A stretch of DNA of 64,000 nt from positions 2,232,001-2,296,000 of the forward strand of contig NC_013441.1 of assembly GCF_000024785.1 (NCBI RefSeq), read 5' to 3'. The translations under genes and the position numbers were made by a program. The notes beneath the pieces were generated by a model. The model made no database searches and was not told the DNA's origin. It saw only the letters and a list, made by a program, of their open reading frames with translations. The stretch is from Gordonia bronchialis DSM 43247 (lineage in GTDB: Bacteria; Actinomycetota; Actinomycetes; Mycobacteriales; Mycobacteriaceae). This document shows positions 1 through 64,000 of this stretch, one piece after another; position 1 is the first letter of the stretch, and every line of letters begins with the position of its first letter.

Positions 1-201
1 GTCGAGCAGGCCGGCGGCCCGGCGATGGGTCCGCACGGGTTGCGGCACAGCGCCGCGACCCACCTGCTCGAAGGTGGGGCGGACCTGCGCGTCGTGCAGG
101 AACTTCTCGGGCACAGCTCACTTGCGACCACCCAGATCTACACGCATGTCAGCGTGGAACGGCTACGGGCGGTACACAATCAGGCTCACCCGCGGGCGTG
201 A
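1..201 (+). CDS. xerC: Tyrosine recombinase XerC, C-terminal fragment
   Basis: The first 66 codons read as the C-terminal end of a phage-type integrase; the gene begins before the window. The motif [15 protein letters not shown] supplies the catalytic H-x-x-R, LLGHSS holds the third catalytic His, and TQIYTHV carries the nucleophilic Tyr. XerC with XerD resolves chromosome dimers at dif during division. A xerC gene next to an M23 peptidase and rpsB matches the mycobacterial order, which favours XerC over a mobile integrase. The stop is TGA at 199-201. It converges on the peptidase gene, with only 28 bases between them. Confidence 0.9.
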
Positions 202-229
202 GGGTACCCGCGGCGCAGGCCGGGGGAGT

Positions 230-826
230 TCAGGCCGGTTCATCGATCGGTTTGAGCCGTACCCGGACCGCGCCGATCAGCCCGAGCGGGTCCAGATAGC
301 GCGCCGAGCGACCGGCGCCCACACGTGCGCCCCAGTGCAGGCAGGTCGCCACCGGACACCCGGGATGGCCGGTCACCAGGGTGCCGATCCGCTGGCCCCG
401 GCGCACGTGGTCGCCATCGGCGACCGTCGGACGAACCGGCTCGTAGGTGGTGATCACCCCGTCGGCATGCTGAATCGACACGACCGTGCGCCCCGCGACG
501 TCACCGGCGAAGCGCACGGTACCGCTGCCCGCGGCCAGGACGGCGACACCCGGACCGCCGGCGAGGTCGACCCCGCGGTGACCCGGCTGCCAGCGGCGTT
601 CCGGATTCTCGAAGGCGCGCACCACGGTGGGCCGCGGGGCGAGCGGAACCGAATAGCGCTCGGCCGTGGCCATCGCGACCGGGGCCATGACCACGGCCGG
701 AACCGCCCACAGCAGCGCGACGGTGATCAGGAGCTCGACGACGGTGCTCTGCAACCATCGGCGTAGCCACCGGGGGTGCACACCGGACGAGCGCAACGTC
801 GTGATCGGTCCGAGCGGGGTCATCAT
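230..826 (-). CDS. M23 family metallopeptidase, membrane-anchored
   Basis: This 198-residue protein has an N-terminal hydrophobic segment at about residues 29-50 (signal or anchor) and a C-terminal peptidase-M23/LytM domain. HRGVDLAGG holds the zinc-binding His and Asp. The usual HxH motif before the final strand reads C-L-H-W-G here, so its first His is replaced by Cys. The family cleaves peptidoglycan cross-bridges or acts as a non-catalytic activator of other hydrolases. It has the same neighbours as Rv2891 of M. tuberculosis. The start is ATG at 826 or 823, with no clear ribosome binding site. Confidence 0.85.
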   Translation of the reverse strand: MMTPLGPITTLRSSGVHPRWLRRWLQSTVVELLITVALLWAVPAVVMAPVAMATAERYSVPLAPRPTVVRAFENPERRWQPGHRGVDLAGGPGVAVLAAGSGTVRFAGDVAGRTVVSIQHADGVITTYEPVRPTVADGDHVRRGQRIGTLVTGHPGCPVATCLHWGARVGAGRSARYLDPLGLIGAVRVRLKPIDEPA

Positions 827-874
827 ACCGGTTTAGACGCACGTCGCCGGCATCCGGATCCGTCCGTCGGCGTT

Positions 875-904
875 TTGGTTTTCACCGGCTGACCGGCGTA
901 AAGT
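875..904 (+). promoter_or_regulatory. Candidate promoter of rpsB-tsf
   Basis: TTGGTT at 875-880 and TAAAGT at 899-904, 18 bases apart, fit a sigma-70/SigA-type promoter. It would give a 5' leader of about 170 bases before rpsB. The call rests on the hexamers and position only. Confidence 0.4.
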
Positions 905-912
905 CGGGGCCG

Positions 913-1055
913 CACCTCATCGGCTTCGGTGAGGTGACTTCGCGCGCCTGAAACGCGCACCGCGAACACACCGAGTGAGCAGTCCCGGCCCGGGTTCGTC
1001 CCGGGTGGGTGTCACCGGTCTCAGGCGCCAGGGTCGATCACCGCCGGTGATCGAC
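913..1055 (+). promoter_or_regulatory. Structured 5' leader of rpsB (three hairpins)
   Basis: Three stem-loops lie between the candidate promoter and rpsB. The first pairs 913-919 with 930-936 (7 bp). The second pairs 989-994 with 1000-1005 (6 bp, CCCGGG arms). The third is a perfect 10-bp stem, 1033-1042 with 1046-1055, ending 14 bases before the AAAGGA ribosome binding site. Ribosomal protein operons are often controlled by the encoded protein binding its own leader. S2 autoregulation here is inference. Confidence 0.4.
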
Positions 1056-1081
1056 GTCAACTGCACACAAAGGAATGACTC

Positions 1082-1900
1082 ATGGCTGTTGTGACCATGA
1101 AGCAGCTGCTCGACAGCGGCGCACACTTCGGGCATCAGACCCGCCGTTGGAACCCGAAGATGAAGCGATTCATCTTCACCGACCGCAACGGCATCTACAT
1201 CATCGACCTGCAGCAGACGCTGACCTACATCGACAAGGCGTACGAATTCGTCAAGGAGACCGTCGCCCACGGCGGCACCATCCTGTTCGTCGGCACCAAG
1301 AAGCAGGCCCAGGAATCCATCGCCGGTGAGGCCACCCGCGTCGGCATGCCGTATGTCAATCAGCGTTGGCTCGGCGGCATGCTCACCAACTTCTCCACCG
1401 TCCACAAGCGTCTGCAGCGTCTCAAGGAACTCGAGACCATGGAGCAGACCGGTGGCTTCGAGGGTCGCACCAAGAAGGAAATCCTGATGCTGACCCGCGA
1501 GAAGAACAAGCTCGAGCGGACCCTCGGCGGTATCCGCGACATGGCCAAGGTGCCGTCCGCGGTGTGGGTCGTCGACACCAACAAAGAGCACATCGCCGTC
1601 GGCGAGGCCCGCAAGCTGGGCATCCCGGTCATCGCGATCCTCGACACCAACTGCGATCCCGACCTCGTCGACTACCCGATCCCGGGCAACGACGACGCGA
1701 TCCGCAGCGCCGCCCTGCTCACCCGCGTGGTGGCCTCGGCGGTCGCCGAAGGTGTGCAGGCCCGCGCCGGCCAGGCGTCCGACGACTCCAAGCCGGAGGC
1801 CGGGGGCGGCGAGCCGCTCGCCGAGTGGGAGCAGGAGTTGCTGACCCAGGCCGCGGCGCCCGCGGGCGACGCCGGCACGGAGTCGACCCCCGCTCAGTAG
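1082..1900 (+). CDS. rpsB: 30S ribosomal protein S2
   Basis: This 272-residue protein carries standard S2 features, including [22 protein letters not shown] at the N-terminus and the central [15 protein letters not shown] segment. The acidic, Ala-rich tail is typical of actinobacterial S2. S2 sits on the back of the small subunit and helps recruit S1 and mRNA. The ATG at 1082 follows AAAGGA at 1070-1075. It is the first gene of the rpsB-tsf operon, with 53 bases to tsf. Confidence 0.98.
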
Positions 1901-1953
1901 TCGCCCGCGACCGAACAGCACACCACTTTCTCTGACAAGGAGGCTCGCCGACG

Positions 1954-2778
1954 ATGGCGAACTACACCGCAGCCGATGTGAAGCGACTTCGCGAACTCAC
2001 CGGCGCTGGAATGCTGGACTGCAAGAACGCGCTGGCCAACAACGACGGCGACTTCGACAAGGCCGTCGAGGAACTGCGCATCAAGGGTGCCAAGGACGTC
2101 GGCAAGCGTGCCGAGCGGTCGACGGCCGAAGGTCTCGTGGCCGCCAAGGACGGCGCGCTCGTCGAGATCAACTCGGAGACCGACTTCGTCGCCAAGAACG
2201 CCGAGTTCCAGGCGCTCGCCGATCAGATCGTCGAGGCCGCCGCGGTGGCCAAGACCAACGATGTCGACGAGCTGAAGAAGGCTCCGCTCGGTTCCGGCAC
2301 CGTCGATGAGGCGGTTGCCGCGCTGTCGGCCAAGATCGGCGAGAAGCTCGAACTGCGCCGGGTGGCGTACTTCGACGGCCCGGTCGCGGTCTACCTGCAC
2401 AAGCGGGCGTCGGATCTGCCGCCCGCCGTGGGCGTGCTGGTGTCCTACTCGGGTGACGGCGATGCCGCAGCGGAGGCCGCTCGCGGCGCCGCGATGCAGG
2501 TCGCCGCGCTCAAGGCCCGTTACGCGACCCGCGAGGAGGTGCCGGCCGACGTCGTCGAGAACGAACGCCGCATCGCCGAGCAGACCGCCAAGGAAGAGGG
2601 CAAGCCGGAGAAGGCTCTCCCGAAGATCGTGGAAGGCCGCGTGAACGGCTTCTACAAGGACGTCGTCCTTCTCGACCAGCCGTCGGTCCAGGACTCCAAG
2701 AAGACCGTCAAGGCGCTGCTCGACGAGGCCGGAGCGACCGTCGACGGATTCGTCCGGTTCGAGGTCGGCCAGGCCTGA
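1954..2778 (+). CDS. tsf: Translation elongation factor Ts
   Basis: This 274-residue nucleotide exchange factor recycles EF-Tu from its GDP form. The N-terminal UBA-like segment, roughly residues 1-45, contains the hallmark [15 protein letters not shown]. The [10 protein letters not shown] motif, which contacts EF-Tu, follows at about residues 75-84. The ATG at 1954 is preceded by a perfect AAGGAGG at 1937-1943. It is cotranscribed with rpsB and ends just before a strong hairpin. Confidence 0.98.
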
Positions 2779-2794
2779 TCGGCCACCCACCGAC

Positions 2795-2837
2795 AAGCGA
2801 CCCCGCATCACCCGAGGTGATGCGGGGTCGCTTGGTT
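2795..2837 (+). terminator. Terminator after rpsB-tsf
   Basis: A perfect 18-bp stem pairs 2795-2812 with 2816-2833 across a 3-base loop, followed by a short T-containing stretch. It lies between convergent transcripts, so it may stop both. Confidence 0.8.
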
Positions 2838-2874
2838 TCGGTCGCACGCGCCGGGTTCGGTCCGCCCGCAGAGC

Positions 2875-4602
2875 TCAGCCCGCCGTCGGCGGTCTGGTTC
2901 GCGTCATGCTCAGCGCGAGAACCGCGATCACTGCGGTGGCGCCGGCCAGGGCCCAGAGGGTCGTGCGAAAGGCGCTGAGAAAAGTGCGTGCGGCCACCGA
3001 GCGGCCGGCGGCATGGAGTTGATCTCGCGCCTCGTGTGCGATTCTCGCGGCCACAGCAGACTCGCCGGCGGGTGATTCACCGGTATTCGAGTTGCCGGCG
3101 TCCGGGGCCACCGCATCCCGGGGCCGGCCGGTCGGGATGGGCCGAGGTGAGCTGCGCGGTCGCGCAGTCGGCGAACCGCGCGCCGACGGCACCGCGGAAC
3201 ATCGGATCGACTGACGAATTGTTCAGGGACACAGCGAGTTCGGCGGTCGTGGTCGATACCGCGGGAGCCGCCTGGGCGGACACCTGGGTGAAGAAGAACA
3301 GCGTCACCACGGCGAGGCCGATGGATGCGCCGATCTGCTGCACCGTGGGCACACACCCCGAGGCGGAGCCCATGTTCGGCTCGGAGGTACCCGACAGAAT
3401 CGCCGCTTGCAGCGGGGCGACGAACAGGCCGGTGCCGATTCCGCCGAGTACGGAGGGGGCGATCACCATCGGGAACGACATGGTCGCGGTCTGCGGGTCC
3501 AGTGTCATCGCGAGCCAGGCAAAACCGAGCGCGGTGCCCAGTGCCCGGCACTCAGGGTCGGACCGGGACCGACACGCGTGACGAGGAACGGCGAGAGCAG
3601 CGAACCGACGGCCGCGCCGACGGCGAACGGGAGCATCAGCAGACCGGTGTGCAATGGCGAGAAGCCCAGACCGAATTGCGTGGAGACCGACACGGTGAAG
3701 AAGAATCCCGCGAACACGCTGAAGAACAGCAGTGACAGCACCAGCCCGGTGGTGAACCGGCGCGAGGTGAACAGATCCAATCGCAGCATCGGCGTCCCGC
3801 CGCGTGCCGCGACGCGATGTTCCACAAGGACGAACGCCGACAACGCCACCCCGGACGACGCCATCATCGCCCAGAGGTGCCATCCCCAGCCCTGCTCGCG
3901 CCCGACGGCCAGCGGGTACAGGAGCAGGAACAACCCTGCCGTCGAGAGAGCGGCGCCGATCAGATCAGGGGCAGCCGGGTCGGTGACCCGCAGCTCGGGC
4001 AGCCGCCGGCCGGCGAGGATGCACGCGATCATCCCGAGCGGCACGTTGACGAAGAAGATCGTCCGCCATCCCCAGCCCAGCAGGTCGGCGCTGATCAGCA
4101 AGCCTCCGACGAGCGGTCCGAGGATCGCGGCCAGTCCGGCGACCGCACCGTAGATTCCGAAGACGACGCCGTGGCGGGAGCGATCGAACAGTCCGGCGAC
4201 GAGCGCGAGCGTCTGCGCCGACATCAGGGCGGCGCTCACCCCCTGCGCGGCACGCCATCCGATCAGCTCGACCGGCGATTGCGCGAGGCCGCACAGCGCC
4301 GAGGTCACCACGAAGGCGATCATGGCGATCAGGAACAACCGACGACGCCCGAACCTGCCACCCAGGCTCGCCCCGATGAGAAGCGTGCACGCGAAGGCCA
4401 GCGTGTACACGCTGAGCACGAACAGCTGCTCAGCGGTGGAGGCGCCCAACTCGGTGGTGAGGCCGGGGAGCGCGATGTTGACGATGGTGGTGTCGAGCAT
4501 CTGCATGAACACCCCGAGCAGGCAGCCGAGAAACGGCGTCCAGGCCGATCCCGCGATCGCCACCGGAGCGGCCGCTCCGGACGAGGTGTCGACGCTGCTC
4601 AT
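2875..4602 (-). pseudogene. DHA2-type MFS exporter, two frameshifts
   Basis: The reading frame begins at ATG 4602 (MSSVDTSSGAAAPVAI) and encodes a 14-helix drug:H+ antiporter-2 type transporter with MLDTTIVNIALPGL in helix 1 and GGRFGRRR in the first cytosolic loop. It is interrupted twice. Near 3549-3556 one base is missing from a G run; restoring it joins PTLSAG to ALGTALGFAW. Near 3116-3122 one base is extra in a C/G run; removing it joins HPDRPAP to DAVAPDAG. The two changes together would give a 575-residue protein ending in a helix at TTLWALAGATAVIAVLAL. The start overlaps the stop of the upstream acyltransferase gene by ATGA, so the pair is a coupled operon. The frameshifts are either decay or base-calling errors. 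Confidence 0.75.
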
Positions 4603-6009
4603 CCGGTCAGGGCAGGAGTTGCGGGGGTGTGATCTCCGTGGGTCGCGACGTCGGTCAGGATCTCGATGAACCGCTCGGCGTATGTGCGCACCGATGAATG
4701 TGCGATCTCGGTGTCGGGGTAGAGGTAGGTGAGTGAGGTGACGTCGTTGAAGCGGTTCACCCACATGAAGACCTCCTCGCTGCTGCCGCGGTTGCCGTAC
4801 AGGCACCCGTTGATCGCGTCGAACATGTCCACGCCCGGCAGCTTGCGGACGTCGACGTAGGAGATCATCGGCACCGACCAGCCGGCAGGGATGTGCACGT
4901 CGTCGGCCGGCGTGAGGAGTTCGGCCACCCGGTGCAGGGAGACATCGGTGAGCTCCTTGCCTGCCTCGTAACTCGTCGCGGCCTCGCGCAGCGCCGAGGT
5001 GAAGGTGGTCCGGTCGTCGATGGTCACCGGCACCGGGATCAGACTCGTGAACCAGCCGACCGAGTTCAGCTCGGGACCGGGCGCCCGGGTGCTCTTCGGG
5101 GTCATCCCGAGATAGCCGGTGGCGGAGGTGAGTTCGTGATAGGTGAGGGCCGCGACCGCCATCAGCCCGGCGGTGACGTTGGCGCCCTGGGAGCGGCAGA
5201 CCTGCTCGAAGGCCAGCGCTGAGGTCTCGTCGCACACCGTCGTCGAGAAGTGTGCGCTGCGGGTATGACCTGCGGTGTCGCCGCCGAGCGGGAGCGGGAA
5301 CCGCGGGAGGTGGCCGCCGTGCGCGGTGAGCAACTCGATCCAGCGTTCGACCTCCGGGGAATGTCGATCCAGGGCGCGAGACACCGCGCGTTCGCGTTCG
5401 CAGTACCCGAGATAGCTGCCCACCTCGGGCAGCGGATTGTCCATCCCGAACGCCTCGTTCATGTACAGCGTCACGAGTTCGACGCACGACAGCGCCTGGG
5501 AGATGCCGTCGGTGTTGAGGTGGTCGACCGCGCCGTAGAGAGTGAACCGTCGTCGGTCTCGATGGCGCCGAAGGTGAAACAGTCCCAGTCGAAGGGGCCC
5601 GGTGTCTGCGCCTGGACATGGGCGCGGATCTCGGCGGGGTCGGCGTAATCTCCGTGCTGCTGCGGGCGAAACTCGATGACCTCGGGGTCGACGATGTGCC
5701 GGACGATCGCACCGTCGTCATCGGCGCGGAACCAGGTCCAGAAGGTGTCATGCCGCCGGACGAATGCCGTCACCGCGCGGGTGAGCGCATCGACGTCGAG
5801 CGGGGCCTGGAAATCGAAGCCTCCAGGCACAGACGGGAGAATCGGAACTGTGCGTCGGTGTTGCGCAGATACTCCTCCTGTTGGTGCGACGGTGGGATGG
5901 AACTGACCGGCGCTTGGCGCCCTTGGGCTTTCGCTTCGGGTGACATCGTCCAGCTGGTCAATCGACCGGGACGCGGGTTCCACTCCTCGATGAGTCCGAA
6001 ACTGACCAT
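4599..6009 (-). pseudogene. Pap-type condensation-domain acyltransferase, two frameshifts
   Basis: The N-terminus (MVSFGLIEEWNPRPGRLTSW) is typical of actinobacterial polyketide-associated (Pap) acyltransferases, which esterify trehalose or other glycolipids and long-chain diols. The catalytic motif appears as DHLNTDG: the second, catalytic His and the DG are present, while the first His of HHxxxDG is Asp. C-terminal motifs include NSVGWFTSLIPV. Two single bases are missing, near 5826-5828 (joining RFSRL to PGGFDFQAPL) and near 5545-5546 (joining ETDDG to FTLYGAVDHL). Restoring both gives about 470 residues, the normal size. The ATG at 6009 has GAGG upstream. It is coupled to the MFS exporter, which suggests joint synthesis and export of an acylated lipid (inference). 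Confidence 0.75.
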
Positions 6010-6426
6010 GCGCCTACCTCGATTTGTCAAAGTTGTTGCACAGCGGATATTTCCGCCGGCTCTGATCGCGGATCTGCTCTCGGTGAACACTCTCCGAGAG
6101 GGCGATGCGGGCTTGCCGCTGCCGGGTTGCGCTACGGTAACCTAAGCTGGACCGCAACAGGTTTCGGCAAGTTTTCTCATCGAAAAGCGTTGGAAAGCAA
6201 CCATTTATATGGTCAATCGACCAACTGGGTGCTCCAGTGAGCTGGTGGTTGACCCCGTCGACGAGGTGCGGCACACTCTCCCCATCGCGGGGGTGATACT
6301 CAATCGGATTCTGGGGGAAGAGCAGTGCGCGACAACGTGTCGAACTCGGGTGAATCAAATCCTCGCGCAACGGGTCATGGTCGTTTGTCCCACTGACGAT
6401 CGACGATCCTCGGATGTGTCTCGGGG
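6010..6426. other. Intergenic region between divergent lipid genes
   Basis: These 417 bases separate the Pap gene (minus) from the mycolyltransferase gene (plus), and base composition is visibly less GC-rich than the surroundings. They hold an IdeR-like site (6127-6145) and a minus-strand TATAAA near 6203-6208. The exact 13-mer at 6210-6222 is also present at 5955-5967. No convincing gene was seen; the open frames here have no family features. Confidence 0.5.
6127..6145 (-). promoter_or_regulatory. Candidate IdeR/DtxR-type iron box
   Basis: On the minus strand this reads TTAGGTTACCGTAGCGCAA. It matches the IdeR consensus TTAGGTTAGGCTAACCTAA at about 13-14 of 19 positions, with a perfect left half TTAGGTTA. 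The half-site contains a TAGGTT hexamer that could be the -10 of the Pap-MFS operon, the usual arrangement for IdeR repression. The right half is poor, so this is a weak candidate. Confidence 0.3.
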
Positions 6427-7376
6427 GTGCTGCTGTTGTGTATTACAGTTCCCGGCAACGCATTTGGTGACAACTCCGTTCGAATAGAATCGGAACACGT
6501 TGTCTCGCAACGAGAGTTGATACTGTCGGTTCATTCGGCGGCGATGGGCAAGGCGATCGAGGTTCGGGTCATCCCGGCCGTCGGTGGCCGGTCGGCACCC
6601 ACCCTGTACCTGCTCAATGGCGCCGCCGGTGGCGAGGGTGCCAGTAGCTGGTTCGACCAGACCGACATTCGGTCGTACTTCGCGCGGGAGAACGTCAACG
6701 TGGTCGTCCCCATGGGCGGCGCCGCGAGCTACTTCGCCGACTGGCGTCGAGCGGATCCCGTTCTCGGGGTGCAGAAGTGGGCAACCTTTCTGTCCCAGGA
6801 ACTGCCGCGGGTCATCGATCGCCGGTTCGACGCCAACGGCCGCAACGCGATTGCCGGTATCTCGATGGCCGGCACGTCGGTCTTCCAGTTGTCGATGCGT
6901 GCGCCGTCGCTCTATCGCGCCATCGGGTCGTTCAGTGGGTGCGCGCAGACGAGTGACCCGGTGGGCCAAGCCGTGGTGCGACTGGTCGTCGAAGGCCGCG
7001 GCGGTGGCAACACGATGAACATGTGGGGTCCGCCCACGGATACCGCCTGGCGCCGCAACGATCCACTACTGCACATCGACCAGTTCCGTGGCAAGGCCGT
7101 CTACGTGTCCAACGGCACCGGCTCGCCCGGTCGATACGACACCCTCGATGGCCCCGGTATCGACGGCAACACCAGCAAACTCGCCGAGCAGATCGCGGTG
7201 GGGCGGTCATCGAGCGGGCGACCCTGGCCTGCACGATCACCCTGCGGCAGAGCATGATCGCCCACGGCATCCCGGCGACCTTCCACCTCTACCAGGGCGG
7301 AACGCACGCCTGGCCGTACTGGCAGGACGAACTGCACCGAGCATGGCCTGAGTTCCGCACCGCGCTCGGGGCGTGA
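6427..7376 (+). pseudogene. Antigen-85-like mycolyltransferase/esterase, one frameshift
   Basis: This is an alpha/beta hydrolase of the FbpA/Ag85 family, which transfers mycolic acids to trehalose and arabinogalactan outside the membrane. LYLLNGAAGG, NVVVPMGGAASYFADW and the nucleophile elbow GISMAG are all present. The catalytic His lies in GGTHAWPYWQDEL near the end. The frame breaks near 7199-7204, where one G is missing from a run; restoring it joins EQIAVG to AVIERATLACTI and gives about 316 residues. The GTG start at 6427 leaves only about 15 residues before the mature protein. That is too short for a full signal peptide, so the N-terminus may also be damaged or start upstream. Confidence 0.7.
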
Positions 7377-7418
7377 CGGGGTGACCTGCACGATCTCATG
7401 ACCCGTGTGCCCTAACAG

Positions 7419-7450
7419 CAGACCGCAACGGCAGACCGCAACGGCAGACG
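7419..7450. repeat. 13-bp tandem repeat upstream of gpgS
   Basis: CAGACCGCAACGG is repeated exactly at 7419-7431 and 7432-7444, with a partial third copy to 7450. It lies 21 bases before the gpgS start and just before its ribosome binding site. Confidence 0.7.
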
Positions 7451-7470
7451 ACCAACAGAGAGGCCGATAC

Positions 7471-8421
7471 ATGACCATCGCCGCGATGTCGGGATCTGCG
7501 ACCTGGCTCGAATCCAACACGTGGGATCACCCGGCGTGGACGGTGGACGAGTTGTGCGCACTCAAGCGCGGCCGGCGGGTGTCGGTGGTCCTGCCGGCGC
7601 TCGACGAGGAGGAGACCGTCGGGTCGGTGGTGTCGAGCATCATGGGCCACGTCGGCTCGCTGGTCGACGAGATCGTGGTGGTGGACTCGGGTTCACGGGA
7701 TGCGACGATCACGCGAGCACGGGCCGCCGGTGCGCGTGTCGTGACCCGGGAGTCGGCCCTGCCGAAGGTGGCCGTCCGGCCGGGAAAGGGCGAGGTGCTG
7801 TGGCGGTCACTCGCCGTCACCTCGGGTGACGTCGTCGCCTTCGTCGACAGCGATCTGATCGACCCCGACCCGATGTACGTTCCCCGTCTGATCGGTCCGC
7901 TGCTGCGGGATCGGGCGCTGCAGTTGGTGAAGGGCTACTACCAGCGGCCGCTGACCGGCTCCCACGGCGAGGACGCGCTGGGCGGCGGTCGCGTCACCGA
8001 GCTTCTCGTCCGGCCCCTCGTGGCGGCGCTGCGACCCGAACTCGGTGGGGTCATCCAGCCGCTGGCGGGTGAGTACGCCGGCACCCGCGAACTGCTGACC
8101 TCGATTCCGTTCGCACCGGGGTACGGGGTCGAGATCGGATTGCTCATCGACACGGTGAACAGAAGCGGGATCGATGCGGTCGGTCAGGTGGATCTCGGTG
8201 TGCGCCGCCACCGCAACCGGCCGATCCACGAACTCGGCGTGATGTCCCGGCAGATCGTCGCGACATTGCTGGACCGGCTGGGGATCGGCGATTCGGGTGA
8301 ACCGCTGACACAGTTCCGGCTGCACGAGCAGGGCATGACACTGCAGCGCACCTACCCGGTTCTCGACGACCGTCCGCCGATCCGGCAGATCGTCACCGAT
8401 CTGGTGGCCTCTTCGCGCTGA
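7471..8421 (+). CDS. gpgS: Glucosyl-3-phosphoglycerate synthase
   Basis: This 316-residue GT-A fold glycosyltransferase (family GT81) joins glucose from a nucleotide sugar to 3-phosphoglycerate. That is the first step toward methylglucose lipopolysaccharides, which modulate fatty-acid and mycolate synthesis. VVLPALDEEETVGSVV forms the nucleotide-binding start, VVDSGSRDAT follows, and VDSDLIDPDP contains the metal-binding DxD-like motif. PLAGEYAGTREL is also typical of GpgS. The ATG at 7471 follows AGAGAGG at 7457-7463. It is a single gene before the pyrH promoter. Confidence 0.92.
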   Translation: MTIAAMSGSATWLESNTWDHPAWTVDELCALKRGRRVSVVLPALDEEETVGSVVSSIMGHVGSLVDEIVVVDSGSRDATITRARAAGARVVTRESALPKVAVRPGKGEVLWRSLAVTSGDVVAFVDSDLIDPDPMYVPRLIGPLLRDRALQLVKGYYQRPLTGSHGEDALGGGRVTELLVRPLVAALRPELGGVIQPLAGEYAGTRELLTSIPFAPGYGVEIGLLIDTVNRSGIDAVGQVDLGVRRHRNRPIHELGVMSRQIVATLLDRLGIGDSGEPLTQFRLHEQGMTLQRTYPVLDDRPPIRQIVTDLVASSR

Positions 8422-8571
8422 TCGCGGGGACTCGCCTGCGGGTGTCCCACCAGTGACCGTCGTCCGCCGACTCCCGATCGATGTGCTCCGTGAATGACGC
8501 CGTGTGCTGCGCGGTTCGTCGATCGTGCACCGTTTGGCCATGCACTCCCCGGAAGTGTTCACCCGGGGACA

Positions 8572-8577
8572 TAAGAT
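8572..8577 (+). promoter_or_regulatory. Candidate -10 box for pyrH-frr-cdsA
   Basis: TAAGAT lies 30 bases before the pyrH start and would give a leader of about 23 bases containing the ribosome binding site. No good -35 is visible. Confidence 0.35.
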
Positions 8578-8606
8578 GTGAGCGGACCCGACCAGTGAGG
8601 ATGTTG

Positions 8607-9347
8607 ATGAGCGAGATCCCCGAGCCGCAGCCGTCGAAACGCCCCGGCTACAGCCGAGTGCTTCTCAAGCTGGGCGGCGAGATGTTCGGTGGCGGGGGGG
8701 TCGGTCTGGACCCCGATGTGGTCGCCACCGTCGCTGATCAGATCGGTGAGGTTGTCGCGACCGGCGTGCAGATTGCCGTCGTCATCGGCGGCGGGAACTT
8801 CTTCCGGGGCGCCGAACTGCAGCAACGCGGCCTCGACCGGGCCCGCTCGGATTACATGGGCATGCTCGGGACCGTGATGAACTGCCTGGCCCTGCAGGAC
8901 TTCCTGGAGAAGCGGGGCGTGACCACGCGTGTGCAGACCGCCATCACGATGGGTCAGGTGGCCGAGCCGTACCTGCCCCTGCGGGCGCAGCGGCATCTGG
9001 AGAAGGGGCGCGTGGTGATCTTCGGCGCCGGAATGGGTATGCCGTACTTCTCCACCGACACCACCGCGGCCCAACGGGCACTTGAGATCAAGGCGGAGGT
9101 GGTGCTGATGGCCAAGGCGGTCGACGGCGTGTACAGCGCCGACCCCCGGATCGACCCGGACGCGACGCTCTACACCGAGATCTCCCACCGCGAAGCGTTG
9201 GACAAGGAACTCAAGGTGGCCGACGCGACCGCCTTCAGTCTGTGTATGGACAACAAGATGCCGATGCTGGTGTTCAATCTCTTGGAGCAGGGAAACATCG
9301 CCCGCGCGGTCGCGGGCGATCGGATCGGGACCCTGGTGCGCACCTGA
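8607..9347 (+). CDS. pyrH: Uridylate kinase (UMP kinase)
   Basis: This 246-residue hexameric bacterial UMP kinase phosphorylates UMP to [15 protein letters not shown] and [10 protein letters not shown] bind substrates. The segment [16 protein letters not shown] and the C-terminal [15 protein letters not shown] are family signatures. The ATG at 8607 was chosen because AGTGAGG ends 6 bases before it; an ATG at 8601 is in frame but too close. The order pyrH-frr is conserved in bacteria. Confidence 0.96.
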
Positions 9348-9398
9348 CATGCCGCACCGCATCCCAACAGACCCACACAACCTGGAACGGGGAAGAGC

Positions 9399-9956
9399 AT
9401 GATCGACGACGCTTTGTTCGATGCCGAGGAGAAGATGGAAAAGGCGGTGAGTGTCGCCAAGGATGACATGGGTTCCATCCGCACCGGTCGCGCCAACCCG
9501 GCCATGTTCAACAAGGTGGTCATCGAGTACTACGGCGCGATGACCCCGGTCACCCAGGTCGCCAGCATCAATACCCCGGAGCCGCGGCTCGTCGTCATCA
9601 AACCGTATGAGGCGTCGACGCTGCGGGACATCGAGACCGCCATCCGCAATTCGGACCTCGGGGTCAATCCGACCAACGACGGAAACGTGATCCGGGTGGC
9701 CGTTCCGCAGCTCACCGAGGAACGACGCCGCGACCTGGTCAAGCAGGCCAAGGGCAAGGGTGAGGACGCCAAGGTCTCCATCCGCAACATCCGTCGCAAG
9801 GCCGTCGACGAACTCAAGCGTATCCAGAAGGACGGGGAGGCCGGCGAGGACGAGGTCACGCGCGCGGAGAAAGAACTCGACAAGACCACCGCCGGGTATG
9901 TGCAACAGGTCGATGAACTCGTGAAGCACAAAGAAAACGAATTGCTCGAGGTGTGA
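9399..9956 (+). CDS. frr: Ribosome recycling factor
   Basis: This 185-residue protein splits post-termination ribosomes together with EF-G. The N-terminal segment [24 protein letters not shown] and the central [19 protein letters not shown] are diagnostic of the two-domain RRF fold. The C-terminal [11 protein letters not shown] and the charged helix complete it. The ATG at 9399 follows a GGGGAAG ribosome binding site. It overlaps cdsA by GTGA. Confidence 0.97.
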
Positions 9957-10846
9957 GCGCGGCCCCGCAACGACGCGGCGATCGCCGGACACCGCCGACG
10001 TCACCGGACTCCTCGGAGGAGCCGAAGAAGTCGCGAGCCGGGAGAGACCTCCCGGCCGCGCTCGCGGTCGGTTTCTCGCTCGGCATCGGGATCATCCTGA
10101 TTCTGCTGTTTGCTCCGCTGCTCTGGTATCCGCTTGTCGCCATCGCCTTCCTGGTCGCCACCTGGGAGGTCACCAAACGTCTCCGCGACGGTGGTTACGA
10201 CGTCGCCTTCTGGCCGTTGCTGGTGGGCGGGCAGGCCGTCATCTGGGCGAGCTGGCCGTGGGGACAGACTGGGTCGATAGCCGCCTTTGCTGCCACCGTG
10301 CTTGTGGTGATGGTGTGGAAGTTGTTGTCGCAGGGGCTTTCTCATGCCCCGCAGAACTATCTCAAGGACCTGGCGGCGTCGGTGCTGGTGCTGGCCTGGC
10401 TACCGCTGCTGGCATCGTTCGGTGCCAACCTGGTGATGGCCGACGACGGTGCCGCCCGGGTGGCCACGCTGATGGTGGTGGTGGTCTGCTCCGACGTCGG
10501 GGGTTATGCAGCCGGCGTGCTGTTCGGCAAACATCCGATGGCGCCGGCGATCAGCCCCAAGAAATCGTGGGAGGGGCTGGTCGGTTCGCTGGTCGTCGGG
10601 ACCACCGGCGCGGTGTGCTGCGTGATATTCCTGCTCGGCAGCCACTGGTGGATCGGAGCGGTGCTGGGCCCGATCCTGGTGGTCTGCGCCACTCTCGGCG
10701 ACCTGGTGGAGTCGCAGGTCAAACGCGACCTGGGCATCAAGGACATGGGCACGTTGCTGCCCGGCCACGGCGGCATCATGGATCGCCTGGACTCACTGCT
10801 GCCGTCGGCTTTCGTCGTCTGGGCGGTCCTCACCGCACTGTTGTGA
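9953..10846 (+). CDS. cdsA: Phosphatidate cytidylyltransferase
   Basis: This 297-residue integral membrane enzyme makes CDP-diacylglycerol from phosphatidate and CTP for all phospholipids. Several hydrophobic segments are visible. The CdsA signature spans [20 protein letters not shown] followed by IMDRLD near the C-terminus. The hydrophilic N-terminal 35 residues are rich in Arg, Pro and Ser. The GTG start at 9953 overlaps the frr stop, indicating translational coupling. Confidence 0.95.
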
Positions 10847-10852
10847 CGACCC

Positions 10853-11251
10853 TCAGGTGCGGGCCTTGCGCAGCGCGCGGCGCATCTGCAGCATCCGCAG
10901 CCCGCCGATGAGCGCCACCAGCAGTGCCCCGGCGATCGCCGCGATGAGCAGGCTCACCCCGACCGGGAGATTCACCTCCCAGAAGATCAGCATGATCTGC
11001 TGGGACTCCAGATTCTGCAGGATAAAGACCAGCAGCAGGATCAGGATGATCGCGCCGATCACCAACCCGAAGTAGGTGGCGCGCGTCCGGGTGTGTTCGA
11101 CGTCGCGCACGGTGTCGCGCAGGGCGTCGCGCTCGGCGAGCAGTGCCTGGCGTTCGGCATCGGCATGCTCATCCGCCGACGGCACCGGGGGTCCCGGATC
11201 GACCGGATTCGCCGGGTCAGGGCCGGGGTATGCGGGATCTGGTGTCTTCAT
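10853..11251 (-). CDS. LapA-domain small membrane protein
   Basis: This 132-residue protein has a Pro-rich N-terminus (about residues 1-27) and a charged helix (about 30-58). Two transmembrane segments follow around residues 62-80 and 98-118, with a basic C-terminal tail [10 protein letters not shown]. The [16 protein letters not shown] segment matches the lipopolysaccharide assembly protein A (LapA) domain, which in actinobacteria has no defined role. It converges on cdsA with a 6-base gap and diverges from rlmN. Confidence 0.75.
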
Positions 11252-11281
11252 GGGTTCATCATGACATGCGACAATGGCTCC

Positions 11282-12388
11282 ATGACGTCATTGCCACTCG
11301 TGTTCGACGCGCCTCGTCGAGGCCGCCCGCCGACACACTTCGCCGACCTGGATGCCCAGGCTCGGGTGGCCGCCGTCGCCGAACTCGGGCTGCCGAAGTT
11401 CCGGGCGAATCAGCTCGCCCGTCAGTACTACGCACGCCTCAACGGGGACGTCGCGGAGATGACCGATCTGCCCGCGTCGGCCCGCGATTCGGTGGGTGCG
11501 GCGCTGTTCCCACCGCTGCTCACGCCGGTCCGCCACATCTCGTGCGACGACGGCAGCACCCGAAAGACCCTGTGGCGCCTGCACGACGGGACGCTGCTGG
11601 AGAGCGTGCTGATGCGCTACCCCGACCGCAACACGCTGTGCATCTCCAGTCAGGCCGGGTGCGGGATGGCCTGCCCGTTCTGCGCCACCGGCCAGGGCGG
11701 ACTCGACCGCAACCTGTCGACCGCGGAGATCGTAGACCAGGTGCGTTGCGCTGCACGGTCATTGCGGGACGGCGAGTTCGGGGAACCGGGCCGGCTGTCG
11801 AACGTCGTCTTCATGGGTATGGGTGAGCCGCTGGCCAACTACACGCGGGTGGTGAGTGCGGTGCGCCAGATCACCTCACCGGCGCCCGACGGCCTGGGCA
11901 TCTCGGCGCGGTCGGTCACGGTCTCCACCGTGGGTCTGGCGCCGTCGATTCGGCGGCTCGCCGACGAGGGTCTCGCGGTGACGCTCGCGGTGTCGCTGCA
12001 CACCCCCGACGACGAGCTGCGCGACACCCTGGTCCCGGTGAACAACCGCTGGTCGGTCCAGGAGGTGCTCGACGCGGCCCGCTACTACGCCGACACCACG
12101 GGTCGTCGGGTGTCCATCGAGTACGCACTGATCCGCGACGTCAACGACCAGCCGTGGCGGGCGGACATGCTGGGCAAGAAGCTGCACAAGGCACTGGGGT
12201 CACGAGTCCACGTGAATCTGATCCCACTCAATCCCACCCCGGGGTCAGAATGGGACGCCAGTCCCAAACCAGTCGAGCGGGAATTCGTCCGGCGGGTGCG
12301 CGAACAGGGTGTGTCGTGCACGGTGCGCGACACCCGCGGTCAGGAGATCGCGGCGGCCTGCGGTCAGCTCGCGGCCGAGGAACGCTGA
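11282..12388 (+). CDS. rlmN: Dual-specificity 23S rRNA/tRNA A2-methyltransferase
   Basis: This 368-residue radical-SAM enzyme methylates C2 of A2503 in 23S rRNA and A37 in some tRNAs. The iron-sulfur motif is C-x3-C-x2-C in [13 protein letters not shown]. The SAM-binding [13 protein letters not shown] follows. The methyl-carrying Cys lies in the final AAACGQL. The ATG at 11282 matches the mycobacterial start ([12 protein letters not shown]); an in-frame ATG at 11261 is less likely. GACAAT ends 8 bases before the start, so the mRNA may be leaderless. Confidence 0.95.
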
Positions 12389-12411
12389 GCCCGACGGCGC
12401 GTTGCGAGAGG

Positions 12412-12681
12412 TCAGGACCACTTGTTTCGGTTCATGACCACGCCGCGCACCACGAAGTAGATCAGCACCGCTGCGAAGCCGATGAGGTAGATGTCCTCGA
12501 TGTGGCCGTGATGATTGCCGATGATCATCGCCACCAGGGCCAGGGCGCAGAACACGGCGGCGATGTAGGAGGTCTTCATGCCCACGCCGTGCCAGCCGAA
12601 GCGGGCCGAGGGAGCGTCGGCGGGTTCGCGAACCCAGCCGGTGTCGACGGTGTCGTGATGCTCCACCTCGGTGCTTGCCAC
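12412..12681 (-). CDS. DUF2631-type small membrane protein
   Basis: This 89-residue protein has a hydrophilic N-terminus (TEVEHHDTVDTGWVREPADAP) and two membrane segments around residues 36-53 and 63-80. It resembles the DUF2631 family (Rv2876 type) found in the same neighbourhood of mycobacteria; function unknown. The GTG start at 12681 follows GAGGAG with good spacing. An upstream ATG at 12762 would lack such a site. It converges on rlmN. Confidence 0.75.
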   Translation of the reverse strand: MASTEVEHHDTVDTGWVREPADAPSARFGWHGVGMKTSYIAAVFCALALVAMIIGNHHGHIEDIYLIGFAAVLIYFVVRGVVMNRNKWS

Positions 12682-12836
12682 GATGACTCCTCGCTGCACG
12701 GATGTCAGAACTCTGACGATCGGTAGTAGTTCGGAGATCAGCATAGCGGTAGCGACCTTCACGCGGTGCGGGTGGCTCGCCGGCCAGCACGACGACTCGC
12801 GTCGCCCGGGCCATCATTCGGTGACAGAATGCGCGC

Positions 12837-13805
12837 ATGTTCGAGTCCCCCCGAGCGCTGTCGGATTACCGCGCGGAGAACTACCCGCGGGACATGATCG
12901 GCTACGGCGAGCACACCCCTGACCCGCACTGGCCCGGCGATGCCCGGATCGCGGTGCAGTTCGTCCTCAACTACGAGGAGGGTTCGGAGAACAACGTCCT
13001 CGAAAACGACCGGGGGAGTGAGACTTTCCTCTCCGAGATGATCGGGGCGCAGTCGTTTCCCAACCGGCACATGAGCATGGAGTCGCTCTACGAGTACGGG
13101 TCGCGCGCCGGGGTCTGGCGCATTCTGCGACTGTTCACGCGGCGGGGACTGCCACTGACGATCTTCGCCGTCGCCCAGGCGATGGCCCGCAATCCGGAGG
13201 TCGCCGCGGCCTTCGTCGCCCGCGGCGACGAGATCGCCTGCCACGGGTACCGGTGGCTGAGTTATCAGATGGTCGACCCGACGGTGGAGGCCGAACACAT
13301 GGCGGCGGCGGTGTCGTTGCTGACCGAGATCACCGGCGCCGCCCCGCTGGGGTGGTACACCGGCCGCGACTCACCCAACACCCGGCGGCTCGTCGTCGAA
13401 CACGGTGGTTTCGTCTACGACTCGGACAGCTACGCCGACGATCTGCCCTACTGGGTGCGGGTTGGCCGTCAGACCGCTGGTGTGCTCGAGGCGGTCGATC
13501 ACCTGGTGGTGCCCTACACACTCGACACCAACGACATGCGCTTCGCCTCACCCGGCGGCTTCCCGTCGGGCGAGCAGTTCTTCACCCACCTCCGCGACGC
13601 CTTCGACGTCCTCTACCGGGAGGGAATGGAGGGTTCACCCAAGATGCTGTCGGTGGGGTTGCACTGCCGACTGGTCGGCAGGCCGGCGCGGCTGGCCGCC
13701 CTGGAACGATTCCTCGACCACCTGCAAGCCCATGAGGGTGTGTGGATCGCGCGCCGCATCGACATCGCCGAACACTGGCGCAGGGTACATCCGGCGGGCG
13801 AATGA
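12837..13805 (+). CDS. PuuE-like polysaccharide deacetylase family protein
   Basis: This 322-residue protein has a NodB-type TIM-barrel fold. The N-terminal [32 protein letters not shown] is typical of the PuuE (cofactor-free allantoinase) subgroup. [12 protein letters not shown] and [15 protein letters not shown] match its substrate pocket, and [13 protein letters not shown] lies near the end. In some bacteria PuuE opens allantoin in purine breakdown, but no other purine-catabolic gene is adjacent, so the substrate is uncertain. CAGAAT lies 6 bases before the ATG, so the mRNA may be leaderless. Confidence 0.8.
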
Positions 13806-13848
13806 CGTCGGCGTCGGCGCGAGGGGCCCCGTGGTCCAGAATGGAGGG

Positions 13849-15015
13849 GTGCCAACTCGTGTGCTCATCCTCGGTTCGACGGGTTCGATCGGCGTGCAGG
13901 CGCTCGAGGTCATCCGCGAGCATCCGGATCGGTTTCGCGTCGTCGGACTCGGTGCGGGCGGCTCGAACGCGGCCCTGCTGACCGCCCAGGCGACCGAGTT
14001 CGGGATCGGGCCCGACCGGATCGCGGTTGCCGATCCGGTGGCCGCGCACCAACTCGCGGACGATCTCGGCGGTCCGGTGATCGCGGGCCCCGACGCCATG
14101 TGTGAGCTGATCGACAGCGTCGAGGCCGACGTGATTCTCAACGCCGTCGTCGGGTCGATCGGACTCGCACCGAGCCTCGCCGCGTTGCGGACCGGGGCCC
14201 GCCTGGCGCTGGCGAACAAGGAATCTCTGGTGGCGGGCGGGTCGCTGGTGCTCGACGCCGCCGCGCCCGGTCAGATCGTCCCGGTGGACTCCGAACACTC
14301 CGCCATCGCCCAGTGTCTGCGGGCCGGCAGTGCCGACGAGGTCGACCGGCTGGTCCTCACCGCGTCGGGCGGGCCCTTCCGGGGCTGGACCCGCGCTCAG
14401 CTCGAGGACGTGACACCTGAACAGGCAGGCCGGCATCCGACGTGGTCGATGGGCCCGATGATCACCCTCAACTCGGCGACGCTGGTCAACAAGGCACTCG
14501 AGGTCATCGAGGCACATCTGCTGTTCGGAGTGGATTACGACCACATCGACGTGACGGTTCACCCGCACTCGATCGTGCACTCGATGGTGACCTTCGTCGA
14601 TGGTGCAACCGTCGCCAAGGCGTCGCCGCCGTCGATGAAACTGCCGATCGCGCTCGCCCTCGGCTGGCCCGACCGGGTCCCCGGCTCGTCGTCGGCGTGC
14701 GACTTCTCGACGGCCGCGCAGTGGACCTTCGAACCGGTCGACAACGAGGTGTTCCCGGCGATCGACCTCGCCCGAGATGCCGGACGGGCCGGCGGCAGCA
14801 TGACCGCGGTGTTCAACGCCGCCAACGAGGCCGCTGCGGCCGGCTTCTTCGACGGCGTCATCCGCTTCCCGCGCATCGTCGAGATCGTTGCCGAGGTGCT
14901 CGGCGAGGCCGATCAGTGGTCGTCTGCGCCGGGTAGTGTGGAGGAGGTCTTCGCAGCCGATCAATGGGCCCGTGATCGCGCCGCGGTCCTGGTGCTGGAT
15001 GGAGTGAGTACGTGA
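13849..15015 (+). CDS. dxr: 1-deoxy-D-xylulose 5-phosphate reductoisomerase
   Basis: This 388-residue enzyme converts DXP to MEP using NADPH, the committed step of the non-mevalonate isoprenoid pathway. The N-terminal [14 protein letters not shown] binds [16 protein letters not shown] and [14 protein letters not shown] carry metal and substrate residues. The [10 protein letters not shown] segment and the C-terminal [12 protein letters not shown] are diagnostic. The GTG at 13849 follows GGAGG. It overlaps rip1 by GTGA and lies in one operon with ispG, a later enzyme of the same pathway. Confidence 0.97.
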
Positions 15016-16238
15016 GTTTCGCGATCGGTGTCACCTTGTTCGCGGTGACACTGCTGCTGTCGGTCGCCTGGCACGAATGCGGCCACATGTGGGCGGCGCA
15101 GGCGACGGGCATGAAGGTCCGCCGCTACTTCGTCGGCTTCGGGCCCACGCTCTGGTCCATCCGGCGCGGAGAAACCGAGTACGGCGTCAAGGCCCTTCCG
15201 TTCGGCGGCTTCTGCGACATCGCCGGCATGACCCCGCACGAAGACCTCGCCCCCGACGAACGCGACCGGGCGATGTACAAGCAGAAGGCGTGGAAACGTC
15301 TCGTCGTACTCGCCGCGGGACCCGCCCAGAACCTGATCCTCGGGTTCGTGCTGATCATCATCGTCGGCCTCAGTTTCGGGTTGCCCGACCTGAGCCCACC
15401 GCCGGTACCCGCCCGGGTGGCCGAGACCCAGTGCGTGTCGTCAGCCATCGACATCAAGAACAACAAGCAGACCCAATCGCCGTGTACCGGAACAGGTCCC
15501 GCGGGTGCCGCCGGGCTGCTACCCGGTGACCAGATCGTCGCGGTCGGCGGCCGTCCGGTCGAGAAGGCCGCCGACCTCACCCCGGTCATCCGGGAGAGCA
15601 CCGGGCCCATCGTGCTCACCGTGGAACGCGACGGGCGCCGCTTCGACGCGACGATGACCCCGCAGCCGGTGACGGTGACCGCCACCGACTCGAAGGGCAA
15701 GGTCGAGTCGCAGACCTACAACATGGTCGGCATCGCCTACGACGTCCCGCCGGCGATGAAGCAATACGACGCGCTCAGCATCGTGCCCGGCGCGGTGGTG
15801 TTCACCGGAGACCTGTTCCGTGAGACCTGGAACGCGCTGCTGCGGCTGCCCACCAAGATCGGTGCGCTGTGGACCGCGGTCACCGGTGGTGAACGCTCGC
15901 TGGACACCCCGGTCAGCGTGTACGGGGCGTCGGTGCTCGGCGGTCAGGCCGTCGAACGCGGACTCTGGGACATGTTCTGGATTCTGCTGATCTCGATCAA
16001 CTTCTTCCTGGCCCTGTTCAACCTGATCCCGCTGCTGCCGCTCGACGGCGGACACATGGCCATCGTCGGCTACGAGAAGGGCCGCGACACGGTGCGGCGC
16101 TGGTTCGGCCGGGCGCCCGGCGGTGCCGTCGACTACTTCAAACTGTTGCCGGTCACCTACGCCGTGGTGCTCGTCATGGGCGGATTCATGGTCCTGACCC
16201 TGACCGCCGACATCATCAACCCCATCAACCCCTGGTGA
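15012..16238 (+). CDS. rip1: Site-2 protease, intramembrane zinc metalloprotease
   Basis: This 408-residue RseP/Rip1-family protease cuts membrane-embedded anti-sigma factors and PbpB in mycobacteria. The first membrane segment contains the zinc site HECGH. A PDZ domain lies around residues 165-225 ([21 protein letters not shown]). The last membrane helices carry [13 protein letters not shown] with the third zinc ligand Asp. A Cys-containing insert (about residues 138-158) precedes the PDZ. It is placed between dxr and ispG exactly as in M. tuberculosis (Rv2869c). Confidence 0.94.
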
Positions 16239-16288
16239 GGATCAGCCCCCACTCATCAGCCGCTCAACCAGTCACCCGAGGTGAAACG

Positions 16289-17473
16289 ATGAACGCGCCC
16301 ACTGATTCCGCAGTCCCGATCGGGCTCGGTATGCCCGCGGGACCGCCGCCGGTCCTGGCGCCGCGCCGCACGACCCGGCAGATCCAGGTCGGCTCCGTCG
16401 GTGTCGGGAGTGACCACCCGATCTCGGTGCAGTCGATGACCACCACCAAGACCCACGACATCAATGCGACCCTGCAGCAGATAGCCGAGCTCACCGCGTC
16501 CGGCTGTGACATCGTCCGCGTGGCCTGCCCACGCCAGGAGGACGCCGACGCGCTGCCGATCATCGCGAAGAAGTCGAAGATCCCGGTGATCGCCGACATC
16601 CACTTCCAGCCGAAGTACATCTTCGCCGCGATCGACGCCGGCTGCGCCGCGGTCCGCGTCAACCCGGGCAACATCAAGGAATTCGACGGACGCGTCAAAG
16701 AGGTGGCCAAGGCCGCGGGTGACGCCGGGATTCCGATCCGCATCGGCGTCAACGCCGGTTCGCTCGACAAACGACTCATGCAGAAGTACGGCAAGGCGAC
16801 CCCGGAGGCGCTCGTCGAATCGGCGCTCTGGGAGGCGAGCCTGTTCGAGGAACACGGCTTCGGCGACATCAAGATCTCGGTGAAGCACAACGATCCGGTG
16901 ATCATGGTCGAGGCCTACCGCCAGCTGGCCGCGCAGTGCGACTACCCGCTGCACCTCGGGGTGACCGAGGCCGGACCGGCCTTCCAGGGCACCATCAAGT
17001 CCTCGGTGGCCTTCGGCGCCCTGCTGAGTCAGGGGATCGGCGACACGATCCGCGTCTCGCTCTCGGCGCCGCCCGCCGAGGAGATCAAGGTCGGCGACGC
17101 CATCCTGCAGTCGCTGAACCTGCGGCCCCGCAAACTCGAGATCGTGTCCTGCCCGTCCTGCGGACGCGCTCAGGTGGACGTCTACAAACTCGCCGATGCG
17201 GTCACCGCCGGGCTCGAGGGCATGGAGGTCCCGCTGCGTGTCGCCGTGATGGGCTGTGTGGTCAACGGTCCCGGCGAAGCCCGCGAAGCAGACCTCGGAG
17301 TCGCCTCCGGAAACGGCAAGGGCCAGATCTTCGTCAAGGGTGAGGTCATCAAAACGGTCCCCGAAGCCGAGATCGTGGAGACATTGATCGAAGAAGCGCT
17401 GCGGATCGCGGCCGAATCGGGAGAAACTGGTGACGGGTCGCAGGTCGGGTCACCGGTGGTGACCGTCTCGTAA
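16289..17473 (+). CDS. ispG: 4-hydroxy-3-methylbut-2-enyl diphosphate synthase
   Basis: This 394-residue [4Fe-4S] enzyme makes HMBPP from MEcPP in isoprenoid synthesis. [17 protein letters not shown] opens the TIM barrel. The cluster ligands are in [11 protein letters not shown] and [11 protein letters not shown]. The ATG at 16289 was chosen because GAGGTG lies just upstream and the product then aligns with mycobacterial GcpE. A GTG at 16235 overlaps the rip1 stop and would add 18 residues. Confidence 0.96.
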
Positions 17474-17500
17474 GACCCCGACGACAGTGAAGGAGCGGTG

Positions 17501-18337
17501 GTGCTGAAGCTTCTGGGCGACAAGCCGCTCGGTGCGCGTGACGCACCCGTCGTCGATCGTGTCCTGACCACCGACCCGGTGGCGATGTGCATGGTCGCAG
17601 CCCGTTTCGAGGTGCACGGCATCACCCCACGCCTTCTCGGTGGCGAACTGTGGACCGCCCACGACCCGACCACCTCGCTGTGCTTCTCGGGGGCCAATCT
17701 CATCCCGTTGCTCGGCGCCCCGGGTGACCTCGATTACTTCGCCGACCGTGCGATCGCCGCGCCACGGCTCTGCTCGTCTATCGTCGGGCGAGCCGAGCTG
17801 GTCATGCCCATGTGGGACCAGCTCGAACCGGCGTGGGGCCCGGCTCGCGAAGTCCGTTCGGTGCAGCCGTTGCTCGCACTGCCCGGTCCGCCTGAGGTCG
17901 CCGCCGATCCGGGCGTGCGGATGGTCACCATCGACGACCTCGATGTCTACCTGCCTGCCGCGATCGACATGTTCATCGGCGAGGTCGGGGTCGATCCGAC
18001 CGCGGGCGACGGCGGACGGTCCTATCGTCGTCGTCTTACGTCGCTCATCAATGCGCAACGCGTCTTCGCCCGCTTCGACGACGGGCGAGTGGTCTTCAAA
18101 GCCGAGATCGGCTCACTGTCGCGGCGGGTCGGGCAGATCCAGGGTGTGTGGGTGGCACCAGACCGGCGCGGTGAGGGACTCGGGATCGCGGGCACCGCAG
18201 CGGTGGCGCAAGCGGTGAAGTCGCACGGACGCATCCCGAGCCTGTACGTCAACAGCTTCAACCTGACCGCGCGCGCCGCCTATGAGCGCGTCGGATTCAC
18301 CGAGGTCGGGACCTTCGCGACGATCCTCGTCGACTGA
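17501..18337 (+). CDS. GNAT N-acetyltransferase with DUF4081-type N-terminal domain
   Basis: This 278-residue protein resembles Rv2867c, its syntenic counterpart. The N-terminal half is a variant GNAT-like domain. The C-terminal half is a GNAT acetyltransferase, with QIQGVWVAPDRRGEGLGIAG forming the acetyl-CoA pyrophosphate loop. NSFNLTARAAYERVGF is the typical final motif. Substrate unknown. AAGGAG at 17490-17495 favours the GTG at 17501 over the GTG at 17498. It is probably the last gene of the dxr-rip1-ispG operon. Confidence 0.88.
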   Translation: MLKLLGDKPLGARDAPVVDRVLTTDPVAMCMVAARFEVHGITPRLLGGELWTAHDPTTSLCFSGANLIPLLGAPGDLDYFADRAIAAPRLCSSIVGRAELVMPMWDQLEPAWGPAREVRSVQPLLALPGPPEVAADPGVRMVTIDDLDVYLPAAIDMFIGEVGVDPTAGDGGRSYRRRLTSLINAQRVFARFDDGRVVFKAEIGSLSRRVGQIQGVWVAPDRRGEGLGIAGTAAVAQAVKSHGRIPSLYVNSFNLTARAAYERVGFTEVGTFATILVD

Positions 18338-18462
18338 CTGCACGCTGTCCCCGCGAGCCGTGCTCGTCGTGGGTACGGCCGAGACTCGTCGATGCCTCGA
18401 CCACCCTGCCTTCCGCGTGGCATCCGGGTATCGGCAGCGGCGGGCCATAGGATTCCAGATTG

Positions 18463-20289
18463 ATGTGGCAACAGCGGTGGCGCGGGATACGGGCGGTGAG
18501 TGTGGCCGTCTGTGCGCTCGTGGTGCTCGGAATCGCCGGTTGCACAACCGATGAGGACGACGGACCACGTCGCGCCGCTGATCGCTTTCTCAGCGCCTTC
18601 GGGGCCCACGACGTTGCCGCTGCCGCGGGAATGACGGACGACCCGCAGACGGCCGCCGCCGCGATGAACAGTGCGTGGGAGGGGTTGGCCGCGCAGTCGA
18701 TGCAGGCCGATGCCGGGCGGGTGCGGATCACCGGAGACACCGCCGACGTCGACGTCAACTATCACTGGCGCCTGCCACGCGGACGGGACTGGACCTATCC
18801 GGCGACCGTGCGGCTCGTCCGCTCCGACAGCGGCTGGGGTGTGCGCTGGATCTCCACTAACATCCATCCGGCACTCGGCGCCGATCAGCGCCTGGAACTG
18901 AATATCACCGAACCACCTCGCGCGACGGTCAACGAGGCCGACGGTTCCGAGGTGATGGTCAACGGAACGGTCATCGGGGTCACCTTCGACGCCCATGAGG
19001 CAGCCACACAGGGATCGGTCGCCGACTCGGTCACGCGCCTCGTCGACGTGCTGCGCCCGTACGACAGGTCCCTGTCCGCGCAGGTGATCGCCGAGGAATC
19101 GACCGCCGAGAACGGGCCGTACCCGATCACCCGGCTCAGTCGCGCCACATTCGATCGGCTACGCGACCAGTTGGCCATCCCCGGCGTGGAACACAACGAA
19201 CAGGCCGAGCTGGTGGCCCGCGACCCCAGATTCGCGCCCGCTCTGCTCACCCAGGTCAAACGCGTCGTCGACGACGAGGTCGACGGGCGTGTCGGCTGGC
19301 GGGTGGCGACGGTGAATCCCAATGGACTCGACGCCGACATCCTCTCCGACCACGCGCCGCAGGCCGCGCCGTCGATCTCGCTGTCGCTGTCGCGTCAGGT
19401 GCAGAACGCGGCACAGCGAGCGGTCAACGCCTCTAACCGTTTTCAGATCGCGATGGTCGTCGTCCAACCGTCGACCGGCCGGATTCTGGCGGTCGCGCAG
19501 AATTCTGCTGCCGACCGCAACGGGCTGATCGCGACCACCGGTCTCTACCCACCGGGTTCGACCTTCAAGATGGTCACCGCCGCAGCAGCCATCGGTCGTA
19601 ACCTCGCGCACCCGGACACGATGGTGCCGTGCCCCGGCGAGATCCAGATCGGGCCGCGCCTCATCCCGAACTACGATGCCTTCTCGCTCGGCACCGTGCC
19701 GATGCTCACCGCGTTTGCCCAGTCGTGCAACACCACGTTCGCGAAATTGGCCAGCGAGATGGGACCCTCGGATCTCGCCCATACCGCCGCTGCGATGGGC
19801 GTGGGTCCGCGGTACGGGATCGCGGGCCTCGAGAACGTGTCCGGCTCCGTACCGATTGCCAACGAACTGGTGGCACGCAGTGAGGACGGATTCGGTCAGG
19901 GCAAGGTGCTGGTGAGTCCGCTGGGCCTGTCGCTGGTGGCGGCCACCGTGGCCAACAACGGCAAAGCGCCTGTCCCACAACTGATCCTGGGCAAGCCGAC
20001 GACGGTGCAGGGTCCCACGGCGCAGCTGGGGCCCGGCGTCGTCGGCCAGTTGCGTCCGATGATGCGCGCGGTGGTGACCAGCGGTACGGGTACGGCGATC
20101 GACGGTCTGGGGACCATCTTCGGCAAAACCGGTGAGGCCGAGTTCAACGGCGGGTCGCATGCCTGGTTCGCCGGTTACCGCGGCGACCTGGCGTTCGCGA
20201 CACTTGTTGTGCGGGGCGGGGATTCGAACAACGCGGTCGGTGTGACGCGGGACTTCTTCAGCTTCCTGCCGCCGGGTTACGCCGCCTGA
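18463..20289 (+). CDS. Penicillin-binding lipoprotein, NTF2-like plus transpeptidase
   Basis: This 608-residue protein has the layout of Rv2864c and MecA/PBP2a-type class B enzymes. A signal peptide ends at the lipobox GIAGC. An NTF2-like MecA N-terminal domain covers about residues 32-140, then a dimerisation domain and a transpeptidase. The active-site motifs are STFK (nucleophilic Ser), SCN and KTG in the C-terminal third. It cross-links peptidoglycan on the outer face of the membrane. TAGGAT at 18448-18453 is a likely -10, with ATG at 18463 (or TTG at 18460) starting a near-leaderless mRNA. It converges on hmuV. Confidence 0.92.
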   Translation: MWQQRWRGIRAVSVAVCALVVLGIAGCTTDEDDGPRRAADRFLSAFGAHDVAAAAGMTDDPQTAAAAMNSAWEGLAAQSMQADAGRVRITGDTADVDVNYHWRLPRGRDWTYPATVRLVRSDSGWGVRWISTNIHPALGADQRLELNITEPPRATVNEADGSEVMVNGTVIGVTFDAHEAATQGSVADSVTRLVDVLRPYDRSLSAQVIAEESTAENGPYPITRLSRATFDRLRDQLAIPGVEHNEQAELVARDPRFAPALLTQVKRVVDDEVDGRVGWRVATVNPNGLDADILSDHAPQAAPSISLSLSRQVQNAAQRAVNASNRFQIAMVVVQPSTGRILAVAQNSAADRNGLIATTGLYPPGSTFKMVTAAAAIGRNLAHPDTMVPCPGEIQIGPRLIPNYDAFSLGTVPMLTAFAQSCNTTFAKLASEMGPSDLAHTAAAMGVGPRYGIAGLENVSGSVPIANELVARSEDGFGQGKVLVSPLGLSLVAATVANNGKAPVPQLILGKPTTVQGPTAQLGPGVVGQLRPMMRAVVTSGTGTAIDGLGTIFGKTGEAEFNGGSHAWFAGYRGDLAFATLVVRGGDSNNAVGVTRDFFSFLPPGYAA

Positions 20290-20301
20290 TCGGCGCGCGG
20301 C

Positions 20302-21081
20302 TCATCGGTGCGGCAGGACCACCAGCCGGCCGTCGTGCTCGATCACCTGCACCGGATGATCGTAGGTCTCGGTGAGCAGTGCCGGAGTCATGACCTCCCG
20401 GGTGGGTCCGACCGCCAAGAGCCGGCCCTGTTTCATGACGGCGACGCGGTCGGCGTAGGCGGCGGCCAGCGACAGGTCATGCACCACGAGAAGCACCGCG
20501 GCGCCCGAATCCCGGTGGGCACACAGGATGTCGAGGACCTGTTCCTGATGGCGGATGTCGAGTGCGGCGGTCGGCTCGTCGAGCATCATCACCGGCGTGT
20601 CCTGGGCCACCGCCCGGGCCAGGGACACGCGCGCCTGCTGGCCCCCCGACAGCTGGGAGAACGGCCGGTCGGCGATGTCGGTGAGGTCGCACAGGCGGAT
20701 GGCCTCGGCGATGATCTCGGGAGAGCGCTGGGCCTGCGGTGTCCGCAGCCACGGGTAGCGGCCCATCTCGACGACCTCGGCGACGGTGAAGGGGGTGTCG
20801 GTGCGGTTGTGCTGGGTGACCAGTGACCGGTGGCGGGCCAACTCGCGCACCGGGACCGATGCGAGGTCGTGACCGTCGATCCACACCCGGCCGCGGCGCA
20901 GCGCCCGGGTGCCCGAGAGGACCGACAGCAACGTCGATTTTCCGCACCCGTTGGGTCCGACCAGGGCGACCAGCTCACGCGGATGCACTTGCACGGACAC
21001 CTCGCGGACCACGTCCCGACCGCCCAGTTCCACCGATACGTCCTGGGCCGCGATTCCCGCGGTCGCGGTCTCAGGAGTCAC
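20302..21081 (-). CDS. hmuV: Haem ABC transporter, ATP-binding protein
   Basis: This 259-residue ATPase has Walker A GPNGCGKSTLL and signature LSGGQQARVSLARA. The Walker B VMMLDEPTAALD and the H-loop in VVHDLSLAA follow. It powers the FecCD-type permease encoded upstream. The ATG at 21081 overlaps the hmuU stop by 4 bases. The haem assignment comes from the three-gene order and HmuT/HmuU similarity; a siderophore or B12 role cannot be excluded. Confidence 0.88.
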   Translation of the reverse strand: MTPETATAGIAAQDVSVELGGRDVVREVSVQVHPRELVALVGPNGCGKSTLLSVLSGTRALRRGRVWIDGHDLASVPVRELARHRSLVTQHNRTDTPFTVAEVVEMGRYPWLRTPQAQRSPEIIAEAIRLCDLTDIADRPFSQLSGGQQARVSLARAVAQDTPVMMLDEPTAALDIRHQEQVLDILCAHRDSGAAVLLVVHDLSLAAAYADRVAVMKQGRLLAVGPTREVMTPALLTETYDHPVQVIEHDGRLVVLPHR

Positions 21082-22178
21082 CAGCCCGCTCCGGCGTGGC
21101 GGCTGCGGCGCAGCAGGATGAAGAAGACCGGGCCGCCGATCAGTGCCGTGAACACGCCGAGTGGGAGTTCGCCGTCGCCGAGCACGGTGCGCGCTGCGAG
21201 GTCGGCCGCGGTGATCACCAGTGCGCCACCGATCACACTGGTGGGCAACAGGATCGAATGCCGCGGTCCGACGATCAGGCGCATCACGTGCGGGACCACC
21301 AGGCCGACGAACATGATGATCCCGGCGAAGGCGACTGCGGCCGCGGTCAGGATCGACACCAGGACGATTGCCTGGCGACGCACGAGCTCGACGTTCACGC
21401 CCAGCGAGGCGGCCTGGATCTCACCGAGGGCGAGCAGGTCCAGCTTGTGCACCAGCAGCAGTGCGGTCGCGATCCCCGCGACGATCAGCGGCGCCGACAC
21501 CCAGACCTCGTTCCAGCCCTTGCCGGCCAGCGAACCCAACTGCCAGAACACGATCTGCTCGCGCTGCTCGGAGTTGGCCACCGAGGTGAGGTAGGCGATG
21601 ATCCCCAGAGCGAAGGCGTTGACGGCAATGCCGGTGAGCACCAGCATGATCGCCGACGACGAGCCGTCCCGCAGGGACAGGATGTAGATCGCGAACGCGG
21701 TGAACAGGCCGGACACGAAGGCGGCACCGGCGATCGCCCAGTTCGCCGAGAGGCTGCCGGCACCGGCGCTGGAACCGCCGGTCAGCACGATCATCAGGCA
21801 GGCGCCCACCGCGGCACCCGAAGAGACCCCGATGACGCCGGGTTCGGCCAACGGGTTGGCGAGCACTCCCTGTAACAGGCATCCACCGGCGCCGAGCGCC
21901 GCGCCGACGAGGAGCCCGAGCACGATGCGTGGGAAACGCACATTCCACAGGGCCGCCTCACCGAGCGGATGGCTGGGCAGCGGTCCCACATCCAGATAGA
22001 AGTGGTGCAACAGGGAACCGAGAACCTCCACCGGTGGGATCACGACCTGGCCGGTGCCGGCCGAGATGATCGCCACCAGCGTGGTCGCGGCCACCATGAT
22101 CGCGACCACGATGACGTTGCGGGTGCGGTGACGGTGCTGCCGGGCCGGTCGCGCGTCGGAGGCGGTGGGGGCGCTCAC
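21078..22178 (-). CDS. hmuU: Haem ABC transporter, FecCD-family permease
   Basis: This 366-residue polytopic permease has about ten hydrophobic segments. FPRIVLGLLVGAALGAGGCLLQGVLANPLAEPGVIGVSSGAA is the conserved FecCD/BtuC entry region (helices 2-3). IMFVGLVVPHVMRLIVGPRH near the C-terminus is the coupling region. It forms a homodimer that receives ligand from HmuT. The reading frame overlaps hmuT (22175-22178) and hmuV (21078-21081) by ATGA-type junctions. Confidence 0.9.
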   Translation of the reverse strand: MSAPTASDARPARQHRHRTRNVIVVAIMVAATTLVAIISAGTGQVVIPPVEVLGSLLHHFYLDVGPLPSHPLGEAALWNVRFPRIVLGLLVGAALGAGGCLLQGVLANPLAEPGVIGVSSGAAVGACLMIVLTGGSSAGAGSLSANWAIAGAAFVSGLFTAFAIYILSLRDGSSSAIMLVLTGIAVNAFALGIIAYLTSVANSEQREQIVFWQLGSLAGKGWNEVWVSAPLIVAGIATALLLVHKLDLLALGEIQAASLGVNVELVRRQAIVLVSILTAAAVAFAGIIMFVGLVVPHVMRLIVGPRHSILLPTSVIGGALVITAADLAARTVLGDGELPLGVFTALIGGPVFFILLRRSRHAGAGW

Positions 22179-23215
22179 CGATAGACCGCCCGGGCCAGTG
22201 CGGCGAGCACTTCTCCGACGTCCGGGCCGAAGGCGAGGATCTTGGACTGATCCATCTGGACCACCCGCCGGTGGCGTCCGGCGTCGGTCTCGGCGATACC
22301 GGGGAGCGCCAGCACGCCATCGGGCCCGCCGACCGTCGCGGCACCCTGGGTCATCACGAGGATGACGTCGGGGTTGGCGGCCAGCATGACCTCGGCGTTC
22401 ACCTGGGTGAGTGCGTCGGTGATGTGGGCCACCTCGGCGGCGTCGCGCCCGCCGAGCCCGGCGATGAGGTCGTCGGCACCCGAACCGGGTCCCAGCAGGT
22501 ACAGGATCGACGGCCCGCGAATGTAGATGAACGCCATCACCGGGTCACCGGACGGCGTGGGAACCAGCCGTCGAGCCGCCGCGAGTTGGGCGTCGGTGCG
22601 GGCGGCGAGCGCCGCGCCCTGAGGAGCAACTCCCAGACTCGTGGCGACCGACCGGATCAGCGCGTCGTTGGAGGCGAGGTTGCGCGCACTCGGGAAGACG
22701 ACGACGGTCACGCCGGAGTTGCGGATCTGATCGACGGTGGACTGGGGCACCGTGGCATCGGTGACCAGCAGGATCGTCGGGGCCAGGGCGAGGACCGCCT
22801 CGGCGTTCAGGGTGTGACCCCGGTTGGTGACGAGCGGCAGCTCGGCGGCCGAGGGAAAAGCTGTCGACATGTCGCGGCCCACGACATTGGCGCCGAGCCC
22901 CAGGGAGAACACGATGGTCCCGAGCGTTCCGTTGAGATCGACCGCGACGATGCGGCTGACGTCGGTGACGGTGACCTTGCCGTAGCGCAGCGAGTCGACG
23001 GTCACCGGCAGACGAGGAGGCGGATTCGTGGCGACCGGCTCGACGTCGGAGGAGGGGAGCGTCGCGGTCTGCGGGCCCTCGCGCAGATGCTCCGACGGCG
23101 ACACCGTGGCGGACTGCTCGATGGGGGTGACAAAGCAGCCGGTGATGGTGAGTGCGATCGCGGCGAGAACGGCCACCACGGACAGCATTCGTGTCAGCTG
23201 CCCGATCCGCCTCAT
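22175..23215 (-). CDS. hmuT: Haem ABC transporter, substrate-binding lipoprotein
   Basis: This 346-residue lipoprotein has a signal peptide ending at the lipobox TITGC. A class III solute-binding fold follows, with SRIVAVDLNGTLGTIVFSLG at the N-lobe and VNAEVMLAANPDVILVM in the C-lobe. The Tyr in FIYIRGPSILYLLG lies where HmuT-type proteins contact haem (inference). On the minus strand TAAGGT ends 7 bases before the ATG at 23215, so the operon may have a leaderless mRNA. No iron box was seen upstream. Confidence 0.88.
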   Translation of the reverse strand: MRRIGQLTRMLSVVAVLAAIALTITGCFVTPIEQSATVSPSEHLREGPQTATLPSSDVEPVATNPPPRLPVTVDSLRYGKVTVTDVSRIVAVDLNGTLGTIVFSLGLGANVVGRDMSTAFPSAAELPLVTNRGHTLNAEAVLALAPTILLVTDATVPQSTVDQIRNSGVTVVVFPSARNLASNDALIRSVATSLGVAPQGAALAARTDAQLAAARRLVPTPSGDPVMAFIYIRGPSILYLLGPGSGADDLIAGLGGRDAAEVAHITDALTQVNAEVMLAANPDVILVMTQGAATVGGPDGVLALPGIAETDAGRHRRVVQMDQSKILAFGPDVGEVLAALARAVYR

Positions 23216-23310
23216 GAGTGTCACCTTAGTTCCCGGTGCCGGGCGCCTGGTGGCCGGGAGCTGACCGGTGGGCCCGCTCCGTTCACGACGTGGGAGATAG
23301 GCTGGGCAGC

Positions 23311-24174
23311 ATGCCAGTCCGTGCTCCGCTGTCCCCGGGGGTCGTGTCACCGACCCGGCCGGTTCCCGATTCGATCGAACGACCCGAGTACGCGTGGAAG
23401 TCCACCGTCAACGAGGGCCACGAACCCTGGGTGCAGACGCCCGAGACCATCGAGAAGGTGCGGATCGCGGGGAAGATCGCGGCCAACGCGCTGGCCGAGG
23501 CCGGCAAGGCGGTCGCTCCCGGAGTCACCACCGATGAGCTGGACCGCATCGCCCACGAGTACATGATCGACCACGGCGCCTACCCGTCGACGCTGGGTTA
23601 CAAGGGCTTTCCGAAGTCGTGCTGCACCTCCTTGAACGAGGTGATCTGCCACGGGATACCGGATTCGACGGTGATCGCCGACGGTGACATCGTCAACATC
23701 GACGTCACCGCCTACATCCATGGTGTGCACGGCGACACCAACGCGACCTTCCTCGCCGGTGATGTGTCATCGGAGGCCGCGGATCTGGTCGAACGCACCC
23801 GCATCGCCACCGAACGCGCCATCAAGGCGGTCAAACCCGGCCGGGAACTCAACGTCATCGGACGTGTCATCGAGTCCTACGCCAATCGCTTCGGCTACAA
23901 CGTGGTCCGCGACTTCACCGGTCACGGGATCGGCGAGACCTTCCACAACGGACTCGTGGTGTTGCACTACGACGAACCCAACGTGGACACCGTCATCGAG
24001 CCGGGGATGGTCTTCACCATCGAGCCGATGATCAACCTCGGCGGGCTGCCCTGGGAGATGTGGGACGACGGTTGGACCGTCGTCACCGCCGACCGCAGGT
24101 GGACGGCGCAGTTCGAGCACACCCTGGTCGTGACCGACGACGGCGCGGAGATCCTCACTCTGCCCGACTCCTGA
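23311..24174 (+). CDS. map: Methionine aminopeptidase, type I
   Basis: This 287-residue di-metal aminopeptidase removes the initiator Met. The N-terminal extension is the mycobacterial MapB type, with [16 protein letters not shown]. Metal ligands appear in [37 protein letters not shown] and the final [15 protein letters not shown] at 23296-23301 lies 9 bases before the ATG at 23311, so the mRNA is probably leaderless or nearly so. It diverges from hmuT. Confidence 0.95.
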
Positions 24175-24326
24175 CCGCGTCTGTCGATCGGCAGATCTTG
24201 CGTACACAATCCGCTGGTGACGCGCGTATCTGTCGTCCCTGGACGCCTGACGATGCGTAGAGTCACCGCTGATACCGGTCGGCGGAGCGTCGGTCGGGGG
24301 TGAACGACGACAGGGAGGATCGGACC

Positions 24327-25322
24327 GTGGGCAATCCTTACGACCCGAATCAGCAACAGCCGGGCCAGCCCCAGTATCCGGGCCAGCCCCAGTACCCGGG
24401 TCAACCCCAGTACCCGGGTCAGCCCCAGTACCCCGGTCAGCCGGGCGGTCAGCCGGACCCGTGGGCGACGCAGGCGGCACAGCCCGGTCAGTACCCACCC
24501 GGGCCCCAGCCCGGACAGCCCCAGCCCGGACAGCCCCAGCCCGGACAGTGGGCGGGTCAGCCGGGCGGGCCCGGATACCCGCCACCGCCGGCACCCCGAA
24601 AGAGCAAGAAGGCGTGGTGGATCGGCGGTGGTGTCGCGGCCGTCGTGATCGTGGCCGTCATCGCGGTGGTCCTCGCGTTCACGCTTGGCGGCGGTGATGA
24701 TGACGCGCTTCCGACGCCGACCGCTGCTGCCAAGGACCTGATCCTGCCGGAGGCGGATTTCCCGCAGATCAGCGGTGGCAAGTTCACGCTCAAGTCCGGA
24801 GACGACGACAGTTCGACGGCGATCTCGGTGGACAAGCAGGAGTGCAAGGAACTCTTCAAGGACACCGACGACCCCGCGGTCGACAAGGTCACCCGGGAGT
24901 TGGAGGCCGACGACAGTTCGGCGGGCACCCTCGACAACGTCACCTACGGCGTCGACCTCAAGAAGGCGAAAGATCCCAGTTACACAACGGATTTCGGGAC
25001 CATTCTGGAAAAGTGCGGCGATCTGACCCTGACCCTCACCGAGAGCGGTGAGCGACTGCCGGTGCAGGTCCACATGGAACGACTCACGGTGTCCGGTGTC
25101 GACGGCGACTACAACGGTGTCGCGATGACCGGGACCTTCGATGTCAGCGGTATCCAGGTGAAGATGCTGATGAACTTCCTGCTCGGCGTCGAGCGTGGGG
25201 TGTCGTTTCAGACGACCTACGTTCACCTGACCAACGGGAGCGGCACCGTCGGCGACGAGGTGAACAATAACCTTGTGAACATGTTCAACAAGCAGCGCAC
25301 CCGCATCTCCTCGGCAGACTGA
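24327..25322 (+). CDS. Pro/Gln-rich membrane-anchored protein, unknown function
   Basis: This 331-residue protein has three parts: a cytosolic Pro/Gln/Gly/Tyr-rich repeat region (about residues 1-92), one transmembrane helix (about 99-120) and an extracellular domain. The extracellular domain contains LILPEADFPQISGGKF, a Cys in KQECKELF, a second Cys in ILEKCGDLTLTL and the ending QRTRISSAD. It is paralogous to the lipoprotein encoded just downstream. The GTG at 24327 was chosen for the AGGGAGG 8 bases upstream and the typical start GNPYDPNQQ; a GTG at 24300 is also in frame. I do not recognise a named family. Confidence 0.75.
   Translation: MGNPYDPNQQQPGQPQYPGQPQYPGQPQYPGQPQYPGQPGGQPDPWATQAAQPGQYPPGPQPGQPQPGQPQPGQWAGQPGGPGYPPPPAPRKSKKAWWIGGGVAAVVIVAVIAVVLAFTLGGGDDDALPTPTAAAKDLILPEADFPQISGGKFTLKSGDDDSSTAISVDKQECKELFKDTDDPAVDKVTRELEADDSSAGTLDNVTYGVDLKKAKDPSYTTDFGTILEKCGDLTLTLTESGERLPVQVHMERLTVSGVDGDYNGVAMTGTFDVSGIQVKMLMNFLLGVERGVSFQTTYVHLTNGSGTVGDEVNNNLVNMFNKQRTRISSAD
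24366..24437 (+). repeat. 18-bp tandem coding repeats (QPQYPG), four copies
   Basis: Four near-identical 18-base units at 24366, 24384, 24402 and 24420 encode QPQYPG. Only third-position or single-base differences separate them. Such arrays expand and contract by slippage. Confidence 0.85.
24507..24548 (+). repeat. 15-bp tandem coding repeats (QPGQP), nearly three copies
   Basis: Identical 15-base units start at 24507, 24522 and 24537, the last ending after 12 bases. They encode QPGQPQPGQPQPGQ in the cytosolic tail. Confidence 0.85.
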
Positions 25323-25351
25323 TCAGGGGTTCGTCGCCCATTACCGTGGAT

Positions 25352-25371
25352 CCGCCCGATCCTGTGGGCGG
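25352..25371 (+). terminator. Weak hairpin between paralogous genes
   Basis: A 6-bp GC-only stem pairs 25352-25357 with 25366-25371 over an 8-base loop. It is 29 bases after the upstream stop. There is no T tract, so termination is uncertain. Confidence 0.3.
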
Positions 25372-25468
25372 GTTGTGACAGCATCGATGGCGGACGACGA
25401 TCCGACGAGAGGTCCGCGACATGATGGCACCGAAAAGCATGAATCAGTAACGCGCACCGCGTAACTCG

Positions 25469-26248
25469 ATGAGACGCGCCTCGACGGTGTTCGTGGCTGT
25501 CGCCGCTCTCGGTGCGGCGCTGACCCTCGGTGCGTGTGGCGACGACAGTTCGTCGTCGTCGGCGTCGTCGTCGGTGTCGAGCACTCCCTCCGCGGAGACC
25601 TCGGCATCCTCGACCTCGACCTCAGCGTCGGTGGCCGCCGTCCCGACGGTGTCCGCGTCGGAACTGGTGTTGCCGGAGGGTGACTTCCCGCAGGTCAGCG
25701 GTGGCAAGTTTTCACTCGAGGCCGGCGCCGACAACGACAATGACGACGACGTGGCCGTCGACAAACCGGAATGCCGCGACCTGGTCGCGTCCTCCCACGA
25801 AGACGAACGCGGTGTCGATCAGGCCGAGCGCGAACTCGAACTGCCGCAGACCAACGGCACCTCACCGAGCTACAAGGCCAAGGTCAAGAAGCGTATCGAT
25901 CCCGACTACACGGAGAATTTCGACCGCATCCTGGCAGCCTGCGGTTCGTACACGCTGACCGTGCGTGACGACGGCCGGGACATCCCGGTGCGGATGACGA
26001 TGGAGCGGCTCTCCCCGGCGGGAGTCGACGGCGCGTTCAACGGAGTGCGCATGGTCGGCACGTTCACCCAGTCCGGCACGGAGATCTCACTGGTGCAGCA
26101 TCTGCTGCTCGGCGTGGACCGCGGCACCTCCTTCCAGGTGTCCTACGACATCACCAGCACGGGTGGTTCCACCGTCGCCGCGGACGTCGAACGCAACCTC
26201 GTCCAGATGTTCAACGCCCAGCGCACGCGGATCACCGCCGCCAACTGA
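25469..26248 (+). CDS. Secreted lipoprotein, paralogue of the upstream protein
   Basis: This 259-residue protein has a signal peptide ending at the lipobox TLGAC, a Ser/Thr-rich linker (about residues 27-62), and the same extracellular domain as the gene before it. Shared marks are [16 protein letters not shown], Cys in KPECRDL, Cys in [23 protein letters not shown] and the C-terminal QRTRITAAN. The paired Cys residues could form a disulfide. Function unknown; a cell-envelope or sensor role is a guess. The ATG at 25469 has no clear ribosome binding site. Confidence 0.75.
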
Positions 26249-26306
26249 GCGTCCGCTCGTCGCATCCCCTGGCGCGCGGGCCGGTGCGGACCGTACGCTG
26301 ACCGGC

Positions 26307-27860
26307 GTGGACGAACTCCGCGGGGCAGTGCTGATCGGTGGCACCAGCAGCGATGCGGGTAAGAGCCTCGTCGTCGCCGGATTGTGCCGTGCACTGGTCC
26401 GAGAGGGTGTCCGGGTGGCGCCGTTCAAGGCGCAGAACATGTCGAACAACTCGGTCGTCACACCCGACGGCGGTGAGATCGGTCGTGCCCAGGCGCTGCA
26501 GGCCTATGCCTGCGGGCTGGAGCCCTCCACCCGGTTCAACCCGGTGCTCCTCAAACCCGGCGGTGACCGCCGATCCCATGTGGTGCTTCGCGGTCAACCG
26601 GCCGGCGACGTCGGCGCCGCCGACTACCTGACCTGGCGGAACCGTCTGCGCGAGCTTGTTGTGGACGAATTCACTTCTCTCCGAGGTGAATACGATGTCG
26701 TCGTGGTCGAGGGGGCAGGGTCGGTCGCTGAGATCAACCTCCGCGACAGCGACATCGCCAACCTCGGATTGGCCCAGGGCTGCGGGCTGCCGGTACTGCT
26801 GGTCACCGACATCGATCGCGGCGGTTCGCTGGCGCATCTGTTCGGCACCACCGCCATCCTCGACCCCGCAGATCAGGCCCTGATCGCCGGATTCGTGATC
26901 AACAAGTTCCGCGGTGACCCGGCCATCCTGCAGCCGGGACTGGACCGGCTGGCCGAACTGACCGGACGACGCACCCTCGGGGTGGTGCCATACGCGACAG
27001 ACCTGTGGATCGACGCGGAGGATTCGCTGGCCGCTCCGGTGGGGCGGCGGGTGGGACCGGCCCTCGCGGGTTCGGACCGCGACGACGCGGCGCCTTCCGG
27101 CTCGGGCCGCCTCACCGTGGCCGCGATCCGGCTGCCGCGGATCTCCAACTCGACCGACGTCGAGGCGCTGGCCTGTGAACCCGGTGTCGACGTCACCTGG
27201 GTCGACGACCCGGGCAGCGTGGCGGCAGCCGACCTGGTGGTGGTACCCGGCACGCGTGCCACCGTCGCCGACCTCACCTGGGTACGCGAACTCGGTATCG
27301 GGGACGCCCTGGCCGCCCGTGCGCGCCGGGGTGGTCCGATCGTGGCGATCTGCGGCGGCTTCCAGATGCTCGCCCGCACCATCGACGACCCGGTGGAATC
27401 CGGTACCGGCCGGGTGGACGGCCTCGGCCTCCTCGACATCGACATCGTCTTCGGAGAGCAGAAGACACTCCGGCAGGTACATGGGACGGTGGGCAGGCGT
27501 CGGGTCACCGGATACGAGATCCACCACGGTCAGGTGGTGGACTCGGCCGAACAGTCCTGGATCGATGCCGACGGTGCGGGAGAGGGCGCCGTACGCGGTG
27601 CGATTCGCGGCACCCACTGGCATGGATTGCTGGCCAACAACGACTTTCGCCGCGACCTGCTGATCTCGGTGGCCGCTGCGGCGGGTGCATCCGGCTTCCG
27701 GCCGGCGCCCGACACGGACGTCGACGCGATCCGCCAGGCACAGGTCGACCTCATCGCCGACCTCCTGACCACACACCTCGACATGGATGCCGTCGCGCAG
27801 ATCATCAGCGGCCCGCCGGCTGCGATGCCGACCATCGTTCATCGGCTCGTCGGCTCCTGA
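26307..27860 (+). CDS. cobQ: Cobyric acid synthase
   Basis: This 517-residue amidotransferase amidates four carboxylates of adenosylcobyrinic diamide in cobalamin synthesis. The N-terminal DTB-synthetase-like ATPase domain carries [30 protein letters not shown] and [15 protein letters not shown]. The C-terminal class I glutaminase domain has the nucleophile Cys in [13 protein letters not shown] at 26307 lies 7 bases after TACGCT (26294-26299), consistent with a leaderless start. The other cob genes lie 8-16 kb downstream. Confidence 0.95.
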
Positions 27861-27949
27861 TCGGCTGCCGCCGCCTCGCTCACCGACGAGTCCGGATTGT
27901 GCACCCGGTGTCACCGCAGAGCCGGCGTCCGTCACCTATCGTGGGGCGG

Positions 27950-28774
27950 GTGGAGACAGAACTGCGGTCGGTGACCGTCGGAGACCTCACCTTCGATGTC
28001 CGGGTCGGCGGACCGGACCGGGGCCCCTGGGTCCTGTTATTGCACGGCTTCCCGGTCAACGGGAGTTGCTACGACGACGTCGTGCCGCGACTGCACGAAT
28101 CGGGGCTGCGCACGATCGTGCCCGACCAGCGGGGGTACAGCCCGGGCGCGCGTCCCGAGGGCGTCGAGCCCTACCGGCTCGATCACCTCGTTGCCGACGC
28201 CATCGGCATCCTCGATGCGCTCGAGGTGCGCTATGCAATCCTCGTCGGGCATGACTGGGGTGGCATCGTGGCATGGCATCTCGCGGCTCGGCATCCGGAC
28301 CGTTTCACCGGGCTGGTGGTGGCCTCCACCGGGCACCCGGTGGCCACCCGGGAGGCGTTGGCCAACAGCGATCAGCGTGAACGTTCTTCTTACATCAAGG
28401 ATTTCGTGACCGACGGCTTCGAGGAGAAGCTCCTCGCCCGCGACGGCGTCCTGCTGCGACGGGCCGGGGTGACGGCCGAGGAGCTCGCACCGCTCACCGA
28501 GCCGGGTGCCCTGACCCCGCCGCTCAACTGGTACCGCGCCAACTTCCTCGGCGACATCAAGGCGACCATGTCGTGCCCGCCGGTGGAGATCCCGACGACG
28601 ATGGTGTGGAGCGACGGCGATCCGGCCCTCGGCCGCGAACAGGCCGTGGGATCGGCGCGCTATGTCTACTCCGACTTCAGGTTCTGTGAGCTGCCCGGGA
28701 TAGACCACTGGATTCCGCAGAAGGCCTCCGCGGCGTTGGCCAGCGAGATCGCTTTGCGCTCAGCGGTTTTCTGA
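27950..28774 (+). CDS. Alpha/beta hydrolase, epoxide hydrolase-like
   Basis: This 274-residue protein has the oxyanion motif LLHGFPVNGSCYDDV and the nucleophile elbow GHDWGG, where Asp replaces Ser. Asp at the elbow is typical of epoxide hydrolases and haloalkane dehalogenases. The catalytic His lies in GIDHWIPQK. Substrate unknown. TATCGT at 27937-27942 ends 7 bases before the GTG at 27950, favouring this start and a leaderless mRNA. It converges on mtr across a strong hairpin. Confidence 0.85.
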   Translation: METELRSVTVGDLTFDVRVGGPDRGPWVLLLHGFPVNGSCYDDVVPRLHESGLRTIVPDQRGYSPGARPEGVEPYRLDHLVADAIGILDALEVRYAILVGHDWGGIVAWHLAARHPDRFTGLVVASTGHPVATREALANSDQRERSSYIKDFVTDGFEEKLLARDGVLLRRAGVTAEELAPLTEPGALTPPLNWYRANFLGDIKATMSCPPVEIPTTMVWSDGDPALGREQAVGSARYVYSDFRFCELPGIDHWIPQKASAALASEIALRSAVF

Positions 28775-28783
28775 CCAGCACGA

Positions 28784-28828
28784 ACTCGTCGTAGCAGGTC
28801 ACTCCAGGCGTGACCGGCTACGACGAGT
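28784..28828. terminator. Bidirectional terminator between convergent genes
   Basis: An 18-pair stem with one mismatch pairs 28784-28802 with 28810-28828 over a 7-base loop. It fills the gap between the hydrolase stop and the mtr stop. There is no long T tract on either strand. Confidence 0.65.
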
Positions 28829-28833
28829 CGCGA

Positions 28834-30228
28834 TCAGATCTCCAGACCCAGCAGGGCGTTCTCGAGAACCTCGGGCATCGCCGGGTGAATCCAGTACTGC
28901 CCGCGCGCCATGTCGGTGGCCCGCAGCCCGAAGTGCATCGCCTGGATGACCGGCTGGATGACCGTCGGTGCCTGCGGCCCGATGATATGACACCCCAGCA
29001 GCTCTCCGGTGCCGCGCTCGGCGATGATCTTGCAGAATCCGGAGGTGTCCTCCATCGCCCACCCGTAGGCCACGTCGCCGTATGCCTGCACCTTCACGGT
29101 GATGTCGCGTCCGGTGTCTCGGGCCTGCGCCTCGGTCATCCCGACGTAGGCGATCTGGGGGTGGGTGAACACCGCCGCCGGTACATACCGGTGATCGAAG
29201 CTCACCAGATCTGTTGCGTCCCAACCCTTCAGCAGGTTCTCCTGAACCACCCGCTCTTCGTGATTGGCGACGTGTTTGAGTTGATACGGCGAGCTCACGT
29301 CACCCAGCGTCCACACGCCACGGGCCGCGGTGCGGCCGTGCGCGTCGCACACCACGCGACCCTCGGCGTCGAGTTCGATGCCCACCGAGTCGAGATTGAG
29401 ACGGTCGCCGTTGGGTTCGCGCCCGGTCGCGACCAGCAGCGCATCGGCCTCGAGTTCGGTGCCGTCGTCGAGGGCGAGGCATACCCCACCGCCGGGCCGG
29501 TCGGCCGCACCGGACACCTGCGCGTTCAGATGCAGGTCCCAGCGGTCGCCGGCCAGTTCGGTGAACCGCACGGAGACGTCGTCGTCGAGTTTGCGGAGCA
29601 ACCGGCCGCCCCGCGCGACGATGGACACCCGACTCCCCAGCGCCCCGAAGACGTGCGCGAATTCGGCTGCGATGTAACCGCTTCCGACGATCACGAGGTG
29701 CTCGGGCAGTGCCGACAGACGCATCACGTCGTTGTTGGTGTGATAGGTGACATCCGAGTCGGCGATCGCCGACGGCACCGTGGCCCGCGAACCGGCCGCC
29801 AGCACCACCTCGCGGGCGAGGACCACGTCGTCGGCCGTCACCAGGCGGTACCGCCCCTGCTCGTCGCGGCCGTCGAACTCGACGTGCGCCGAGTAGACGG
29901 TGATGTTGTCGCACCGGTCCTCGCGGTACTCCTTGCCGCCCGCGGACAGCGGGTCGATCCGGCCGAAGACGCGGTCGACGATGGCGGGCCAGTCCACCGA
30001 ATCGACGTGGGCATGCACCCCGAGACGGGCACTGTGCCGGGCGATCTCGGCGACCTCGGCGGCATAGACAAACATCTTGGTCGGAATGCAGCCGACATTC
30101 AGGCAGGTCCCGCCGTAGACACCTTCCTCGAAAATGGCGATCGAGGTGCCGGCGAACCGGTCGTCGGGGATGGAGTTCCCGCTGCCGGAGCCGATGATGG
30201 CCAGGTCGACGATCTGTGTCTCGCTCAT
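28834..30228 (-). CDS. mtr: Mycothione reductase
   Basis: This 464-residue pyridine nucleotide-disulfide oxidoreductase reduces mycothiol disulfide with NADPH. The FAD-binding start reads [11 protein letters not shown]. The redox-active pair is in [34 protein letters not shown] binds NADPH, and the C-terminal [13 protein letters not shown] holds the His-Glu dyad. It indicates mycothiol as the main thiol, as in Actinobacteria. Its ATG overlaps the stop of the upstream hydrolase gene by 4 bases. Confidence 0.95.
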
Positions 30229-31286
30229 GCCAGGGCCCCTTCATCCGTGGTGGCACGCTCGGCGCCGTCTCGATCGGTGGTCATCGGCGACGTGGCGCGC
30301 AGCCAGGCGGTCACCTCGCGGTAGGCCTGCTCACGGGCGGCCTCGACGGACAGGAACACGTCGTGGCGGGCGTCGGGAATCGGGACGCAACTGATTCGGT
30401 TGCCCAGGCAGCCGCACCAGCGTGCGATGTGCCGGACGTCGACCACCACGTCGGCGTTGTCCACCGTGCCGCGCCGGATGGGATCGAAGTAGGTCTTGTC
30501 CGACCGCAACACCAGCGACGGCACCCCGACGTCGATCCCGCGATGCAGCCGGGCATGCCCGCGCCGTACCGCGCCGAGGAAACCGAAGGTGACCGGAAAG
30601 CCGCCGAGCGGCTTGAGTGAGAGTTCGTAGCTCCATTCACCGTTGCCGCTCTCGTGGATGCTGCGGCCGTAACCGTCGGAGAGCCGGCGGGGGATCACCC
30701 GCCGCGGGCACAGCGCGGCGGCGCGAATGATTGCCGACACGATGGGTGTGCGCAGAACCGGATGGCCCTGCAGATCGAACCACGGGCTGTTGAGCACGAG
30801 TCCGCAGACATGTGCGTGTCGATGCGGATCGGTTGCCCGCAGGCGATCGAGCCACAGCGGGGCGATGAGCCCGCCGGTCGAGTGCGCGACCACCAGCACC
30901 GGGCCACCGGTCTCGGCGACCACCATGTCGAGGGCGGCGCCGAGTTCCTCGTCGTAGGCGCGCAGATCGGTGGTGAAGTGTGGCGTGTGGTGCCCGGCCA
31001 GCGAACGGCCGGATTTGCGCAGGTCCAGCGCGTAGAAGGCGTAGCCGTGTGCGTGGAAGTGCTCGGCGAGCGGTTCGTGGAAGAAGTAGTCGGTGAACCC
31101 GTGTACGTAGAGCACCGCGCCGTTGCGGGCGGGTTCCGGGCCGGCCTTGCGGACCAGGCTCGCGGTGATCGGATCCTCGTGGTCGGGGTCGTCGGCCAGC
31201 GCGATGGTGCGGGTCTCATAGCGGTCGAGCAGGCGGTCCGGACGCCAGTCGGGAGGCGCGGAATTCGTACCCAGTGCGGAGGTCAC
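30225..31286 (-). CDS. Alpha/beta hydrolase, serine aminopeptidase S33/lysophospholipase-like
   Basis: This protein of about 353 residues matches the position of Rv2854. It has [14 protein letters not shown] around the oxyanion hole. AHSTGG is the nucleophile elbow (catalytic Ser), and the catalytic His lies in [10 protein letters not shown]. The family includes monoacylglycerol lipases; substrate unknown. On the minus strand TAAGGT (31299-31294) ends 7 bases before the GTG at 31286, so I chose that over GTGs at 31295 and 31304. It is translationally coupled to mtr. Confidence 0.82.
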
Positions 31287-31440
31287 GGGCTCCACCTTAA
31301 ACACCCGCGCGCGCCGGGACCGGTGTCGTCCAGCCCACAGTTGTCACGGTCGATTCCGTTCCCGCGGCATCGATGGGGAACAATGAACGTTGAGACGAAA
31401 GTCCTCACGCGACGAACGACCTCAGCGAAGTGGAGTCCAG

Positions 31441-32967
31441 GTGTCGAAAGCGACGATCAAAACGGATGTGGCCCTCGTGGGTGCGGGCATCATGAGCGCC
31501 ACCCTCGGTGCCCTGATCAAGCAACTCCAGCCGGATTGGACGATCTCGCTGTTCGAGCGTCTCGACGCCGCCGCCGCTGAGTCCAGCGATCCGTGGAACA
31601 ACGCAGGCACCGGTCACTCGGCGCTGTGTGAACTCAACTACACCCCGCAGACCGCCGACGGTGACGTGAACATCGACAAGGCGATCTCCATCAACGAGCA
31701 GTTCCAGGTGTCGCGCCAGTTCTGGGCTCACGCCGTCGACCAGGGCATCCTCGGCAGCCCGAGCGAGTTCATCAATCCGATCCCGCATGTCGCGTTCACC
31801 CACGGTGACGCCGGTGTGGAGTACCTGCGCAAACGCTACGACAAGCTGTCGCGGGAAACCCTCTTCGAGGGCATTGAGTTCATCGACGACCCGACCGAAT
31901 TCACCAACCGCCTGCCGCTGATGTCGGCTGGGCGTGATTTCTCCGATCCGGTCGCGCTCAACTGGTTCACCCAGGGCACCGACGTCGACTTCGGCGCGCT
32001 CACCCAGCAGCTGCTGAACTTCGTCGGCCAGGGCGGGGACATCTTCTACGGCCACTCGGTGACCAACCTGTCCAAACAGTCCGACGGCAGTTGGATCGTG
32101 AAGGTCAAGAACCGTCGGACCGGCGAGAAACTCAAGGTGCACGCCAAGTTCGTGTTCGTCGGCGCCGGTGGTGGCGCACTCAACCTGCTGCAGCGTTCGG
32201 GCATCAAGGAGGCCAAGGGCTTCGGCGGCTTCCCGGTGTCCGGCGAGTTCTTCCGCTGCACCAACCCCGACCTCATCGACGAACACCACGCCAAGGTGTA
32301 CGGGCAGGCCGCGGTCGGGGCACCGCCGATGTCGGTTCCGCACCTCGACACCCGCGTCATCAACCACAAGCCGGGTCTGCTGTTCGGCCCGTACGCCGGG
32401 TGGTCGCCGAAGTTCCTCAAGAGCGGCAAGGTCACCGACCTGCCCGCCTCGATCAAGCCCGGCAACCTGCTGCCGATGGTGTCGATCGCGCCCAAGGAAT
32501 TCGGTCTCCTCAAATACCTGATCAGCGAACTCGCGGCGACGCGCGCCGATCGCGTGAACACGCTCTCGGAGTTCGTGCCGCGCGCCGACGGCGCCGACTG
32601 GGAGATCATCACCGCCGGTCAGCGCGTCCAGGTGATCCGCAAGACCGGTGTCGGCGGCACTCTCGAGTTCGGCACGGCGGTCGTCGCGGCCGCCGACGGC
32701 ACCATCGCCGGACTGCTCGGCGCATCGCCGGGTGCGTCGACTGCGGTGCCCGCGATGCTGTCGGTGCTCGAGAAGTGTTTCCCCGCGCAGTACGGGGGCT
32801 GGTCGTCGAAGTTGTCGACCATGATCCCGTCGTTCGGGCAGAAACTGTCGGGCAACCGTGATCTCTACCGGCAGGTCTGGGACTGGACCAACGCGAGTCT
32901 GCAGCTCACCGAGGACAACGTCGCGCCGGCAACGTCGGAGACGCTGGCACCGGCGTCGGCGGGCTGA
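31441..32967 (+). CDS. mqo: Malate:quinone oxidoreductase
   Basis: This 508-residue FAD-dependent peripheral membrane enzyme oxidises malate to oxaloacetate and passes electrons to menaquinone. [20 protein letters not shown] is the FAD-binding motif. [18 protein letters not shown] and [21 protein letters not shown] are Mqo signatures. The GTG at 31441 was chosen because GTGGAG lies just upstream and the protein then begins at the family N-terminus. It stands alone, diverging from the hydrolase-mtr pair. Confidence 0.95.
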
Positions 32968-33015
32968 TCCGTCGCGAGATGGGCAATCACCGGCGGGTGT
33001 GATAGTGACGACATC

Positions 33016-33486
33016 ATGAGTCATCCCGTAGGGCAGGTGCACCGCGGCTGGACGGCCGACCTCGATCTGGCGACCTTCTACCGCATACTGCGGCTGCGAG
33101 TGGACGTTTTTGTCGTCGAGCAATCGTGTCCGTACCCCGAACTCGACGGCCGCGATCTGGAACCGACGACGCGTCAGCTGTGGATCGCCGACGACGACGG
33201 TGCCGTGCTGGCCACGCTGCGGCTCCTCGAGGACGGACCGGCGCCCGACGGTGATCCCACGTATCGGATCGGCCGCGTGTGCACCGATCGCGCCCACCGC
33301 GGCCAGGGGCAGAGTGCCCGCCTGATCGAGACCGCATTGGCCGAGGTGGGGCGGCGACCCTGCCGGATCGAGGCGCAGACCTACCTGACATCGATGTACG
33401 CCCGGTTCGGCTTCGTCGCCGAGGGCGAGGAGTATCTGGAGGACGGAATCCCGCATGTGTCCATGGTTCGGAACCCCCGGTCGTGA
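33016..33486 (+). CDS. ElaA-like GNAT acetyltransferase
   Basis: This 156-residue GNAT protein corresponds to Rv2851c. LRVDVFVVEQSCPYPELDGRD is the ElaA N-terminal signature. RIGRVCTDRAHRGQGQSARL binds acetyl-CoA. The ending FVAEGEEYLEDGIPHVSM is typical. The acceptor is unknown. Its stop overlaps the start of the chelatase gene (GTGA), so it opens the chelatase-cobO-cobB operon. Confidence 0.88.
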   Translation: MSHPVGQVHRGWTADLDLATFYRILRLRVDVFVVEQSCPYPELDGRDLEPTTRQLWIADDDGAVLATLRLLEDGPAPDGDPTYRIGRVCTDRAHRGQGQSARLIETALAEVGRRPCRIEAQTYLTSMYARFGFVAEGEEYLEDGIPHVSMVRNPRS

Positions 33487-35507
33487 CGGCGAGAAGCGAT
33501 GACCGCCCCGGTGATCCGGTGACCGGCGAAGCGCGTTTCCCGTTCAGCGCGGTCGTCGGACAGGACCGGCTCAAGCTGGCGCTCATCCTGTCGGCCATCT
33601 CACCGGGGATCGGCGGCGTGCTTATCCGCGGTGAGAAGGGCACCGCGAAGTCGACCATCGTCCGTGGGCTCGGACCCCTGCTGGCCGCAGGCAATGACGA
33701 GCACGACGACGGACGCGGCCGGGTCGTCGAGTTGCCCATCGGCGCCACCGAGGACCGGGTGATCGGCTCATTGGATCTGACCTCGGTGCTGCGTGACGGC
33801 CGGGCCGAGTTCACCCCCGGTCTGCTCGCCCGGGCCGACGGTGGGGTCCTCTACATCGACGAGGTCAATCTGCTGGCCGACCATCTCGTCGACGTCCTGC
33901 TCGACGCCGCGGCCAGCGGGCGAGTGACGATCGAGCGAGAAGGTGTGTCGCACACCCAATCTGCGGTCTTCGTCCTCGTCGGAACCATGAATCCAGAAGA
34001 GGGTGAACTGCGTCCGCAGCTGCTGGACCGGTTCGGTCTGGCGGTGGACGTGGCGGCCGGCAAGGACATCGACGAACGGGTCGAGGTGGTTGCGCGGCGG
34101 ATGGCGTTCGACGCCGACCCGCACGCCTTCGTCGCGGCCCACGCCGACGCCGAACGCGAACTGGCGGCCCGGATCGCGGCCGCGCGTACGGCACTTCCCT
34201 CGGTGACGGTGCCGACCTCGGAACTGCGCCGCATCGCCGGCATCTGTGCCCACCTCGTCGTCGACGGACTCCGCGGCGACATCGTCGTCGCACGGACCGC
34301 GGCCGCGCACGCCGCCTGGCGTGGGGCCACGAGTGTCGACGAGTCCGACGTCCGCGCCGCCGTGGAACTCGCGTTGCCGCATCGTCGGCGGCGCAACCCC
34401 TTCGACGAGTCCGGGCTCACCGACGAACAGCTCGACGACGCCATGAACGCCGGTGCCGAGGCCACCGGCCCGGACGACCCCGGTCCCGACGATCCCAACC
34501 CCGACGATCCCAACCCGGACGACCGCGGCCCCGATGACGACGGCCCCGGCGGGGACGGTCTCGATGGTGCAGCCGATGGTCCCGAGCCGTCGCCGAACAC
34601 CGCGACCGACACCCCTGAACCGCCGGATTCGGCTGCCGGAGAAAATGATTCGTCATCGCAGCCGCAGACCGTGCCGGGCCCGAGGTTCGGCCCCGCCACC
34701 ACCCCCACCGGTCGGCGCCTGCGGACCCTGCGAGTGGCGGGAGTCGGTGACGGCGAGCCGGGACGACGGTCGCGGGCCCGCAGTCGGCGTGGGCAGACCA
34801 CCCACGCGATCGACTTCGAACGCGGACGTCCCGTCCATCTGTTCGCCACGGTGCTCGGCGCCGTCGTGCGAGGCGCACAGACGGCCGGGCCCACACCTGC
34901 GTTGACCGGCACGCTCGTCACCGAGGACGACCTGCGCGCCGCGCAACGCATCGGTCAGGAGTCCAATCTTGTTGTCTTCGTTGTCGATCTGAGTGGATCG
35001 ATGACAGCCCGACGACGTCTCGCCGCGGTCTCCGAACTGTGCGTCGACCTGCTCCGTGACTCCTACACCCGACGTGACCGCGTCGCCGTCGTCGTCGCGC
35101 GCGGCTCGCGGGCATCCCTTGTGGTGCCGCCCACCAAGTCGGTCGACATCGCCGTCCGGTGCCTTGCCGACGTCCGGACCGGCGGCCGGACGCCGCTCGC
35201 CGAGGGGCTGCTGGCGGCAGCCGAGGTCATCGAGCGGTCGCGGCGCAGCGAGCCCGACCGGCGTCCGCTGCTGGTGGTGCTCACCGACGGTCGCGCGACC
35301 GCCGGGGCGGACGCCGCCGGCCGGGCGCGGCGCGCGGCGGGCCACATCGCCCGGCGCGGCGTGGACAGCGTCGTGGTCGATTGCGAGCAGGGGATGGTGC
35401 GTCTGGGAATGGCGGCGCAGCTGGCGGCGCACCTGTCCGCCGATCTCGTTGCCATCGACGACCTCTCGCTCTCGGCCCTGGCCCACCGATCCCGACCCGC
35501 CGCCTGA
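33483..35507 (+). CDS. ChlI-ChlD-like (Mg/Co) chelatase ATPase with VWA domain
   Basis: This 674-residue fusion corresponds to Rv2850c. An AAA+ domain covers about residues 12-300, with Walker A IRGEKGTAKSTIVRG and Walker B GVLYIDEVNLL. An acidic Asp/Pro repeat linker covers about 325-400. The C-terminal von Willebrand A domain has the MIDAS motif VDLSGSMTA. Such proteins drive metal insertion by a CobN/ChlH subunit, which is not in this window. The cobO-cobB neighbourhood suggests cobalt insertion (inference). The GTG at 33483 overlaps the acetyltransferase stop. Confidence 0.88.
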   Translation: MTARSDDRPGDPVTGEARFPFSAVVGQDRLKLALILSAISPGIGGVLIRGEKGTAKSTIVRGLGPLLAAGNDEHDDGRGRVVELPIGATEDRVIGSLDLTSVLRDGRAEFTPGLLARADGGVLYIDEVNLLADHLVDVLLDAAASGRVTIEREGVSHTQSAVFVLVGTMNPEEGELRPQLLDRFGLAVDVAAGKDIDERVEVVARRMAFDADPHAFVAAHADAERELAARIAAARTALPSVTVPTSELRRIAGICAHLVVDGLRGDIVVARTAAAHAAWRGATSVDESDVRAAVELALPHRRRRNPFDESGLTDEQLDDAMNAGAEATGPDDPGPDDPNPDDPNPDDRGPDDDGPGGDGLDGAADGPEPSPNTATDTPEPPDSAAGENDSSSQPQTVPGPRFGPATTPTGRRLRTLRVAGVGDGEPGRRSRARSRRGQTTHAIDFERGRPVHLFATVLGAVVRGAQTAGPTPALTGTLVTEDDLRAAQRIGQESNLVVFVVDLSGSMTARRRLAAVSELCVDLLRDSYTRRDRVAVVVARGSRASLVVPPTKSVDIAVRCLADVRTGGRTPLAEGLLAAAEVIERSRRSEPDRRPLLVVLTDGRATAGADAAGRARRAAGHIARRGVDSVVVDCEQGMVRLGMAAQLAAHLSADLVAIDDLSLSALAHRSRPAA

Positions 35508-35543
35508 CCGGCGCGATCAGTCACACCACAAGGGAGACACACT

Positions 35544-36161
35544 GTGCCGCAAGGCGTTCCGACAACCGTTCCGGACGACGGCCTGACCACCCGGCAGCGC
35601 CGCAACATGCCGGTCCTCGCTGTGCACACCGGTGAGGGCAAGGGCAAGTCGACGGCGGCCTTCGGGATGGCGATGCGTGCCTGGAACGCGGGTCTGCGGG
35701 TGGCGGTCTTCCAGTTCGTGAAGAGCGCCAAGTGGAAGGTGGGCGAGGAATCGGCGCTGCAGGCCCTCGGCGAGGTCCACGAGACCACCGGCCGCGGCGG
35801 ACCGGTCGAATGGCACAAGATGGGGCAGGGCTGGTCGTGGTTGCGCTCCAACACCGAGCACGCCGAGGATCACGCGACCGCCGCCCGGGCCGGATGGTCG
35901 GAGATCGCGCGGCGCCTCGCCGCCGAGCAGCACGACTTCTACGTCCTCGACGAGTTCACCTATCCGCTGGACTGGGGGTGGGTGGACACCGCCGAGGTGA
36001 TCGACACCCTGGCCGGCCGGCCCGGCCGTCAGCACGTGATCATCACCGGACGCCGCGCCCCGCAGGCCCTGACCGACGCCGCCGACCTTGTCACCGAGAT
36101 GCGCAAGGTCCGTCACCCCATGGATGCCGGGCGCAAGGGACAGAAGGGGATCGAATGGTAA
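35544..36161 (+). CDS. cobO: Cob(I)yrinic acid a,c-diamide adenosyltransferase
   Basis: This 205-residue CobA/BtuR-type enzyme attaches the 5'-deoxyadenosyl group to cobalt. The P-loop is VHTGEGKGKSTAAFGMAMR. DFYVLDEFTYPLDWGW is the Walker B-like segment, and GRRAPQALTDAADLVTEM is the signature near the end. The GTG at 35544 follows AAGGGAG with good spacing. It is the middle gene of the chelatase-cobO-cobB run. Confidence 0.96.
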   Translation: MPQGVPTTVPDDGLTTRQRRNMPVLAVHTGEGKGKSTAAFGMAMRAWNAGLRVAVFQFVKSAKWKVGEESALQALGEVHETTGRGGPVEWHKMGQGWSWLRSNTEHAEDHATAARAGWSEIARRLAAEQHDFYVLDEFTYPLDWGWVDTAEVIDTLAGRPGRQHVIITGRRAPQALTDAADLVTEMRKVRHPMDAGRKGQKGIEW

Positions 36162-36183
36162 CCGCGACGGTGGTACCGGCGCC

Positions 36184-37614
36184 GTGGTAGCCGCCCCCGC
36201 CGTGGTCATCGCCGCGCCCTCCTCGGGCAGCGGGAAGACGACGGTGACCACCGGCCTGATCGGCGCACTGCGTGCCGCCGGGCATCGCGTCGCGCCGTTC
36301 AAGGTCGGACCCGACTACATCGACCCCGGATATCATGCCGTCGCCGCCGGCCGGGTGGGCCGCAACCTCGACTCCAATCTCGTCGGCGCCGAACAGATTC
36401 CGGCCCTGTTCGCGGCCGGATCGGCCGGCGCCGACATCGCCGTCGTCGAGGGGGTGATGGGCCTGTTCGACGGCCGGATCACCGACGACGCCGATGCCGA
36501 CTCGCTGGGTACCGGGTCCACCGCCCACGTGGCGACGCTGATCGGTGCCCCGGTGATCCTGGTGGTCGATGCCGCCGGACACAGTCAGTCGCTGGCCGCG
36601 GTGCTGCATGGATTCCTGGGCTACGAGCCGTCGGTCCGCATCGCCGGGGTCGTCCTCAACCGGGTCGGATCACCGCGACACGAGCAGGTGCTGCGACAGG
36701 CGTGCGCGCGGGTGGGGGTGCCCGTCTTCGGCGTCCTGCGCCGCGATCCGTCGTTGGCCGTGCCGTCCCGGCACCTCGGATTGATCCCGGCGGCCGAACG
36801 CACCACGGAGGCCGTCCTCGCCGTCGACGCGATGACCGCCGGGGTGGGGGCCGCGCTCGATCTGCCGGCCATCGTTGCGGCCGCCTCGAGCAGCACTCGG
36901 CGGATGGCGCCCGCGTGGTCGGCATCCGACGCTCTGAACGCGCAGGGCCCACCACCTGAGAACCGGCCGCTGATCGCGGTTGCCGCGGGCGCCGCGTTCA
37001 CCTTCGGCTACGCCGAGCACACCGAGATGCTGCGCGCCGCAGGCGCCGACGTCGTCGAGTTCGATCCGCTCGCAGATCGTCTACCCGTCGGATGTGCCGG
37101 CGTGGTGATCGGCGGCGGATTCCCGGAGGAACATGCAGAAGCCCTGTCCGCCAACGATTCCCTGCGTCGTGATCTGCGTGAGCTGACGACCCGTGGCGGC
37201 CCCGTACATGCCGAGTGCGCCGGCCTGCTCTACCTGGCCGCCCGCCTCGACGGACATCCGATGAGCGGTGTCCTCGACGTCGACGGACACTTCGGGCCGA
37301 CTCTCACCCTCGGTTACCGGGACGCGGTCGCGGTGACCGACTCGGTGTTGTACCGGTCGGGCGATCGGGTCACCGGTCACGAGTTCCATCGCAGCCAGGT
37401 GACCGCGCGGGCGGCGAGCCTGCCGCCGGCCTGGGGGTGGTCGGGAGCCGACGGGCGGCCGTCGGTGCACGGCGTGGCAACGGGGTCGGTGCACGCCTCC
37501 TACCTTCACGTCCATCCGGTCGCGGTGCCCGCGGCCATTCGGCGGTTCGTGCACCGTGCTGCGCAGACCGCGTCGATCGTCGCGCCCGGCGGCGACGCCG
37601 AGACGGTGAGGTGA
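36184..37614 (+). CDS. cobB: Cobyrinate a,c-diamide synthase
   Basis: This 476-residue glutamine amidotransferase amidates carboxylates a and c of the corrin ring. The N-terminal P-loop is IAAPSSGSGKTTVTTG, followed by FKVGPDYIDPGYH. VVEGVMGLFDG and the glutaminase Cys in VHAECAGLLYLA complete the two domains. The GTG at 36184 is the best in-frame start after the cobO stop, although the ribosome binding site is weak. Only 4 bases separate it from the downstream kinase gene. Confidence 0.93.
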   Translation: MVAAPAVVIAAPSSGSGKTTVTTGLIGALRAAGHRVAPFKVGPDYIDPGYHAVAAGRVGRNLDSNLVGAEQIPALFAAGSAGADIAVVEGVMGLFDGRITDDADADSLGTGSTAHVATLIGAPVILVVDAAGHSQSLAAVLHGFLGYEPSVRIAGVVLNRVGSPRHEQVLRQACARVGVPVFGVLRRDPSLAVPSRHLGLIPAAERTTEAVLAVDAMTAGVGAALDLPAIVAAASSSTRRMAPAWSASDALNAQGPPPENRPLIAVAAGAAFTFGYAEHTEMLRAAGADVVEFDPLADRLPVGCAGVVIGGGFPEEHAEALSANDSLRRDLRELTTRGGPVHAECAGLLYLAARLDGHPMSGVLDVDGHFGPTLTLGYRDAVAVTDSVLYRSGDRVTGHEFHRSQVTARAASLPPAWGWSGADGRPSVHGVATGSVHASYLHVHPVAVPAAIRRFVHRAAQTASIVAPGGDAETVR

Positions 37615-37618
37615 CGCC

Positions 37619-39268
37619 ATGCGGGACAGCGGTTTACGTGATGCTCTGGACGCGGTTGCAAGGCACGGAGCCGACGACCCGAGCCTGATGCGCGACCTAC
37701 TCGAGGCCGTCCTGGTGGTCGGGCAGGGACTCGATCTCGACGATGCGCTGCAACGGATCGTCGAGGTGGCCGTCGGGGTGGTCGATGCGCGCTATGGTGC
37801 GCTCGGTGTCCGCGGACCCGACGGCGACCTGCGCGCCTTCGTCTACACCGGCATCACCCCCGCGCAGCGGGCGCAGATGGGTCACCTGCCGGTCGGGCGC
37901 GGCGTGCTCGGGGTGTTGATGGACGATCCGCATATTCTCCGGATCCCGGACCTCGCACAGCATCCCGCCTCCGTCGGCTTCCCGCCGAACCACCCGCCGA
38001 TGACCACGTTCCTGGGCGCTCCGGTCATCATCCGCGGGTCCATCTTCGGACGGCTGTACCTGACCGAGAAGCGATCGGCGGACGCGTTCACCGAACTCGA
38101 CGAGACGCTGATCGCCGTGCTGGCCGTCGCCGCCGGCATCGCGGTGGACAACTCGCAACTCTTCGAGCGGGCCCGCACCCGGCACCGCTGGATGCAGGTG
38201 GTGGCCCGGCGGGGTTCGGAACCACTCGCCGGTATCGCCTTGTCCGACACCATGTCCCGGCTCTGTGACGACGTGGCCGAACTCGTCGGCGCGGTGGATG
38301 TGTTCATCGTCACCGACGAGGGGGGCACGGCGCAGATCCGGGGACACACCGGCGCGGCGACCGACCCGGAGACCTTCGACAGCCCGACGGTGACCTCGCT
38401 GACGGTACAACCCGCGGGGGAGATCTCACCGTCGCTGGTGCGCCGCGGTGCGCTGTGGACCACCGTGCAGCCGCTGCAACGGGCCGCCGGGGCGTTCGGC
38501 TGGATACTGATCACCCACCGCGATCGGCCGCACTGGGAGCCCGAGGAGATGGCGGGTCTCGCGGGTGTGGCCGAGGTGGCCTCGCTGGCCGTCGTCTACG
38601 CCGAGCAGCAGCAGGTGGCCCGCGACTTGGAAGTCCTGGAGGACCGGCACCGAATCGCCCGCGACCTGCACGACCACGTGATCCAGAGATTGTTCGCCGT
38701 CGGCATGTCGGTGCAGACGCTGCTGGCCCACGCCGCGGCCGGAACCGCCCCCGACCCCGATCAGGTCAACGAACGACTCGAACAGATCTCGACCGATCTC
38801 GACCGCACGATCGCGCAGATCCGGACGTCGATCTTCGACCTGCAGACCATTCCCGGACAGCACGACACCTCGACCCTGCGCCGCCGCGTCCTCGACATCG
38901 TCTCCGAACTGTCGGTGCACGCACCGATCTCGCCGAGCGTGTCCTTCGACGGGCCGGTGGACACCGTGGTCCCCGAATCGCTGGGCCCGCACATCGATGC
39001 CGTGCTGCGCGAAGGACTGAGCAACGCGCTGCGCCACGCGCACGCCGAACACATCGGGGTGTCGGTGAGCGCCGACGACGTCCTGACCGTCGAGATCACC
39101 GACGACGGTGTGGGTATCGGCACCGACGTCACCTACCGCGGGCTGGACAACCTGACCCGCCGCGCCGACGAGTGCGACGGGAACTTCACCGTCGTGACCA
39201 CCCCGCGGCGCGCCCGCCACCCCGGCGGGACCACGCTGACGTGGTCGGTGCCGCTGGCGGCCGGTTGA
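37619..39268 (+). CDS. DosS/DevS-like GAF-GAF sensor histidine kinase
   Basis: This 549-residue soluble kinase has two GAF domains (about residues 35-185 and 200-330). An HWE-free HisKA_3 dimerisation box with phospho-acceptor His351 lies in RIARDLHDHVIQRLF, followed by an ATPase domain (EGLSNALRHAHA, ITDDGVGI). GAF-A keeps SVGFPPNHPPM and FGRLYLTEK. Aligned with my recollection of M. tuberculosis DosS, His125 matches haem ligand His149 and Tyr147 matches Tyr171. This suggests haem-based oxygen, NO or CO sensing. The ATG lies 4 bases after the cobB stop. The likely partner regulator is encoded at 40459-41115. Confidence 0.88.
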   Translation: MRDSGLRDALDAVARHGADDPSLMRDLLEAVLVVGQGLDLDDALQRIVEVAVGVVDARYGALGVRGPDGDLRAFVYTGITPAQRAQMGHLPVGRGVLGVLMDDPHILRIPDLAQHPASVGFPPNHPPMTTFLGAPVIIRGSIFGRLYLTEKRSADAFTELDETLIAVLAVAAGIAVDNSQLFERARTRHRWMQVVARRGSEPLAGIALSDTMSRLCDDVAELVGAVDVFIVTDEGGTAQIRGHTGAATDPETFDSPTVTSLTVQPAGEISPSLVRRGALWTTVQPLQRAAGAFGWILITHRDRPHWEPEEMAGLAGVAEVASLAVVYAEQQQVARDLEVLEDRHRIARDLHDHVIQRLFAVGMSVQTLLAHAAAGTAPDPDQVNERLEQISTDLDRTIAQIRTSIFDLQTIPGQHDTSTLRRRVLDIVSELSVHAPISPSVSFDGPVDTVVPESLGPHIDAVLREGLSNALRHAHAEHIGVSVSADDVLTVEITDDGVGIGTDVTYRGLDNLTRRADECDGNFTVVTTPRRARHPGGTTLTWSVPLAAG

Positions 39269-39308
39269 TCGCGCGATGGGCGTGATCACAACCACTTATG
39301 CTGGTGAC

Positions 39309-39746
39309 ATGAGTGTTTCGGCGCCGGGCGACACGACAACTCTCGCACGACGAGGGTGGACCTCGTATGCGCTCTTCGCGAAACTCTTTGTCGAGCGAGC
39401 CGAGATCGGCGACGACCCGTCGTTGGCGGTCCGTGTACTACGTGAAGTGGTCCGGGCAGCCCGAGCCCTGGATGCGCAGGCGGAGATCGACGCCTTTCAT
39501 GCCGAGCCCCCGACCACCGGATCGGACGGGTGGGACGCCTTGCTCGCCGGTGTCGCCGTGCTGACCGGCGCCGGGCGGACGACCCCGGGAGTGCTGGACT
39601 GGTGCGACGCCCCAGGCCGGTGGTGCGTCGAACTCTTCGATCCCCTCGACTCCGGCAAGTACTTCCTGCTGGAGATGCTGCGAACGCCGGCGCCGATCCG
39701 CGAGCGCAATGTCGTGCTGGCAGCGGGCAATCTGCTAGGGGTGTGA
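39309..39746 (+). CDS. Unknown protein preceding a nucleotidyltransferase
   Basis: This 145-residue protein is mostly helical by composition. It has no signal peptide, Cys cluster or motif I recognise; notable segments are GWTSYALFAKLFVERAEIG and LFDPLDSGKYFLLEML. It lies 4 bases before the nucleotidyltransferase gene, so the two are surely cotranscribed. An antitoxin-like or regulatory partner role is inference from that arrangement. TATGCT at 39297-39302 ends 6 bases before the ATG at 39309, supporting this start and a separate leaderless mRNA. Confidence 0.65.
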   Translation: MSVSAPGDTTTLARRGWTSYALFAKLFVERAEIGDDPSLAVRVLREVVRAARALDAQAEIDAFHAEPPTTGSDGWDALLAGVAVLTGAGRTTPGVLDWCDAPGRWCVELFDPLDSGKYFLLEMLRTPAPIRERNVVLAAGNLLGV

Positions 39747-39750
39747 GGAC

Positions 39751-40299
39751 ATGGTCGACGTGGTCCTCACCGCCGATGACATCGAAAAGCTGCTGACCGC
39801 GCTCGAGTCCGCACTTCGGCGAAAAGGGAGTGAGGGCCGCATCTTCATCGTCGGCGGTGCGGCGATGGTGCTGGCTTACAACGCGGGTCGTTCGACAGGC
39901 GACATCGACGGGGTCATGCAGCCGCGGGAGGTGGTGCTCGATGCGGCGCGTGAGGTTGCCGCGACGTATGGCCTGCCCCAGAACTGGCTGTCCGACGGGG
40001 TCCTCCAGATGCACATGCCCCCGCGTGCGGACGACCATCCGCTGTCGCGGCGCATCGGTCCTGCACTGACGATCGAGATCGCCTCGGCCGAGTACGTACT
40101 CGCCATGAAGGCGATGTCGACCAGATTGTCCGACGGTGACCTGAAGGACGCCGCACGGCTGTGTGCCATGCTGGGCTTCACCGACGAGGCGGAGATCGAG
40201 GCAGTCATCCGGCGCTACTATGGTTCAGCGGATGTCTTTGGGGCACAAGAGCTCTGGTTTGAGCGAATCATCGCGGCCGCCGCAGAAGGCGATTTCTAG
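39751..40299 (+). CDS. Nucleotidyltransferase-fold protein (AbiEii/DUF6036-like)
   Basis: This 182-residue protein has RIFIVGGAAMVLAYNAGRSTGDIDGVM. This resembles the G-G...R-x-T-x-D-I-D core of the polymerase-beta-type nucleotidyltransferases in AbiEii/DUF6036 toxins and related proteins. LTIEIASAEYVLAMKAMS and GDLKDAARLCAMLG match the helical C-terminal half. Such enzymes can be toxins that modify tRNA or proteins; toxicity here is inference. Its TAG stop (40297-40299) lies in the CTAG that forms the left end of a small inverted-repeat element. Confidence 0.75.
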   Translation: MVDVVLTADDIEKLLTALESALRRKGSEGRIFIVGGAAMVLAYNAGRSTGDIDGVMQPREVVLDAAREVAATYGLPQNWLSDGVLQMHMPPRADDHPLSRRIGPALTIEIASAEYVLAMKAMSTRLSDGDLKDAARLCAMLGFTDEAEIEAVIRRYYGSADVFGAQELWFERIIAAAAEGDF

Positions 40300-40462
40300 T
40301 GTCCCGTGTTGGAGATTCGTTTGCGCGAGTCCGGCGATCCAGGTGGATGCATCGCAAGGCGGCGGAGGACGCAGCTACTGGTTGTACCTGCGACGACGCC
40401 AACGCAGCGAGGCGCCGCCTGGGCGTCGGAATCGTCAACGAATTTCCAACACGGGACACTAG
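40296..40462. mobile_element. TA-flanked miniature inverted-repeat element (candidate MITE)
   Basis: The left end 40296-40321 and the reverse complement of the right end 40437-40462 agree at 25 of 26 bases, differing only at position 19. Both begin CTAGTGTCCCGTGTTGGA. The core of about 115 bases has a further inverted pair (AGGCGGCG and CGCCGCCT) and no plausible gene. Taking TA as a target duplication, the outer bases GTGTCCC/GGGACAC are the element termini, as in IS630/Tc1-mariner-type elements. No transposase is present in the window, so it would be non-autonomous. Confidence 0.7.
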
Positions 40463-41115
40463 GGCGTCTTCCCGTCGCGCAGCTTCGTCGCCATCACCGC
40501 GACCTGAGTGCGCCGCTGCATGTCCAGCTTGGCCAGGATGCGTGATACATAATTCTTGATCGTCTTCTCCGCCAAGAACATTCGCTCGGCGATCTGCCGG
40601 TTGGTCATGCCCTCGCCGATGAGGTTGAAGACCTCGCGCTCCTGACTCGTGAGTTCGGCGAGCGGGTCGGGCCGGTCCTTGCCGTCGCGGAGCTTGGCCA
40701 GCAGGGCGGCCGTACTCCGGTCGTCGAGCAGCGAACCGCCGCGTCCCACCGTGCGCACCGCGGCCACCAGGTTGTGGCCGAGGATCTGTTTGAGCACGAA
40801 CCCGGAGGCGCCGGCCAGGACCGCGGCGAGCAGTGCGTCGTCGTCGGCGTAGCTGGTCAGCATCAGGCAGTGGATGGACGGATTGGCGGCGCGGACGTCA
40901 CGGCACAGCTCGACACCGTTCCCGTCGGGCAGACGGACGTCGAGGACGGCCACATCGGGTGTGGTGGCGCTGATACCGACCTTCGCCTCGCGCACCGACG
41001 CGGCCTCGCCCACGACCTCGATGTCACCGGCCGTACCGAGCAGATCGCGTAGCCCGCGGCGGACCAGCTCGTGATCGTCGACGAGGAAGGCGCGCACGGG
41101 CGTATCGGCTGACAT
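40459..41115 (-). CDS. DosR/DevR-like response regulator (NarL/LuxR class)
   Basis: This 218-residue regulator has a receiver domain with [15 protein letters not shown] and the phospho-acceptor Asp in [19 protein letters not shown]. The C-terminal LuxR-type helix-turn-helix reads [33 protein letters not shown]. Several stretches are near identical to DosR of M. tuberculosis. The ATG at 41115 lies 6 bases after TATTTT (minus strand, 41127-41122), so the mRNA is probably leaderless. Its TAG stop lies in the right-end CTAG of the element. The GAF kinase encoded at 37619-39268 is the probable partner. Confidence 0.88.
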
Positions 41116-41168
41116 ATCTCGAAAATACCCGAGGAGCCTGCGCGATTCGCGACGTCGGTCCCGGCGCA

Positions 41169-41188
41169 TTCGGGACTTTGGCCCCACG
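41169..41188 (+). promoter_or_regulatory. Candidate DosR box
   Basis: TTCGGGACTTTGGCCCCACG matches the DosR consensus TTSGGGACTWWAGTCCCSAA at 15 of 20 positions, with the first 11 all matching. It lies in the divergent region between the DosR-like gene and the desaturase gene, 66 bases before the TTG start of the latter. Confidence 0.55.
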
Positions 41189-41254
41189 ATCATCAGCCGT
41201 CACACGCGCAGAGTGACGATCGCACCAGTAACAACTGACACAGGAGTGTGTGCG

Positions 41255-42250
41255 TTGACCATCCTCATCGGTTCGCCCGAACTCAATGACACGGGAATGA
41301 CCGGCTCCGACCTCCTCCGGGAACTGCTCCCGGTCTGCGAGAGCGAAGTCGAACGGCACATGAAGATGACCAAGGACTGGCACCCGCACGACTACGTGCC
41401 GTGGGACGACGGACGCAACTTCGCGGCCCTCGGTGGTGAGGACTGGGACCCGTCACAGTCGCAGCTGTCGGAGACGGCCAAGGCCGCGATGATCACCAAT
41501 CTGCTGACCGAGGACAACCTGCCGTCGTATCACCGGGTGATCGCCGACAACTTCAGCCTCGACGATGCGTGGGGATTCTGGGTCGGCCGGTGGACGGCCG
41601 AGGAGATGCGGCACTCGGTGGTGATGCGCGACTACCTCGTCGTGACCCGGGGGGTGGATCCGGTGGAGCTCGAGAACATCCGCATGGAGCACATGACCCA
41701 CGGTTTCAACCCGCTGCCCGAGGACGACGGTCAGCGCGACCACAGCTTCGACATGCTCTACGCCGTCGCCTATGTGAGCTTCCAGGAGCTCGCCACCCGC
41801 GTCAGCCACCGCAACACCGGGAAGGCCTGCGGCGACCCGATCGCCGACCGCATGCTGCAGCGGGTGGCGGCCGACGAGAACCTGCACATGCTCTTCTACC
41901 GCAACATCGTCGCCGGCGCGCTGGACCTCGTGCCCGACCAGACGATGGCCGCCATCTACGCGATCGTCTCGAACTTCCAGATGCCCGGTGCCACCATGCC
42001 CAACTTCCGGCGCAACGCCGTCCTGATCGCCAAGGGCGGGATCTACGATCTGCCACAGCATCTTTCGGAGGTCGTCATGCCGGTGCTGCGTAAGTGGAGG
42101 ATCTTCGAGCGCGACGACTTCGGTCCGCTCGGCGAGCACTACCGGGAACTCCTCGGCGAGTTCCTCGAGCAGATGAACGTCAAGGTCGAGAAGTTCGAAG
42201 CCGCCCGCGAACGCGCCATCGAGCGGGCCCGTGCGAAGGGGATGGCATGA
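41255..42250 (+). CDS. DesA1-like acyl-[ACP] desaturase
   Basis: This protein of about 331 residues belongs to the soluble ferritin-like di-iron desaturases. NHIS-free ligand motifs are visible as TAEEMRHSVVMRDYLVVT and AADENLHMLFYRN, the two E/D-E-x-x-H half-sites. HDYVPWDDGRNFAALGGEDWDPSQS and the ending EVVMPVLRKWRIFERDDFG closely follow mycobacterial DesA1, which desaturates meromycolate precursors. The TTG at 41255 has AGGAG 8 bases upstream. GTG 41213 and ATG 41297 are in-frame alternatives. A DosR-type box lies upstream, suggesting low-oxygen control. Confidence 0.88.
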   Translation: MTILIGSPELNDTGMTGSDLLRELLPVCESEVERHMKMTKDWHPHDYVPWDDGRNFAALGGEDWDPSQSQLSETAKAAMITNLLTEDNLPSYHRVIADNFSLDDAWGFWVGRWTAEEMRHSVVMRDYLVVTRGVDPVELENIRMEHMTHGFNPLPEDDGQRDHSFDMLYAVAYVSFQELATRVSHRNTGKACGDPIADRMLQRVAADENLHMLFYRNIVAGALDLVPDQTMAAIYAIVSNFQMPGATMPNFRRNAVLIAKGGIYDLPQHLSEVVMPVLRKWRIFERDDFGPLGEHYRELLGEFLEQMNVKVEKFEAARERAIERARAKGMA

Positions 42251-42582
42251 CCATCATGGAGCCGTTGAACCTGCAGGTGCTCACCGATCTTCCCGACGAC
42301 GACGAGTGCACGGGATGCTGCGGAACCTGCGAGCAGCCGCGCGAGGACGCACCTGGGGTCCTCGCCGGGTTCGACACCGCCATCGCGATGGCCGAAGCGG
42401 CCGCCGACCACAACCCGACGTGGTGGAACGACATTCGCACGCGCGCGCAGGATGCGTCGGCGGCGGAGTACTGCTCGTCGATGCTCCTCGGCGCACTACT
42501 GCAGTCCGCGGCCCACCGCCTCGGCGTGCCGGCCGCCGATGTCTGGGCCCACATCCGCCGGACGGGTGAACTGCCTCTCTGA
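42247..42582 (+). CDS. Small Cys-rich protein coupled to the desaturase
   Basis: This 111-residue protein is translated from an ATG overlapping the desaturase stop (ATGA). An N-terminal C-x-x-C-C-x-x-C cluster in DECTGCCGTCEQ is followed by a mostly helical body (MAEAAADHNPTWWNDI, SMLLGALLQSAAHRLG). A further Cys lies in AAEYCSSML. I do not recognise the family. The four clustered Cys suggest a metal or Fe-S site. An electron-transfer or assembly partner for the di-iron desaturase is a testable inference. Confidence 0.6.
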   Translation: MTIMEPLNLQVLTDLPDDDECTGCCGTCEQPREDAPGVLAGFDTAIAMAEAAADHNPTWWNDIRTRAQDASAAEYCSSMLLGALLQSAAHRLGVPAADVWAHIRRTGELPL

Positions 42583-42631
42583 AGCTCTGTGCGACTCGGC
42601 CGCCGACCGGAGCGCTCGGTAAGGTCTCCGT

Positions 42632-43873
42632 ATGCCTGAGACACCGCCTGTGAACGCGGGATTCGCCGCCGGAGAAGGCCACTATCTCGTCGGTCTCGAC
42701 CTGGCCGGACGCAAGGTCGTGGTAGTCGGTGGCGGGTCGGTGGCGCAGCGCCGCCTGCCGAACCTGGTGTCCTCGGGTGCGCAGGTCCACGTCATCGCGA
42801 TCGACCCGACGCCGGCCGTCGAATCCTTCGCCGGTGTGCACGTACATCAGCGTGCCTACGCCGACGGTGACCTCGACGGTGCCTGGTATGCGATGGCCTG
42901 CACGGACGATCCCGCGGTGAACGCGGCGGTGGTCGCCGAGGCCGAGCGCCGGCACACCTTCTGCGTCCGCGCCGACGACGCCCGGTTCGGCACCGCGGTC
43001 ACCCCGGCGTCCGGGCGGCACCGCGACGTCCGGTTCGGAGTGCTGGCCGGCGGCGATCACCGGCTCTCGGCCGCTCTGCGCGCGGCCATCTCGCGGGCCC
43101 TCGCCGACGGTTCATTGACCGTTGAGGACGACACCCGCCGTCCCGCCGGGGTGGCGCTGGTCGGTGGTGGACCCGGCGACCCCGACCTCATCACGGTCCG
43201 CGGCCAACGTCTGCTCGCCGACGCCGATGTCGTCGTCGCCGACCGGCTGGCCCCGCCGGAGTTGCTCGCGGCCCTGGGACCGCAGGTCGAGATCATCGAT
43301 GCTGCGAAGGTGCCCTACGGGCGGGCGATGAAGCAAGAGGCCATCAACGACGTCCTGGTGGCCAAGGCGCGGGAGGGCAAATTCGTCGTCCGACTCAAGG
43401 GCGGCGACCCCTATGTCTACGGCCGCGGCTTCGAGGAACTGCAGGCCTGCGTGGCCGCCGGTGTGCCGGTCACCGTGGTGCCCGGGATCAGCAGCTCGAT
43501 CGCGGCGCCTGCCTCGGCCGGTATCCCGGTCACCCATCGCGGGGTCACCCACGAGGTGGTCATCGCGTCGGGACACGTACCGCCCGGACATCCCGATTCA
43601 CTCATCGACTGGGCGGCGCTGGCCAAGCTGCGCGGGACGCTGGTGCTGATGATGGCGGTCGAGCGGGTCGAGGTGTTCGCCGACGCCCTCCTCGACGGCG
43701 GACGTCCGCCCGCCACGCCGGTCGCGATGATCGAGAACGGCTCACTGCCCACCCAGCGGGTGTTGCGCACCGATCTCGCGCACGCCGGCGAGGTTGCCGC
43801 GCAGGAAGGACTGCGGCCGCCGGCCATCGTCGTCATCGGCGAGGTCGCCGGCTTCACCGACGCCGCCGGCTGA
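42632..43873 (+). CDS. cysG: Bifunctional sirohaem synthase/uroporphyrinogen-III methyltransferase
   Basis: This 413-residue protein fuses two parts. The N-terminal Rossmann domain (about residues 15-160; VVVVGGGSVAQRRLPNLV) resembles precorrin-2 dehydrogenase/ferrochelatase. The C-terminal SUMT domain carries LVGGGPGDPDLITVRG, RLKGGDPYVYGRGFEE and VVPGISSSIAAPASAGIPVTHRG. It makes precorrin-2 for both sirohaem and cobalamin and matches Rv2847c. TAAGGT at 42620-42625 ends 6 bases before the ATG, so the mRNA is probably leaderless. In M. tuberculosis it adjoins cobB; here 5 kb of accessory genes intervene. Confidence 0.93.
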   Translation: MPETPPVNAGFAAGEGHYLVGLDLAGRKVVVVGGGSVAQRRLPNLVSSGAQVHVIAIDPTPAVESFAGVHVHQRAYADGDLDGAWYAMACTDDPAVNAAVVAEAERRHTFCVRADDARFGTAVTPASGRHRDVRFGVLAGGDHRLSAALRAAISRALADGSLTVEDDTRRPAGVALVGGGPGDPDLITVRGQRLLADADVVVADRLAPPELLAALGPQVEIIDAAKVPYGRAMKQEAINDVLVAKAREGKFVVRLKGGDPYVYGRGFEELQACVAAGVPVTVVPGISSSIAAPASAGIPVTHRGVTHEVVIASGHVPPGHPDSLIDWAALAKLRGTLVLMMAVERVEVFADALLDGGRPPATPVAMIENGSLPTQRVLRTDLAHAGEVAAQEGLRPPAIVVIGEVAGFTDAAG

Positions 43874-43958
43874 CCCCCGGATAGGCACGCAGTGGAACAA
43901 GCGATCAGAACAATGAGGATTGGCATATGACCGCCGTCGCCCGGTAGCGTCGTCCGTT

Positions 43959-45482
43959 ATGGCGACATCCGGAACGTGGCAGCATCACGCGCCCACGGCT
44001 GGCCCGGAGTACCGCAAAGTGTTCGGTCCCGCGATCCTCGTGCTGTCCGGGATGCAGTTGCTCATGGTGCTCGACGGCACGGTCGCGGCGCTCGCCCTCC
44101 CGCGCATCCGGGAGGCCCTCTCGCTGTCGGAGGCCGGCGCCAACTGGATCATCAGCAGCTATGTTCTCGCCTTCGGCGGCCTCATGCTGCTCGGTGGGCG
44201 TCTCGGCGACACCTTCGGCCGCAAACGCATGTTCATCGTCGGCGTGTGGGCGTTCACCCTTACCTCGCTGCTCTGCGGGGTCGCGCAGAACGAGGCGATG
44301 CTCATCGTCGGACGCGCCCTGCAGGGCGCATCGGCGGCAATCGCCGCGCCGACTGCGATGGCGCTGGTGGCGACCACCTTCGCACCCGGCAAGCCGCGCA
44401 GTCAGGCGTTCGCGATCTACGCCGCGATGACCGGTGTCGGGTCGGTGGCCGGACTCATCCTCGGAGGCGTCCTGACCGAGGTGTCGTGGCGGCTGGTGTT
44501 CCTCATCAACGTCCCGATCGGCATCATCGTCGCCTTCGGCGCGATGCTGGTGCTGCGTGAGGCGCAGGGTGAGCGGCTGTCGCTGGACATCCCGGGCGCG
44601 GTCCTCGGCACGCTCGGGTGCACGCTGCTGGTCCTGGCCGTCAACGAGGGCCCCAACGGCTGGGGACGGCCGATCGTGGTCGGTTCGTTCGTGCTCGGTG
44701 CCCTCGCGCTGATCGCCTTCGTCGTCGTCGAACGGCGCGCGGCCAACCCGATCCTCCCATTCTCTCTGTTCGACAACACCAGTCGGGTCGCCGCGCTGGT
44801 GGCCATCCTGCTGGCCAGCATGATCATGATGTGTATGGCGGTGTTCATATCGCTGTACCTGCAGGGCATTCTCAAGTACTCACCCATCCAGAGCGGTCTG
44901 GCCGTGGTGCCGTTCGCCTTCGGGCTCGGGATCGCCGCCGCCATCGCCTCCAAGGTGTCGCTGATGATCCAGCCGCGCTGGCTGGTGCTGACCGGCGGGG
45001 CGGTCATCCTCGCCGGGTGTCTGTACGCGGCGTCGATCGCCACCGACATGCCCGGGTACTTCCCGAACATCGCGCTGCCGGTCGTGGTCATCGGGTTCGG
45101 CGTCGGCCTGGCCGTCATCCCGTTGACGCTGTCGGTGGTGGCGGGGGTGGGACCCAACGAGATCGGTCCGCTGACCGCGCTGGCTCAGGTTGCCCAGAAC
45201 CTCGGTGGCGCCATCGGCCTCGTCGCGGTGGGCGCCATGGTGACCTCACGCGCCCTTTCGCAGGGTGGCACCACCGGCCCGGTGGAAGACATGAATCCCG
45301 CACAGCTGGCCGCGCAGGCCGACGGCTACGGTCTCGCCTTCGCCTGCTGCGCCGGGATCGCCGTGCTCGCCGCGGTCGTGGTGATGTTCATGCGCTTCAC
45401 CCCGGAACAGGTCGCCGAGGGCCAGGCCGCCCAGGAGGCCGCCGACGCCGGACTCGACGCCGATCCCGGACAACATCGCTGA
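43959..45482 (+). CDS. efpA: EfpA-like MFS multidrug exporter
   Basis: This 507-residue, 14-helix transporter of the DHA2/QacA family matches Rv2846c. LMVLDGTVAALALPRI is the motif D1 region. GGRLGDTFGRKRMFIVG is the A motif loop. RALQGASAAIAAPTAMALV and GSVAGLILGGVLTEVSWR (motif C, antiporter) follow. It probably exports lipids or drugs across the inner membrane. TAGCGT at 43945-43950 ends 8 bases before the ATG at 43959, supporting that start. Confidence 0.9.
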   Translation: MATSGTWQHHAPTAGPEYRKVFGPAILVLSGMQLLMVLDGTVAALALPRIREALSLSEAGANWIISSYVLAFGGLMLLGGRLGDTFGRKRMFIVGVWAFTLTSLLCGVAQNEAMLIVGRALQGASAAIAAPTAMALVATTFAPGKPRSQAFAIYAAMTGVGSVAGLILGGVLTEVSWRLVFLINVPIGIIVAFGAMLVLREAQGERLSLDIPGAVLGTLGCTLLVLAVNEGPNGWGRPIVVGSFVLGALALIAFVVVERRAANPILPFSLFDNTSRVAALVAILLASMIMMCMAVFISLYLQGILKYSPIQSGLAVVPFAFGLGIAAAIASKVSLMIQPRWLVLTGGAVILAGCLYAASIATDMPGYFPNIALPVVVIGFGVGLAVIPLTLSVVAGVGPNEIGPLTALAQVAQNLGGAIGLVAVGAMVTSRALSQGGTTGPVEDMNPAQLAAQADGYGLAFACCAGIAVLAAVVVMFMRFTPEQVAEGQAAQEAADAGLDADPGQHR

Positions 45483-45529
45483 ATCGTCCTGTCTGCTGAC
45501 CGCCGCCGGGCCGGTGGCCGGTGCGGCCC

Positions 45530-46141
45530 TCACATCCGGACGTGCCGTAGCCCGACGGCAAGGCGACGCAGCTCGTATCGGGCAGGCCGAAGTCGTCCGG
45601 ACGTCAGGGTGAGTCCGGCGTCGCGGGCGATCGTCTCGACCACCTCGTGGACGGAGAGGTCGTCGGTGTCGATGTGGGTGGCGAAACGATCGGTGGCAAG
45701 TGCCGAGACACACCGGTCGATCTGTGCCATCGCCCACGATTCCGATCGGCCGGTCATCCGGGCGGCCAGATGGCCGCTGCGTACCGACAATCGTCGCCGC
45801 AACGTGTCGGGCGACGCGGTCAGCGCGTAATGCCGGACGTCGACGCCGGATGCCGCCAACCCGGCCATGACCTCGTCGAAGTAGGCCGGTTTCACCAAGG
45901 TCATCGGCACGATGACCGGCCCGTCCGACACCGACACCGCGTCGGTGAGGGTCGCGACAACTGCGCTACGCCACTGCGGGCGGTCCTGGAAGTCGCCACG
46001 CGCCGACGCAGGCAGCATCTTGTGGATGCCGAAGCCGATGAGTTCTGGGTCGGCGACGTGTGATGTGTGCACGCGTCTGTGCAGTTCGAATGCGGTGTGT
46101 GTCTTACCGGCGCCGAACGCCCCGTTGATCCAGACCAGCAC
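45530..46141 (-). CDS. TmrB-like P-loop ATP-binding protein
   Basis: This 203-residue protein opens with VWINGAFGAGKTHTAFELHRR, a Walker A motif in a context typical of TmrB, the Bacillus tunicamycin-resistance protein. VIVPMTLVKPAYFDEVM and HYALTASPDTLRRRL also match small kinase-like P-loop proteins. It may bind or modify tunicamycin-like nucleosides; this is inferred from family only. On the minus strand TACGCT ends 7 bases before the GTG at 46141, so the mRNA is likely leaderless. It converges on efpA. Confidence 0.8.
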   Translation of the reverse strand: MLVWINGAFGAGKTHTAFELHRRVHTSHVADPELIGFGIHKMLPASARGDFQDRPQWRSAVVATLTDAVSVSDGPVIVPMTLVKPAYFDEVMAGLAASGVDVRHYALTASPDTLRRRLSVRSGHLAARMTGRSESWAMAQIDRCVSALATDRFATHIDTDDLSVHEVVETIARDAGLTLTSGRLRPARYELRRLAVGLRHVRM

Positions 46142-46172
46142 GGTGCCCAGCGTAGCCGTCGTGGGAGCGGTC

Positions 46173-46916
46173 TCAGGCTTCGGTGAGAACGACTATCTGG
46201 TCGTCGCGCACGATCTCCACCCGCTGGCCGGCGTCGGTGAGCACCGCCGCCAGACCGTTGACGTCACGAACGTTGCGTCGGGTGCGGACGAGTTCGCGGG
46301 CAACGAGTCCTTTGTGGTGCTTGTTGAAGTGGCTCACCACTTTTCGCGTGCCGTCGGGTTGCTCGGTCATCACCGTCGCGGTCACCGCACCACGCACCGG
46401 GCCGAGCTGGAGGTAGGCGCCGGAACGGAGATCCACGACGAAGTCGTCGACGGCGTCGAGCGCATCGGACAGCTCCGGTTTCCACACCGAGGTCAGCGTT
46501 GGCATCGCCGGCAGCTTGGAGCCGCCAGAGAGCCGATAGGCGGGAATCATGTCGCCTGCCCGCACCACCCCGAAGAGCGCCGACCCGATGGCCAGACGAT
46601 CGGCCGCCTTGCTCTTGGCCGCCCGGGTCAGCGAGGCGTGGTCGAGGGCGTCGTAGAGCACGCCGGTGTAGCGCTCGACGGCCGGCCGGGTTGGGGCGAG
46701 CCAGAGGTCGGCGTTGCGGTCGATCTCGGCGAGCTGCGTGACCCCGAGTCCCAGGGCGGCGCGACTGGCGTCCAGATCGGTGGCCAACTCGACGATGGCC
46801 TCACCGAGGCGCTTGCGGATCGGGTTCAGTTCGGTGAACGAGAGGGTGTCGAGGTCCAGTGGGGCACCACGCCCGCCGTCGGACTTGGTCTCGGAGGGAG
46901 GGAGGATGACGAGCAC
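46173..46916 (-). CDS. yaaA: YaaA/UPF0246-family peroxide stress protein
   Basis: This 247-residue protein begins LVILPPSETKSDGG, the diagnostic YaaA N-terminus. RYTGVLYDALDHASL and VSHFNKHHKGLVARELV are the other conserved segments. In E. coli YaaA lowers free iron during peroxide stress and binds DNA. On the minus strand TAGGGT (46928-46923) ends 6 bases before the GTG at 46916, again a leaderless pattern. It lies upstream of, and in the same direction as, the tmrB-like gene. Confidence 0.9.
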   Translation of the reverse strand: MLVILPPSETKSDGGRGAPLDLDTLSFTELNPIRKRLGEAIVELATDLDASRAALGLGVTQLAEIDRNADLWLAPTRPAVERYTGVLYDALDHASLTRAAKSKAADRLAIGSALFGVVRAGDMIPAYRLSGGSKLPAMPTLTSVWKPELSDALDAVDDFVVDLRSGAYLQLGPVRGAVTATVMTEQPDGTRKVVSHFNKHHKGLVARELVRTRRNVRDVNGLAAVLTDAGQRVEIVRDDQIVVLTEA

Positions 46917-47016
46917 CGCACCACCCTAGCCAGTGGTCCGTCGCAGAAATATGCGCCGGTCGCTCCACCGGATACCGGTCACCTCCTTCTGAGACAGGCC
47001 ACTAGACTCCACAGTC

Positions 47017-48759
47017 GTGATCACACGCATGTCGACCCTGTTTCTGCGGACCCTGCGCGACGACCCGGCTGATGCCGAGGTACCCAGCCACAAGCTGCTG
47101 GTCCGCGGCGGTTACGTGCGCCGCGCCGCGCCTGGGGTGTACACCTGGCTGCCGCTGGGACTGCGGGTGCTCAAGGCGATCGAGAACGTGGTGCGCGAGG
47201 AGATGGACGCCATCGGTGCGCAGGAAATCCTGCTGCCGGCGCTGCTGCCGCGCGACCCGTATGAGACCACCGGCCGCTGGACCGAATACGGCGACGCCCT
47301 GTTCCGTCTCAAGGACCGCAAGGGTGCCGACATGTTGCTCGGCCCGACCCACGAGGAGCTGTTCGCCAACCTGGTGAAGGGTGAGTACTCGTCGTACAAG
47401 GACCTGCCGGTCATCCTGTATCAGATTCAGACGAAGTACCGCGACGAGGAACGCCCACGGGCCGGGATTCTGCGCGGACGTGAGTTCGTGATGAAGGACG
47501 CCTACTCCTTCGACCTCGACGACGACGGACTCAAGGTCTCCTATCAGGCGCACCGCGAGGCCTACCAGCGACTCTTCGCACGGCTCGGCGTGAAGTACGT
47601 GATCGTCGCCGCCACCTCCGGCGCGATGGGCGGCAGCGCGTCCGAGGAGTTCCTGGCCGAGAGCGAGGTCGGCGAGGACACCTTTGTGCGGTGCCTGGAA
47701 TCGGGGTACGCGGCGAACGTGGAGGCGGTCATCACGCCTGCGCCCGAACCGATCCCGTTCGACGGACTGCCCGTGGCGACGACCTACGACACCGGTGACA
47801 CGCCGACCATCGACACGCTGGTCGCCTGGGCCAACGATGCTCTGGACGGCGAGTTCACCGGCGCGGACACGCTGAAGAACGTGCTGGTGAAGGTGCGTGA
47901 ACCGGGTGGCGACTGGGAACTGCTCGGTGTAGGTGTCCCCGGTGACCGGGAAGTGGATTTCAAACGCCTCGAGGCGTCCGTCGAACCCGCCGAGGTGGAG
48001 TTGCTCACCGAGGCCGACTTCGCCGCCAACCCCTTCCTCGTCAAGGGTTACATCGGACCGAAGGGATTGCAGGACAACGGGGTTCGCTACCTCGTCGACC
48101 CGCGGGTCGTCGACGGCACATCGTGGATCACCGGTGCCGACGAACCCGGCAAACATGTCGTGAACCTCGTCGCCGGTCGCGATTTCACGCCCGACGGCAC
48201 CATCGAGGCAGCCGAGGTTCGCGACGGCGACCCGTCGCCGGACGGCAAGGGTCCGCTGGTGTCCGCCAAGGGAATCGAGATCGGCCACATCTTCCAGCTC
48301 GGCCAGAAGTACACCGACGCCTTCGAGGTGGACGTCCTCGGTGAGAGCGGCAAACCGGTACGTCTGACGATGGGGTCCTACGGGGTCGGGGTGTCCCGAC
48401 TGGTGGCGGTCATCGCCGAGCAGTGCCACGACGACAAGGGCCTGCGGTGGCCGCGCGAGGTGGCCCCGTTCGCCGTGCACCTGGTGATCGCGAACAAGGA
48501 CGACGCCGCCGTCACCGGTGCGGGCGAACTCGCCGAGGACCTCGATGCCGCCGGCGTGTCGGTGCTGCTCGACGACCGCAAGGCGTCACCCGGGGTGAAG
48601 TTCAAGGACGCCGAACTCCTCGGCATGCCCACCGTCGTCGTGGTGGGACGCGGATATGCCAACGGCACCATCGAGATTCGCGACCGCTTCACCGGCGAGA
48701 CCACCGAGGTGGCCGTGGACAGTGCCGTCGACGCGATCGTCGCGGCGACCCGCGGCTGA
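47017..48759 (+). CDS. proS: Prolyl-tRNA synthetase
   Basis: This 580-residue bacterial-type ProRS charges tRNA-Pro. Class II motif 1 includes [12 protein letters not shown], motif 2 [21 protein letters not shown], and motif 3 [12 protein letters not shown]. An editing (YbaK/INS) domain is inserted between motifs 2 and 3 (about residues 230-390). The C-terminal anticodon-binding domain has [16 protein letters not shown] at 47017 gives MITRMS as in mycobacteria and lies 8 bases after TAGACT. Confidence 0.97.
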
Positions 48760-48790
48760 GACGCGGCACCGTCTCACTCGCCTCCGTCAA

Positions 48791-48812
48791 CCGCGTCAAC
48801 CAGGTGACGCGG
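48791..48812. terminator. Hairpin between proS and the convergent ferritin-like gene
   Basis: A perfect 8-bp stem pairs 48791-48798 with 48805-48812 over a 6-base loop. It lies between the two convergent stop codons. There is no T tract. Confidence 0.4.
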
Positions 48813-48819
48813 AAGCGGG

Positions 48820-49257
48820 TCAGCGCGTGCGGCTGCCCGGAAAGGCCAGCGTCACCGGCGACATGTTGAGTGCGGCCCGCCAGTACGCGATCCGCCCGGC
48901 CGACTCGGTCAGTCCGTCGACACCGGTGCCGCGCAGCGCCGCGGAGTCCCCGCGTTCGATGAGCGATCGGTAGGCGACGGCGCAGTCGGTCTCGGCCGCG
49001 AGCGCAGCCCGCGCCGACGACACCGGATCGGTCACGTTGACCGGCAGGGTGTAGCCGGCCGCGGCCGGCGGCGGCGTGTCACCTGCGGCCACGATGGCCG
49101 CGTTGATCTCGTCGCGTCGTGCGCGGTGTGCGGCAAGTTGATCGGCGATCGTGGAGCGCCTGGCGGCCGACACATAGGCGCTGATGACGCCATAGGTGAA
49201 GATCGCCGCGTTCTCCGCATCCGCGACGGCGTTGCGGGCATCGGACGTCTCGCTCAC
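48820..49257 (-). CDS. DUF4439 ferritin-like protein
   Basis: This 145-residue, all-helical protein has a ferritin-like pattern: AENAAIFTYGVISAYVS, AAHRARRDEINAAI and ALAAETDCAVAYRSLIERGD. It matches the position of Rv2844. Glu/His spacing suggests a remnant metal site, not a proven one. Function unknown. The GTG at 49257 overlaps the stop of the upstream lipoprotein gene (GTGA), so the two are coupled. Confidence 0.8.
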   Translation of the reverse strand: MSETSDARNAVADAENAAIFTYGVISAYVSAARRSTIADQLAAHRARRDEINAAIVAAGDTPPPAAAGYTLPVNVTDPVSSARAALAAETDCAVAYRSLIERGDSAALRGTGVDGLTESAGRIAYWRAALNMSPVTLAFPGSRTR

Positions 49258-49772
49258 GACAACTGCACCTCGATCATCGATGTCACCGACGCACTGACCG
49301 CGCCGGCGAGACCCGCCGGATACCCGCTGTGCGCCACCGCCGTGTCCCGGGCCTGACGCGCGGAGGCGCGCAGCTGGCCACGCAGTCCGTCGACCGACAT
49401 CGTCGAGGTCGGATCGCCGCCGCCCGGTGCCGGCGTGACGCTCCCCGAGGCCGGTGTGTCCAGCTGAGCCGCGGTGTCGCGGTGTAACCGGGTGATCTCC
49501 TCGCGCAGGGCCCGGGCATGCGCGCCACGCTGATCGGCGACCACGGTCAGCGCCGCGGAGTAGGTGGGGTTGGTGGCCGTCATCCCGCGCGCGGTGGTCT
49601 CGTCGGCGAGTGCGGTGCGCGCCAACGGAATCAGTGCCTGCGCGGTCAGCTGCTGTGGGTCCGGCCCGTCGTCACCGCAGGCGGACACACCGGCCAGCGC
49701 AACACCGGCGGTCACGGCGAGACCGCCGCGTAGGACGGCTCGTCGGCTGAGGGCTTGTCTCACCCGACACAT
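49254..49772 (-). CDS. Tat-exported ferritin-like lipoprotein
   Basis: This 172-residue protein has a twin-arginine signal (SRRAVLRGGLAVTAGVALAG) followed by the lipobox Cys in GVSAC. The mature part resembles the ferritin-like DUF4439 partner (ALADETTARGMTATNPTYSAAL, DQRGAHARALREEI). It matches the position of Rv2843. It would be attached to the outer face of the membrane. The ATG at 49772 places the signal correctly; a far upstream ATG would not. It diverges from rimP. Confidence 0.8.
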   Translation of the reverse strand: MCRVRQALSRRAVLRGGLAVTAGVALAGVSACGDDGPDPQQLTAQALIPLARTALADETTARGMTATNPTYSAALTVVADQRGAHARALREEITRLHRDTAAQLDTPASGSVTPAPGGGDPTSTMSVDGLRGQLRASARQARDTAVAHSGYPAGLAGAVSASVTSMIEVQLS

Positions 49773-49915
49773 GATGCCAGTTGCACGATGGTCACCGGCG
49801 CCGGGTGAATCCACTACGATGTGATCCAGCGTTGTGGCCGACCGCCGCGACCGGCAGTGTCCACAACCGACGAGCGCACGCCGCAGGACCCACAAGTGAA
49901 GACGAGGAGAGTGAC

Positions 49916-50455
49916 ATGCCGATCGGTTCGCCCGAACTGAACGACCTCGTCGAAAAGGTGGTCACCGACCGGGGTTTCGACCTCGAGGACGTGGTCGTCC
50001 GGCGCCGTGACGGGCGCGATGAGTTCTCGGTCGTCGTCGACCGTGACGGGGGAAGCGACCTCGACGTCCTCGCCGAACTGAGCACCGAGATCGGTGAGGT
50101 GCTCGACGCCGTACCCGCGCTTGCCGACGCCGCCTACACACTCGAGGTCACCTCACCCGGGATCGACCGCCCGCTCACCGCACCACGCCACTGGCGCCGG
50201 GCACTCGGACGCCGGGTCCGGATCGAGCGCGACGGGTCAGACGCCGTCGTCGGGCGCGTCGGGCAGGTATCCGGGGACGACGTCGCGATCGTCGTCAACC
50301 ACAAGGGCCGCCTCGCCGTCGAGACGGTCGGCTTCGACTCGGTGACGCGGGCCGTGGTTCAGGTGGAGTTCTCCCGCCCGAGCGTCGCGGAACTCGAGAT
50401 GTGCGGCCTCGGTCCCGACGAGATCGCCGCCCGCCGCGCCGACGCCGGACACTAG
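49916..50455 (+). CDS. rimP: Ribosome maturation factor RimP
   Basis: This 179-residue protein helps 30S assembly by binding free small subunits. The N-terminal domain carries GFDLEDVVVRRRDGRDEFSVVVDRDGG, then DLDVLAELSTEIGEVLDA and the signature YTLEVTSPGIDRPL. The C-terminal SH3-like domain follows. The ATG at 49916 has GAGGAGAG upstream. TACGAT near 49814-49819 may be the operon -10. First gene of rimP-nusA-ylxR-infB. Confidence 0.94.
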   Translation: MPIGSPELNDLVEKVVTDRGFDLEDVVVRRRDGRDEFSVVVDRDGGSDLDVLAELSTEIGEVLDAVPALADAAYTLEVTSPGIDRPLTAPRHWRRALGRRVRIERDGSDAVVGRVGQVSGDDVAIVVNHKGRLAVETVGFDSVTRAVVQVEFSRPSVAELEMCGLGPDEIAARRADAGH

Positions 50456-50542
50456 GCGAGACCGACCGGACCCAAGCGACACACCTGACCATGCGACACA
50501 AATGAATACGACAGCCGACAAGTGAATAGGAGCGCAGCCCGC

Positions 50543-51565
50543 ATGAACATCGACATCAACGCCCTTCGGATGATCGAGGCCGACAAGGGAATCTCGATCG
50601 ACACCGTCATCACCGCGATCGAGACGGCCCTGCTGACGGCCTACCGGCACACCGAGGGATTTGCGCCCCACGCCCGCATCGATGTGAACCGCAAGACCGG
50701 TGCCGTGCGCGTGATGGCTCAGGAACTCGACGACAACGGCGACGTCGTGCACGAGTGGGACGACACGCCGGAAGGCTTCGGGCGCATCGCCGCGACCACC
50801 GCCCGCCAGGTCATCCTGCAGCGCCTGCGCGACGCGGAAAACGAGAAGAACTTCGGCGACCTGGTGACCCACGAGGGCGAGATCGTCGGCGGCGTGGTCC
50901 AGCAGGACGCCCGGGCCAATGCGCGCGGGATGATCGTGGTGCAGATCGGCAGTGACGCCAACAGCACCGAGGGAATCATCCCGCCCGCCGAGCAGGTCCC
51001 AGGGGAGAGCTACACCCACGGCGACCGCATCAAGTGCTACGTGGTCGGTGTCTCCCGCGGGGCCCGCGGCCCGCAGATCACGCTGTCGCGAACCCACCCG
51101 AACCTCGTCCGCAAACTGTTCTCGCTCGAGGTGCCCGAGATCGAGGACGGGTCGGTCGAGATCGTGGCCGTCGCGCGTGAGGCCGGACACCGGTCCAAGA
51201 TCGCGGTCCATACCGGGGTGGCCGGACTCAATGCGAAGGGCGCGTGCATCGGCCCGATGGGACAGCGCGTCCGCAATGTGATGAGCGAGCTGGCGGGGGA
51301 GAAGATCGACATCATCGACTTCGACACCGATCCGGCCGTCTTCGTCGGGAATGCACTCTCGCCCGCGAAGGTTGTGTCCGTCAGTGTGGTCGACCCGACC
51401 GCCAAGGCCGCCCGCGTGGTGGTCCCCGACTACCAGTTGTCGCTGGCGATCGGCAAGGAAGGGCAGAACGCCCGCCTCGCCGCCCGACTCACCGGGTGGC
51501 GTATCGACATCCGGTCCGACGCCGATCCCGCGCCGGAGTCCGACGTGGCCGCACAAGCGCGGTGA
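50543..51565 (+). CDS. nusA: Transcription termination/antitermination factor NusA
   Basis: This 340-residue protein has an N-terminal RNA polymerase-binding domain, an S1 domain (about residues 110-180, beginning [16 protein letters not shown]), and KH1 and KH2 domains ([18 protein letters not shown] and [26 protein letters not shown]). The C-terminal acidic repeats of enterobacteria are absent, as usual in Actinobacteria. The ATG at 50543 has AGGAG 9 bases upstream. Confidence 0.97.
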
Positions 51566-51608
51566 CGGCCGATTGTCCCGGACGGACCGATGCAGGCTAG
51601 ACTGATCG

Positions 51609-51968
51609 ATGGTTCAGCGAAAGTCGTCGGCACCACCCGGTGCCGACCGACATGATCGTCCCGCCCGCCGCGGGCCCGTCCGGACATGTATCGGATGCCG
51701 GCAGCGGGCGCAGGCCTCGGAACTGGTCCGGATCGTTGCGGAAGTACGTGACGACTCGCCGGTGATCGTGGTCGATCCAGCGAAGACCATGCCGGGACGT
51801 GGCGCCTGGTTGCATCCCCGCGCGGACTGCGTGTCCGCGGCGATGCGACGCAGAGCGTTTGCTCCGGCACTTCGGGTGCACGGCCTGGCCGTGGACCCGA
51901 GCGACCTCACCGAACAGCTCGGCGTGGTCACCGACACAGAAGGCTCCGCCCGGAGCCGGAACAGGTAG
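51609..51968 (+). CDS. YlxR/DUF448 family RNA-binding protein
   Basis: This 119-residue basic protein has the YlxR signature RTCIGCRQRAQASELVRIV and MPGRGAWLHPRADCVSAAMRRRAF. It lies between nusA and infB as in most bacteria. The family is linked to RNase P or nucleoid functions. TAGACT at 51598-51603 ends 5 bases before the ATG, so it may have its own leaderless transcript within the operon. Confidence 0.92.
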   Translation: MVQRKSSAPPGADRHDRPARRGPVRTCIGCRQRAQASELVRIVAEVRDDSPVIVVDPAKTMPGRGAWLHPRADCVSAAMRRRAFAPALRVHGLAVDPSDLTEQLGVVTDTEGSARSRNR

Positions 51969-52070
51969 CAGAAGACATGAGCACACCGTGAAGTCTCCAC
52001 GATGAGCACGTTTCGGACGTAAACCGAGGTCGTAGCGGGCAGCCCGCTCGACCTCCAAGTGAGGAGAGCA

Positions 52071-54887
52071 GTGGCAGGCAAGGCCCGCGTGCATGAATTG
52101 GCCAAAGAACTCGGCGTGACGAGCAAGCAGGTGCTCGAGCGGCTGAAGGAACAGGGCGAATTCGTCAAATCAGCGTCGTCGACAGTGGAGGCCCCCGTGG
52201 CCCGTCGACTCCGCGAATCCTTCCCCCAGAAAGACGGGGGTTCCCCCAAAGACGGCGGTCAGCCGTCCCCATCCGGAGCCAAGCCCGGCCCACGTGCCAC
52301 CGGCTCCGCACCCAAGCCCGGCGCGTCGGCGCGTCCGGCTCCCGGTCCCAAACCCGGCGCACCCAAGCCCGCACCGGTTGCCGAGGCACCGGCCCCCACG
52401 CCGGCACCGGCTCCGGCCGCCCCGGCCCCTGCGGCTCCCGCCCCGGCGGCTGCCGAGGCGACCCCGGCCAGTGCACCGGCCGCCCAGGCGGCTCCGGCGC
52501 CGACGGCCAAACCGGCCGGCGGTGCCGCTCCGGGTCCGCGCCCCGGCCCCAAGCCGGGTCCGCGCGCACCTCGCGTCGGCAACAATCCCTACTCGTCGGC
52601 TCCGGCTCCCGCGCCGCGTCCGGCACCCCGTCCCGGCCCCGGCCAGGGCGGACCCCGCCCCGGCGGCGGCCGTCCCGCGCCCGGTCAGGGCGGTCCGCGA
52701 CCCGCTGCGGGACGCGGCGCCCCAGGTCAGGGTGGGCCTCGCCCCAGCCCCGGCAGCATGCCACCGCGCCCCAACCCGGGCGCGATGCCCAGCCGTGCCG
52801 CACGTCCCGATGCCGGTCGTCCCGGTCGCGGCGGACCGGGTGGCGGTCGTGGCGGCGGAGGCGGCGGTTACCGCGGTGGCGGTGCACCCGGTGGAGCTCC
52901 GGGCGGACCTCCCGCCGGTGGCTTCCGCGGACGTCCCGGTGGTGGCGGCGGTGGCCGCGGTCGCGGTGGCGCTGCAGGTGCCTTCGGTCGTCCGGGTGGT
53001 GCGCCCCGCAAGGGCCGCAAATCCAAGCGCCAGAAGCGTCAGGAATACGACTCGATGCAGGCGCCCGCCGTCGGCGGTGTCCGTCTGCCGCGCGGCAACG
53101 GCGAGACCATCCGGCTCGCGCGCGGTGCGTCCCTGTCGGACTTCGCGGAGAAGATCGATGCCAACCCGGCATCGCTGGTCCAGGCGTTGTTCAACCTCGG
53201 CGAGATGGTCACGGCCACCGAGTCGGTGAACGACGAGACGCTCGAGCTGCTCGGCTCGGAGATGAACTACTCCGTGCAGGTCGTCAGCCCCGAAGACGAG
53301 GATCGTGAGCTGCTCGAGAGCTTCGATCTGTCCTACGGCGAAGACGAGGGCGACGAGGAAGACCTCGAGCAGCGTCCGCCGGTGGTGACCGTCATGGGTC
53401 ACGTCGATCACGGTAAGACCCGACTGCTCGACACCATCCGTAAGGAGAACGTCCGCGAGGGTGAGGCCGGCGGCATCACCCAGCACATCGGTGCCTACCA
53501 GGTGAACACCCACCTCAACGGTGAGGATCGCCTGATCACCTTCATCGACACCCCGGGTCACGAGGCGTTCACCGCCATGCGTGCCCGTGGTGCCAAGGCC
53601 ACCGACATCGCGATCCTGGTGGTCGCCGCCGACGACGGCGTCATGCCGCAGACGGTGGAGGCCATCAACCACGCGCAGGCAGCGGATGTGCCGATCGTGG
53701 TGGCGGTCAACAAGATCGACAAGGAAGGCGCCGACCCGCAGAAGATTCGCGGTCAGCTCACCGAGTACGGCCTGATCCCCGAGGAGTACGGCGGCGAGGC
53801 CATGTTCGTCGACATCTCGGCCAAGCAGGGCACCAACATCGATGCGCTGCTCGAGGCCGTGCTGCTGACCGCCGACGCATCACTGGATCTGCGGGCCAAC
53901 CCGGACATGGACGCCCAGGGTGTGGCCATCGAGGCCCACCTCGACCGCGGCCGTGGCCCGGTGGCCACCGTGCTGGTGCAGCGCGGAACGCTGAAGGTCG
54001 GCGACTCGATCGTCGCGGGCGACGCCTACGGACGCGTCCGGCGCATGGTCGACGAGCACGGCGACGACGTGCCCGAGGCACTGCCGTCGCGTCCGGTGCA
54101 GGTCATCGGCTTCACGTCGGTGCCCGGCGCGGGTGACAACCTGCTCGTCGTCGAGGAGGACCGCACCGCCCGGCAGATCGCCGACCGGCGCAACGCGCGC
54201 AAGCGCAACGCGCTGGCCGCACGCAGCCGCAAGCGCATCAGCCTCGAGGACCTGGATTCGGCGCTCAAGGAGACGAGCCAGCTCAACCTGATCCTCAAGG
54301 GTGACAATGCCGGTACCGTCGAGGCGCTCGAGGAGTCGCTGCTCGGCATCGAAATCGACGACGAGGTGCAGTTGCGCGTCATCGGTCGCGGTGTCGGTGG
54401 CGTCACCGAAACCGACGTCAACCTGGCGGCGGCCTCGGATGCGATCATCATCGGCTTCAACGTGCGCGCGGAGGGCAAGGCCACCGAGCTGGCCAATCGC
54501 GAAGGCGTGGAGATCCGGTACTACTCGGTCATCTACCAGGCGATCGACGAGGTGGAGGCAGCGCTCAAGGGTCTGCTCAAGCCGATCTACGAGGAGGTCG
54601 AGCTCGGCCGTGCCGAGATCCGGGCGATCTTCAAGTCGTCGAAGGTCGGCAACATCGCCGGCTGCCTGGTCCAGTCCGGGATCATGAAGCGCAACGCCAA
54701 GGCACGGCTGCTCCGCGACAACGTCGTGGTCGCCGAGAACGTCACCGTCTCGTCGCTCCGGCGCGAGAAGGACGACGTCACCGAGGTTCGCGAAGGTTAC
54801 GAATGTGGTCTCACCCTGACGTATTCGGACATCAAGATCGACGACGTCATCGAGACCTACGAGCTCCGCGAGAAGCCGCGCGACTGA
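52071..54887 (+). CDS. infB: Translation initiation factor IF-2
   Basis: This 938-residue GTPase places fMet-tRNA on the 30S subunit. The N-terminus has [33 protein letters not shown] very long low-complexity region rich in Pro, Ala, Gly and Arg follows (about residues 60-320). The G domain starts at about residue 443 with GHVDHGKT, then [16 protein letters not shown] and NKIDKEG. Domains II-IV follow, ending YELREKPRD. The GTG at 52071 follows GAGGAG. The low-complexity arm is longer than in enterobacteria but normal for Actinobacteria. Confidence 0.97.
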
Positions 54888-54900
54888 TCACAACGCGCTG

Positions 54901-54963
54901 ACTCCCCTTCCCGGCGCGGGCGTGCCAACCGGCCGCACCGCGTCGGGAAGGGGAGTACTTTTT
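54901..54963 (+). terminator. Intrinsic terminator after infB
   Basis: A 13-bp stem pairs 54901-54913 with 54944-54956 around a long GC-rich loop, followed by ACTTTTT. This is the clearest rho-independent terminator in the window. It separates infB from rbfA. Confidence 0.85.
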
Positions 54964-55028
54964 GACACATTCGTGTGCGCCGCGCGGGCGTAGGCTCGGC
55001 GAGCGGCACCGCCAGGAAGGACAAGGAC

Positions 55029-55484
55029 ATGGCTGATCCGGCGAGGGCACAGCGCCTGGCCAAACGGATCTCGTCGATCGTCGCCACGGCGATCGCCCAC
55101 GAGATCAAGGACCCGCGGCTGGCCTATGTGACGATCACCGACGCGAAGGTCACGGGAGACCTGCACGACGCCACCCTGTACTACACGGTGATGGGCGAAT
55201 CCCTGGACACCGAACCGGATTTCGAGGCAGCGGCGGCCGGATTGGCCAAGGCGACCGGCGTCCTGCGTTCCAAGGTCGGCGCGGGCACCGGCGTGCGGTT
55301 CACGCCGACGCTGCGATTCGTCCTCGACACCGTTCCCGACGCGGCACGGCAGATGGAAGAACTCGTTGCTCGTGCACGCGCCAGCGACGAACTCGTCGCC
55401 CGGCAGGCGCGTGACGCCCAGCCGGCGGGGGAGCCCGACCCCTACCGTGCGCCCGAGGGGGCCGAGGGCGGTAACGACGAGTGA
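55029..55484 (+). CDS. rbfA: Ribosome-binding factor A
   Basis: This 151-residue cold-shock 30S maturation factor has [40 protein letters not shown] and the KH-like core [22 protein letters not shown]. The ATG at 55029 has AAGGA-rich sequence upstream. Its stop overlaps the GTG of the following nrnA gene. Confidence 0.95.
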
Positions 55485-56443
55485 CTGCCTCCACCGCCGC
55501 GGCCATCGCCGCCGAATTGTCCGCGGCCAGCGCTGTGACGATCCTGTGTCACGTGCGCCCGGACGCGGACACGATCGGCAGTGGACTCGCACTCGGACTC
55601 GCGCTCGATCGGATGGGCACCGACGTCGAGGTCGCCTACCCCGGCAACGAGGCGTTGCCTGCGGTCCTCGGCGAATTGCCGGGACGCAAGCTGCTCGTCG
55701 GTGAGAGCGAGGTGCGTGGTCATCCGGTGGTGGTGTCGGTGGACGCGGCCACCGTGGACCGGTTGGAGTCGCTGGCGTCGGTGTTCGGGTCCGCGCGCAA
55801 GACCATCACCATCGACCATCACGCGTCGAACGTGGGGTTCGGTGATCTGGACTTCATCGACCCCCATGCGGATTGCACCGCAACCCTCGTGCTGCAGGTC
55901 CTCGACGGCCTGCGCGTCGACCTCGACGTGGACGTCGCGACCTGTCTCTACGCGGGGTTGACCACCGACACCGGATCGTTCAAATGGGCTCGGCCGGAAT
56001 CGTTTCGGATCGCCGCGCGGCTGCTCGACACCGGGGTCGACGCCCGGCGGTGGAGTCGGGCACTGTTCGACACCCACCCCTTCGCCTGGTTCGGGATGAT
56101 GTCGGAGGTGCTCGGGTCGGCACGACTCGAACCGTCCGCCTGCAACGGTGAGGGACTTGTCTACGCCGTCGTCGACCAGCACTCGCTGGCCGGAATGAGC
56201 TGGTCGGAGTCGGAGAGCGTCGTCGACATCGTGCGCACGGCCGTCGAGGCCGAGGTGGCCGCGGTGTTCAAGGAGATCGCGCCGGGCCGGTGGACCGTGT
56301 CCCTGCGATCCAAGGACATCGTCGACCTCGTCCCGATCGCCCGCGCACACGGTGGGGGCGGTCATCGGCAGGCCTCCGGCTACAGCGATGAGGGAACCGC
56401 CGACGAGGTCGTGGCGCGGCTCGTGGAGTCTCTGCGACCGTGA
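55481..56443 (+). CDS. DHH-family oligoribonuclease/PAP phosphatase (NrnA-like)
   Basis: This 320-residue protein has a DHH domain with [20 protein letters not shown] and [15 protein letters not shown], and a DHHA1 domain ending [15 protein letters not shown]. The family degrades nanoRNA and dephosphorylates 3'-phosphoadenosine 5'-phosphate; mycobacterial homologue Rv2837c also hydrolyses cyclic dinucleotides. The GTG at 55481 and the downstream GTG at 56440 are both GTGA overlaps, giving a tightly coupled rbfA-nrnA-MATE run. Confidence 0.92.
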
Positions 56444-57843
56444 CCGACACCCGGTCGGACTCCGATCCGGGAAAGCTGGACGCCGGCGTTCGACGGATCG
56501 CGACGCTCACGGTCTCGGCTCTGGCCGTACTCATCGCGCCGCCGCTCTACCTGCTGCTCGATCTCGCGGTCGTCGGGCGGCTCGGTGGTGATGAACTCGC
56601 CGCGCTGGCCGTGGCGACGCTGGTTCTGTCCATCATCAGTACCCAGCTCACCTTTCTGTCCTACGGAACCACCGCGCGTTCGGCGCGGCGGTTCGGTGCC
56701 GGTGACCGCCCGGGCGCGATACGCGAGGGCCTGCAGGCGAGTTGGATCGCACTCGGGGCGGGCGTGCTCATCGTCGCGGTGGCCTATCCGCTTGCGCCGC
56801 CGGTGATGCGGGCGCTGGTCGGGACGTCGTCGCCGGATGCCGGCGTGGTGGCCGCCGACGCCGCCGAGTGGGTGCGCATCGCGGTCTTCGGGGTACCGCT
56901 CATCCTGTTGTCGATGGCCGGCAACGGCTGGATGCGTGGTGTCCAGGACACGCGTCGGCCGGTGATCTACGTGGTCCTCGGGCTGAGTGTTGCGGCGGTT
57001 CTGGTCGTCGGGTTGGTTCATGGTGTCGGTCCGTTCCCGCGTCTCGGACTCCCCGGCAGCGCCATCGCCAACGTGATCGGGCAGTCGGTGACCGGCCTGT
57101 TGTTCGCCGCCCGCGTCCTACGCGAAAGCCGTTCCGCAGCAGGAGAATCGGCGGCCGACGAGTCTGCGACCGGCTGGCTTCGTCCTCAGTGGTCGGTGAT
57201 CCGCGCGCAACTGGTGATGGCCCGCGACCTCATCGTGCGCAGCCTGTCGTTCCAGATCTGCTTCATCTCCGCGGCCGCGGTCGCCGCGCGGTTCGGCGTC
57301 GCCGAGGTCGCCGCCCATCAACTCGTGTTGCAGCTATGGGAGTTCATGTCGCTGTTCCTGGACTCCCTCGCGATCGCCGCGCAGGCACTCGTCGGTGCGG
57401 CGCTGGGGGCCGGCACGGTCCGCGTCGCCGGATCGGTGGCCCGCCGGGTCACCGTCGTGTCCCTCGTGGCGGCCGCCGTCGCGGCCGGGGTCTTCGCGGC
57501 CGGGGCGACACTTATCCCGCGAATCTTCACCTCCGACGACGCGATACTCGACGCCATCGGCGTGCCCTGGTGGTTCTTCGTCGCGATGCTGCCGATCGCC
57601 GGAATCGTCTTCGCCCTCGATGGCGTGCTGCTGGGTGCCGGGGACGCCGCCTTCCTGCGCACCGCGACCCTCGCCGCTGCGCTCCTCGGCTTCCTGCCGC
57701 TGATCTGGCTCTCCCTGGCCTTCGACTGGGGCCTGGCCGGGATCTGGTCGGGGCTCGTGGTGTTCATGCTCGTCCGGCTGGTGACGGTGGCGTGGCGGAT
57801 CCGGTCGGGACGATGGCGCAGGGTCGGGGTCGGCACCACCTGA
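56440..57843 (+). CDS. MATE-family efflux transporter (DinF-like)
   Basis: This 467-residue protein has about 12 hydrophobic helices. ALAVLIAPPLYLLLDLAVVGRLGGDELAALAVA is the N-terminal MATE signature. AVAARFGVAEVAAHQLVLQLWEFMSLFLDSLAIAAQALVGAALG is the second half counterpart. The order rbfA-nrnA-dinF matches Rv2838c-Rv2836c. Exported substrate unknown. Start GTG 56440 overlaps the nrnA stop. Confidence 0.92.
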   Translation: MTDTRSDSDPGKLDAGVRRIATLTVSALAVLIAPPLYLLLDLAVVGRLGGDELAALAVATLVLSIISTQLTFLSYGTTARSARRFGAGDRPGAIREGLQASWIALGAGVLIVAVAYPLAPPVMRALVGTSSPDAGVVAADAAEWVRIAVFGVPLILLSMAGNGWMRGVQDTRRPVIYVVLGLSVAAVLVVGLVHGVGPFPRLGLPGSAIANVIGQSVTGLLFAARVLRESRSAAGESAADESATGWLRPQWSVIRAQLVMARDLIVRSLSFQICFISAAAVAARFGVAEVAAHQLVLQLWEFMSLFLDSLAIAAQALVGAALGAGTVRVAGSVARRVTVVSLVAAAVAAGVFAAGATLIPRIFTSDDAILDAIGVPWWFFVAMLPIAGIVFALDGVLLGAGDAAFLRTATLAAALLGFLPLIWLSLAFDWGLAGIWSGLVVFMLVRLVTVAWRIRSGRWRRVGVGTT

Positions 57844-57911
57844 CCGCACTCACCAGCGTGCGCGCGGGCGATTCAGGACGCGCTCGGGTCGTCTCGAGGT
57901 GTCCTGGCGGG

Positions 57912-58086
57912 TCATTCAGGTGACCGGCCGAGTACCCGCATCTTCTCGGCTGCGAACTGGGCGTCGGTGAGTCCGGCGCGAACCACATCGCCACCGTAGA
58001 AGACGAGGGCGATCACCGCCCCCCGTGACCAGTACGAACACGAATCCACTGATACCTGGTCCCGGCGCCCGCGCCCGTTCTGGCAC
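57912..58086 (-). pseudogene. Small membrane/SHOCT-like gene with one frameshift
   Basis: From GTG 58086, with GAGGA 6 bases upstream on the minus strand, the frame reads ISGFVFVLVTG. An overlapping frame continues AVIALVFYGGDVVRAG and ends LTDAQFAAEKMRVLGRSPE. Removing one base from the six-base C run at 58021-58026 region (G run on the coding strand) would join them into a protein of about 57 residues: one membrane helix plus a SHOCT-like tail. The gene fills what would otherwise be an empty 254-base gap. It may be intact with a sequencing error. Confidence 0.45.
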
Positions 58087-58097
58087 GATGGATCCTC

Positions 58098-59063
58098 GTG
58101 GCAACTCTGTGGGCGATCAGCGATCTGCACATCGCGCATCGAGGCAACGAGCACATCATCGACATGATCCGGCCCGCCTCACCCGACGACTGGCTGATCG
58201 TCGCCGGCGATGTGGCCGAACGCACCGACGACATCATCGACACCCTGCGCAGGCTGCGTACCCGCTTCCATACGGTGATCTGGGTGCCGGGCAATCACGA
58301 GCTCTACACCACGGCCAAGGACCCGCTGCAGATCTTCGGGGTGGCCCGCTACGACTATCTGGTGCAGGCGTGCCGAGACCTGGGTGTCATCACGCCGGAG
58401 GACATCTACCCGCGCTTCGATCCCGGTGACGGGACACCGCCGGTCCGCGTCGTGCCGATGTTCCTGCTCTACGACTACACCTTCCGGCCCGAGGGCACCG
58501 CGAACAAGCTGACCGCGCTCGCGCTGGCCCGGGAACGCAACGTGGTGGCAACCGACGAGTTCCTGCTCTCCCCGGAGCCGTTCGGAACCCGCGACGCCTG
58601 GGGGCGTGCTCGCATCGAGGCCACGCGCAAGCGGCTCGAAGCGCTCGACCCGGCCGAGCAGACCGTCCTGATCAACCACTGGCCGCTGCGCCGCGAGCCC
58701 ACCGATGCGCTCTTCTACCCGGAGTTCGCGCTCTGGTGCGGCAGCGAACTCACCGCCGACTGGCACACCCGGTTCAACGCGGCCTGCTGCGTCTACGGGC
58801 ACCTGCACATTCCCCGCACCACCTGGTACGACGACGTCCGGTTCGAGGAGGTCTCGGTCGGCTATCCCCGTGAGTGGAAGCGTCGGGGCCTGCCGGAACC
58901 GTTGCTGCGCAAGATCATCCCCGACGACGGACTACGCGAATCCGACCTTCCCGAACACGGCGCCCGATTCGAGTTGCCGCCGGACTACGCCGAACGCGCA
59001 GCCGAGTTCCGGCGCCGCATCGAAGAACGACGAGCACGACGGACCGGAGGTGAGAGCACGTGA
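58098..59063 (+). CDS. Calcineurin-like metallophosphoesterase
   Basis: This 321-residue enzyme matches Rv2795c, upstream of pptT in mycobacteria. Metal ligands appear in ISDLHIAH, VAGDVAE, WVPGNHELY, NHWPL and YGHLHIPR. Substrate unknown; a link to 4'-phosphopantetheine metabolism is inferred from its conserved coupling to pptT. The GTG at 58098 follows CACGAT by 8 bases. Its stop overlaps the pptT start. Confidence 0.9.
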   Translation: MATLWAISDLHIAHRGNEHIIDMIRPASPDDWLIVAGDVAERTDDIIDTLRRLRTRFHTVIWVPGNHELYTTAKDPLQIFGVARYDYLVQACRDLGVITPEDIYPRFDPGDGTPPVRVVPMFLLYDYTFRPEGTANKLTALALARERNVVATDEFLLSPEPFGTRDAWGRARIEATRKRLEALDPAEQTVLINHWPLRREPTDALFYPEFALWCGSELTADWHTRFNAACCVYGHLHIPRTTWYDDVRFEEVSVGYPREWKRRGLPEPLLRKIIPDDGLRESDLPEHGARFELPPDYAERAAEFRRRIEERRARRTGGEST

Positions 59064-59716
59064 TCGAGCAACTGATGCCCGCGGGGGTCGCCACGGCCGA
59101 GGCCTTCGAGGATCCGCCCGGCATCGAACCCCTGCCCGCCGAGCGCAGCCTGATCGAACGCGCCGTCGAGAAGCGTCGCAAGGAGTTCACCACCGCGCGC
59201 CACTGTGCCCGACAAGCGCTGGGGGAGTTGGGCTTCGAGCCGGTGCCGATCCTTCGTGGTGACAGGGGTGCGCCGGTGTGGCCGAACGGGATCGTCGGGA
59301 GCCTCACCCACTGTGATGGGTATCGGGCGGCGGTCGTCGCCTACGCGATGCAGGTTCGATCCCTCGGCATCGACGCCGAACCGCACGACACCCTGCCCGA
59401 CGGTGTCCTCGAACACACCAGCATTCCCGCGGAACGCGACGTCCTCGCGACTCGGTCGTCGGACCTGCACTGGGACCGACTTCTGTTCTGCGCCAAGGAA
59501 GCCACCTACAAGGCCTGGTTCCCGATCACCGGTCGGTGGCTCGGATTCGAAGACGCGCACATCACCTTCGAGCAGACCGGCCCGGCGTCGGGCACCTTTG
59601 TCTCGCGAATCCTGATCGATCCGGCCGCATCCGACGGGGGAGCGCCGCTGCTGGAACTGCCCGGTCGCTGGCTCATCGAACGAGATCTGATCACGACGAC
59701 GATCGCGCTGGTCTGA
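59060..59716 (+). CDS. pptT: 4'-phosphopantetheinyl transferase (Sfp type)
   Basis: This 218-residue Sfp-type enzyme activates carrier proteins of polyketide and peptide synthetases by attaching phosphopantetheine from CoA. RRKEFTTARHCARQAL is the N-terminal signature. VGSLTHCDGY, LGIDAEP and FCAKEATYKAWFP hold the Mg and CoA residues (Asp in GIDAEP, Glu and Lys in KEATYK). The GTG at 59060 overlaps the phosphoesterase stop. It matches Rv2794c. Confidence 0.95.
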   Translation: MIEQLMPAGVATAEAFEDPPGIEPLPAERSLIERAVEKRRKEFTTARHCARQALGELGFEPVPILRGDRGAPVWPNGIVGSLTHCDGYRAAVVAYAMQVRSLGIDAEPHDTLPDGVLEHTSIPAERDVLATRSSDLHWDRLLFCAKEATYKAWFPITGRWLGFEDAHITFEQTGPASGTFVSRILIDPAASDGGAPLLELPGRWLIERDLITTTIALV

Positions 59717-59717
59717 G

Positions 59718-60617
59718 ATGGCCGATTCGTCCATCGAGAACGCCGGTCTGCTCATCGTGGACAAGCAAGCCGGTATCACGAGCCACGACGTCGTCTCACG
59801 ATGCCGCAAGATCTTCAACACCCGCCGGGTCGGTCACGCCGGCACCCTCGACCCGATGGCCACCGGCGTCCTCGTGATCGGAATCGAGAGGGCCACAAAA
59901 CTGTTGGGGCTGCTGTCGCTGACCACCAAGTCGTATGAAGCGACCATTCGGCTGGGTGCGGCGACCACCACCGACGACCTTGAGGGCGAGATCATCGCGA
60001 GCGCCGACGCGTCGGCGGTCACCGACGAACAGATCCATTCGGTGGTCGCCGGCCTGACCGGTGACATCGAGCAGGTACCCGCCAAGGTGAGTGCCATCAA
60101 GGTCGATGGTCGCCGCGCACACGCTCTGGTGCGCACGGGTGCTGAGTTCGATCTTGCCGCCCGGCCGGTCACCGTGCGGCGATTCGACGTCGTCGACACC
60201 CGCCGCGACGGGCACTTCGTCGACCTCGACGTGGTGGTGGACTGTTCGGCTGGGACCTACATCCGTTCGCTCGCACGCGATCTCGGAGCCGAGCTGGGTG
60301 TGGGTGGGCACCTCACGGCGTTGCGTCGCACAGCCGTCGGGCCGTTCACCCTCGAGCACGCCCTGACCCTCGACGAGGTCCGGGAACGCCCGCACGTGAG
60401 CCTCGACATCGACGAGGCGGTGAAGATCTCCTTCCCGCACCGCGACATCGACGACGACGAGGCCGAGTCGATCAGTCAGGGACGCTGGCTCGACCCGATC
60501 GGGATGAAGGGGATCTACATGGTCGTCGACCCCGCTCAGCGGGCCATTGCGCTGGTACAGGAGAAGGGCCGCCGGGCGAGTTCGGTGATGGTGGTACGCC
60601 CGGCGACCCTGCGGTGA
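59718..60617 (+). CDS. truB: tRNA pseudouridine(55) synthase
   Basis: This 299-residue enzyme makes pseudouridine 55 in the T-loop of tRNAs. GLLIVDKQAGITSHDVVSRCRK opens the fold. The catalytic Asp is in VGHAGTLDPMATG. YIRSLARDLGAELGVGGHL and an actinobacterial C-terminal extension ending VMVVRPATLR follow. The ATG at 59718 is one base after the pptT stop, so the two are coupled. Confidence 0.96.
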   Translation: MADSSIENAGLLIVDKQAGITSHDVVSRCRKIFNTRRVGHAGTLDPMATGVLVIGIERATKLLGLLSLTTKSYEATIRLGAATTTDDLEGEIIASADASAVTDEQIHSVVAGLTGDIEQVPAKVSAIKVDGRRAHALVRTGAEFDLAARPVTVRRFDVVDTRRDGHFVDLDVVVDCSAGTYIRSLARDLGAELGVGGHLTALRRTAVGPFTLEHALTLDEVRERPHVSLDIDEAVKISFPHRDIDDDEAESISQGRWLDPIGMKGIYMVVDPAQRAIALVQEKGRRASSVMVVRPATLR

Positions 60618-60656
60618 TACCGCGCGGGGGATCCCGCGCGCGTCGTTTTCAGCTCG

Positions 60657-60947
60657 TCAGGCGACCTTGTTGAACGGATCGTGCTCGGCCATGAGCTTGT
60701 CCACGCGGGCCTCGTCGATACGCGCACGGACCGTGGTCTGTTCCTGACGATCTCGCACCACCTTCGCGAGCGTGAACGTACTCGACGTCAGGAACAACAA
60801 GGTGATGCCGAGGAATCCGCGCTGCCACGCGTCGATGGGCAGGTAGAGGATCCCGATGATCGCAGTGCCCAGGCTGACGCCGAAGGCGATCGCGGCCTGG
60901 ATGAAATAGGCGACGGTGGTGGGGGACTGGGGAATCTCAGCTGTCAT
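60657..60947 (-). CDS. YiaA/YiaB-like small membrane protein
   Basis: This protein of about 96 residues has two membrane segments (about residues 14-37 and 43-62) with VAYFIQAAIAFGVSLGTAIIGILYLP then AWQRGFLGITLLFLTSSTFTLAKVVRDRQE. This fits the YiaA/B two-helix family. The charged tail ends MAEHDPFNKVA. Function unknown. ATG 60947 was preferred to GTG 60956. It converges on truB. Confidence 0.72.
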   Translation of the reverse strand: MTAEIPQSPTTVAYFIQAAIAFGVSLGTAIIGILYLPIDAWQRGFLGITLLFLTSSTFTLAKVVRDRQEQTTVRARIDEARVDKLMAEHDPFNKVA

Positions 60948-61034
60948 GCCGATCACTCTCGCCCGTCACCGGAAACCGCACATGGGTGGATCCACGCACG
61001 GCCGCTGCGTAATGGCGCTTGCCGCACCGACGAC

Positions 61035-61757
61035 CTATCGCGGGTCGGCGAGGTAGATGGCGCGGGCCGCGATGTCGCCCAGATCGATCGACGGGTTCCC
61101 GTCGACCGAGATCGAGATGGTCCCGGCAAACGGGCGCTTCTCGGCGACCCTCACCTCGCAGTCCAGTGCCACGCCCACCTCGTCGAAGTATCGGAGCATT
61201 TCTGGGTCGTCGTCGGAAATCCTTGCCACCCTGCCGGATTCGCCGGAGTCCAAATCGGAGAGGAGTCGTAGGTCGGGGCTGGGAACCGAACCGTCGAGCG
61301 CCGGGATGGGGTCGCCGTGCGGATCCCGGTCGGGATGGCCGAGTTTCGCGTCGAGACGTGCCATCAGACGGTCGGATACCGCGTGTTCGAGGATTTCGGC
61401 CTCGTCGTGCACCTCGTCCCACCCGTAGCCGAGTTCACGCACCAGGAAGGTCTCGAGCAGCCGGTGGCGTCGAACCATCAGGATGGCGGCGGTGCGACCT
61501 TCTTCGGTGAGCGAGACCGCGCCGTACTTTTCATGCGACACCAGGCCCTGATCGGCGAGTTTGCGGATCGCCTCCGACGCGGTCGACGGTGAGACGGCGA
61601 GCTTTTCGGCCAGCATCTTGGTGGTCACCTTGACGTCGGCCCATTCCTGCGTCGTCCAGATCACTTTCAGGTAGTCCTGGGTGACCGAGGTGAGCTCGGT
61701 CACGGGTCGCACGGTGCCGGCCGAGGCCGTGATCGACGACGTGCGGGATTGCGGCAT
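61035..61757 (-). CDS. DtxR-family metal-dependent repressor (SirR/MntR-like)
   Basis: This 240-residue regulator matches Rv2788 (SirR). The N-terminal winged helix carries VTQDYLKVIWTTQEWADVKVTTKMLAEKLAVSPSTASEAIRKLADQGLV. The metal-binding dimer domain has RHRLLETFLVRELGYGWDEVHDEAEILEHAVSD, with the HDEAE...H ligands. A C-terminal SH3-like FeoA domain follows. It probably represses Mn or Fe uptake genes. On the minus strand TAGAGT ends 6 bases before the ATG, a leaderless pattern. It diverges from ribF. Confidence 0.92.
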   Translation of the reverse strand: MPQSRTSSITASAGTVRPVTELTSVTQDYLKVIWTTQEWADVKVTTKMLAEKLAVSPSTASEAIRKLADQGLVSHEKYGAVSLTEEGRTAAILMVRRHRLLETFLVRELGYGWDEVHDEAEILEHAVSDRLMARLDAKLGHPDRDPHGDPIPALDGSVPSPDLRLLSDLDSGESGRVARISDDDPEMLRYFDEVGVALDCEVRVAEKRPFAGTISISVDGNPSIDLGDIAARAIYLADPR

Positions 61758-61934
61758 GTGTTGACTCTATCGTCCCGGCCGGGGCCTGGCCCGCTGCTGT
61801 CCCTCCGGTGGCGCGCGGTGGGGAGCGAACCATGGGTGCGCGACCGACGAGTCGGTGACGTCGCGGAGAACTGTTCGCCAACCGCGCCGGGCCGACGGTG
61901 GTTTGCGGCGCGTCGTGGTCGTAGGCTGGTGCGC

Positions 61935-62900
61935 GTGTTGCGATGGCGAGGTCTCGACGACATCCCGGCGGACTGGGGACGATGCGTGGTCACCATCGGC
62001 GTCTTCGATGGTGTCCATCGCGGTCACGCCCAGTTGATCAGTGCGGCCACGTCGGCTGCCCGGGAACGTGGCGTGCCGTCGGTGCTGATGACCTTCGATC
62101 CGCATCCGGCAGAAGTGGTCCGGCCGGGGTCGCATCCGCCGCAATTGACCACGCTGACCCGGCGCGCCGAACTCGCCGAGGAACTCGGCATCGACGTGTT
62201 CTGCGTGATGCCGTTCACGCCCGCGCTGGCCGCTCGATCGCCCAAGGACTTTGCCCACGACGTCCTCGTGGAGAGCCTGCACGCTGCCGACGTGGTGGTC
62301 GGCTCCAACTTCACCTTCGGCAAGAAGGCGGCCGGTGACGTCGCGAAACTGCGTGAGCTCGGCGGCAAATTCGGCTTCGAGGTGCAGGACGTGTCGCTGT
62401 TTGGAGAGCACGCGGTCACCTTCAGCTCCACCTACATTCGCTCGTGCGTGGCCGCCGGCGACGTCGAACTCGCTGCCGAGGCTCTCGGGCGGCCGCACCG
62501 CGTCGAGGGTGTGGTGGTTCGTGGCGACGGTCGTGGTCGCGAATTGGGTTATCCGACAGCCAATGTCGCACCGCCCATGCATGCGGCGATACCGGCCGAC
62601 GGTGTGTATGCCGCCTGGTTCACCGTCCTGGGCGCCGGGCCCGTCGTGGGGCAGGTGGAGCCGGGGGAGCGTTATCAGGCGGCCGTCTCGGTGGGCACCA
62701 ACCCGACCTTTTCCGGCCGCACCCGCACCGTCGAGGCGTTCGTCCTCGACACGAGCGCCGACCTCTATGGCCAGCACGTCGCCGTCGACTTCGTCGGGCG
62801 CATCCGCGCCATGGAGAACTTCAGCAGCGTCGACGCACTCCTCGACGCCATGGCCGCCGACGTGGAGAAGGCGCGGGCCATTCTGTCGGCCGAACAGTGA
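61935..62900 (+). CDS. ribF: Bifunctional riboflavin kinase/FAD synthetase
   Basis: This 321-residue enzyme makes FMN and FAD. The N-terminal FAD synthetase domain carries VVTIGVFDGVHRGHAQL and VVGSNFTFGKKAAGD, then SSTYIRSCVAAGDVELAAEALGRP. The C-terminal riboflavin kinase domain has GRGRELGYPTANV and AAVSVGTNPTFSG. TAGGCT at 61922-61927 ends 7 bases before the GTG at 61935, supporting this start over the GTG at 61929. The downstream membrane protein gene overlaps by GTGA. Confidence 0.95.
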   Translation: MLRWRGLDDIPADWGRCVVTIGVFDGVHRGHAQLISAATSAARERGVPSVLMTFDPHPAEVVRPGSHPPQLTTLTRRAELAEELGIDVFCVMPFTPALAARSPKDFAHDVLVESLHAADVVVGSNFTFGKKAAGDVAKLRELGGKFGFEVQDVSLFGEHAVTFSSTYIRSCVAAGDVELAAEALGRPHRVEGVVVRGDGRGRELGYPTANVAPPMHAAIPADGVYAAWFTVLGAGPVVGQVEPGERYQAAVSVGTNPTFSGRTRTVEAFVLDTSADLYGQHVAVDFVGRIRAMENFSSVDALLDAMAADVEKARAILSAEQ

Positions 62901-63532
62901 GGGCGCCGAGGTCGGCTCCGGCGCAGATCGCGACGGGCGTCGTGACCGTCGTACTCGGAATCGCAGCGGTGATCGCGAGCACCCTGGAATGGGTCGATCT
63001 GTCCGAGATCGGTCTGGCACCGCTGAATCCCTCGGGTATCGGGGTCGACTACTCGACGTTCGGTCTGACATTCGGGCTGGGGTGGTTCACCATCGGGCTC
63101 GGTTGTCTCCTGGCCTGCGCGGGGGTTCTGATGGCCGTCGGCCTGCGGTGGGCCGGCCATCTGGTTATCGGATGTGGGGTGGCGATCCTGTGCATCGCCA
63201 TCGCTGTGTGTCTTCGTCCGCTGCGATTGACGTGGCGTGTCGCGCAGCTCGGAGCCGAGTCCGCGACGGACGGCTCCTACGGTGCACCCTCGACGGCGAT
63301 CTATGCGCTTCTGGTGACCGGGGGATTGGCGCTGGTTGCCGGTGCCGTGTCGGTGTCGCTGCCCCGACGCACATCGAAGCGGCCGTTCGTGGCGCCGGCA
63401 GCGGCGATCGTGGCGGGGCTGGTGGTCGGGGTGATCGCTGTTGCCGTGGTGGGGTGGTGGAACGGACGTCCGTTGTCCTACACCCCGCTGGGCGGGCTGA
63501 GCGATTTGGCCGCCCTTCCGGGCCGCTGGTAG
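62897..63532 (+). CDS. Four-helix membrane protein, unknown function
   Basis: This 211-residue protein has four hydrophobic segments: about residues 10-28, 54-76, 82-102 and 140-160, with a fifth possible near 175-195. There is no recognised family. Its GTG start overlaps the ribF stop, so it is coupled to FAD synthesis. It has many Gly and Val residues and is Cys-poor. Role unknown. Confidence 0.7.
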   Translation: MRAPRSAPAQIATGVVTVVLGIAAVIASTLEWVDLSEIGLAPLNPSGIGVDYSTFGLTFGLGWFTIGLGCLLACAGVLMAVGLRWAGHLVIGCGVAILCIAIAVCLRPLRLTWRVAQLGAESATDGSYGAPSTAIYALLVTGGLALVAGAVSVSLPRRTSKRPFVAPAAAIVAGLVVGVIAVAVVGWWNGRPLSYTPLGGLSDLAALPGRW

Positions 63533-63612
63533 CCTGGTCAATCGGCGTTGCTGCAGTCCGCGGCGGCACGCCCGAGTTGCGAACGCGGCACTGAGAAGTT
63601 CAGGAGAACACC

Positions 63613-63882
63613 ATGGCATTGACTGCTGCCGAGAAGAAGGAAATCCTCACCGAGTACGGCCTCCACGAGACCGACACCGGTTCCCCCGAGGCCCAGGTCG
63701 CGCTGCTGACCAAGCGCATCACCGACCTGACCGAGCACCTCAAGCAGCACAAGCACGATCACCACAGCCGGCGCGGTCTGCTGCTGCTCGTCGGCCGTCG
63801 TCGTCGCCTGCTGAAGTACGTCGCGAAGGTCGACATCAACCGCTACCGCTCGCTCATCGAGCGCCTCGGGCTGCGTCGCTGA
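63613..63882 (+). CDS. rpsO: 30S ribosomal protein S15
   Basis: This 89-residue primary binding protein of 16S rRNA has the standard [30 protein letters not shown] and [21 protein letters not shown]. The ATG at 63613 has CAGGAGA upstream. As in most bacteria it probably precedes pnp, which would begin just beyond the window. Confidence 0.98.
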
Positions 63883-63907
63883 CGTCGTCTCCGACATCGC
63901 GTTCTAC

Positions 63908-63960
63908 CCACCGGCCACGTCGCCCCGGATCACCCGGGCAACGTGGCCGGTGGTGTTTGT
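63908..63960 (+). terminator. Terminator after rpsO
   Basis: A perfect 13-bp stem pairs 63908-63920 with 63941-63953, with a further inner stem in the loop, followed by TGTTTGT. It lies 26 bases after the rpsO stop. Confidence 0.7.
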
Positions 63961-63983
63961 CCAGAAGCACGGGTGCGCGATGA

Positions 63984-63989
63984 TAAACT
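63984..63989 (+). promoter_or_regulatory. Candidate -10 box for the gene beyond the window
   Basis: TAAACT near the window end could start the next transcript (probably pnp by synteny, inference). No clear -35 was seen. Confidence 0.25.
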
Positions 63990-64000
63990 GACAGACGGAT

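Follow-up and report, generated by a model that had tools for sequence, protein, structure and literature searches.

The window analysed here, a stretch of 64,000 nucleotides from Gordonia bronchialis DSM 43247 (NC_013441.1, positions 2,232,001 to 2,296,000), contains two convergent genes separated by a 167 bp element with inverted ends at 40296-40462. The left-hand gene lies on the + strand (39751-40299, 182 aa) and ends with the stop codon TAG at 40297-40299, while the right-hand gene lies on the - strand (40459-41193, 244 aa) and is closed by a TAG at 40461-40459, which reads CTA at 40459-40461 on the + strand; both stops are where an earlier note, made from the sequence alone, had placed them. 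The name DosR-like given there to the right-hand gene is borne out by Pfam matches to Response_reg and GerE (LuxR-type HTH), whereas nucleotidyltransferase holds only weakly for the left-hand gene, with DUF6036 at 22.4 bits falling below the Pfam cut-off of 23.6. This nucleotidyltransferase-like protein and a 156-aa protein lacking a Pfam match are encoded at 39276-40299, between a GAF histidine kinase gene and the DosR-like gene, and the same two-gene pair was found elsewhere in five inspected loci. Elsewhere in the window, an Rfam match to the ASdes sRNA (42.3 bits, gathering score 40) is located inside a fatty acid desaturase gene (41603-41670, - strand; L001 2814-2881).

The arms of the element (40296-40321 and 40437-40462) are, as previously proposed, 26 nt long and complementary at 25/26 positions (96%), with a 115 nt spacer. 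They consist of a TA target duplication at 40297-40298, which forms the first two bases of the upstream gene's TAG, a left terminal inverted repeat at 40299-40321 (+ strand) of which the first G completes that TAG, a right terminal inverted repeat at 40437-40459 (- strand) of which the first G (opposite 40459) completes the convergent TAG, and the second TA at 40460-40461. Because the element starts and ends with a G beside the TA, both TAG stops are intact after the insertion, and the claim that both proteins were left unchanged can be upheld. With the element removed and the flanks joined, the + strand reads ..GGC GAT TTC TAG.. and the - strand ..AAG ACG CCC TAG.., sharing one common CTAG. 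The 167 nt are predicted to fold into a single hairpin of -112.1 kcal/mol (z = -12.3 versus 200 shuffles), and neither a σ70-like promoter nor a T-tailed terminator was found in 40200-40560 of this copy. The spacer contains an RNA-like hairpin, here called the core, at 40328-40429 (+ strand, C1:2272328-2272429), which matches model R1 and shows the pairing bias and covariation described below, and which includes the two halves of a near-invariant motif, on the + strand at 40354-40365 (GCAAGGCGGCGG in the window copy, consensus GCAAGGCGGAGG) and 40397-40405 (CGCCAACGC in the window copy, consensus CGACAACGC).

Within its own genome (5.29 Mb, 2 contigs) the subfamily comprises eight full copies of 164-165 bp from TA to TA, along with one half copy and a fragment of 27 bases. 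Identity to the window copy is 97-98% for six of the other full copies and 90% for the seventh; all full copies have CTAG, or a sequence one base away from it, at their ends, and differ in their outer flanks. Two further copies (C1:2373127 and C1:3311804) have the same core with other ends. Being short (167 bp), present in eight full copies and without a gene of its own (open reading frames crossing it as given in the program-made list), the element at 40296-40462 is confirmed as a miniature inverted-repeat transposable element (MITE), a short non-autonomous transposon. A full-length insertion sequence (IS) with nearly the same end, as the earlier note had envisaged, is also present: IS-A has six copies, five of which measure 1115 bp between the ends and have an open 360-codon transposase frame, while the sixth has a broken frame and adjoins another IS-A copy. 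The IS-A transposase scores 274.5 bits with the NCBIfam IS630 model (cut-off 100), its left end matches the left and right ends of the window element at 20/23 and 21/23 positions (its right end at only 13/23 and 14/23), and all five copies checked have CTAG at their junctions. At C1:665240 a MITE copy lies directly against an IS-A copy (L040, C1:664126-665406), and at C1:1363284 and 1364402 two abutting IS-A copies (L041, 1363284-1365516) have a rebuilt CTAG in common, as expected if every insertion rebuilds its target. The genome has a second IS630-type insertion sequence, IS-B, with seven copies; in three of these (L065, L066 and L067) the sequence just beyond the assigned right end is identical, so the end may be further out or the copies may lie beside another repeat. 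No near match to the IS630-family IS was found in plasmids. IS630 of Shigella sonnei reportedly prefers the TA within CTAG, an observation ascribed to Tenzen and Ohtsubo in 1991; it shares the target rule behind the landing in stop codons, although it is an autonomous IS whereas the window element is a MITE.

The earlier note had inferred an ancestral site in which a single CTAG held both overlapping stops, and the joined flanks agree with this. Orthologous DNA crossing the junction without an element was found for two other copies of the family: the L007 copy (genome G006) aligns with L371 at 74% identity over the joined flanks, and the L099 copy (G065) aligns with L372, which has a single CTAG and 76% identity, the right flank matching much more weakly than the left; a third element-free alignment, of L099 with L373, is convincing on the left flank only. 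For the window copy itself, a search with the joined flanks gave matches to the DosR side alone among the matches listed. Starting from the nucleotidyltransferase, 8/59 genomes of the genus matched, its own included, and none of the places inspected (7 of the 10 others, from 6 of the 7 other genomes) had a DosR-like gene alongside, while the proteins of the upstream pair had no match around the DosR-like gene in stretches from 27 relatives. In 22/27 of these relatives the kinase gene lies directly beyond the DosR-like gene and faces it, without the two-gene module, so that only the DosR side can be compared; its stop codon is TAG in 8/27, seven of these within CTAG, and none has the element after the stop. 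As the upstream pair was not found beside the DosR-like gene in the relatives examined, the exact ancestral junction of the window, with its overlapping stops, is inferred rather than seen.

We extended the analysis to related elements, using a set of 117 model hits in 114 of the 158 loci scanned. After omission of the duplicate L069 and the secondary hits in L039, L123 and L102, 113 were typed, and leaving out L147, which is too close to a contig end, gave 112 elements delimited by their inverted ends. At least 14/18 end bases match in 108 of them, L032, L083, L133 and L134 falling below this threshold. The end sequences are of many types; TA is found at both ends in 50/112, at one end in 52 and at neither in 10, with TNA or altered ends among the rest, which suggests that some elements have a TNA rather than a TA repeat. 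Of the 108 elements, 44 exactly abut an in-frame stop codon, seven of them on both sides, including the window element, and 51 junctions are at offset 0 from an in-frame stop versus at most five at any other offset (counted on open reading frames of 100 codons or more whose GC at the codon positions is coding-like, not with a gene caller). Control CTAG sites in the flanks, from which near ends and elements were excluded, are at stops in 9/71, intragenic in 14 and elsewhere in 48, making the excess at stops significant versus all 71 control sites (Fisher p 4.9e-5) as well as versus the 57 non-genic sites (1.4e-3). The autonomous IS elements have a junction at a coding stop in 1/6 copies of IS-A (one checked single-sided) and 3/7 of IS-B. 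Landing on stop codons is typical for this target, a point absent from the earlier note, and follows from a CTAG target combined with the survival of harmless insertions: an element beginning with GTG and ending with CAC rebuilds CTAG at both junctions of a C-TA-G insertion, and a TAG stop within CTAG therefore survives. With copies, an IS partner and element-free sites of two other copies, the proposal of a precise, neutral TA-targeting event by a non-autonomous element is supported.

Also beyond the earlier note, the 115-base interior proves to be a conserved, folded motif rather than filler, in which GCAAGGCGGAGG and CGACAACGC enclose a stem-loop, and which is found in elements with IS630-like or IS5-like ends. 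At the DNA level, 12 of 61 related genomes had a match. In G045, G046, G048 and G059, which belong to other families, it covered mainly the interior, and in a fifth, G040, an end; in a looser comparison several of these matches spanned the whole element, at 64-70% identity. Model R1, built from 20 elements and used at E <= 1e-4 with up to 10 candidates scored per genome, has matches in 83/397 genomes of the order, belonging to 30/85 genera. Model R2 (E <= 1e-6) has matches in 26/396 genomes across the phylum with a patchy distribution, and none of the matching genomes belongs to the genus g23 of the same family. Scanning named genomes with the exact pattern gave at least 120 stretches, mainly from Streptomyces; the matches listed also include Nocardioides, Nocardia, Gordonia and Pseudonocardia, and beyond the actinobacteria Anaerobium acetethylicum, a Clostridiaceae strain, two Thiomonas strains and records of Lachnospiraceae, Blautia, Sulfuritalea, Azonexus and Myxococcales, many of them metagenome-assembled. 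The core is thereby present outside the order in Clostridia, Betaproteobacteria and a metagenome-assembled Myxococcales genome, with 2 to 24 R2 copies in each of nine such non-actinobacterial genomes. When 30 loci were examined for ends, 12 from Bacillota shared the plan of the window element, with 162-171 bp and TA-type ends, often CTAG, and two Myxococcales elements measured 126-127 bp; clear TA-bounded ends were not found in Thiomonas, Sulfuritalea and one locus of G646, where the core is present, and 5/30 loci had no anchor. There was no core match in phages, and a single weak Streptomyces match, to part of the interior, in plasmids. In Thiomonas delicata two cores lie 421 bp apart (L250, 5858-6332), and second matches were also seen in L039, L123 and L102, suggesting clustered insertions.

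The ends surrounding this core are not of one kind. IS-A documents the IS630-type ends, and a second type is represented by a 935-bp IS at L160 (genome G189), of which one open reading frame matches NCBIfam IS5 (134.5 bits, cut-off 110) and the other contains a DDE_Tnp_1 domain. Its left end matches the elements L093, L094 and L148, from other genomes (G206 and G275) of the same genus as G189, at 19-21/23 positions. No IS with ends of this type was recognised among 22 matches in G206, and in G275 an IS-like end is located at three contig ends. These are the two end types for which a similar IS is documented. A single core is shared by elements with ends similar to those of different transposon families.

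The predicted fold was assessed in 51 cores from across the phyla. The 39 specified pairs, in four helices, are formed in 74.9% of cells versus 55.3% in shuffled alignments, although the helix of columns 37-43/74-81 is formed in only 48% of cells. Doubly changed cells number 401 versus 177 +/- 10 after shuffling, and the covariation score is 0.487 versus 0.175 +/- 0.010 for shuffles and 0.095-0.153 for slid partners, with shuffles that ignore relatedness in both comparisons. For four of the five covariation measures 0/500 shuffles were as high, whereas for the fifth, the count of pairs showing a double change, the observed value does not differ from chance (32 versus 31.3; 251/500 shuffles). 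In alignment A6 the motif is invariant by construction, since its loci were found by exact pattern; in 40 representatives found with R1, itself built from such elements, 16/21 motif positions are at least 90% conserved. The core also has a strand: the + strand RNA fold is lower than that of the opposite strand in 40/40 representatives, and in a strand-neutral self-alignment G-T pairs outnumber A-C pairs by 228 to 36 on the core strand, with G-T greater in all 40, which owing to common ancestry are not 40 independent events. By region, the ratio is 153:19 for the inner part and 75:17 for the outer 26 bases. A separate set of pattern-derived loci gave 124:16 in the 40/115 loci that exceeded the 99% level of swapped-arm complementarity (medians 35 versus 14), with G-T greater in 35 and tied in 5, a null test which is weakened by the presence of related Streptomyces loci. 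By our reasoning G-T and A-C should arise equally in double-stranded DNA, and the bias therefore points to selection for pairing on the core strand; we consider it probable that a single-stranded fold is under selection, most simply RNA. No Rfam 15 model scored over its gathering score at the window element, the best being a miRNA precursor model at 35 versus 268, and a search at 20 loci (E <= 0.05) gave two matches, both outside the elements. A sub-threshold T-box leader match (43.7 bits versus 93) is located beside the element in L073 (1637-1867). A kink-turn or a twister-like ribozyme was considered for the loop and dropped, as no result supported either.

The core could instead be selected as a single-stranded DNA hairpin of one strand, for instance during replication or a step of transposition. 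Pairing bias cannot separate RNA from single-stranded DNA, in which G-T also pairs better than A-C, and the window element is predicted to have a stable DNA fold (-58.4 kcal/mol, z -8.3). The orientation of the elements relative to the flanking genes is random, with 25 between convergent and 20 between divergent genes, 26 in sense and 34 in antisense orientation and 3 unassigned; a role in host transcripts predicts an orientation bias, which was not seen. To our knowledge, neither IS630 nor IS5 elements have a single-stranded step specific to one strand. A further point against the DNA hairpin is the mechanism of the IS630-type ISY100, for which the cited passages of PMC2170065 describe cut-and-paste transposition and double-strand breaks at the ends of the element, and we consider selection as DNA unlikely. 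A further step down in plausibility, the element may be kept for terminating transcription in both directions between convergent genes, which would suit its hairpin, stable on both strands, and would fit the 25 elements in such positions. However, convergent placement is not in excess (25/105 elements with both neighbours called, versus 30/130 in the control), the window copy has no T-rich tail, and a plain terminator requires neither an invariant loop nor a one-strand bias, which makes this explanation distinctly improbable.

It is very unlikely that the core reflects mere shared ancestry, i.e. that an old MITE was spread horizontally, with too little time for its interior to change and a fold not under selection. 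Within the genome, six of the other seven copies are indeed 97-98% identical, and the patchy distribution (26/396 genomes across the phylum) would agree with horizontal spread, but compensating changes rewrite the stems while the loop stays constant (0/500 shuffles for four of five measures), subfamilies keep the core while their ends differ, and the G-T versus A-C ratio of 228:36 is not explained in this way. That the 167 bases represent ancient, conserved intergenic DNA without any insertion can be dismissed, as the failure to find the exact empty junction of the window is outweighed by dispersed near-identical copies with TA-bounded ends and by element-free orthologous sites for two copies, which refute it for the family.

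In the explanation we favour, the 167 bp are a MITE mobilised by an IS630-family transposase acting in trans, its most likely source being the 1115-bp IS with six copies in the same genome. On this view the MITE was inserted at the TA within a CTAG in which the TAG stops of two convergent genes overlapped, and its core is a structured RNA-type motif of two internal-loop halves in covarying stems, folding on one defined strand. We estimate the probability of this explanation as a whole at roughly 0.78; mobilisation by the resident transposase is suggested by the similarity of the ends. The role of the core is more speculative. Transcripts running through the element would fold on the core strand, and the core may be bound by a widely conserved host factor, which would make the insertion tolerable or aid the persistence of the element; we offer this host-factor role as a tentative suggestion. 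It would nevertheless be the role we favour, with the RNA motif being recognised in read-through transcripts by a conserved host factor, and a function as single-stranded DNA coming second.

Similar elements are known from other bacteria. The pneumococcal RUP, associated with IS630-Spn1, is by description also a short, non-autonomous, intergenic palindromic repeat with IS630-like ends and a TA target, but it is 107 bp long, versus 167 bp with a structured core for the window element, and according to PMC2229807 it has no further signature of structure or function. The NEMIS/Correia and ERIC elements resemble our family as described in being MITE-like repeats with a proposed hairpin RNA role, their transcribed hairpins being proposed to act on mRNA through RNase III (NEMIS) or exposure of RNase E sites (ERIC); they differ in being from Neisseria and from enterobacteria including Yersinia, and in that a single core across differing transposon ends does not feature in the cited description (PMC2229807). 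MITEPsy1 of Pseudomonas syringae, a 100-nt MITE with a CTAG or YTAA target and IS5-family-like ends, shares its MITE nature, CTAG target and IS5-like ends with members of the core family, and the cited passages of PMC3189936 describe no internal RNA motif. Our searches of open-licence PMC papers yielded MITEs with ends of the IS630 or IS5 type, as well as MITE transcripts for which a part in mRNA decay is proposed, and no account of this core.

As a rule, MITEs are regarded as a pair of ends with nothing of interest in between. Here the ends vary more than the middle, which folds on one strand and is found, in several phyla, with ends resembling those of two unrelated transposase families. We lean, by a modest degree, towards the core being an undescribed class of structured RNA, protein-binding or possibly catalytic, which is carried as a MITE payload and passed between IS630- and IS5-mobilised elements, and would thus have reached Actinomycetota, Bacillota, Pseudomonadota and Myxococcota. 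Should the core prove to be a functional RNA, it would establish a new class of motif and provide an example of selection acting on a selfish element through its RNA. The rule for stop codons, in which a CTAG target and ends starting with G rebuild the TAG, also offers a simple and testable explanation for the harmless entry of such elements into dense genomes.
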